Translations under genes and position numbers: made by a program
IMG/VR virus record: IMGVR_UViG_3300025594_000004
Coordinates: 1 to 30,788 of that record
Source of the DNA: a virus
Length of the DNA stretch: 30,788 bases
Reading direction: 5' to 3' (one strand)
Notes under the pieces: model-generated
The model's database searches: none
Seen by the model: only the letters and a program-made list of their open reading frames with translations
What the model was told of the DNA's origin: nothing
Part shown: one piece after another, positions 1-30,788 of the stretch
How the letters are laid out: every line of letters begins with the position of its first letter
Numbering within the stretch: position 1 is the first letter of the stretch

Positions 1-96
1 CGCATTCTTCCAGTTTAGCTTGGTCAAGCATCTCCCACAGTTCGTGGTAGATACCGCCTACGCCGACCTCTGTGTAAAGGTCACAGCAAGCACCGT
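1..96. repeat. Terminal direct repeat, left copy
   Basis: These 96 bases are identical to 30693-30788. The exact match and the open reading frame that continues across it show that the contig closes into a circle of 30,692 bp. It may be an assembly overlap of a circular or circularly permuted genome, or a genuine short terminal redundancy; the sequence alone cannot separate these. Confidence 0.95.
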
Positions 97-256
97 AGCG
101 TCCGTCAATCAACAGCACTGGGCTGATGTGATTGTGCGTAGTCAAGGTGTCCTGCTTTGCTAGCATTGAGTCCCGCAGTTCTGCTGGGATCAGAAGATAG
201 TTGTAGCTGAGTTCTTCAGGCGTAGGATTAGTAGCTAGGTATTCTGACGGAGTCAT
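1..256 (-). CDS. Small hypothetical protein after the fibre genes (N-terminal part, crosses the join)
   Basis: Starts with ATG at 256-254, two bases after the stop of the fibre gene upstream (259-261), and runs off the left edge. Through the 96-bp overlap it continues to a TGA at 30628-30630, giving 106 residues in all. It begins MTPSEYLATNPTPEELSYNY and ends in an acidic proline-rich tail (LPPDPEIEEV). It contains a CC pair and a short glycine-rich stretch around GVGGIYHELWEML. There is no signal peptide or membrane segment. I recognise no family. Being last in the fibre cluster it could be a fibre-associated or assembly protein, but that is only an inference from position. Confidence 0.8.
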   Translation of the reverse strand, partial: MTPSEYLATNPTPEELSYNYLLIPAELRDSMLAKQDTLTTHNHISPVLLIDGRYGACCDLYTEVGVGGIYHELWEMLDQAKLEEC

Positions 257-258
257 AA

Positions 259-1038
259 TTAAACTGCTGCGATTTCAGAGATTAGGGTGTCTTGCAGACC
301 TTCCAGTGTAGCGAGGTTAAGTGCTGGGCCTGCGTGGTAGGTTGCTAGGCGTGCTGTTGTTGGAGCAACTCCAGCTCCTACTGCGTATAAAGATAACCCA
401 CCAGTGTTTGGAGTCCCTGATGTTCTAGTAAATGTTTCATCGCCCTGATTGGTTCTTGCGGTAAATTCAGTTGAAGCAGAGCGAGAAAGACCAACAAGGC
501 TTGGAGTAGATGTTATTTTTGACGACGCATTCAGGGGACCAACCGAATAAAAGTTGGTCGTAGTAGGTGCTATAGCAACAGCAATTGGACGAACAAAGTT
601 AGTGCTGTAGGTTCCGCCCAAGAATCCAGATGCTGCACCTGACGATGCGTAAACGGAGAATGAATGATCGTTCTGCGATAAATCCGTTCCAGTCAGTCCC
701 GTTGCTAGATATTTAGTCGAGCCATCACTAAGCAGACCAGTTAATGTATTCAAATCACCCGCAACAAAGTTATTGTTGGTCAGTGCAGGCATTGTGGACT
801 TCAACGGAACAGTTACACCTTGGATGCCAACACCCACAAAGGATGCAGCAGATTCCAGATCATCCCAGTAAGCACCGCCGAGTGCAACTAGACTATCAAT
901 GTAGTTAGCTAGTGGCTGCTTGTAAGCTGTATAGGTTGTATCACCTGCAGTGTCCAAGCGGTCGAAGTAGTCCTGAGCTTCTGTCGAGAAGCCAGCAGTG
1001 GCCCTATGCCGTGCTGCGATAATTGCAGAAAGGTTCAT
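259..1038 (-). CDS. Putative receptor-binding tail protein with lectin-like fold
   Basis: This 259-residue protein follows the long fibre gene directly (TAA then ATG) and precedes the small protein that crosses the contig join. The N-terminal 60 residues are helical and contain an aromatic segment (YIDSLVALGGAYWDDLE). The rest is rich in G, S, T and aromatic residues. It carries the pattern TGLLSDGSTKYLATG, then blocks of VYASS, GLSRSAST and GGLSLYAVG, and ends with a helical ATLEGLQDTLISEI. That alternation matches phage tail-fibre modules with a concanavalin A/LamG-like jelly roll that I know from marine and enteric phages. Host-surface binding is therefore inferred. No enzymatic motif is visible. 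The exact fold needs a structure prediction. Confidence 0.75.
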   Translation of the reverse strand: MNLSAIIAARHRATAGFSTEAQDYFDRLDTAGDTTYTAYKQPLANYIDSLVALGGAYWDDLESAASFVGVGIQGVTVPLKSTMPALTNNNFVAGDLNTLTGLLSDGSTKYLATGLTGTDLSQNDHSFSVYASSGAASGFLGGTYSTNFVRPIAVAIAPTTTNFYSVGPLNASSKITSTPSLVGLSRSASTEFTARTNQGDETFTRTSGTPNTGGLSLYAVGAGVAPTTARLATYHAGPALNLATLEGLQDTLISEIAAV

Positions 1039-2364
1039 TTAAATAATATCCCAAACGTCGGTGGCGACCCACTGCAAGGCAAAGGTGCTGCCTTCTGCGA
1101 GTGCAGCTACCACGCCCAGTGTGTCGTTGACCGTGACCCCAGCATTCGATAGCGTAGGGATACCAGCCGCTGCAACGCGGAAGTAAATTGTGGGTGGTTC
1201 CGTTTCACTTGCCCACGCTACGGTGGCGTTTGTTGGTAGCGTAATGGTGCAGGATGCTGCGTTGGTTAGTCGGATGTATCCACCAATATCAGTCAGTGCC
1301 AAGCTACGTGCTGTGGTAGCCTCAGTGATGACGGCGATTGCGTTGTAGCCATCAAGCTTAGTTCTATCTGCTGTTGTGAAGTTTGCTGCTATATTGGTAT
1401 CAACTTCGCTCTTAGTATAGGTGTCCGCAGCGAGCGGATAGAAAGTAAGCATATCATCTACTTGATCCACGGTGTAGGTGGTCGCCTGATCTGCTTTGCT
1501 TGCAACGGTTGTATTGTTACTAACCTCTGTATCGAAATCAGAAATATCAGCAGAAAGAATCGCTAGTTGTGACTTCCAGTTGGCTGCGCTAAAATTGGCA
1601 ATCAAGCTTGGATCGTTTGCAAATTTGAGCAGATGCGTCTGGTTGTCTACGCTTGCAAAGATTGATCCAGTTGATGGATTGCTAAAAACAACTGTACCAA
1701 TTGGGATTGATAGTGTTGGTTCTACATTTGTGATGCCGCCAGCAACTGTATCACTTAAAAACAATTCATCTCCCACGGTAAATGCGCTGGTGTTAAGATT
1801 GCGCACTATCCCATGCACAGTAGCAAAGCCAACTGCATTATTTAATATGTCAGCTGTTACGATGCCCACCACTCCATTGATGTTTGCATATGTGTTAGCC
1901 TGTGCGAGTTCTATTGTTGGTCTGCTCCCGGATGCTCCTGTTATTCTGCAAACAGATCCATTCAAAATGGTTGATCCTGTAACATTGCGAACCTTAACCA
2001 ATAGCTCCTGGCCAACTTGAATGACTACATCTGTGCCAGTATCAATGTCAAAAGTTAAGTCGTTGGCGTTCCAAGCAAGCTTGTCAATCACGTCAGTTAA
2101 AGCCTGCTCTGCTAACCTTGTGCGCTCAGTTGCGGTCAGAATCTTAGTATCAGTCCCTTCGACCATGTTATCCATCGCAAAGGCATCTGCGGCCACGGTG
2201 GTAGGGTCATAGGTTGAGGCGTTCATATCGCCGCTGCCGGCGATGTTGGTGATCAAGCTGCCATCAAGAGCCGGGTATTTACCATCAGCAGTAGCAACGA
2301 TTGCATTGTACGCAAGGTTGCCTTTTTCGGCCCAGACGTCCTCGATTGGTGTAGTGTTTGGCAT
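1039..2364 (-). CDS. Tail fibre protein
   Basis: This 441-residue protein has low-complexity, Thr/Ala/Asn/Asp-rich sequence typical of trimeric fibres. The region around 115-250 (GQELLVKVRNVTGSTILNGS and onwards, with GVVGIVTADI and GDELFLSDTVAGG) resembles a beta-rich domain repeated in many phage fibres. Two short related segments, TATERTRLAEQA near residue 80 and TTADRTKLDGYNA near 330, look like the helical shaft elements that precede fibre domains. The C-terminus (about 345-441) is beta-rich and ends in WVATDVWDII. It lies between the distal tail gene and the lectin-like gene, and so is likely the main fibre or its adaptor. ATG at 2364 follows an A/T-rich leader with no Shine-Dalgarno sequence. 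Confidence 0.8.
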   Translation of the reverse strand: MPNTTPIEDVWAEKGNLAYNAIVATADGKYPALDGSLITNIAGSGDMNASTYDPTTVAADAFAMDNMVEGTDTKILTATERTRLAEQALTDVIDKLAWNANDLTFDIDTGTDVVIQVGQELLVKVRNVTGSTILNGSVCRITGASGSRPTIELAQANTYANINGVVGIVTADILNNAVGFATVHGIVRNLNTSAFTVGDELFLSDTVAGGITNVEPTLSIPIGTVVFSNPSTGSIFASVDNQTHLLKFANDPSLIANFSAANWKSQLAILSADISDFDTEVSNNTTVASKADQATTYTVDQVDDMLTFYPLAADTYTKSEVDTNIAANFTTADRTKLDGYNAIAVITEATTARSLALTDIGGYIRLTNAASCTITLPTNATVAWASETEPPTIYFRVAAAGIPTLSNAGVTVNDTLGVVAALAEGSTFALQWVATDVWDII

Positions 2365-2424
2365 AGTTAAAAAGGTTGAAATATATAAACAGGAAAAGTT
2401 GTAAGCGCTTTACTTTTGCGATGG

Positions 2425-2430
2425 TGTCAA
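2425..2430 (-). promoter_or_regulatory. TTGACA element, possible promoter before the fibre genes
   Basis: On the minus strand TTGACACC overlaps the TGA stop of the upstream gene and lies about 60 bp before the fibre ATG at 2364. The same octamer occurs before the tail tube and scaffold genes. A convincing TATAAT at 16-18 bp is missing; the nearest similar element is CTTACAA at about 19 bp. It is called on recurrence and position only. Confidence 0.3.
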
Positions 2431-3002
2431 ATAATGCCTGCGCGTTTAAGGTCGCGCTTGAGGGTTTTGACCTGCGCGGCCAGCTCGGCTAGGGTCACAG
2501 TGGCTTGATTAAAGTTTGTTCGTTCGGGGGTAAAGCCATCCTCAACGTCTTCGTAGTGGCCGCGATGCTTTTCGCGCAGGTCGTAGAGGATGCCGTCAGT
2601 GCCGTTATAGCGAAAGATCACGCCCGGGGTGCTGTAAGCGAAGTGCGCAGCCTTTGCAAGCCCGCCTCTAGCGGGGTCTACTGTTTGAGTGCCATAGGCG
2701 GCCGAAAGCAGCTCACCAGCACCGCCGCGATATTTGTTAAGCCCTTCGGTCCCGATGTTATAGAAGAGCTGATCGGGTGCGGCGCCGGTGGTGGCAACCC
2801 CTGCCCCATTGAGTAGCACGCTCTTGCCCTTGCGAAAATGCTGCCGCTTAAAAAAGTTATAGGAATCCAGCCCGCGGCCGCGATCACCGTAATAATCTGA
2901 ATCCCGGCCGAACAGGTTGGTCTGCTTATAAGCATCGAGCGGCGCCGGAATGGGCGCACTGTAATCTCTGGAGGGATCGCCCCCGCTGCGTTCGTTTTTC
3001 AT
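2427..3002 (-). CDS. Hypothetical minor tail protein
   Basis: This 191-residue protein is rich in glycine, arginine and tyrosine. Its first third (DSDYYGDRGRGLDSYNFFKR) is strongly charged and aromatic. A central Gly/Ala stretch follows, and a C-terminal helix of about 30 residues (LAELAAQVKTLKRDLKRAG) has coiled-coil character and could drive trimerisation. The gene sits between a distal tail gene and the fibre. A small baseplate or fibre-connecting role is inferred from that position. I do not recognise a family. Base composition looks noticeably GC-richer than the fibre gene that follows. Translation starts at ATG 3002, five bases after the preceding stop. Confidence 0.7.
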   Translation of the reverse strand: MKNERSGGDPSRDYSAPIPAPLDAYKQTNLFGRDSDYYGDRGRGLDSYNFFKRQHFRKGKSVLLNGAGVATTGAAPDQLFYNIGTEGLNKYRGGAGELLSAAYGTQTVDPARGGLAKAAHFAYSTPGVIFRYNGTDGILYDLREKHRGHYEDVEDGFTPERTNFNQATVTLAELAAQVKTLKRDLKRAGII

Positions 3003-3007
3003 AAAAG

Positions 3008-4201
3008 TTAGCTGTTGTCGTACAGATCGGCGACGCTTACATTAGTCAGGCGCACTTGATAAATTCCAGGATATATCAGGTCGGGCTTAGTAACGCCGAT
3101 GGTGATCTCGGCAGTGTTAGCGGCGACCGCTTCTAGTAACGCAAAGTCGTGATCGACCAATGCAGGCTCGGGTATATCGGCCGGGGTGGTGATGCCCGGC
3201 GTGACGCCAGGGATGTAAAACTTGAAAATGAAGCGCGAGCGTACTTGCTTGGCGCGGGTGTACCAGTAGAGCAGGCGATAAAATTTGTCTACGTCATAGG
3301 ATATGGCTAAAGATGCAGTCGTCCTTGCTACGTTAAAATTATTGGCATCCACCACAGTGACTATCGATTGATAAGAACCTAATGTATTAACACATGTAAG
3401 GTCGTTACTATTAAAGGTGTGATTTTCTAAATTTACATTCATTGTGCCGCGGTATAAATCTATTGTCTCGTCAGAATATGCCTGACCAGCACCTTGGCCC
3501 GTTACTGTAACGATGTGTACTTGCGGGTCGCCGCTGACACCAGTAAACACAATGTCACCGGCGACGGCAGGGTTTTCGGTGGCGGTCACGTAAGTGCGTT
3601 CAATCTCTATTCCGTATTCGCGCTGAGTTACTTGGGTTACATTTGGATCGACCGCTTGTAGGGCGGTGAGGAGTGTGCTAGCTGACGCAGTCGTAGAAAG
3701 CGCCGCAGTGGTTCCGCCGCCATCTGGGTCTGTATAGGTAAATGTGCCGTCTAATAGGTCTTGCACTACCGTGTTGGCGTCGGCCGACTGTTGTATGATA
3801 TTTAGGCGCCGATAGCTTTCAACATAATTAAACGTGATACCTGGATAGGTTAGGCCGCGAAAGTCAGGCAGCGGAAAGCTCAGCCCATCATACACGGTAA
3901 TGTCGGCCCACTGTGGCGCCCATAGCCGCGAATAGCGGGCTTGACCGACCGCGGCGAGTCCTTGGTCGAGTGGCGATTCGTCCATCAGATACAGGCTGTC
4001 GCCCGTGTCGGAGTTGCCACCGTCGTCGGCAGTCGCGGCTGTGCCGAGCGGGATCACCGCTTTGGACGCGATGTTTTGCGTGATGAAGCGCTCAATCATG
4101 TAGTTGGATTGATTGCCAATGTTTAAAAAAGGCATGTGTCGCACATCGGCGCCGGTGGGTGTGGCGGCGGTAAAGTCGCCGTCTGAGTGGTGAGTAGCCA
4201 T
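3008..4201 (-). CDS. Hypothetical distal tail protein
   Basis: This 397-residue protein is encoded directly after the tape measure gene, where siphoviruses keep distal tail and baseplate genes. The sequence is beta-rich, with Thr/Ala/Asp-rich loops and few lysines. Around 210-330 it shows repeated strands (DPQVHIVTVTGQG, DANNFNVARTTAS) and then an aromatic, basic patch (YRLLYWYTRAKQVRSRFIFKFYI). The last 60 residues look like another beta domain (TKPDLIYPGIYQVRLTNVSV). I see no match to canonical Dit (gpM/gpL-like) or Tal sequences, so the name rests on position and composition. It may be a fibre-like or hub protein. The ATG at 4201 lies just after the tape measure stop. Confidence 0.7.
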   Translation of the reverse strand: MATHHSDGDFTAATPTGADVRHMPFLNIGNQSNYMIERFITQNIASKAVIPLGTAATADDGGNSDTGDSLYLMDESPLDQGLAAVGQARYSRLWAPQWADITVYDGLSFPLPDFRGLTYPGITFNYVESYRRLNIIQQSADANTVVQDLLDGTFTYTDPDGGGTTAALSTTASASTLLTALQAVDPNVTQVTQREYGIEIERTYVTATENPAVAGDIVFTGVSGDPQVHIVTVTGQGAGQAYSDETIDLYRGTMNVNLENHTFNSNDLTCVNTLGSYQSIVTVVDANNFNVARTTASLAISYDVDKFYRLLYWYTRAKQVRSRFIFKFYIPGVTPGITTPADIPEPALVDHDFALLEAVAANTAEITIGVTKPDLIYPGIYQVRLTNVSVADLYDNS

Positions 4202-4204
4202 GAT

Positions 4205-6067
4205 TTAATAGAGAGGGTAACGGGCGGTCTGGATTGAGAGTGAGTCGTCGATCGATTCGAGCAGGCGCGTCTGCCGCTGGCTATCGGTCTGCTGCGTGGT
4301 AACACGGTCGAGCTGCTGCTGTTGCGCCGGGCTAAAGAGTAGATCGCGAGCCGCACCAGAGGCATTTTGGTATTGGCGGCGCAGGTCTAGCTCTTGCTCG
4401 ACATTATAGACGATCGCCTGCATCATTCCGCTCGTTGCTATGCCGCGGATGCCTAGACGATTTTCTTGCCTGTTTTCAAACATTTGCTTGTTTGTATCAC
4501 GCAATAGATAGGTCAATTCTTTCTTAGACATTCCAGAATAGTCAATGTCTGCGGCGCCACTTTGCAGCATTGCGGTGCTTCGATATACTTGCTCGGTTTC
4601 TTTTGCCACAGCCAATAATCCATTTGCTAGTGCAACAGCTCTTTCTCGGCTTACGTTGGTTTCATTCATAATGCGACCAATTAAGCTTTCAAGTTTAATT
4701 TGCTCTTCTATCTTATCAACTAGCTTGCCATCTTCTCTGACCTGTGCCTCGATCAATTCCAAGTTTAACGCTTTTAATCTGTTGGCGCTCGATCCCGCTT
4801 CGGCCGCTTCTTCGGCAGCTTTGGCTCGTGCTTTGGCTAATTCTTCAGTCGCTTTTAGATCATCAGCTGCTGCATCTTCTGCGGCTTTGTATGCGGCTTC
4901 TGCTTCAGCAGCCTCTTCTTTGGCCAATTGCACTAAAAGGTTATCAACCTGCACACGGCTTTTTTCAAGTTCAAGCATGCCTTCGGACCATTCCTTTGAT
5001 CCTTGTTGAGCCGGTGCAACTTTCGTATTGTAAATTTCAACTTCGCGCTCAAGTAAAGTGTTGATCTGCTCTTGAGTACTCATTGAAGCTAGTGCGCTTT
5101 TACGCTGAGACTCAGTTATAGCGGCATATGTTTCCGTTATGCCAGTAAGTCGCTCTGCCTGATCTGCCAGGTCTTCCATTTTTGTTACGACCTTATCAGT
5201 TTCAGTTGCGACTGATTGAGTTAGTGTGACAGTCTGCTGAGCTTGATCGTTGATTTTTTTATAAGCCTCAATGAACAGCAACTTGTCAAATATTCTTTCA
5301 AGTGTACTCAGCACTGATGTATTCTCCTCAAGCCAATTAGTAGCATTGCCAAGAGTCTCGCCAATAAAAGTTCCTAAAGATAGAAAAGCTCCAAGAGTCA
5401 CTGACACTAAACCCTTCAAGCTAGTCTTTACAGTAGTAATTTGATCGTCGAATATTTCAAATTGATTGACAGTTTCTTTAGATATTACTGCGCCAGCCTT
5501 ACGTGCAGCCAAGCGAAACTCGTCAAGCCCGGCTCTACCATCTCGCAAAGTATTAACAAGTGCAGCGCCTTCTGAGTCAAATGCCTTAAAGGCAATGCGT
5601 AGCTGCTCTGCGGGGTTTTCAGTATTCTTAATCACTTCAGCCAGATCGCCCAAAACTTGAACATTAGATCGGGTCGTTCCGTCATTATTTTTAAGCTGGA
5701 TGTTGTATTGTTCAAGCACGCCTTTAAGCTCACCGCCACCCTGGGCTGCTTCAGCTAGGCGGCGAGTGAAGCGTTGCAGGCCCATGTCAAGCGCTGTCTG
5801 GGCAACGCCGGTAAGCTCGGCGGCAAAGCGCATCTCTTGCAATAGTTCGACGCCGACCCCGAGCTTGCGCGCGGTCTTGCCAGTGTTACTGATTTCGGCA
5901 GTGAGCCGTTGGATACCAGCAATTAAGAAGCCAACAGAGAAAGCTGGCCCAATGCTTTTAAGCAACGACTTAAATTCCATCGTGCGCGAGCTGGCGCCTT
6001 TAATAGCTGAGTTGAATTTGGAGGTGTCGCCCCCCATCTTCCAGATTAGTGCAGGTCCAAGACTCAT
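4205..6067 (-). CDS. Tail tape measure protein
   Basis: At 620 residues this is the second-longest tail-module-type product and is largely helical. It starts MSLGPALIWKMGGDTSKFN, the usual opening of tape measure proteins (an MGGDTSKFNSAIKGA-type motif). A helical region follows with a TGVAQTALDMGLQRFTRR segment typical of the family. A hydrophobic stretch near 220-245 (VSVTLGAFLSLGTFIGETLG) could insert in the host membrane. A long Ala/Glu/Lys coiled coil spans about 370-480. The length predicts a rather short siphovirus tail of roughly 90 nm at about 1.5 angstroms per residue. The gene overlaps the upstream chaperone gene by four bases (ATGA). The middle of the gene is visibly more AT-rich than either end, consistent with a mosaic origin. 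Confidence 0.9.
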   Translation of the reverse strand: MSLGPALIWKMGGDTSKFNSAIKGASSRTMEFKSLLKSIGPAFSVGFLIAGIQRLTAEISNTGKTARKLGVGVELLQEMRFAAELTGVAQTALDMGLQRFTRRLAEAAQGGGELKGVLEQYNIQLKNNDGTTRSNVQVLGDLAEVIKNTENPAEQLRIAFKAFDSEGAALVNTLRDGRAGLDEFRLAARKAGAVISKETVNQFEIFDDQITTVKTSLKGLVSVTLGAFLSLGTFIGETLGNATNWLEENTSVLSTLERIFDKLLFIEAYKKINDQAQQTVTLTQSVATETDKVVTKMEDLADQAERLTGITETYAAITESQRKSALASMSTQEQINTLLEREVEIYNTKVAPAQQGSKEWSEGMLELEKSRVQVDNLLVQLAKEEAAEAEAAYKAAEDAAADDLKATEELAKARAKAAEEAAEAGSSANRLKALNLELIEAQVREDGKLVDKIEEQIKLESLIGRIMNETNVSRERAVALANGLLAVAKETEQVYRSTAMLQSGAADIDYSGMSKKELTYLLRDTNKQMFENRQENRLGIRGIATSGMMQAIVYNVEQELDLRRQYQNASGAARDLLFSPAQQQQLDRVTTQQTDSQRQTRLLESIDDSLSIQTARYPLY

Positions 6068-6714
6068 GGTGTGGCGGTTGCCTCAGTTGATTGTTTAGCG
6101 GCGGCACGTTTAGCTCGCAGACGATCTCCATTCTTGCGATCTTCTACGGCATTGAAAGCGGGCTGGCCCTCGGCGGCATTACCTTGGCCGCTGAATGTGT
6201 TAAGTAGTTGATAACTCTGAGCAATTGGCATCTCTAATATATCGCGACGACTCCAGCTGTAAAGCTTGGCAAAGCAGCTAATGATGCCGCCCAGTAGATG
6301 TGAAGCTGGAAAGCTTGAATCAGCTGGTGCGTTGTTGCTGCTGCTTGCTCCTGATTCAAGAAAGGCATCAATGATATACAGCCGAAGTGATGCCTGTAAT
6401 TGTTTTCGGTTAATCAATGCGCACAAATAGTTGCGCAGTTTATAAATTCTCCAAGCTATCCGCGAATGGCTAAAGCTAGGGCTAAGCACCCACAGTGTAC
6501 GCAATAAGGCGTCACGATCAATTACGCCGGGGTCTGGTAATAAAACAGCGTGCTGCTCGCCGCATAGCTGGTGATAGCGAATCCAAGTCAGCGGCATTAC
6601 AGGCGGCCCAACTGACGGACCAAACCAGCCTGGCTTAATCCATAGCGGCCGTGCGCACTCAATGAAAGCTTCGTCACGGTGGCGCTCTATGTTGGCGATC
6701 TCGGCTTCGGTCAT
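6064..6714 (-). CDS. Putative tail assembly chaperone
   Basis: This 216-residue protein is encoded between the tail tube gene and the tape measure gene, the position of gpG/gpGT-type chaperones. It has a tryptophan- and proline-rich N-terminus (ARPLWIKPGWFGPSVGPPVM) and a helical body. A segment near 165-180 (SWSRRDILEMPIAQSYQLL) resembles the W-x-x-x-EILEMPL pattern common in tail chaperones. The C-terminus is charged and disordered. Its stop overlaps the tape measure ATG. I found no second overlapping reading frame that would make the usual frameshifted longer form, so this phage may use a single product. The function is mainly inferred from position. Confidence 0.7.
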   Translation of the reverse strand: MTEAEIANIERHRDEAFIECARPLWIKPGWFGPSVGPPVMPLTWIRYHQLCGEQHAVLLPDPGVIDRDALLRTLWVLSPSFSHSRIAWRIYKLRNYLCALINRKQLQASLRLYIIDAFLESGASSSNNAPADSSFPASHLLGGIISCFAKLYSWSRRDILEMPIAQSYQLLNTFSGQGNAAEGQPAFNAVEDRKNGDRLRAKRAAAKQSTEATATP

Positions 6715-6730
6715 GCTGATAGGTTGGATA

Positions 6731-6762
6731 TAAAAGAAGCCCGCCCATTTCGAGCGGGCTTC
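6731..6762 (-). terminator. Intrinsic terminator after the tail tube gene
   Basis: On the minus strand the arms GAAGCCCGC and GCGGGCTTC (9 bp, perfect) enclose a 9-base loop and are followed by TTTTAT. The hairpin lies between the tail tube gene (ends 6827) and the chaperone gene (starts 6714). It would allow high tail tube mRNA with partial read-through to the less abundant tail proteins. Confidence 0.85.
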
Positions 6763-6826
6763 CCCTTGTGTATTAGAATAGACCTCTTAGGTCATAAAAG
6801 AAGAGCAAGAGTAATTGATTAAGCGA

Positions 6827-7450
6827 TTACACTGTGACGGTAAAAGGAATGTAGCGAACGCCTTTGATAGTGTTCCCATCTGAGTTGGTTGAACTTGCAA
6901 ATATCTTTGCAGTAGTTGTTTCAACCGTGTCTGGTGTGCCACTGATTACTCCAGTGCTTGAGTCAATTGAAGTACCACTTGGCAGGCTGCTTGCTGACCA
7001 TGTATAAGTCAGACCAGATTCAGGACCAACAGCGGCACTATTGATTGATGTCATTGCAGAGTTTTGAGTTAAGGCAACAGCAGCAATAGGCTCAGTAATC
7101 AAAGGGTTTGAAAGTAGGCGAAGTCCGGCCGATAGTTTCCATTCGCCGTTTTGCTCTTTAGCTAAGCCGCGCGATGTAAGCGCATAGCCAAGGCTTCCAA
7201 TTGAAAAGGTGTTATTAATCTCTGGCAGCGGTTGCTCGGAGTCAGCCAATTGAAGATCAAGTGTGCCATTAGTAAATCCAGGCTTGACCTCAAATCCTTT
7301 TGGCAGTCCGTCAGCGTGATTACGTTGGACGTCCGATGTAGTGTCTTGCGTCCATGTGAAGTTGTTTGCAGTGTATATCTCACTCGATTCAAGAATGGTG
7401 ATATCTACGCTACCGGTAGGCAATGTGCCGTCAGATTTGAATGTGGTCAT
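6827..7450 (-). CDS. Major tail tube protein with C-terminal Ig-like domain
   Basis: This 207-residue protein has an N-terminal domain (1-115) of tail-tube type; the GFEVKPGFTNGTLDLQLAD segment and beta-rich pattern fit. A C-terminal module (about 120-207) follows, with LTYTWSASSLPSGTSIDSST then GVISGTP. That is the signature of the He_PIG/bacterial Ig-like family, in which a tyrosine- and leucine-rich strand is followed by PxGxxxDxxTGxIxGTP. Lambda gpV also ends in an Ig-like domain that decorates the tail surface. The role as tube subunit is supported by the gene's place between the tail terminator and the chaperone/tape measure, and by its own terminator. A TTGACA element lies about 42 bp before the ATG. 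Confidence 0.85.
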   Translation of the reverse strand: MTTFKSDGTLPTGSVDITILESSEIYTANNFTWTQDTTSDVQRNHADGLPKGFEVKPGFTNGTLDLQLADSEQPLPEINNTFSIGSLGYALTSRGLAKEQNGEWKLSAGLRLLSNPLITEPIAAVALTQNSAMTSINSAAVGPESGLTYTWSASSLPSGTSIDSSTGVISGTPDTVETTTAKIFASSTNSDGNTIKGVRYIPFTVTV

Positions 7451-7491
7451 TGGATTATATATTTACAGTGTAAGGTTTGAATCTTGAGAGG

Positions 7492-7497
7492 TGTCAA
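7492..7497 (-). promoter_or_regulatory. TTGACA element, possible promoter of the tail tube gene
   Basis: TTGACACC on the minus strand lies in the 98-bp gap before the tail tube gene. CTTACACTGTAAAT begins 17 bp downstream of TTGACA. A good TATAAT exists (7454-7459) but is too distant (32 bp) for a standard spacer. An abundant protein with its own terminator would be expected to have its own promoter. Confidence 0.35.
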
Positions 7498-7548
7498 CTT
7501 GCGGCGATGCATCTTGTCGCATGTTTTATTCATTTGAAGTGCGCGGCT

Positions 7549-8127
7549 TTATTCAGTAGTCACCCAGCTGCCGTTGGAAATGACATATGTGCCATTACTG
7601 GTGACAACGCGGGGCCAGATATCAGCTGGTATGTGGTAATCAACTGACCAACTCAGCACCATATAGTCTCGATGATACTCGGCTTCATGAGCGCCAATTG
7701 TGGGAGCTGGAAGCATGTATGTTATCTTAGGGCTTATGAGTTCGTCATTTAGTGGCAGATGATCGCTTGGCGCAGTCTTGGCATGCCTTAAAGCGTATCG
7801 TATTTGGCCAACTATTAAGGTCAGAGGATCTTGCGATATGGTGTCAGTCGGCTCTAATTCTGCGACTGTTTCTAAGTCTTCACGCTCGCGTGAAACTTCG
7901 ATCTGTAGATTGCCACCAACAAAGGCGTCATACAATTTGACTCCATCATGCGCGGTGGTGACGTGGCCGTTCGCGCTGCCACTTGTAAAACGTACCACAA
8001 TGCTGATATCTTGCAGTTGCGTGCTTTCACGTTGCAAGATTGCGTCAAGACCAATCAGGGTGCGGACCGCATCGCATATTGGATCTTCAAAGTTGAATAG
8101 CTCGTATTTATTGGCAGGCGCTGGCAT
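7549..8127 (-). CDS. Putative tail terminator protein
   Basis: This protein of about 192 residues is encoded upstream of the tail tube gene, the usual place of gpU-like tail terminators. It opens with a helical DPICDAVRTLIGLDAILQ segment. Strands with charged residues follow (SREREDLETVAELEP), and the end is aromatic and beta-rich (MVLSWSVDYHIPADIWPRVV). That alpha/beta mixture fits the family, but I see no diagnostic motif. ATG at 8127 is preferred; a GTG two codons upstream (8133) is possible. There is no Shine-Dalgarno sequence at either. It could instead be another head-tail joining protein. Confidence 0.65.
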   Translation of the reverse strand: MPAPANKYELFNFEDPICDAVRTLIGLDAILQRESTQLQDISIVVRFTSGSANGHVTTAHDGVKLYDAFVGGNLQIEVSREREDLETVAELEPTDTISQDPLTLIVGQIRYALRHAKTAPSDHLPLNDELISPKITYMLPAPTIGAHEAEYHRDYMVLSWSVDYHIPADIWPRVVTSNGTYVISNGSWVTTE

Positions 8128-8157
8128 GTACACTTGGCGATGTCAAAATGATGCGCG

Positions 8158-8937
8158 CTACGGCTGAACGAATAAACCGGGATAGCGCTGCGACCTAGTC
8201 TTTACATCTTTAAAGACACCACGGCGCATGTCGTTTTGTATTGCAGTGCTGCGGCGATTGATAGCCATTTGCAATTTACCTTGCCAGTATCCAGCGCGAA
8301 ACTTGCCAGCGCCGATGTGTGGTCCTTTGCGTACACCTCTTGCGTTATTCATCATCAACATATTAAACTGCGGGCCACTTACTGTGGTGCTACCCTGTCC
8401 TAGCTTCCCCGGCATTGGAACCGTTCGCGCTTTATCAGATCCACCAATTGCGCCGCCGCTTACTTTTGATAAGTTAATTCTCATTGAATCGGCAATCTGG
8501 ATAAAGCTCATGCGTAGCATTCCAGACCTTAATTTGCGGCGCGCTATTTCATCTCTTATATATTTGGTGCGCTCTTTTTTAGTTGTTTGAAAGTCGGACC
8601 ATTCGCGATCTCCTAAGTGCCAGCCGCGTGATGGACCACTATCAAACACCAGGCGCTTCTTTACGCTATAAGCAGATCTGAACCACATCTTGCCATCCTT
8701 ACTGCTCATTATCTGACCAACTGAACCAGTGAAAGAGTTCATGGCTTTTCGAGTTACTGACCATTTAATGGCTGCAACAGCGGCCGGTTTCGCTGCTTTA
8801 TCTTTGGCAAGTATCTTGATGATCGGGCCAGCGCCGGCTAGTTTAAACGTCTCAACATAAGTCTTGCCGCTGATCTTGGAAAGTTCAGCGATGCTGGCGC
8901 GAAACTGGCGGTCATCGAGCGTGCTGGTGGCAGACAT
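8158..8937 (-). CDS. Putative tail completion/neck protein
   Basis: This 259-residue, strongly basic protein is rich in Lys, Arg, Ser and Met, with many RR and KK pairs. It starts with a helical DDRQFRASIAELSKISGKTY segment and contains AAIKWSVTRKAMNSF. Basic helical proteins in this slot between head-tail joining and tail tube genes are commonly of the HK97 gp10/minor tail type. It is longer than the 100-190 residues usual there. The middle (about 165-205) is Gly/Met/Pro-rich and looks flexible. The gene begins four bases after the previous stop. The function is inferred from position; I am not sure of the family. Confidence 0.6.
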   Translation of the reverse strand: MSATSTLDDRQFRASIAELSKISGKTYVETFKLAGAGPIIKILAKDKAAKPAAVAAIKWSVTRKAMNSFTGSVGQIMSSKDGKMWFRSAYSVKKRLVFDSGPSRGWHLGDREWSDFQTTKKERTKYIRDEIARRKLRSGMLRMSFIQIADSMRINLSKVSGGAIGGSDKARTVPMPGKLGQGSTTVSGPQFNMLMMNNARGVRKGPHIGAGKFRAGYWQGKLQMAINRRSTAIQNDMRRGVFKDVKTRSQRYPGLFVQP

Positions 8938-8940
8938 GTG

Positions 8941-9312
8941 CTAAGGTCGTGGGTGCGCTTCTGTTAGGGTAAATTGCCAGCTGATGTGGCTGGTAGTGGG
9001 TGTGCCTTCAATTCTCCATGTGCGGCCACGTAGCTGCACCTTAACAGTGCGCGATGGCAAGATGCTTTTGTAATCAACAGCCGGATCAAATTGAGAAGGG
9101 TCAGCCAAGAATTGATCAATGCGAAGTGTCGCTTGCAACTGCTCGCGTGGTCGAGTGCCAGCCTCTTCTGTGTAAAACGGTTCCTCAAGCGCTGAGAAAA
9201 TGCCAACCTTGTCGCCGACTGCACCTGGGAAAGTGATCGTTTCGCCGTCCATCGCTTCTCGCTGTTTGGCGGCGACGATCATCTGATTTAAAATTGTGGC
9301 TTTAATCGTCAT
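8941..9312 (-). CDS. Putative head-tail joining protein
   Basis: This 123-residue protein has a helical start (TIKATILNQMIVAAKQREAM) followed by beta strands. The strand VKVQLRGRTWRIEGTP followed by HISWQFTLTE is typical of small beta-barrel connector or stopper proteins. It is encoded right after the terminator that closes the capsid transcript and before the neck/tail completion gene. ATG lies only eight bases from the terminator T-tract, so most of its mRNA must come from read-through or from re-initiation nearby. A gpFII-like or gp6/gp16-like role is an inference from place and size. Confidence 0.6.
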   Translation of the reverse strand: MTIKATILNQMIVAAKQREAMDGETITFPGAVGDKVGIFSALEEPFYTEEAGTRPREQLQATLRIDQFLADPSQFDPAVDYKSILPSRTVKVQLRGRTWRIEGTPTTSHISWQFTLTEAHPRP

Positions 9313-9317
9313 GCTTT

Positions 9318-9358
9318 AAAAAAGTAAACCCCGCACGCGGTAGGTGCGTTGCGGGGTT
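9318..9358 (-). terminator. Intrinsic terminator after the capsid-proximal small gene
   Basis: Minus-strand arms AACCCCGCA and TGCGGGGTT (9350-9358 with 9327-9335) pair perfectly over 9 bp, followed by TACTTTTTT. This is the second terminator downstream of the major capsid gene. It separates the abundant head transcripts from the low-level joining genes. Confidence 0.85.
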
Positions 9359-9383
9359 CGTTTGAGGTGTTTATATGGTCAAC

Positions 9384-9653
9384 TTATTTACCGTCCAAAA
9401 TATCCACAGAAGCTGCGGCGGCTTTGCTAACCTTTTTGGAGCTTGCTTTTTTCGCAGCAGGCTTGGCTATTGGCGCAGGCTTTGGTTGCACAATCTTGCT
9501 TGGAGCGGGATGCAGAAAAACATCGACTTCGCTTGCTTTGTCTGTGGTCACTTTTACAGCAGAAGCCATTGCTTCAACTTCAGAAGGGCCGCAATATACG
9601 ACTGCCACGTTGCTGCCTTTACGGGCAACTACTAGATGATAAGGATTTGCCAT
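9384..9653 (-). CDS. Small Ala/Lys/Pro-rich virion-region protein
   Basis: This 89-residue protein has an N-terminal folded part of about 50 residues (YHLVVARKGSNVAVVYCG, then SEVEAMASAVKVTT). A low-complexity tail rich in Pro, Ala, Lys and Ser follows (PAPIAKPAAKKASSKKVSKA) and ends VDILDGK. It sits between two strong terminators, just after the major capsid gene, which implies high expression. That placement suits a decoration or capsid-interior protein; the basic tail could bind DNA. It is not recognisable as gpD. ATG 9653 follows an A/T-only leader with no Shine-Dalgarno sequence. The function is unknown. Confidence 0.75.
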   Translation of the reverse strand: MANPYHLVVARKGSNVAVVYCGPSEVEAMASAVKVTTDKASEVDVFLHPAPSKIVQPKPAPIAKPAAKKASSKKVSKAAAASVDILDGK

Positions 9654-9676
9654 AATATAAAAATTTTAAGGTTAAG

Positions 9677-9709
9677 GAAAAGCACCGGCGGGATTGTCCC
9701 GCCGATGCT
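9677..9709 (-). terminator. Intrinsic terminator after the major capsid gene
   Basis: On the minus strand AGCATCGGCGGGA and TCCCGCCGGTGCT pair over 13 positions with one T-G wobble and a CAA loop, followed by TTTCC. The stem is very strong but the T-tract is short, which favours partial termination or protection of the capsid mRNA 3' end. Confidence 0.8.
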
Positions 9710-9726
9710 GAAACTTAGTGGCCAGA

Positions 9727-10596
9727 TTAAACTGTGCCGTCTTCGATGATGCCACCAGCGGTTGCATCGCCTACTTGGAAACCTGCGACGATGTCGATGG
9801 AGTTCCAAGTTGCACGGCTTGCAGTAGATACCCACTGAGCAATCTGTGCTGTCATGCCGTTTGGCAGTTCGATCAACGCGATGTCGATCACTTCGCGCAC
9901 TGCGTCATCGTTGAGCGGCAAGCGAGTAGCACAAGCCAGAGCTGTGGAATCAGCAATGATGCCATTAACGTTTGTGCCAGCGTTTGACCAGTCTGTTGCG
10001 TAGTTCATGGAATCGAGGCCGTATGCTCCGTCCATTACGCCGAGGCTGTTCTTGTCGCTAGTAGCGGCAAACTGCGCCCAGAAAACTGCATCAGTGATAA
10101 GGTTGCGCTGGTTGTATTTGCCAGAGGCTGCGATCAGAGTTTTGATATCAGCAGCTGTTACTGTTGTTGGATCTTTATCAAGAACAGCAGCACCAAAGTT
10201 GGCAGTAGTAAACAATGCAGATGCAACAGAATCAAGCTTGTCGAGAACTCCGTGCATATTAACGCCAAGCAGTTTTTCAAGCTTGCGGCCACTGTTGCGC
10301 TCGGCAGCAGTGATGTGAAAAGCTGAGCTGTATTCGTTCATTGCAACCGAAACAGCTGTGACGCTGGCATCGCCAGACTCATAGTTGGTTGGGTTAGTTT
10401 GAACGGTCGAGCCAGAGCCGACAAGATCAACTTGAATAGTAGAGCGTGCGCCGGTTCCGTTTGGAGAAACTGCAACAGCTTCGTTGGAAAAATCGGTGCA
10501 GAATTTATCGAAAGGAAGGTGCTTGTTTTGAAGCGCAAGCATTTCCGACGACATGATGATATCAGCGAGAGTTGCTGCTGGATATGTATTAGCCAT
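9727..10596 (-). CDS. Major capsid protein
   Basis: This 289-residue protein begins MANTYPAATLADIIMSSEML. It contains an acidic, Ser/Thr-rich E-loop-like region (around 45-95), a helical spine region with TAAERNSGRKLEKLLG, and conserved-looking aromatic segments (ITDAVFWAQFAA, MNYATDWSNAG). It ends in a beta-rich domain. Size, composition, placement downstream of terminase, portal, protease and scaffold, and a strong terminator immediately after it all support the assignment. An HK97-type fold is expected but not provable by eye. The leader before ATG 10596 reads CACCTCACAAAA, which is the anti-SD sequence rather than an SD. Confidence 0.88.
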   Translation of the reverse strand: MANTYPAATLADIIMSSEMLALQNKHLPFDKFCTDFSNEAVAVSPNGTGARSTIQVDLVGSGSTVQTNPTNYESGDASVTAVSVAMNEYSSAFHITAAERNSGRKLEKLLGVNMHGVLDKLDSVASALFTTANFGAAVLDKDPTTVTAADIKTLIAASGKYNQRNLITDAVFWAQFAATSDKNSLGVMDGAYGLDSMNYATDWSNAGTNVNGIIADSTALACATRLPLNDDAVREVIDIALIELPNGMTAQIAQWVSTASRATWNSIDIVAGFQVGDATAGGIIEDGTV

Positions 10597-10644
10597 TTTT
10601 GTGAGGTGGTTTTAGTGTGAAATGCCGCGAGCGGCGGGAGAATG

Positions 10645-11235
10645 TTAGCTTGTAAGCTCGGCCATGATGGCGGCTTTATTAGCGGCAAAATATGAAGTAC
10701 GTGCGCTGCCAGTCAGAGTGCCGTAGTGCGCGACAATCTCGCTGGAAGTCTGAGGTGTGTTGTCAGTCTCAGATGTTTCCGGAGTCTCGTCAGTAGTTGC
10801 ACCCGCAGCGGCGACTGTTGCAATTGATTTATTGCTGATCATTGTTTCGAGTTGCTCAGATATGCAGCTTGTAATAAATTCTGAAGTGATATCGTTATCA
10901 GCAGAAGCAACTGGCAGTGTTAATCCTGCTGCATTGATGCTTGCTGTAAGCTCTTCAAGTGAAGATTTTGCCAACGCAAACTCTGCTAGGTGATGAGCCA
11001 GCGCAGATTCGTGGCTTTCGTCTTCGCCGCGTTCGATGCCAGCATCGGCAAACAAAGTATCACAAGCGGCATCGCCGATTGCTTGCAGGTCAGGCTGTTC
11101 AGTAGTAAGTAACGCTTCAAGCTCAGATGCGTCTGCGCAATCTTCAAGATTGGAATCAGCACCGACAATGTTTTGTGCGGCGGTTTCGAGGCTCGTAAAA
11201 TAAGCGAGACGTTCGTTGGATATGAATTTAGGCAT
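10645..11235 (-). CDS. Putative scaffold/capsid assembly protein
   Basis: This acidic, mostly helical 196-residue protein is encoded between the S49 protease and the major capsid gene, the usual scaffold slot. It is rich in Ala, Glu, Ser and Thr. A Thr/Glu-rich linker (around 148-170) separates the long N-terminal helical part from a short C-terminal segment (EIVAHYGTLTGSARTSYFAA). I chose ATG 11235 (MPKFISNERL) because an in-frame start further up (11331) would overlap the protease gene by about 60 bp and add an unlikely N-terminus. The TTGACA element lies just before the chosen start. No family is recognised; it could also be a decoration protein. Confidence 0.7.
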   Translation of the reverse strand: MPKFISNERLAYFTSLETAAQNIVGADSNLEDCADASELEALLTTEQPDLQAIGDAACDTLFADAGIERGEDESHESALAHHLAEFALAKSSLEELTASINAAGLTLPVASADNDITSEFITSCISEQLETMISNKSIATVAAAGATTDETPETSETDNTPQTSSEIVAHYGTLTGSARTSYFAANKAAIMAELTS

Positions 11236-11270
11236 TTTGAGTGTGGGTTTAGTTTCTAGGTTCGGGAGGG

Positions 11271-11276
11271 TGTCAA
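11271..11276 (-). promoter_or_regulatory. TTGACA element, possible promoter of scaffold and capsid genes
   Basis: TTGACACC on the minus strand overlaps the TGA stop of the protease gene and lies about 36 bp before the scaffold ATG. No good -10 is visible at 16-18 bp (ACTAAA at 17). It is supported mainly by the recurrence of the octamer before other late genes. Confidence 0.3.
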
Positions 11277-12148
11277 CTAGCAGCGGCCAGATCGGCGAGT
11301 AATTCGCCAATGCTATCAATGTGGGCATCAACTAGTCCAGAGCTAAGTTGTGAGTCATAGCTGAAGGTCTGGCCCTGCATTGTGCTATCATCAAGGGACC
11401 GAGTAGCTGTGCATGCGGCTTTAAACATATCCCAGATTTCATCAACCTCAGCTTGGAGCATATTGCGCTCTTCATCACTTAGGTGCTGAAGCGGGTGTCC
11501 CATTGCTTTGAAGTCGCCAGCTTTAATTAGTTCAAGTTTCAACCCCTGCTCAAGAGCGGCATCAGTTTGATCAATCCAGCTGAGATATACTCCAATGCTG
11601 CCAACATCGCTAGAAGGCGCAGCAAAGATATGCTCGCATTGTGCGGCCAGCCAATAAGCGGCCGAGCAGCACATGCCATCTGTGTAGGCATAAAATTTCT
11701 TGTGCTTGTTAGCCGCCGCAATCCGGCGCGCTGCTTCAGGGACGCCAGTAACAACTCCACCTGGTGAATTAAACCAAAGCACTGCTTGCTCAACTGATTC
11801 ATCTGCAACAGCGGCATCAACTACACTGCACAGCGCATCAACATCAAGCCCGCCGCACAATATCTCCATTGATGAAAGGTGCTTACCGACCACGCCAAAT
11901 ACAGGGATCACCGCAGTGCTGCCATGCATGTGGTATGGGGCCGACTCAGCGGTGTTCTCGCCAAACATGCTATTTGCTTGAGCGCTCATAGCTGGCATCC
12001 TGCGATCATTAGTTTGCTCAGTTAGATCAGAATTAAGCCCACCAGACATCGCTGCATCAAGTAAAGCGCTGACCGCGTCAACTGTTTCTGGAGTGGACGC
12101 CCAGACTGTTCGGCGCAGGCGTGCTAATATGTGAGGATAGTTTGGCAT
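11273..12148 (-). CDS. S49-family capsid maturation protease
   Basis: This 291-residue protein has the ClpP/crotonase-like fold of signal peptide peptidase A and lambda gpC. AVIPVFGVVG (about 79-88) starts the core. NSPGG at 127-131 forms the oxyanion-hole turn. The nucleophile is Ser162 in GMCCSAAYWLAA, and the general base is Lys214 in KAGDFKAMGHP. It lies between the portal and the scaffold as in lambda (B-C-Nu3). It therefore probably cleaves scaffold, portal and/or capsid during prohead maturation. It lacks the long C-terminal extension that makes lambda gpC a protease-scaffold fusion, so the separate gene downstream likely supplies the scaffold. It follows the portal gene by six bases. 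Confidence 0.92.
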   Translation of the reverse strand: MPNYPHILARLRRTVWASTPETVDAVSALLDAAMSGGLNSDLTEQTNDRRMPAMSAQANSMFGENTAESAPYHMHGSTAVIPVFGVVGKHLSSMEILCGGLDVDALCSVVDAAVADESVEQAVLWFNSPGGVVTGVPEAARRIAAANKHKKFYAYTDGMCCSAAYWLAAQCEHIFAAPSSDVGSIGVYLSWIDQTDAALEQGLKLELIKAGDFKAMGHPLQHLSDEERNMLQAEVDEIWDMFKAACTATRSLDDSTMQGQTFSYDSQLSSGLVDAHIDSIGELLADLAAAS

Positions 12149-12154
12149 AAAGAT

Positions 12155-13786
12155 TTATTCAGTTGGTTCGCTTTCAGTGTTTGGCTCATCTTGCGCTGTA
12201 ATAGTAGTTGGCCTACGCGCACCGCCGTCTTCTTCCCATGAGTTTTTGACTGCATTGCTAGCAGATGGTAACCCAAGCAAGTCTCTGTGGTAGTTTTCGT
12301 CATCTTCCTGTGGAGTGATTACGCCAGCACGTACGCCAATACCATACGCATCAACCTTTGTCTTGGCTTCAGTGTTATCAACAGCAACATTCGGGCTTTC
12401 TGGATCAAGTCCATTAGAATTGGTGCGTTCAGTTTCTTTAAGTATTTGCGCCTCAACTCGGCGCCAGCTCTTACCACGGCGTCCGTGAAACTCTTTTCTG
12501 CTAAGTAAGCCAGCTTCGACTTGCGCCATCTCAAGCTTGCCATCTCGGCCTTTGTCGATTGAAGGATCTGGAGCGCCGGGGATGTAGTCTGCTCGATACC
12601 AGTTTGGATGTGGGTCAAGTTCTCCGCGCTCGATAGCGTTGGCAATCGCGTAGTTACGCAAGCGGTGCGTGCTGCGAATTTCGCATGTCTGGCGAAGTAG
12701 TGCGGTCCGAGAGATTGAGTCTAAGATTTGACGTATTGCAGTTCCGGGTATGCCAGTTGGATTCCAGCTAAACTCGTAACGCCAGCCAGTTGAAGCAGTG
12801 ACTTCGCGGCCGAGCAGCTCTAGGAAGCCAGAAAAGGCAGTGCCAGGTCGATCACTTGCAAAGCTGCTCATATCTTCGCCTGTGTTTAATCTAATAATTT
12901 CGCCGCCAACAACCTTCTCATAAGGAACCGATGACATATCACGCGGCGATCCTCCTGCAAGGGCTTCCAATTGTGCTTCAACATCGCTGCCATCGTCTTC
13001 GTCTTCGTAGCCGTTGTAATCCTTTTTGATAACGCGCGACACTCGGCTGTGATCTTTGATTGCCAGCTTCTCAAATCCAAGTATCTCAGCGCTGTCTTGG
13101 CAGTGTTCAATTGCTGCATGCAGGGCTGACACTTGACGCACTTCGTCGCCGGCTTCCATCATCATCGAGTGATCGACTGATCTTGCCGGTAATGTGCGAT
13201 ATGTGCCATCAGGCTGGAGAAACTTAAAACGCTGACTGGCTCCGTGTCGGTCAACCTTGATGCCATCATTGTATCCATCTTCGCCATCACTTCGGACGTT
13301 ATGAGGCCGCACCAGTTTAAGCTGTGGATAGCCTGAAGGCTTTTGCGTCAATATGGTAAATACATCGCCAGACTCAAAACGGTTCGATTCACGTGCGCGC
13401 TGCATACCCCAGAAAGACATGCGGCCGCTAATGTCACAAATCTCGGCCCAATCCATAAACCACTCATCTGCTGCTTCATCCCAGCCTTCATCGCCTGAGT
13501 CTGCATAAGGAAAGATACCTGGACCAATCACGTACTTTACAAAGTCCAGTTTCAAACCCTTGATCATGCCATTGTTCTTGCACAAGTATCGAGCAATACG
13601 ATCAATCTGGCCACGCGTAAAGGGTGTGATGTCGCGTGACGAATCAGTTGCGGCGTTGGTAATTCTAGCACGATCAGGCGACCATGCTGCGGCATTATAG
13701 CCACCGGGTGACCATCCACGAATCGAAGCTGATGCGCGCGGTGGAAGTGCTGCGGGATTGCCGAAGGAATCAAGTATTGTAGTCAT
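12155..13786 (-). CDS. Portal protein, lambda GpB type
   Basis: This 543-residue protein forms the dodecameric DNA gate at the capsid vertex. The N-terminus carries IRGWSPGGYNAAAWSPDR, the R-x-Y-x-A-A segment typical of phage portal family PF05136. It continues with RARDLxRN-like spacing (IDRIARYLCKNNGMIKG), FESGDVFTILTQK, and HNVRSDGEDGY. A later FSWNPTGIPGTAIRQILDSI segment corresponds to the clip/crown transition. The C-terminal about 60 residues are acidic and disordered. Length agrees with lambda gpB (533). It follows the small connector gene by four bases and precedes the protease gene, the lambda order. Confidence 0.92.
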   Translation of the reverse strand: MTTILDSFGNPAALPPRASASIRGWSPGGYNAAAWSPDRARITNAATDSSRDITPFTRGQIDRIARYLCKNNGMIKGLKLDFVKYVIGPGIFPYADSGDEGWDEAADEWFMDWAEICDISGRMSFWGMQRARESNRFESGDVFTILTQKPSGYPQLKLVRPHNVRSDGEDGYNDGIKVDRHGASQRFKFLQPDGTYRTLPARSVDHSMMMEAGDEVRQVSALHAAIEHCQDSAEILGFEKLAIKDHSRVSRVIKKDYNGYEDEDDGSDVEAQLEALAGGSPRDMSSVPYEKVVGGEIIRLNTGEDMSSFASDRPGTAFSGFLELLGREVTASTGWRYEFSWNPTGIPGTAIRQILDSISRTALLRQTCEIRSTHRLRNYAIANAIERGELDPHPNWYRADYIPGAPDPSIDKGRDGKLEMAQVEAGLLSRKEFHGRRGKSWRRVEAQILKETERTNSNGLDPESPNVAVDNTEAKTKVDAYGIGVRAGVITPQEDDENYHRDLLGLPSASNAVKNSWEEDGGARRPTTITAQDEPNTESEPTE

Positions 13787-13790
13787 GGGA

Positions 13791-14168
13791 TTAGCAGAAA
13801 GACGGACGTGTGCGAGTTCGCTTAGTTAATAAGCCAGCGTAAATTGCTGGCACTAGTGCGGCAGCTGAGAGTGGTACTGTTCTGATCGCATTTTTATCAA
13901 TCCATAGTTGAATGCGTGCCATTGCCTCTTCGCAATAGCCCATGATCTGGAGCCGCGATAAGCCTGGTGTTACTTGGAACTGAAATGTTTTGCCAGCTTC
14001 AGAGGTCGCGATTAGCGTAGTATCGGAATCGGTGCTGGTGGTGTAATTGCCCAGCTGCAAAGCTTGCAAGGCATCCAACGCAAGCTGGGCATCCGCGACC
14101 AATTCGCCTTCGCTGTCGAGCAGCGACTGCCTAATAAAGACTTTTGTGATCAGATAATTTACACGCAT
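13791..14168 (-). CDS. Small head protein in gpW position
   Basis: This 125-residue protein lies between large terminase and portal, where lambda carries gpW. It is about twice the length of gpW. The N-terminal 50 residues are helical (SEGELVADAQLALDALQALQ). A beta hairpin follows (DTTLIATSEAGKTFQFQVTP), and then a helix with RLQIMGYCEEAMARIQLWID. The C-terminus is basic (TKRTRTRPSFC). Assignment as a head-completion or connector protein rests on position only. A TTGACA sequence (14184-14189) is too close to the ATG to be its promoter. Confidence 0.65.
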   Translation of the reverse strand: MRVNYLITKVFIRQSLLDSEGELVADAQLALDALQALQLGNYTTSTDSDTTLIATSEAGKTFQFQVTPGLSRLQIMGYCEEAMARIQLWIDKNAIRTVPLSAAALVPAIYAGLLTKRTRTRPSFC

Positions 14169-14212
14169 ACGACTTTACAAGCGTGTCAAATATCTAGCCA
14201 GATTGCTTTGAT

Positions 14213-16096
14213 CTACTTGTCTTCCGCAACATTAGTTTCGGCCGCTGGTTCATCATAGGCAGACACGTCAAATGGTAAAAGACCAGCCATTAGAGCGCGC
14301 GCAAATTGCATGCACTCGCAATCCCATATGTGATTGTTTGGGTTGCTTCTCACCTTTGGCTCCCATCGATGGCCCCATCGGCTGCCTTTGCGAATCTTTT
14401 TGCGCTGCTCGCTGTCGAGCTGATCACGATACCAATTAGGCACATCCATTGGCAATTCCCACAATACGCCGTGACCATGCCGGACACGGTGCAACATGTC
14501 TTTGATTGTTGGATTAGACCACATCAAGTAGTTTACATATCTTGCAGGGCCTTTGCCTTTCATCACGTCATACTTCTGCACCTTTGAGAATGGCTTTTGC
14601 ACAGTTTCTTTACGGCGGCCCTTACGGATCTGATGTGGGAAGCTTTCACGGTCGTCGCCCATAAGCATCACCCAGCCATGCCGGCCACACATCGCCGCGA
14701 CTTGTGCTGTCTTGTTACGTCCGTCAGCAACCACGTATTTAGCAGAAACGCCATGTTTGCGCTGCATCTGAACTAGGTCATCTTCAAGCTCAACCCTTCC
14801 AGCCCAGATAAGGCCGCTTGATCCAGAGCCAGCAACCCATCCGCGAATACTAACCCAGAAGTGCGGCGTGTCGTCTCCAATGCCTTCTTGGCAATCAATC
14901 GACATTAGCCTATCGGTTTCGCCCGCATATCCTTCATTCATCTGATACCCGCTCAGTTGCAACTCCGTGACTTGCTCAGTCATGGTATCAGTATAGTACA
15001 CTGCTAGTTTCTTTTGTAAGAATTGCTTCTTCAAAGTGATATCTCCAAGCTTGTGCATTGCGTCTGCTGTCAGCCATTCCTTGACTAGTTCTGGCAGCGT
15101 GACAGATACAAGCGAGTTCCAGTGGTAGCTTTTAATATAAGGCACGCCTGGTGGTGTGCCGACTACCTTTTCCGGTAACTCCATTGCGTGATAAGCTGCT
15201 TGGGGGTATTCGGTAGAATAGGTGCAAGTACTGACAAGCTTTTTCATCGCAGCATCGTTGGCTGGGTGATGATAGCCGCAAAGTGGGCATCGGTAGTGGA
15301 CCGTAGCTTGCGCAGTAGCGATGTTGGGCCGTCCGTCTGAGTACTTCTTATTGTCCCAAACAACGCCAGCCCAGCTCCCATCTGCGAGACGTTGCGACCA
15401 GATCAAAGGGTGCGTCTTCTTGCAATCTGGGCATTTAACAACTAACTCATGCACCACGCCTTCATTGAAAACAACATCCCAGTCGGAGTCTCTGTCATTG
15501 CCTTGTGATATATTGTAAATCTTTTTTGCTGATCCAAATGCATCGGTTCGGCCTTCAGCTTGATATAGCAATCCCGGGTCCCATTGCCAAACCTCGTCAT
15601 TGATCTGAACTTGGATTGATAGGGTCTGCAAGTTTGACTCATTGTGACCGCCACCTTGTATCAATACATCGCAGCCAGGCAGAGAGATAATATCATGCGA
15701 CAATGCTTGGCGATCAGTTGGCATGATGTCCTTCATGCATGGCGCAGTACGGAACAAAGGCCCAAGCCTTGTGCGCCAAGCTTTATCGCGGATTGCTTCG
15801 GTTTGGAAGTTCCACATGATTGGCGCCGGGTATTCCACGATCCGATATAAGGCATACACCTCGCCAACTAGTGAGCCGCCAGTTTGCAATCCTTTCAATG
15901 CATTTACTTTTTGCACGTGATGATCCATTAAAGATTCCAATGGTGGAATCAGCCAAGGTGATGGCCTAAGATCAAGCGGACCGCTTTTCGCATACGCATC
16001 TGGCAGTATGATCTGCTGCCTTGCCCATTCGGTAATTGGCAATCGGTTCGGCCGCTCCCATGAGTCGTGCTGGATTCTGGCAAGTATTACATCCAT
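14213..16096 (-). CDS. terL: Terminase large subunit, lambda GpA type
   Basis: This 627-residue packaging ATPase/nuclease belongs to family PF05876. The start EWARQQIILPDAYAKSGPLD and SPWLIPPLESL are typical of the family. The ATPase centre has a deviant Walker A (K68-G-L-Q-T-G-G-S) without the usual GKT, as in lambda gpA, and an acidic Walker B (INDEVW, 165-170). A zinc-ribbon-like pair CPDC (222-225) and CPLC (270-273) lies in the linker before the nuclease domain. The nuclease domain opens with a metal-binding acidic residue in MSIDCQEG near 400 and includes KYVVADGRNK. It overlaps the small terminase gene by ten bases. This type of enzyme usually cuts at cos sites; no cos site can be identified here. 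Confidence 0.93.
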   Translation of the reverse strand: MDVILARIQHDSWERPNRLPITEWARQQIILPDAYAKSGPLDLRPSPWLIPPLESLMDHHVQKVNALKGLQTGGSLVGEVYALYRIVEYPAPIMWNFQTEAIRDKAWRTRLGPLFRTAPCMKDIMPTDRQALSHDIISLPGCDVLIQGGGHNESNLQTLSIQVQINDEVWQWDPGLLYQAEGRTDAFGSAKKIYNISQGNDRDSDWDVVFNEGVVHELVVKCPDCKKTHPLIWSQRLADGSWAGVVWDNKKYSDGRPNIATAQATVHYRCPLCGYHHPANDAAMKKLVSTCTYSTEYPQAAYHAMELPEKVVGTPPGVPYIKSYHWNSLVSVTLPELVKEWLTADAMHKLGDITLKKQFLQKKLAVYYTDTMTEQVTELQLSGYQMNEGYAGETDRLMSIDCQEGIGDDTPHFWVSIRGWVAGSGSSGLIWAGRVELEDDLVQMQRKHGVSAKYVVADGRNKTAQVAAMCGRHGWVMLMGDDRESFPHQIRKGRRKETVQKPFSKVQKYDVMKGKGPARYVNYLMWSNPTIKDMLHRVRHGHGVLWELPMDVPNWYRDQLDSEQRKKIRKGSRWGHRWEPKVRSNPNNHIWDCECMQFARALMAGLLPFDVSAYDEPAAETNVAEDK

Positions 16097-16560
16097 TTAG
16101 AGAATGCCTTTTGCTTTTCAGAGCATATCCGGTCAAAGATATCCTCGGTCAGTTCAATGAGTGCTGCACGGCTGAGCATCTCACCCTTTGCTGGCAACTC
16201 ATTCAAGAGGAACTTGCGCAATACCTTTTTAGATATTGTCTCTGTTTTGCGCACATGGTCTGCCACCTCTCCACGGTGGATATAGTCGCCTTTGACTAGG
16301 TTCAGGTCAAATTGCGCCTTTTGTTTTTTGACGGCTTTGGTTTCAAAGTCTAGCCGGTCCGCTGGGCTTAGGTTTAGTAAAGCAGGATTGGCCGCAAGGA
16401 ACTCATCAAGATCATCCAAATATACGCGAGCGCCCCTGAATGCTGGGCAGCCAGCTTTCTTTGCTGCGCTTATTACATCCAAAGTAAAGCCAGACATCGA
16501 TGCTGCTGCCTTCATTGTTTGGGCAACTCGATTTGTATTTGATGCTTTAGTTTCAGGCAT
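16087..16560 (-). CDS. terS: Terminase small subunit, Nu1-like
   Basis: This 157-residue protein starts with a helix-turn-helix region (SGFTLDVISAAKKAGCPAF, then RGARVYLDDLDEFLAANPAL). The CPAFRGxRVY(L) pattern is shared by many small terminases and DnaT/Nu1-like DNA-binding winged helices. The central part (about 65-110) is a basic/acidic coiled coil (RLDFETKAVKKQKAQFDLNL). The last 40 residues probably contact the large subunit. Its last ten bases overlap the large terminase start. The TerS-TerL order and overlap support the role in recognising the packaging site. Confidence 0.85.
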   Translation of the reverse strand: MPETKASNTNRVAQTMKAAASMSGFTLDVISAAKKAGCPAFRGARVYLDDLDEFLAANPALLNLSPADRLDFETKAVKKQKAQFDLNLVKGDYIHRGEVADHVRKTETISKKVLRKFLLNELPAKGEMLSRAALIELTEDIFDRICSEKQKAFSKWM

Positions 16561-16630
16561 GTGTGTTTTTTTATTTTTAAAATGTTTTACGCGAAAAACA
16601 ACGCGGTTCGCCTATCCTGCTGTAGATTTA

Positions 16631-17440
16631 CTAAACCAAAAAAGATTCCTTATTTTTTTTTGTAAGCTGATCAAAGAAAATAACAAGAGGCTTCATTGAC
16701 TCTACCAGATGATGGCGATCTGCTAAGGTAATATCCTCCACCTTAAGCTTGCGAACCTGCATGTTCAATGTTTGGGCTTCCCTTAACACATGGCTCAATG
16801 CAGTAGTATCAATCTCGTTTGAAATTGTTTGTTCACTTTCCTCATCTGCTCTAGTGTCGCGTATCATCTGGCGCAGGTCTGAGATTGATACTGAATGACC
16901 TTTGGCCCGTTCGCTTGCTACCCAGTCCAGCCACCTCAATGCATTAGCTACCCTAGTCCCTTTAGTCCCCATAGTCCCCCGATCATTTAAGTTACCCCCC
17001 CCATCATTTAGGTTATCCCCCCGATCATTTAGGTTATCCCCCCCATCGCTATTGAACGCCCCGCACTCTTCAAGCGCCACCGCGTGGTAATCCCAAGACA
17101 GGTTGGGCTTTCTTTGATTTGGGGCTAGTACAGCTGAGACACGGCAGGCCATACGATGCACAGCTCGCGGGTGTGCGCTTTGCTCCATCATTAGTTTCAC
17201 CCTTTCGTTCTGTTCAATGGGTAGATCTAAAGATAATTGCGATGAGTCACTGACTTTCTTAGTTGGTCGGACCTTGGCCACATGTGCATACAGATCGCCA
17301 CGCCACCAGTTTAGGTTGCAGTTAATCGATTCAATAGTGTTATAAGCTTCTGCAAGTTGTGCATCAGTTACATCATCCGGCAGTGTTAGCACCTGCGCTT
17401 TGATATCAAATATGTTTTTATGGGCAAGGGTTGTTGTCAT
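16631..17440 (-). CDS. Putative DNA-binding protein with in-frame iteron insert (replication initiator candidate)
   Basis: This 269-residue protein starts at ATG 17440, which overlaps the upstream stop (ATGA); an in-frame start further up (17482) is less likely. The N-terminal part contains ESINCNLNWWRGDLYAHVAK. A middle part (about 105-125) reads LSWDYHAVALEEC and a later one WLDWVASERAKGHSVSISDL. Together these resemble the pattern 'hH-ava ... WL-A-egWSV-dLR' that I associate with ParB-like or replication-linked phage DNA-binding proteins. Between them lies a Gly/Asn/Asp insert made of heptads GGDNLND, RGDNLND and GGGNLND, followed by GTMGTKGTR. The insert is encoded by 21-bp and 9-10-bp DNA repeats. 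Location between regulatory and packaging genes and the lambda-O-like layout suggest, but do not prove, an initiator role. Confidence 0.75.
   Translation of the reverse strand: MTTTLAHKNIFDIKAQVLTLPDDVTDAQLAEAYNTIESINCNLNWWRGDLYAHVAKVRPTKKVSDSSQLSLDLPIEQNERVKLMMEQSAHPRAVHRMACRVSAVLAPNQRKPNLSWDYHAVALEECGAFNSDGGDNLNDRGDNLNDGGGNLNDRGTMGTKGTRVANALRWLDWVASERAKGHSVSISDLRQMIRDTRADEESEQTISNEIDTTALSHVLREAQTLNMQVRKLKVEDITLADRHHLVESMKPLVIFFDQLTKKNKESFLV
16951..16980 (-). other. Potential G-quadruplex (four G-runs)
   Basis: On the minus (coding) strand four G-runs of 5, 4, 3 and 3 are separated by loops of 5, 6 and 4 bases, each loop containing ACTA. This fits the G3+N1-7 rule. It encodes the tripeptide-repeat stretch GTMGTKGTR and is adjacent to the 21-bp iterons. 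Confidence 0.6.
16981..17043. repeat. Three 21-bp tandem iterons (fourth degenerate copy after)
   Basis: On the plus strand the core ATCATTTAGGTTATCCCC recurs with starts at 16981, 17002 and 17023, period exactly 21 bp (two helical turns). A degenerate copy (CATCGCTATTGAACGCCCC) starts at 17044. C-runs of 8, 6 and 7 separate the cores. The period is in frame with the gene and encodes heptads. Tandem spacing on one face of DNA is what iteron-binding initiators use. Confidence 0.85.
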
Positions 17441-17904
17441 TGTTTTCGCTTTGTTTGATTGGTTGTTCTGTAAGTCGCACACGCATCGTGTGACTTCATA
17501 TAATTAGAAGGCGGTAGCCCATACTTTTGAGTATAAGCCTTCACGCGTTTAGAGATTGCAGCTTTTCCTCTGGTCCCAAGTCCATACACCCTAGCGGCAT
17601 CCTTCATGCTGACCATGCCTGGTAATCCAATAGCATATCCAACAATGACAGCTGCCAATCCACTTGAAGTGCCTTTGGGTGGATGTATAACATCAAGCAG
17701 TGCGGCTCGTATCATATGGATAGCCGCGTCCCTTTTACCCTTTTCAATTTCATCGTCGATATAGTCAGCAAATCCAGCCTCTGCAAGTATTGCATCAACC
17801 TCGCTTCTCTCACCACGATCAGCATCTTGTATTGGCACAGGCATTCGGCCTTCAAATGCAAAGCCAATATGCCCGGTTGATTGTTGATAATTTGTGTTAT
17901 TCAT
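17437..17904 (-). CDS. Hypothetical HTH-containing protein
   Basis: This 155-residue protein has an acidic, helical first half (EVDAILAEAGFADYIDDEIE). The C-terminal part looks like a helix-turn-helix: MVSMKDAARVYGLGTRGKAA, then ISKRVKAYTQKYGLPPSNY. The SMKDAARxYGL segment resembles the recognition-helix region of MerR/transposase-like or phage initiator HTH domains. It ends in a basic tail (TNQTKRKQ). The gene overlaps the next one (ATGA) and starts close to the stop of the RHH gene, so the three form one unit. A role in replication control or transcription is inferred. I do not recognise a named family. Confidence 0.7.
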   Translation of the reverse strand: MNNTNYQQSTGHIGFAFEGRMPVPIQDADRGERSEVDAILAEAGFADYIDDEIEKGKRDAAIHMIRAALLDVIHPPKGTSSGLAAVIVGYAIGLPGMVSMKDAARVYGLGTRGKAAISKRVKAYTQKYGLPPSNYMKSHDACATYRTTNQTKRKQ

Positions 17905-17909
17905 AGACT

Positions 17910-17935
17910 GGGGGGGTCATTACTCCCCCCCCCCC
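17910..17935. other. G7/C11 hairpin at the end of the RHH gene
   Basis: On the plus strand G7, the loop TCATTACT and C11 form a hairpin of at least 7 G-C pairs, followed by TCTTTTATATTTT. On the plus strand this looks like an intrinsic terminator; on the minus strand no T-tract follows. It may stop antisense transcription, or mask the start of the next minus-strand gene. Confidence 0.5.
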
Positions 17936-18093
17936 TCTTTTATATTTTGCTGCTTTAAAAGTTGTAGTCCGGCTCTTAGGATCTCTGATTTGCTTTGGCC
18001 TGTTTGAATTGCTAAATGTGTCAGCAATTCAATTTGAGGTTCTGGCATCCTGAATGAAATCATTCTGCTATTCTTTTTTCTTTTCTGTTCCAT
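17920..18093 (-). CDS. Ribbon-helix-helix (Arc/CopG-like) regulator
   Basis: This 57-residue protein begins MEQKRKKNSRMISFRMPEPQ. A basic arm and a short beta strand (RMISFRM) are followed by helix A (QIELLTHLAIQTG) and helix B after SKSEI (LRAGLQLLKQQ). This is the standard order of Arc/MetJ/CopG repressors, which bind DNA as dimers of dimers with the strand in the major groove. The gene lies just after the main non-coding region, which contains repeated TGCTGKTACA sites, so autoregulation there is likely. The C-terminus (KEGGGE) is encoded by an 11-G run that could slip. It is the only clear small transcription regulator in the genome. Confidence 0.8.
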   Translation of the reverse strand: MEQKRKKNSRMISFRMPEPQIELLTHLAIQTGQSKSEILRAGLQLLKQQNIKEGGGE

Positions 18094-18385
18094 GCTTCAA
18101 TTGATTAGTCAGTTTTTTTTATTCGTCAATACTTGTGTAATACATATTTTTAGCTGTTGTTAGATGTATTGACCTGCTGGTACATCACCCTATAGGGAAT
18201 TGATTAATATGTTCAAGCAGGCTTAGTGTGGGTCATAAATGCCCCCCACACGCCTTTTAAGTGCCGTTTTGTTGTGTTGTATGATGTTAATGTGTAACAG
18301 CAAACACCGCTTGTTTACTGGGCTTAAAGCCTGCTGTATCATATTACACCTGCTGTTACATATTGTAATATGTTCAATGACCGAT
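18094..18385. promoter_or_regulatory. Main non-coding control region
   Basis: This 292-bp gap is the largest in the genome. It contains related sites TGCTGGTACA (18175-18184), TGCTGTATCA (18332-18341), TGCTGTTACA (18351-18360) and its exact inverse TGTAACAGCA (18293-18302), plus a weaker AGCTGTTGTT near 18152. It also has a palindrome ACATATTGTAATATGT (18358-18373), a GTGTGGG/CCCACAC hairpin (18226-18251) and a minus-strand TTGACG (18124-18129) about 31 bp before the RHH ATG. These look like operators and a promoter for the RHH operon. A short hydrophobic plus-strand frame here is not convincing. Confidence 0.6.
18330..18367. repeat. Tandem 19-bp near-repeat in the control region
   Basis: Two adjacent 19-bp units, both beginning CCTGCTGT, match at 15 of 19 positions. 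A third CCTGCTG with GTACAT occurs at 18173. Likely binding sites for a regulator; the RHH protein encoded downstream is the natural candidate. Confidence 0.6.
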
Positions 18386-20326
18386 TTATACATAAAAGGC
18401 ATTTTCAAGTTTTCCTGCTGAATTGACCATTTTGACCACTTGGATGGCATCAATTTTTGCCCTTCTTCTGGCAAATTGGTGCTTACACATGTCCAAATTT
18501 AGGTCGCCAAAGAATGCTGCCTGCTCTTCACCAGATGGAATCTGTGCCAGCAATTTGTCATCTCCATGCTTCTTCTTTGCGCCCGGCTTGGCAGCCCTCG
18601 ATGCGTCCAAATCTTCAGACAGCACCCAGTGCGGATAATCCCAGCGCGCAACAAATGATGGCGTTGATTTGAATGATCGGACCACACTATCAACAATGTA
18701 ACAGCCTTCGTTCTCATGGCTGATGATTGAGATCAGTCCATCCATTTCGCCAACAACAGATGACGCGCCACGGAAGCGGTCAATGACTTCTTTGCCAGAT
18801 TGCGAACCCTTGCCAAAGTGGTGAATCAAGATTGGTGTGATGCCGTATTTGGCAATGATCTCATCCATCCAAGAGCCAATGGCTTTCATGGCCGCGTTGT
18901 CATTCTCATCCTCTGCGCTGTTAAATTTGTAAAGGCAGTCCAAGATGATCACATCGAACTGGCTCGCTTGTATCGTCTTCAGCACCCTGCTCAGCTCTCT
19001 GGTGCTTCTGACATCGTAGTGTTGCCGGAGACTCAGGGTTGCTAGATTCTGAGGAATGTCCCAATTGCAAGCAGATGCGCATCGCTCGTTCAACTCCCAC
19101 TCATGCAATTCAAAGTCAACATACAGCACGCGCTGAGGTTCTGGGGCCGCCCACTGCAAGAATGGTTGCCCAGAAGCCATGCAGGATGCCAATGACATTG
19201 CAAAGTGAGACTTGCCAGCCTTGGCAACGCCGCCAATCAGCAGCTTTGATTTGGCATACAGCAGCCCGTCAATGATTACATCTGGCCGCCTTGCCTTGGC
19301 TTCGTCTAATGATCTTGGTGCGCCTTCATTGCCAAACCTTACATTGAATGTCTGTCTTTGGGCGCTTGTTGCAATCAATTCCTGCAAGCCTTCGGTGGTC
19401 CAACCTTCTGCGATTGCATCGGCTGCATCCCATCCTTCTGCCTTGTCGCTTGGTGCATCGATCAGATTGCCCTTCGTGATGTCTTGCAGTTGCTTTGCGG
19501 CTGTTCGCCCTGGTGCATCGTTATCTGACCATATTGATACATTCCTGCCTTCTAGCACGGTCCAATCGCTCTGATTGATTGCCTTGCTGCCACCAGCCCA
19601 TGAAAGCACTACATGATCTGGCAATTTGGATGCCAATGCATCTGCCGCCTTCTCACCTTCAACAATGACAACATCCGCGCCGGGCATCTTGTTGAGCAGT
19701 TCGCCTTTGTAAAGCGGTCTTGGCGCATTGAATGCCTGCCACTTCCATGTGCATCTGTCAGTCTTCTTATGGCGCATCCAACTGCACTGGCTGATTGTCT
19801 TGCTGCCATCTGGCAAATTCCATCGCATGATCACGCCAACTGGCCGCCCTAATGCGTCTGCGTATTTGTAAGTAATGTGTGCCTTGCCATGCTCCCAGTG
19901 TTCTGGAGCTGGTGTTTCTGGCTTGGTCAATGCGTGTTCCCAGTCTGACTCAGATGCTAATGGCTTACGCTTTGCCGGCCTTGTCATGCGCACAATATTG
20001 ACGGCGCCTTGCAACTCGCTGGCTGCATCGCCTTGGCTGAGATTGTTTATTGCTGCATATAAAGCTATAAGGTCCCCGCCCTTGTCTTCGGTCGCATGGT
20101 CATACCATTGGCCTGTGCTAAGGTTAATTGACATAGAAGATCCGATTGATCCATCAATGCCGCCAATCCTGTATGAGCCGCCTTTGACCTTGCCGCCGGG
20201 CAGCCATGAGTGGCAATAGCTCTCTGCATTGCCCATCAGCTTTGCATTGATTTCGTCAAATTGTATCAGCTTGCTACTATCTTTTGTCAGTATTTCATCT
20301 TCATCGGTTGCTAGGTATTTGGTCAT
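18386..20326 (-). CDS. Primase-helicase: TOPRIM domain fused to RecA-like (RepA/AAA_25) ATPase
   Basis: This 646-residue replication protein has three parts. An N-terminal segment (about 70-95, WYDHATEDKGGDLIALYAA) is typical of TOPRIM primase-helicases. A TOPRIM domain (about 215-305) carries VEGEKAADAL (222-231), SDNDAPGR (267-274) and GWDAADA (298-304). A RecA-like ATPase carries the Walker A GGVAKAGKS (365-373), YVDFEL (402-407) and a Walker B-like DVIILDCLYKF. A hydrophobic-basic C-terminal domain follows. It probably primes and unwinds phage DNA at the fork. The usual N-terminal CHC2 zinc finger is not visible, so it may prime poorly or need a partner. No DNA polymerase is encoded, so host polymerase is presumably used. 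Confidence 0.88.
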   Translation of the reverse strand: MTKYLATDEDEILTKDSSKLIQFDEINAKLMGNAESYCHSWLPGGKVKGGSYRIGGIDGSIGSSMSINLSTGQWYDHATEDKGGDLIALYAAINNLSQGDAASELQGAVNIVRMTRPAKRKPLASESDWEHALTKPETPAPEHWEHGKAHITYKYADALGRPVGVIMRWNLPDGSKTISQCSWMRHKKTDRCTWKWQAFNAPRPLYKGELLNKMPGADVVIVEGEKAADALASKLPDHVVLSWAGGSKAINQSDWTVLEGRNVSIWSDNDAPGRTAAKQLQDITKGNLIDAPSDKAEGWDAADAIAEGWTTEGLQELIATSAQRQTFNVRFGNEGAPRSLDEAKARRPDVIIDGLLYAKSKLLIGGVAKAGKSHFAMSLASCMASGQPFLQWAAPEPQRVLYVDFELHEWELNERCASACNWDIPQNLATLSLRQHYDVRSTRELSRVLKTIQASQFDVIILDCLYKFNSAEDENDNAAMKAIGSWMDEIIAKYGITPILIHHFGKGSQSGKEVIDRFRGASSVVGEMDGLISIISHENEGCYIVDSVVRSFKSTPSFVARWDYPHWVLSEDLDASRAAKPGAKKKHGDDKLLAQIPSGEEQAAFFGDLNLDMCKHQFARRRAKIDAIQVVKMVNSAGKLENAFYV

Positions 20327-20351
20327 ATTTTTATTCTTATAATTGTTTTAT

Positions 20352-20861
20352 CTAAATGTTTTGCCTTCTGCCATACTCTGCGAGCAATGCTGCATCAATC
20401 ATGCCGTCATGCGGCTTGGTGCAACGATCTGACTTCAGCCACTTTTCGCCTGGGAATATCTGATTGACGATATTGAGTGCAGCAGCCTTTGTATTAAACT
20501 TCTGGCCCTTTGGCATCTTTGGTTTGCTCCAGAATACCTTCTGCCATTTTTGGCTCAGCACCACATGATACTTGAGTTGATGAGCTGCCAGCAATGTTTC
20601 CACGGCCGCAAACGAATAGGTCATTGATCTAAGTCCTGCTGCGCTTGGTGCATGTGCGCCCGGATTCTCAACAATGAATGTGTATTGATCTGGATGCCTG
20701 CTAATCTCTTTGATTGTGGCAGCCAATGTATGCAAATCAATCTTGCGACCTTTGCCGTTTGGCACTGTTGGCATGATTGATGACTGCATTAGCTTGCCTT
20801 TCCAATTGATCATTGTGATGCCGCCATCCAGACCGCAATCAATTCCAATGTAGTATCTCAA
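20352..20861 (-). CDS. RuvC-like Holliday junction resolvase
   Basis: This 169-residue protein has the RNase H-like fold of phage RuvC-type resolvases. Acidic catalytic residues appear in the expected order: Asp8 in IGIDCGLDGG, Glu65 in IVENPGAHAP, and Asp152/Asp156 in PHDGMIDAALLAEYGRR. KWQKVFW (105-111) and a Lys-rich KPKMPKGQKFNTKAAA segment are also typical of phage members. It would cut branched DNA before packaging or during recombination, fitting the annealing protein and helicases nearby. The start is TTG (20861-20859), which overlaps the preceding TGA as TTGA. Confidence 0.88.
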   Translation of the reverse strand: MRYYIGIDCGLDGGITMINWKGKLMQSSIMPTVPNGKGRKIDLHTLAATIKEISRHPDQYTFIVENPGAHAPSAAGLRSMTYSFAAVETLLAAHQLKYHVVLSQKWQKVFWSKPKMPKGQKFNTKAAALNIVNQIFPGEKWLKSDRCTKPHDGMIDAALLAEYGRRQNI

Positions 20862-21091
20862 TGCATGCCTTTCATTTTGGCAGCCAATTGAAGCATGCCA
20901 GAGTTAGCAAGTGCCATTTGCGCTCTCAACTGTTCAATTTGAAGAATGGCTTGATTAACTTCTGTTTCTAGTCGCTCGGCGTGGTCCTGCATACAATTCA
21001 ATGCATGATTCCAGTCGTCGGTTAATACTAGTTCCTTAAATATCTTGGAGTGCGCTTGATCTGTTCTGGGTGTTTGTCCTAGTAGCTTCAT
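20858..21091 (-). CDS. Small coiled-coil protein
   Basis: This 77-residue protein starts at ATG 21091 (MKLLGQTPRTDQAHSK); an upstream in-frame start (21130) would add an unlikely hydrophobic N-terminus and overlap the zinc-knuckle gene's stop. The body is a helical heptad-like stretch (HAERLETEVNQAILQIEQLR, then AQMALANSGMLQLAAKM). It overlaps the resolvase start by four bases, so the two are translationally coupled. The function is unknown; it may be an accessory of the resolvase or a replication factor. Confidence 0.65.
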   Translation of the reverse strand: MKLLGQTPRTDQAHSKIFKELVLTDDWNHALNCMQDHAERLETEVNQAILQIEQLRAQMALANSGMLQLAAKMKGMH

Positions 21092-21133
21092 AGGTGAGTT
21101 ATTGATTAGTAGAGTTGTCGGATAAAACAATCT

Positions 21134-21262
21134 TTATCCGTCATAATTTATTCCAGTGCCATTGCAGGCTGAGCAGGTTGGAAAGTCATTGGTGTTAGGG
21201 TTGCCGGGTAATTCGCCATAGCCATCGCAGGCCGGGCATTCTTCTAGTTCTTCTTCACTCAT
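21134..21262 (-). CDS. 42-residue DnaJ-type zinc-knuckle protein
   Basis: This very short gene begins MSEEELEECPACDGYGELPG. It carries two CxxCxGxG motifs, CPACDGYG and CSACNGTG, separated by 14 residues. That is one complete DnaJ-type four-cysteine zinc centre with nothing else attached. Its ATG overlaps the TGA of the HTH gene upstream (ATGA), and it ends 43 bp before the next gene. In-frame overlap, motif symmetry and codon structure argue that it is expressed. It may bind nucleic acid or a protein partner; phage proteins with lone DnaJ-type knuckles are usually uncharacterised. Confidence 0.75.
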   Translation of the reverse strand: MSEEELEECPACDGYGELPGNPNTNDFPTCSACNGTGINYDG

Positions 21263-21561
21263 TCCTCAAACCTTCCCATGCCAAACTTTTTGCGCCATTG
21301 AAAGTAAGTTGAAAAATGCAGACCAACTTCGTTGCATGCCTTTTTGGCCGCAACACCTAATCTACGCAAATCATCAACCGCATCAATCATGCTGCGCTTC
21401 TGTTCGTCTGTAAGACTATGCGGCAAATGCGTTGATTCTTTTAAAGGAGCAGTCGAGCCTGTGCGTTGCTCAAATTCTTCATTAGCTTCGACCTCTTCAG
21501 CAATGCGCCTTTCGGCCCACCTCATAAAGCTGGATATGCCATGTGTATGTGTTTCAATCAT
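21259..21561 (-). CDS. Small HTH protein
   Basis: This 100-residue protein has an acidic N-terminal half (RRIAEEVEANEEFEQRTG). The C-terminal helix-turn-helix region is of transposase/HTH_8 type: LTDEQKRSMIDAVDDLRRLG, then VAAKKACNEVGLHFSTYFQW and RKKFG. The WRKKFG ending resembles the DNA-recognition part of IS3-type OrfA proteins, but the rest does not, and no transposase follows. It is more likely a stand-alone DNA-binding protein of the phage. Its first codons lie in a 20-bp sequence repeated before the methyltransferase gene. Confidence 0.7.
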   Translation of the reverse strand: MIETHTHGISSFMRWAERRIAEEVEANEEFEQRTGSTAPLKESTHLPHSLTDEQKRSMIDAVDDLRRLGVAAKKACNEVGLHFSTYFQWRKKFGMGRFEE

Positions 21562-21570
21562 GTTTATATA
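21551..21570. repeat. 20-bp direct repeat, copy 1 (start of HTH gene)
   Basis: Plus-strand GTTTCAATCATGTTTATATA is identical to 23840-23859. Both copies include an ATG (minus strand) followed by codons for M-I-E-T, so the repeat carries a translation start and its A/T-rich leader. Confidence 0.85.
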
Positions 21571-21586
21571 GATTTTTATATTTTAA

Positions 21587-23794
21587 TCAAACAAGTGCCA
21601 AACTGCCTTGAGCTGTTGCATTTGATAAATTGCCGCAAGCTTGCTCTGCATAGCTTTGTTTTAGCTCACTGCCGACAAACGTGCGTCCTAATGTTAATGC
21701 GCCCCATCCTTCGGAACCAATGCCAGTGAATGGCGAGTAAATAAGATCACCAGGATTACTCCAAAGTTCAATGCCACGCTCAATAATATCGAGTTGGAGT
21801 GGGCATATATGTTTCTCGTCTGCGTTGTCTCTTGCGCCAGTCCGATTGAGAACACGCCCTTGATCGACTGTCATCCATACTGGCGACGCAACTTCCTGCC
21901 ACCAATCAACACTGTAGTCTTCTGGCGACTTCGTTACTGGTATAGCAGACTCGCCCGGCGCGCGAAATACAAGCAAGTAGTCCGGCACTCCTACGCGGCT
22001 TGATGAGCTGTCTTTTTTGAGGGTTTTGTAAAGCAGTCCGCGCGCTTTAGTGCGCTGCATTTCAGTGACTGGATTCTTCCATACTGTAATGCGCGAATGA
22101 AATAGAAAGCCATGATTCCAGAATGCGCGAATGATCTCCCCGCTAAAGTCCTGCAATTGAATGCTGCCGTGCTTCCACTTAGTAGAAAGCAGATCAACAC
22201 AGTGGACCGCAACTTCTCGACCAGGAATCATGATTCGTTTCATTTCTTCAATCAAGTAATCAAAGTGCTTCATAAACTCATCCATATCTTCACAGTTTCC
22301 CATATCTTGCGGATCTGCTGAGTATGTAAACAAGTCTGCAAATGGTGGAGAGAATATAGAAAAGCCAACTGAATGATCTGCAATTTTATCACGAGCAACT
22401 CGCACACAGTCTCCGTGATGAATAGTCCATCCGTCGCCCTCTGTGGTAGTTATGTCCATCTTGGCATCGATTGTTTCTGTTTCGCTTGTCTTTAGTTCTG
22501 CGGCTGCTTTTTTCATAGATTCTTGCATTGTTTGATGTTGTTTAATTTTACGTTGGATTGATTTGATGATTGCTCCTTCTGTTTCTGCTTGGACCACGAA
22601 TGCATTGACTTCTCGCGTTTGGCCAAATCGATATGATCGGCGCAACGCTTGATAGAAGTCTTCAAACGAATAGCTAAGGCCCACAAATGCGACATTCCAG
22701 CAGTGTTGCCAGTTGAGTCCAAACCCGGCGATGCTTGGTTTAGTTATAATCACGCGCACATCACCATGTGAGAAATCAGCAAGTCGTTTTCGTTTCACTT
22801 CTGGCTTATCGCTGCCGCGAACCTCAATGGCATCAGGAATGCGCTTTTTTAGCTCGTCCGCTTCGAGATTGGTATTGCACCATACAATCCAAGTTTCGCT
22901 TGAGTTGTTTACCATTTCCGCGACGGCATCGCATCGCGCCGGACACGTCAAACGCATTTCTTTATGCATAGTCGTCGCGCTTAGTGTCGCAATTCTAAAC
23001 AAGTCATCGCCTGTTTCCTCGCTCTGATCAACTGCAACTGTGATATCTTTCATGTGCAATTTTGGCAAATCATATCCGGTATCATCAAATCCTAAATCAG
23101 AAGGCTTTGAAATACATGCGGCCCAAGATGCCAGCCACTTCCAGAACTCATTCTCGGCATGCTTCTTTAACCTCCAGTCGCCAGTATTAAATGTATCATT
23201 GATGAAATACGTGCAAAGCATCTGAGCTGGCGTGCAAATTCCTAGAAAGTCTGCGTGCTGTCCTAGCTCTGTGTAATCATTGGGCGATGGCGTAGCAGTG
23301 CAGCATAATCGATAAGGCGTATCTTTAAATGCTTCTGTTAATCGCTTACGAGTCTTGCCAGTAAAGCTTTTTAATATGGAGCTTTCATCAAGAACTACTC
23401 CAGCAAAGTCTCCACATTCAAAGTGTTCTAGCTTTTCATAGTTGGTAATATAGATGCCAGGACCGCCAATCTCCGAGTGATCAGAAACTACGCTCGCTTG
23501 GATGCCAAACTTGACTCCTTCTAATCGTGTTTGCTCGCCAACTGCCAACGGTGCGAGAATCAACACGCTGCCGCCCGTCTTGCGTAAAATTTGCGATGCC
23601 CATTCTAATTGCTGAGCAGTTTTGCCAAGTCCGCAATCCTCAAACAATGATGCACGCCCTTTCATTACTGCCCATTTTAATACATGGGCTTGCCATTCAA
23701 ATAGCGGCGCAATTAATGGAAGCGGATCAAATCCGTAACTGGCAGAGTGTTTGCGCTTTGTTTCGATAAATTTGTTATATTCTTTAGTATTCAT
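21587..23794 (-). CDS. SNF2-type helicase fused to DNA methyltransferase
   Basis: This 735-residue two-domain protein has an N-terminal SF2/SNF2 ATPase: motif I GLGKT (55-59), motif II DESS (136-139), motif III TATPSPND (166-173) and motif VI QALRRSYRFGQTR (382-394). A linker follows with a coiled coil near 405-440. The C-terminal half is an N4-cytosine/N6-adenine methyltransferase with motif IV SPPF (482-485) before motif I FTGIGSEG (689-696), the permuted beta-type order. It would methylate phage DNA, perhaps while moving along it. No restriction nuclease is nearby, so it is likely protective or a replication/packaging mark rather than part of an R-M system. ATG 23794 overlaps the stop of a short leader frame. 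Confidence 0.9.
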   Translation of the reverse strand: MNTKEYNKFIETKRKHSASYGFDPLPLIAPLFEWQAHVLKWAVMKGRASLFEDCGLGKTAQQLEWASQILRKTGGSVLILAPLAVGEQTRLEGVKFGIQASVVSDHSEIGGPGIYITNYEKLEHFECGDFAGVVLDESSILKSFTGKTRKRLTEAFKDTPYRLCCTATPSPNDYTELGQHADFLGICTPAQMLCTYFINDTFNTGDWRLKKHAENEFWKWLASWAACISKPSDLGFDDTGYDLPKLHMKDITVAVDQSEETGDDLFRIATLSATTMHKEMRLTCPARCDAVAEMVNNSSETWIVWCNTNLEADELKKRIPDAIEVRGSDKPEVKRKRLADFSHGDVRVIITKPSIAGFGLNWQHCWNVAFVGLSYSFEDFYQALRRSYRFGQTREVNAFVVQAETEGAIIKSIQRKIKQHQTMQESMKKAAAELKTSETETIDAKMDITTTEGDGWTIHHGDCVRVARDKIADHSVGFSIFSPPFADLFTYSADPQDMGNCEDMDEFMKHFDYLIEEMKRIMIPGREVAVHCVDLLSTKWKHGSIQLQDFSGEIIRAFWNHGFLFHSRITVWKNPVTEMQRTKARGLLYKTLKKDSSSSRVGVPDYLLVFRAPGESAIPVTKSPEDYSVDWWQEVASPVWMTVDQGRVLNRTGARDNADEKHICPLQLDIIERGIELWSNPGDLIYSPFTGIGSEGWGALTLGRTFVGSELKQSYAEQACGNLSNATAQGSLALV

Positions 23795-23850
23795 TTTGTA
23801 TGTGTTGTTATTGAGGTGTTTCCATTTTGGAAACTGTTTGTTTCAATCAT
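23791..23850 (-). CDS. Possible 19-residue leader peptide
   Basis: A short frame (MIETNSFQNGNTSITTHTK) begins in the 20-bp repeat and ends with TGA overlapping the methyltransferase ATG (ATGA), the same coupling used by many genes here. Its first four residues match those of the HTH protein downstream (MIETHTHG). It could be a translational regulator, a remnant duplicated start, or chance. It carries the palindrome described below. Confidence 0.35.
   Translation of the reverse strand: MIETNSFQNGNTSITTHTK
23818..23834. promoter_or_regulatory. Palindrome before the helicase-methyltransferase gene
   Basis: GTTTCCA-TTT-TGGAAAC has 7-bp perfect arms with a 3-bp centre. It lies 24 bp before the methyltransferase ATG and within the leader frame. 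A regulator binding site or a small mRNA hairpin are both possible. Confidence 0.45.
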
Positions 23851-23859
23851 GTTTATATA
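23840..23859. repeat. 20-bp direct repeat, copy 2 (leader of methyltransferase)
   Basis: Identical to 21551-21570. The two copies are 2.3 kb apart and flank the helicase-methyltransferase gene, so recombination between them would delete that gene or link its leader to the HTH gene. Confidence 0.85.
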
Positions 23860-23881
23860 TTCTATTAATTAAAGTAAGAGT

Positions 23882-24304
23882 TTACCTGTAAAAGATGTGG
23901 CGGCCGATCTTGACAGTTACTGTCATCGATGACGCCCAGTAAGGCGAGCAGTAGTCTGCATGATAATGATCAGCGCCTAAAGTGTAGTTGGTAATCTTTG
24001 CGCTATATACGATGCTGAGTGCCTTTGAGTAGCGCTTGTGAGCCTTGGCCTTAGCAACTAATGCGTCGATCTTGCCAGAGTTCCAGCAGCTAAACTGCAT
24101 GCGTTGCAAGCAGACTTCGCGCCGTGTCATATCGCGCTTCCATGCTCGATTGCATATGACCTCATAAACTGCTTCCATTGAGCCTTCAGCGTATTCGCCG
24201 CCCGCTTCAAGTATGAGTGTAGATGCAATGATATCTTCGGCCGTGTAAGCGACCAGAGGCAGTGCGCTAAGAAGCGCGAGTAGTGTGATTAATATTGTTT
24301 TCAT
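23882..24304 (-). CDS. Secreted SleB-like cell-wall hydrolase (endolysin)
   Basis: This 140-residue protein starts at ATG 24304. The Sec-type signal is MKTILITLLALLSALPLVAY, with likely cleavage near residue 22. The mature part matches Hydrolase_2/SleB (PF07486): LILEAGGEYAEGSMEAVYEV with the probable catalytic Glu33, VICNRAW, FSCWN, and GADHYHADYCSPYWASSM ending IGRHIFYR. Family members cleave the glycan strand of peptidoglycan. A signal peptide means export without a classical holin. It lies far from the membrane-protein lysis candidates at the other end of the genome. TTGACA at 24369-24374 lies 65 bp upstream. A longer reading starting at a TTG further up is unlikely because the signal would then be internal. 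Confidence 0.88.
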   Translation of the reverse strand: MKTILITLLALLSALPLVAYTAEDIIASTLILEAGGEYAEGSMEAVYEVICNRAWKRDMTRREVCLQRMQFSCWNSGKIDALVAKAKAHKRYSKALSIVYSAKITNYTLGADHYHADYCSPYWASSMTVTVKIGRHIFYR

Positions 24305-24382
24305 ATTATGATTATTGGTTTTGTATGGCTTATGCCAATGCCCATGACTTTGGCAACCCAAACACCCATGTCAATACATTCT

Positions 24383-25495
24383 TCAATAATAATTCAATTG
24401 CCTGTAAATTCGCGCCCTTGCTTGGCTTTGCCTCTGCAACATTGGATGGAATCCATCCCGGAAGTCATGAATGATGCCACAAGCTTTGCCGTCATGCGGC
24501 CGCAGCACTCTGCCTGTTGACTGGATTGCCTTGCGTTCTGAGCGCCCACAGCCAGCCATGATGATCACATTGGCAATAGGCGCATCAAAGCCTTCCTCAA
24601 TTGCTGATGTGCCAATCATGCACTTTAAGCTGCCATTGCGAAACCTAGCAATTACATCAGCTCGTTTCTTTGCACCCATCTTTGAGTATATCAACTCAGC
24701 GCCATCAATTGAATCAACTAAGCGTTTGCCATGTTCAATTGAGCCAATCAGCACAATGGTATGATCGCCGGCATCCATGCTTTGTCTGGCAATCAATTCA
24801 ATGTGTGCATCTCGGTCTGGGTTCTCCCAGATGCCAAGCTTTTGTGCTGCCTGCCATTTGCACTGGCTAGTCTGCTTGCGCTCACCCTCTTCAGTTCTAA
24901 ACATCCACGCCATCTTTCGGCGCCTGCTTGCAATCAATTGATCTGACAATTCCTCAATGGCTTGTGATGCTGTTGCACTTTGCACGTCATGCCAGACAAC
25001 CTTTGCCTTGGCCAGATGCCCATGATCAACTAATGCATCGCGTTTAATGGAATGCAGATTGTTGCCAAATAGATGACTAACTAAATAGTCGCGGTCCGAG
25101 TCGCCGCAGAATGGCGTTGCTGATAGTCCCCACCTGGCAGACTCTGCTTGTCTGATCTTGGCGCTCCACCCATCAGCACCTGATCTATGGCATTCATCCA
25201 CGATTAACAGGTCTGGCTTGCTTCCCATTGGCGCACCTGCAGCGCAGTAAATTTGCAGATGCGCTTTCTCTTTTATGACTGGGAATCGATCACAAGCCGT
25301 CTGCATTTGATCAACTTGTTCTCTGGTGTTTACCATGATTTCCACATTAGCCACACCTCTGCGCCTAGATAAACAAACAGCCAGAGCAGATGCCGCAATA
25401 TGCGTTTTACCTGCTCCGGCTGGTGCTTTCAGAATACCTCGCTTGCTCTTACTTAAAAAGTAAATTGCCCGTTGTTGGTATTCTCTGACTTCCAT
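24383..25495 (-). CDS. SF2 DNA helicase (DEAD/DECH type)
   Basis: This 370-residue ATP-dependent helicase shows motif I APAGAGKT (24-31), motif II DECH (100-103), motif III SATP (125-128), motif V IGTSAIEEGFDAP and motif VI QSTGRVLRP (325-333). This pattern is close to the RAD25/XPB and UvsW-like group found in phage recombination modules. It is compact, with no extra domains. It starts one base after the SSB-like gene's stop and belongs to the annealing-protein operon. Likely roles are strand-exchange branch migration, or unwinding at stalled forks. Confidence 0.9.
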   Translation of the reverse strand: MEVREYQQRAIYFLSKSKRGILKAPAGAGKTHIAASALAVCLSRRRGVANVEIMVNTREQVDQMQTACDRFPVIKEKAHLQIYCAAGAPMGSKPDLLIVDECHRSGADGWSAKIRQAESARWGLSATPFCGDSDRDYLVSHLFGNNLHSIKRDALVDHGHLAKAKVVWHDVQSATASQAIEELSDQLIASRRRKMAWMFRTEEGERKQTSQCKWQAAQKLGIWENPDRDAHIELIARQSMDAGDHTIVLIGSIEHGKRLVDSIDGAELIYSKMGAKKRADVIARFRNGSLKCMIGTSAIEEGFDAPIANVIIMAGCGRSERKAIQSTGRVLRPHDGKACGIIHDFRDGFHPMLQRQSQARARIYRQLNYY

Positions 25496-25496
25496 C

Positions 25497-25988
25497 TTAC
25501 CAAGGGTCTTCCTCTGTTTCGATTACCTCTGGCTGGCTCATGCCTTCTTTGAATAAGATATGATTCTGATCATATACAAAGCCACTAAATCCGATCTCTG
25601 GCCAATGCTTATTTGAATCGGTTCGATCAGGTGACATCTCAACTATGGCAGTGAATTTTTTATCTTTTACAATTTCAAAGAATGCTTGCGGATCTTCAGA
25701 GTCTAATTGGTCCCTAAAGATTTTGACGCCGCATGCTTTGAGATACATAAAGATCAATGTGCGTGCCTTGTATTGAGAGGTTGGCAATGCCAAGTCTCCC
25801 CAAAAGAATGTTTTGCGCATTGTTGCGCCATCCTTTGTTGCAAATGTGCATTCAAATAGATCAGTGCCATCGCGCTGGTTTACCTTGTGAGATACATTTG
25901 TTGTTTTAAACTCATACTTGCCAGCTTCAGTAATGTAGCTGCTGCCTGTTGAGTTTGCGTCCTCTTCTGTTGCGATATATTTTGCCAT
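25497..25988 (-). CDS. DUF669-like/SSB-like protein with acidic C-terminal tail
   Basis: This 163-residue protein has a beta-rich body: TEAGKYEFKTTNVSHKVN, then DLFECTFATKDGATMRKTFF, then ARTLIFMYLKACG. That layout resembles DUF669 proteins, which replace SSB in many phages. It ends VIETEEDPW, an acidic stretch with a terminal aromatic residue. This mimics the DDDIPF tip by which bacterial SSB recruits partner proteins. Placement between the coiled-coil/annealing genes and the SF2 helicase supports a single-strand binding role. No OB-fold motif can be confirmed by eye. Confidence 0.75.
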   Translation of the reverse strand: MAKYIATEEDANSTGSSYITEAGKYEFKTTNVSHKVNQRDGTDLFECTFATKDGATMRKTFFWGDLALPTSQYKARTLIFMYLKACGVKIFRDQLDSEDPQAFFEIVKDKKFTAIVEMSPDRTDSNKHWPEIGFSGFVYDQNHILFKEGMSQPEVIETEEDPW

Positions 25989-25993
25989 GATTT

Positions 25994-26659
25994 TTAGTAT
26001 GCTTTGATTTCTTCCCAGGCTTTAATGCCGGGTATTGTTATTGTTAATTTTAGAGCTGCCCGAATCTTTGATTCATTTGGACTGAAAAGATCGGGCCGTG
26101 CTGCCATTAGTTTGGCTTCACTTTCGACCTCGAACTTGATTGTTTTGCGAACCTTCACACCAGCAACTGCATCATGCTTCGCTGCTGCTTCTTTGCGCAG
26201 AGTTGCAATCTGCGCTTGTGCATCATCCATCAATTTAGTGTAGTCACTGTCAGCATCAAGTTGCTGTGCCGCCCCTGCCATCACCTGTTGCTCTTGGATT
26301 CTGGCTTGGCGTTCTGCTGTAATCTTCTTATCACGTTCCACGATCTGAAACGCTCCAAGCAATTGAGCAATCCGGCTTTCCTCTGCTTTAACATCTTCAA
26401 TGTAATCTTTGGCAACGCCGTCAATCTGTCTGCCAATTTCAAGCACTGGTGCTTTGGCATCCTTTCTTGATTCCTCAATGCCTTTGATTAGATGACGCAA
26501 TGCAGACTGTGCTTCTGCTGCAATTGTTGCTTCAAAGCCATCGTCAACAGTTTGAATGCCTTTAGATGACATCAATGCTTCAATCTTCATCTGCTCGGCT
26601 TCAGCAATGATCTCAATAGTCACGCCATTGATCTTTGGATGTGTGATCAATTCGCTCAT
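25994..26659 (-). CDS. Coiled-coil protein of the recombination cassette
   Basis: This 221-residue protein is largely helical, with a long coiled coil (about 45-165) rich in Ala, Glu, Gln, Lys and Arg. The C-terminal end is distinctive (KFEVESEAKLMAARPDLFSP then NESKIRAALKLTITIPGIKAW). I recognise this ending as common in phage proteins next to RecT-like annealing proteins, but their function is not settled. Its ATG overlaps the stop of the annealing protein gene, so the two are coupled. It could be an annealing-protein partner, or have a structural role analogous to an exonuclease accessory. No nuclease motif is seen. Confidence 0.7.
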   Translation of the reverse strand: MSELITHPKINGVTIEIIAEAEQMKIEALMSSKGIQTVDDGFEATIAAEAQSALRHLIKGIEESRKDAKAPVLEIGRQIDGVAKDYIEDVKAEESRIAQLLGAFQIVERDKKITAERQARIQEQQVMAGAAQQLDADSDYTKLMDDAQAQIATLRKEAAAKHDAVAGVKVRKTIKFEVESEAKLMAARPDLFSPNESKIRAALKLTITIPGIKAWEEIKAY

Positions 26660-27432
26660 TTTGATACCGCCTTTCTAAATGCATCAAATCCAATTTCCAT
26701 TTTGGCTTGGATGTTCTGCGGCAAGTCTCGCCATGTTTGATCAAGGTCAAGGTCAATGTTTCCCTTGTTGGTCCAATACAGATTGGTTCTGTATTCCAAA
26801 TCATTCTTAGCAATCAAGCTTTCAAGATGCGGCCGCTGAGCCATATCTTCGACTTCAATTGCATCAACATCAGTTGCTGGCTCTTCCAACTTCTTTGGCT
26901 TCTTTGGCTTTGGCTTCTTTGCTTCAGCAATTGGTGATGCTTCTGCAATATCAATTTCCTCTGGCACATAAACGCCTTGCACAATCTCTGGCGCAATGGC
27001 TCGGAGTGTTTCCGAGATACATCTTGCTCGAAGCATTGCAGCCGGCGTCTTATCCCATGCAGAACCCTTGCGGACCAATCCGGCCCGCTGTGCGTCATCC
27101 ATTGAGAAGCTGCCTTTGATCTTGTTGCCTTCAAAGTCAAAGACGGCAGATTGCACAGCCTCATTCTTTAAGTCATCCCAGGTGACTTTACCACCTGCCC
27201 TGCGAAAGTCAGCCAGCATCGCATCTGCGCGCTTGGTCAACTTGCCTTTTACTAAATGGTAGTTCTTAGCCATCTCTAGTGGCGGCTTATTCTCAGCCAT
27301 ACATTGTAAGGCAAAGATCATTCCCGCTTCTTTTGATTCGCATCCAAACATCCCAGATCGACAAATAGCGTTGCCGAATAAATCAATGCCTTTTGCATCA
27401 TTGATCTTATCATATGCACTAAGTTGATTCAT
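26656..27432 (-). CDS. RecT/Bet-like single-strand annealing protein
   Basis: This 258-residue protein has the landmarks of phage annealing proteins. EAGMIFALQCMAENKPPLEM and LVKGKLTKRADAMLADFRRA start the conserved core, followed by GSAWDKTPAAMLRARCISET, then LRAIAPEIVQGVYVPEE. This matches the 'W-KTP-ML-RAR-S--LR---P----G-Y--EE' signature of RecT/Bet relatives. A Lys/Pro linker (KKPKPKKPKKLEEP) leads to an acidic C-terminal domain (about 200-258) that may contact partners. It would anneal single strands during recombination-dependent replication or repair. No accompanying exonuclease gene is recognised. Confidence 0.85.
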   Translation of the reverse strand: MNQLSAYDKINDAKGIDLFGNAICRSGMFGCESKEAGMIFALQCMAENKPPLEMAKNYHLVKGKLTKRADAMLADFRRAGGKVTWDDLKNEAVQSAVFDFEGNKIKGSFSMDDAQRAGLVRKGSAWDKTPAAMLRARCISETLRAIAPEIVQGVYVPEEIDIAEASPIAEAKKPKPKKPKKLEEPATDVDAIEVEDMAQRPHLESLIAKNDLEYRTNLYWTNKGNIDLDLDQTWRDLPQNIQAKMEIGFDAFRKAVSK

Positions 27433-27593
27433 CTAGTGCCTTTCTCATCGACCACAATACTGACTTGTGGCGCTTGTTTATGCCTTGGAAAAACTTGCAA
27501 CCGGAATACGCGTATTCCTTTCTCTTCTAGTTCTTCCAATATTGCTTCAACCCTAGATTCGGCTTCAGCTTTAATTTCCTTTATATCATTCAT
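27429..27593 (-). CDS. Small charged protein, first gene of the recombination operon
   Basis: This 54-residue protein begins MNDIKEIKAEAESRVEAILE and ends IVVDEKGTR. Its N-terminal half is a charged helix with a heptad-like pattern; the second half has strands around IRVFRLQVFP and QVSIVV. It overlaps the annealing protein start by four bases (ATGA). It is the only gene with a plausible Shine-Dalgarno sequence (AAAGGT, about 5 bp before ATG), which may reflect strong early translation. It is otherwise unrecognised. Confidence 0.65.
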   Translation of the reverse strand: MNDIKEIKAEAESRVEAILEELEEKGIRVFRLQVFPRHKQAPQVSIVVDEKGTR

Positions 27594-27684
27594 AATTACC
27601 TTTTGTTTATTATTAAGTGACTTTAATAGTCACTGGCAGGAATAAATGAATGACTTGATGCGCGTCAATACATATAGAACAAAT
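27594..27684 (-). promoter_or_regulatory. Promoter/operator region of the recombination operon
   Basis: This 91-bp gap holds a minus-strand TTGACG (27664-27669, within GTATTGACG) and a perfect palindrome AGTGACT-TTAAT-AGTCACT (27616-27634), which is well placed to be an operator or a small hairpin. GTATTGAC also occurs before the RHH and endolysin genes, which suggests an early-promoter family. A -10 match is weak. Confidence 0.45.
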
Positions 27685-27930
27685 TTAAATTATAAATTCA
27701 TCATTGTCGTCGTCGTCTTCCCATTCGATTTCGTAGTCCATGCTCTCTTCATCTTCAAATTCTTTTATTATATTAAGCGCCTCAGTGTATAATGCTTTCT
27801 CGACTAAATCATTGTCTCCATCGCGCCAGACGTTTCCTTCTTCGTCTTGCATGACGATTGCATAGTGCTGGAAGTGTTCGCCTAAAATAGCTTTTACTTG
27901 CTCAAATGCGTTCTCTTCAGTCGTAGGCAT
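27685..27930 (-). CDS. Acidic small protein
   Basis: This 81-residue protein is very acidic. It begins MPTTEENAFEQVKAILGEHF and ends in an Asp/Glu run (EIEWEDDDDNDEFII). The middle (HYAIVMQDEEGNVWRDGDND) could form a beta hairpin. It overlaps the stop of the kinase gene upstream (TAATG). Such tails are common in DNA mimics and SSB-interacting phage proteins. No motif supports a specific function, so this remains a hypothetical protein. Confidence 0.65.
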   Translation of the reverse strand: MPTTEENAFEQVKAILGEHFQHYAIVMQDEEGNVWRDGDNDLVEKALYTEALNIIKEFEDEESMDYEIEWEDDDDNDEFII

Positions 27931-28460
27931 TAGATGATTTTTAGAATGATTCTTGCTGCTGCTTCTTCGTCGCTTGCGTCAATCATTGCGTCCATGTGCT
28001 TAAACCTTATTGGCTGTTCGCTTTCGTGATTGTCGCTGCCGTATTCAAATCCATCCCTTGCAAGTCGCACGACTTTACCTTTCTGCTGATTTACCCAAAG
28101 CGCCTCGTTGTCGAATCGGCAATCGTCAATCACGATAAGACGCGCTCCGTCTGCTTTTGATTTTTCAATTCTTTTCTGCATGGACCAGAGCCAAATATCC
28201 TGTGCGACCATGTTGCGGCCCCAGTTCGTCCCAAGGGTCTGCATCAATTGCCTAGCGCTCTTACCAATCCCAGCAATCTCTTTTTCTTTTATAGATTGAT
28301 CGTGCAGATTAATCATATCAACACCAAGAGCCAGAAGCATTGAGCGCATCGGATCAGCGAATGACATTATATGAGTTGGCACATCTGCGGCATCTGCGAT
28401 TGCATTTGCAACAGTAGATTTACCAACCATTTTGGGTCCGGTTAGAGCAAGTATTTTCAT
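27930..28460 (-). CDS. Deoxynucleoside monophosphate kinase
   Basis: This 176-residue protein has a P-loop GPKMVGKST (8-16), the segment FADPMRSMLLALG, and QLMQTLGTNWGRNMVAQDIW (about 91-110). These are hallmarks of phage T4 gp1-like dNMP kinases. It also has an acidic IDDCRFDNEA that would correspond to the Walker B/lid region. It phosphorylates dNMPs to dNDPs to supply nucleotides for phage DNA synthesis. It overlaps the metallophosphoesterase stop by four bases (ATGA), so the two are co-translated. Confidence 0.88.
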   Translation of the reverse strand: MKILALTGPKMVGKSTVANAIADAADVPTHIMSFADPMRSMLLALGVDMINLHDQSIKEKEIAGIGKSARQLMQTLGTNWGRNMVAQDIWLWSMQKRIEKSKADGARLIVIDDCRFDNEALWVNQQKGKVVRLARDGFEYGSDNHESEQPIRFKHMDAMIDASDEEAAARIILKII

Positions 28461-29587
28461 ACTGACTTATAGAACCTGGTAACTAATCCTTCAGTCTTGT
28501 GGTATTCAAATGCGCTTGCGCCCTTCTGGCTGCCGACAAAGCCAGCTCCAGAGTGCCACGCATCTGTGGCGCAAAGTGCTTCCAAATATTCAACCACCAA
28601 GCCTGATTGCTCATCAATGACAACTGGCGCAATGGTTTTTTTGTGATGGATGTGACCCATTTTTAAATGCCTGTATTTGGTTGCACCCCACTCTTTGGCA
28701 AACTCTGCCGCAATAATCATTGGCCATTTCTGTGCTGCGATCCTGTCGCCGTGCGTCCACAAAAGCAAATTGTCGCCGAACACCATGTGCTTTCTAGGTG
28801 ATGGATCAGACTTGACTTTGATGTTTGGGCATTGGCTGTAATAGGCATCTAGCACCCTTGCAAGCCACACCTCGGAGTGCCACGAATGATTGCCCTCTAG
28901 CACCACAATCTCAACTTCTGCGGCTACTGTTGCGGCAATATCAACTACATTTGTGCAAGCCTTAATTAAGTATTCAACGACGCGATGGTATCGAGTATCA
29001 ACATCTAAGACATGGCCACTGGCTTCTGTCTTATTGCTCCGGTTGTCGCTGTGCATCATGTCGCCACCAAAGACTAGAACGCATTTGGCAGGTCGCCTAG
29101 CTCTGGTCGCTAATCCTTCAGCAGCTTCAACCATTCTGGCCGCCGCAATGTTGCAGTCATAGTCGGCATCTTTTGTTTCTCTTTCATCAGCATACATGCC
29201 CACATGCGCATCAAAAATATCCATTTCAAACAGGAAGTCATCTGTATCTGTTTTGCGAGATTTACGCACTGGCGCTTTGCCCTTTTCTTTGACTTGGTCG
29301 CAAAGACCATCAACAAAGTCTTGCATGCCCTGCGCTTCTGGAAAGAGCCGGCGCCATTCTTGGATGACGTTGCCGTTGCCATCATATTGAACAGTTGTTT
29401 TGCCAACATTTAAATGTGCAGGAGTTGGTGCTGATGACTTCCACGGAACTTGGCCCAACCTTTCCAGCCTTTTTAAAATGCCTCGAATGGTTGATTCACA
29501 TTTGCCAAGCTTCTTTGCTGCGCCGCGATAACTGCCAGCTTCAAGATAAGCATCAATAGCTTCTTTTTGTGTATTTGATAAAAGCAT
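28457..29587 (-). CDS. HTH-fused calcineurin-like metallophosphoesterase
   Basis: This 376-residue protein has an N-terminal helix-turn-helix of about 45 residues (LEAGSYRGAAKKLGKCESTI). A linker and then a calcineurin-type phosphoesterase domain follow. The domain shows all metal-ligand motifs in order: DAHVG (126-130), GGDMMHSDN (174-182), EGNHSWH (231-237), THGD (278-281) and GHIHH (311-315). Such proteins are frequent in phages as DNA-repair-exonuclease-like or nucleotidase-like enzymes, but the substrate is rarely known. The HTH suggests targeting to DNA. No partner of the SbcC/gp46 type is present, so it is probably not SbcD. Confidence 0.85.
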   Translation of the reverse strand: MLLSNTQKEAIDAYLEAGSYRGAAKKLGKCESTIRGILKRLERLGQVPWKSSAPTPAHLNVGKTTVQYDGNGNVIQEWRRLFPEAQGMQDFVDGLCDQVKEKGKAPVRKSRKTDTDDFLFEMDIFDAHVGMYADERETKDADYDCNIAAARMVEAAEGLATRARRPAKCVLVFGGDMMHSDNRSNKTEASGHVLDVDTRYHRVVEYLIKACTNVVDIAATVAAEVEIVVLEGNHSWHSEVWLARVLDAYYSQCPNIKVKSDPSPRKHMVFGDNLLLWTHGDRIAAQKWPMIIAAEFAKEWGATKYRHLKMGHIHHKKTIAPVVIDEQSGLVVEYLEALCATDAWHSGAGFVGSQKGASAFEYHKTEGLVTRFYKSV

Positions 29588-29687
29588 ATGTGCATTATTT
29601 TTTGAGTAATTTTTTCATAACTCAGTTTTGATTAATGTAAGAGCTGCCGGAATATAAGCTTACAATTGGCGATGCATTAATATTCTG

Positions 29688-30071
29688 TCAACTTTTGTCT
29701 ATTTTTTGAAACTTTGGCCCGGCAATCCTAACTGCTAAATACATACAGCGACACTTCCACCGTGGCACTCCGCAGACTTGCATCGCCTCGCGAAAGACTT
29801 TGGCCGCCGTAATGCTATCCACTTGATGCGTCACGCAGAACCAATCATGCACAATTGCCGCCTTTAGATATTTGCCAAATGGTGGAAAGGCTGACCAAAG
29901 AAAACGAGGCACGCTGGCACCATCTGAAGCAAAGCCGACCGGAACAATGATATATCCAGCGATGTCTGACTGATAAAGTAAATCATTGTCCAATATAACT
30001 ACGCGAATAAACTTATTGCCGCGCATCTGCTTAGAAATGCGTGCATTCAGCTTATTTGCAAAGATACTCAC
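29688..30071 (-). CDS. DUF1353 protein
   Basis: This 127-residue protein matches the phage family DUF1353 (PF07087): PVGFASDGASVPRFLWSAFP, then PFGKYLKAAIVHDWFC, and the later SITAAKVFREAM. The conserved HDW and acidic residues could form a catalytic or metal site, but the function is unproven; lysis-cassette or virion roles are often proposed. The start is GTG (30071-30069), which overlaps the preceding TGA as GTGA. The neighbouring genes encode small membrane proteins, which supports a lysis-region placement. Confidence 0.85.
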   Translation of the reverse strand: MSIFANKLNARISKQMRGNKFIRVVILDNDLLYQSDIAGYIIVPVGFASDGASVPRFLWSAFPPFGKYLKAAIVHDWFCVTHQVDSITAAKVFREAMQVCGVPRWKCRCMYLAVRIAGPKFQKIDKS

Positions 30072-30463
30072 TTAACTTGAGATGAACCAAAGTAGAACCC
30101 GACGATGGCTAAAGCTGTCTGGCGGATCTCTGGTAGTATCACAAAACCTTGGACAGTGGACCATTCTAAGTGTTTGAATAGCCCTAGAAAGCCTTTTGAT
30201 TCTGTCTGAATGCTGACACCTATGCCAGTAAATGCAAAAACGAATGGCGCCAGAACAATGGCAAAGATGACAGAAAATGTAATAACTCGACGCATATAGA
30301 CACCGCCACGAGCTGCTGCCTTGTCCGCCGATTCATCCGCTATTGTTTGCCGGGCAATCATGCGTTCAAATAGACGAGCCTGATTGTCGGCCTGTGCCGC
30401 TATCATTTTCATTACGAAGCCGCTTACGCCGCCTCCTAGCATTGCTAATAGTTCTGGTGTCAT
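30068..30463 (-). CDS. Putative holin-like membrane protein
   Basis: This 131-residue protein has a Gly/Met-rich, amphipathic N-terminus (MTPELLAMLGGGVSGFVMKM), a charged central region, and a clear membrane segment (about 60-84, VITFSVIFAIVLAPFVFAFT). A second likely one lies near the C-terminus (QTALAIVGFYFGSSQ). The layout resembles the two/three-segment holins found with GTA-like and marine phages. It is encoded with DUF1353 and a second small membrane protein, which supports a lysis cassette. No endolysin is adjacent, and the endolysin in this genome carries its own signal peptide. Holin is therefore a hypothesis. Confidence 0.6.
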   Translation of the reverse strand: MTPELLAMLGGGVSGFVMKMIAAQADNQARLFERMIARQTIADESADKAAARGGVYMRRVITFSVIFAIVLAPFVFAFTGIGVSIQTESKGFLGLFKHLEWSTVQGFVILPEIRQTALAIVGFYFGSSQVK

Positions 30464-30466
30464 AGG

Positions 30467-30628
30467 TTATTTGTCCCGGAGTTCTTTGATTATCTTAATT
30501 GCAGATGCAGTCATATAAACTAGGGTCGCAAGACCCACAGCTATTCCCAGAGGATTACCGTAACCAAGTTCAGTGGTAGCTATAAAGCCACCTGTTCCAA
30601 TGGTTGATTTGTAAATAAGGTCGTGCAT
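30467..30628 (-). CDS. 53-residue single-span membrane protein
   Basis: This short gene begins MHDLIYKSTIGTGGFIATTE. It has one probable membrane helix (LGIAVGLATLVYMTASAI) followed by a charged end (KIIKELRDK). Its ATG overlaps the stop of the gene that crosses the join (ATGATG), and it ends three bases before the holin candidate's start. Its position suggests an accessory lysis protein or antiholin. No family is recognised. Confidence 0.7.
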   Translation of the reverse strand: MHDLIYKSTIGTGGFIATTELGYGNPLGIAVGLATLVYMTASAIKIIKELRDK

Positions 30629-30788
30629 CATACTTCTTCAATTTCTGGGTCAGGTGGTAGTAGTGCCAGGAATGCAGCTTTGTCTACGACTTCGCATTCT
30701 TCCAGTTTAGCTTGGTCAAGCATCTCCCACAGTTCGTGGTAGATACCGCCTACGCCGACCTCTGTGTAAAGGTCACAGCAAGCACCGT
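30628..30788 (-). CDS. Small hypothetical protein after the fibre genes (C-terminal part, crosses the join)
   Basis: This is the continuation of the gene that starts at 256 on the left edge. Bases 30693-30788 repeat 1-96, and the frame continues through the join to TGA at 30628-30630. The encoded end is acidic and proline-rich (LALLPPDPEIEEV). Its stop overlaps the ATG of the 53-residue membrane protein, so fibre and lysis modules are directly coupled across the join. Confidence 0.8.
   Translation of the reverse strand, partial: GACCDLYTEVGVGGIYHELWEMLDQAKLEECEVVDKAAFLALLPPDPEIEEV
30693..30788. repeat. Terminal direct repeat, right copy
   Basis: Identical to 1-96, all 96 positions. See the left copy. 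It supports circular closure and a unique genome length of 30,692 bp. Confidence 0.95.

Follow-up and report, generated by a model that had tools for sequence, protein, structure and literature searches.

A run of 11 consecutive Gs (positions 17925 to 17935 on the minus strand; C11 on the plus strand) closes the coding frame of a small RHH/CopG-type regulator and lies in the leader of the following gene, P0002, in a marine phage. The length of this tract differs between assemblies, the tract is conserved together with P0002, and it is located in a mosaic gene junction. We regard it, with middling confidence, as a slippage-prone ribosome-binding site at this junction, which would be opened by ribosomes translating the RHH gene, and on which tract length would exert a minor effect.

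The window, i.e. the whole stretch of DNA analyzed (30,788 bases), is a marine phage record with matches to terminase, portal, head protease, tape measure, RecT, exonuclease, helicase, and primase. Since its ends (1 to 96 and 30693 to 30788) form an exact 96-bp direct repeat, and the alignment of a related element (L030) spans the end-start junction, the record is probably a complete phage genome, circularly permuted or circular.

Poly-G tract at the end of the RHH gene

The RHH gene (17920 to 18093, minus strand) encodes 57 amino acids, with KEGGGE followed by TAA at its C-terminus when the tract contains 11 Gs. The protein belongs to the RHH/CopG-type regulators: it matched Pfam RHH_1 (E-value of 1.6e-7) with 31.5 bits, above the gathering score of 20.5 bits, and also PHROG entries for transcription regulation. 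This RHH_1 match covered residues 12 to 44, and the residues encoded by the tract fall outside it. Direct reading of the minus strand confirmed the 3' end reported in the first-pass annotation (GAG GGG GGG GGG GAG TAA, with 11 Gs), and the gap to the next ATG, given there as 16 nt, was corrected to 15 nt: TAA at 17922 to 17920 and ATG at 17904 to 17902. When read by hand, the frame with 12 Gs would extend to a TAA at 17899 to 17897. ATGA coupling had also been ascribed to many genes of this phage; a 4-nt overlap was found in 6 of 35 neighboring pairs, only four of which were ATGA, and the claim therefore stood in a weaker form (the gene list and start codons behind these 35 pairs, and behind the 36 starts considered below, were chosen by the analyst).

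A G or C run of 11 appeared in one of 200 windows simulated with an order-1 Markov model and in none of 200 with an order-2 model, and this test is conservative because both models were trained on the window including the tract itself. In a 1.2-Mb MAG containing a relative, exactly one G10 match was present across the assembly, namely the homologous tract. The homopolymer was thus longer than expected by chance, a property of contingency loci.

Other G-runs were observed in related elements. In L030, a small ORF that terminates in VDGGGV-stop has G10 in its final codons (6136 to 6145), and 21 Gs are located at the contig end of L031 (10932 to 10952), together representing a second ORF that ends in poly-G; the 21 Gs were not trusted as a tract length because of their position at the contig end. 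L030 also carries G8 (4311 to 4318, minus strand) immediately ahead of the start codon (ATG) of an ORF exceeding 100 codons, and the run in L031 is interrupted by T.

Tract length in close relatives

Ten Gs were found in a contig of a gammaproteobacterial MAG (L013; the same contig, taken whole, is L033). The RHH protein of L013 terminates in EGGGSNDPPSL, with a tail of GSNDPPSL, and its TGA overlaps the ATG of P0002. This real record therefore bears out two predictions made from the G11 sequence: a C-terminus that changes with tract length, and a 10-G frame ending in an ATGA overlap. The comparison of related genomes proposed in the first-pass annotation thus yielded different lengths: 11 in the window and 10 in L013/L033.

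The alignment of the window with L033 comprised 14,388 columns with 98.8% identity and 150 mismatches. It was interrupted by two gaps, the first a single G in the tract (11 versus 10) and the second an in-frame stretch of 18 nt within the P0003 repeats (see below). The tract was thus the sole 1-nt indel in this block; two shorter and more diverged L033 blocks (700 and 323 columns with 93% and 86% identity, respectively) contained three gaps, one of 3 nt and two of 1 nt. Among runs of at least six bases in the long block, an indel was observed in 2 of 20: one is the tract, the other a G6 run bordering the 18-nt gap. All 13 A/T runs of at least six bases were free of indels. A more distant pair, L031 and L030, showed 98.0% identity in its longest block (4,491 columns), with the only gap in the homologous tract and adjoining a substitution; a shorter block (1,389 columns) had one 2-nt gap near its end. 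A second property of contingency loci, a length that differs between close relatives, was therefore seen in the window and L013/L033, and also in L031 and L030.

This difference may have arisen by slippage. Long homopolymers are prone to errors in assembly, and a uniform true length, with the G10/G11 difference produced by sequencing, PCR, or assembly of the long G-run, is a fairly unlikely account. It is consistent with the contigs of L004 and L031 ending in poly-G (14 and 21 Gs, respectively) and with L004, nearly identical to the window, breaking at this very site, where G replaces the expected A and T. On the other hand, two independent assemblies (the window and L033) read through the tract with different lengths, the L031/L030 indel is accompanied by a neighboring substitution, which is beyond what miscounting alone produces, and A/T runs of eight to nine bases were unchanged. 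As a separate matter, L004 (99.94% identity with the window over 12,425 columns) terminates inside the tract and is unreadable for its length; its 14 Gs were rejected as a third length since the last 16 bases amount to two substitutions relative to the window, at a contig end. The break of this contig at the tract is at most a hint of mixed lengths within one population.

Association of the tract with P0002

Relatives of P0002 were obtained from viral contigs (two) and genome contigs (one), and those of the RHH protein from viral contigs (six). The tract precedes P0002 in all four records holding that start, which represent two lineages: G11 in the window and G10 in L013, and the homologous G10 in L003 and G7 in L002. 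In L002 and L003, the Gs are located 5 nt before the ATG of the P0002 homologue (spacer of TACTA), and there is no RHH gene. Among the six RHH relatives, four that read on past this site (L005 to L008) lack a G-run and carry another gene downstream, L009 stops short of the tract position, and L004 ends within the tract. As judged from these alignments, the tract is associated with P0002 rather than the RHH gene. Its retention before P0002 where the RHH gene is absent points to a role in ribosome binding rather than in reading-frame switching.

The tract sits in a mosaic junction of 73 nt (17893 to 17965): RHH relatives align down to 17966, and the more distant P0002 relatives up to 17892. A scan of viral contigs for the exact junction, with fixed and variable tract length, returned no match, a search from which records close to the window were possibly excluded. 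The primase-RHH module is 96 to 98% identical in L005, L006, L008, and L009 (window boundary at 17966). Downstream of it, L005 and L006 carry a different HTH-like gene and then two further ORFs, the latter of which is longer, indicating a swap of modules at the 3' end of the RHH gene. An open frame also precedes the tract in L003 (94 amino acids from ATG, ending at TAATG) and in L002 (98 amino acids, ending elsewhere); these frames may be due to chance and were left out of the gene count. If that of L003 is a real gene, the tract ends an upstream frame there too.

Predicted ribosome-binding signals and hairpin structure

A second ATG (17920 to 17918), which the first-pass annotation had missed, overlaps the RHH stop codon (TAATG) and opens a mini-ORF of seven codons, MTPPVYE-TAA (17897 to 17920, minus strand), whose stop lies just beyond the ATG of P0002. 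The leader of this upstream ATG is more SD-like than any other in the window: the anti-SD duplex predicted for the tract, computed with an E. coli-type 16S sequence that may not be that of the host, was -11.6 kcal/mol in the window, L013, and L002, and -11.7 kcal/mol in L003, and did not depend on tract length across G7, G10, and G11. The best value among the 36 listed starts of the window was -8.4 kcal/mol, and 20 of them were weaker than -1 kcal/mol. The ATG of P0002 itself lacks any SD within 20 nt (0.7 kcal/mol); in the window and L013, the strong SD-like run faces the upstream ATG, out of frame with P0002. Stop and start codons were very close in the window (15 nt) and overlapping in L013 (4 nt), as in overlap-type coupling.

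A C7 run (17910 to 17916, minus strand), likewise missed in the first-pass annotation and equal in length in L013/L033, forms the 3' arm of a predicted 7-bp G:C hairpin with the tract: -20.2 kcal/mol (z of -2.3) in the window and -20.3 kcal/mol (z of -3.0) in L013. This hairpin is absent in L002 and L003 (z of about 0), and is without covariation support. Most bases preceding the ATG of P0002 were also predicted to be paired: the probability of being unpaired was 0.07 to 0.53 for four of the adjoining five and 0.26 to 0.30 for two bases of this ATG, and the best fold pairs AGA with the UCU adjoining the ATG. The same inverted repeat was considered as a terminator of the gene pair and rejected: the minus strand lacks a T-run, and on the plus strand (17910 to 17931), where G7/C7 followed by CCCCTCTTTT is terminator-like, the single match found equals the shuffle expectation of 1.0.

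We propose the following for this junction. The G-run would serve as SD for ribosomes and, in this lineage, a G7:C7 hairpin before the ATG of P0002 would enclose the ribosome-binding site. P0002 would then probably be translated mainly once the hairpin is opened by ribosomes that complete the RHH gene (translational coupling), either directly or through a short relay via the overlapping 7-codon ORF. With G11, RHH ribosomes would stop in the hairpin loop, and with G10, they would run through to the ATG of P0002. The gain or loss of one G would alter the C-terminal residues of the RHH protein and the precise stop position, with SD strength and hairpin unaltered. Since these two elements do not respond to one G, and since a terminating ribosome would be left at the start region under both lengths, the expected effect on P0002 is small and graded, not a switch.

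The hairpin may also be read as a split ribosome-binding site of the type of T4 genes 38 and 25, bringing the SD to approximately 5 nt (AGUCU) from the ATG of P0002 and buffering gain or loss of G, which is very unlikely. With C7 paired, the distance between the stem and ATG becomes 5 nt, matching the TACTA spacing in L002 and L003, and the spacing in T4 gene 38 is likewise reduced from 22 to 5 nt (PMC3014915). However, the pairing predicted around the start would make the site look closed, not bridged.

The proposal of the first-pass annotation was a phase-variable switch of coupling, in which slippage toggles the RHH stop (15 nt upstream, ATGA, or read-past), thereby altering expression of P0002 and P0003 and the RHH tail. 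Part of this held: both lengths are found among near-identical phages, the ATGA overlap results exactly from G10, and the tract is the one 1-nt site of length change in the long alignment with L033. The switching itself is unlikely, since both observed frames terminate within 15 nt of the P0002 start or overlap it, the SD and hairpin are the same for G10 and G11, the altered residues lie outside the RHH match, and the tract is retained where the RHH gene is absent. A broader reading as a phage contingency locus, in which the poly-G acts as ribosome-binding site, hairpin arm, and frame end of the regulator, and slippage selects between direct ATGA (G10) and relay via the 7-codon ORF (G11) to jointly tune the RHH tail and downstream expression in the phage population, appears improbable.

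P0002, P0003 and the G-rich repeats

P0002 (17437 to 17904, minus strand; 155 amino acids), whose leader contains the tract, has homologues in L002, L003, and L013. P0003 (16631 to 17440, minus strand) is linked to it by an ATGA overlap (TGA at 17439 to 17437 and ATG at 17440 to 17438), also present in the relative L012. Family searches with both proteins gave nothing above the curated cut-off, no match to P0002 was found in annotated phages by protein or by DNA of the region, and its profile matched one of 94 relatives of the MAG, which was the MAG itself. AlphaFold pLDDT values were 50.7 for P0002 and 53.1 for P0003, and the models were too poor for a fold search.

P0003 carries in-frame G-rich 21-bp repeats (16976 to 17047, minus strand; 3.4 copies), the unit of which resembles the P0002 leader; L012 contains 7.4 copies (4437 to 4591), and the 18-nt in-frame length change between the window and L033 adjoins this array. 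The repeats are possibly iteron-like or a variable linker. The tract might accordingly be a protein-binding element related to these repeats (operator- or iteron-like), with secondary effects on ribosomes, a reading to which we assign a very low probability. AAACGA precedes 2 of 52 tracts of at least four Gs in L031, one in the P0002 leader and one in a P0003 repeat. For TAAANGA, the counts are 2 of 44 (window) and 3 of 35 (L033), again confined to the leader and P0003 repeats. However, these flanking motifs were picked post hoc, none of 75 tracts was preceded in L030, whose leader run begins one base later and in which only the P0003 start is present, the structure models of P0002 and P0003 are poor, and protein binding would be hypothetical.

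Comparison with known systems

Hypermutable-tract variation is usually described in bacterial surface genes. Among titles and the openings of abstracts on phage-borne phase-variable G-tracts, none described such a tract in a phage gene pair. Should reads confirm mixed lengths, a hypermutable tract would be setting the geometry of coupling in a phage gene pair; if lengths are not mixed, it cautions that a frame-changing homopolymer can be conserved for ribosome binding, not for frame switching. In addition, the tract site is a spot of unreliable phage gene annotation and assembly.

The RHH protein resembles CopG/RHH regulators in its RHH_1 and PHROG matches, and differs in having a glycine-rich tail of variable frame. 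Phase-variable poly-G contingency tracts are known, for example, in Campylobacter jejuni (PMC7099621). The phage tract is similar in being a long G-run in or beside a coding frame with a one-base difference between close relatives; however, it occupies the final codons of the upstream gene, not the inside of the ORF that may be switched, its alternative frames end within a few residues, and it is phage-borne.

Translational coupling proceeds by termination-reinitiation or by the unfolding of a blocking structure (PMC6728339). The phage junction shares with it a stop codon that overlaps the start (TAATG and ATGA) or lies no more than 15 nt from it, an SD-like sequence in the upstream gene, and a predicted structure over the start, whereas the overlap here is determined by a homopolymer of variable length, the two stops are separated by a 7-codon ORF, and coupling is predicted. 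In T4 genes 38 and 25, whose ribosome-binding sites are split (PMC3014915), a hairpin lies between SD-like bases and the ATG, as the predicted hairpin would here, with an effective spacing of approximately 5 nt; in the phage junction, on the other hand, the SD-like run itself would form the stem, and the start region is also predicted to be paired.
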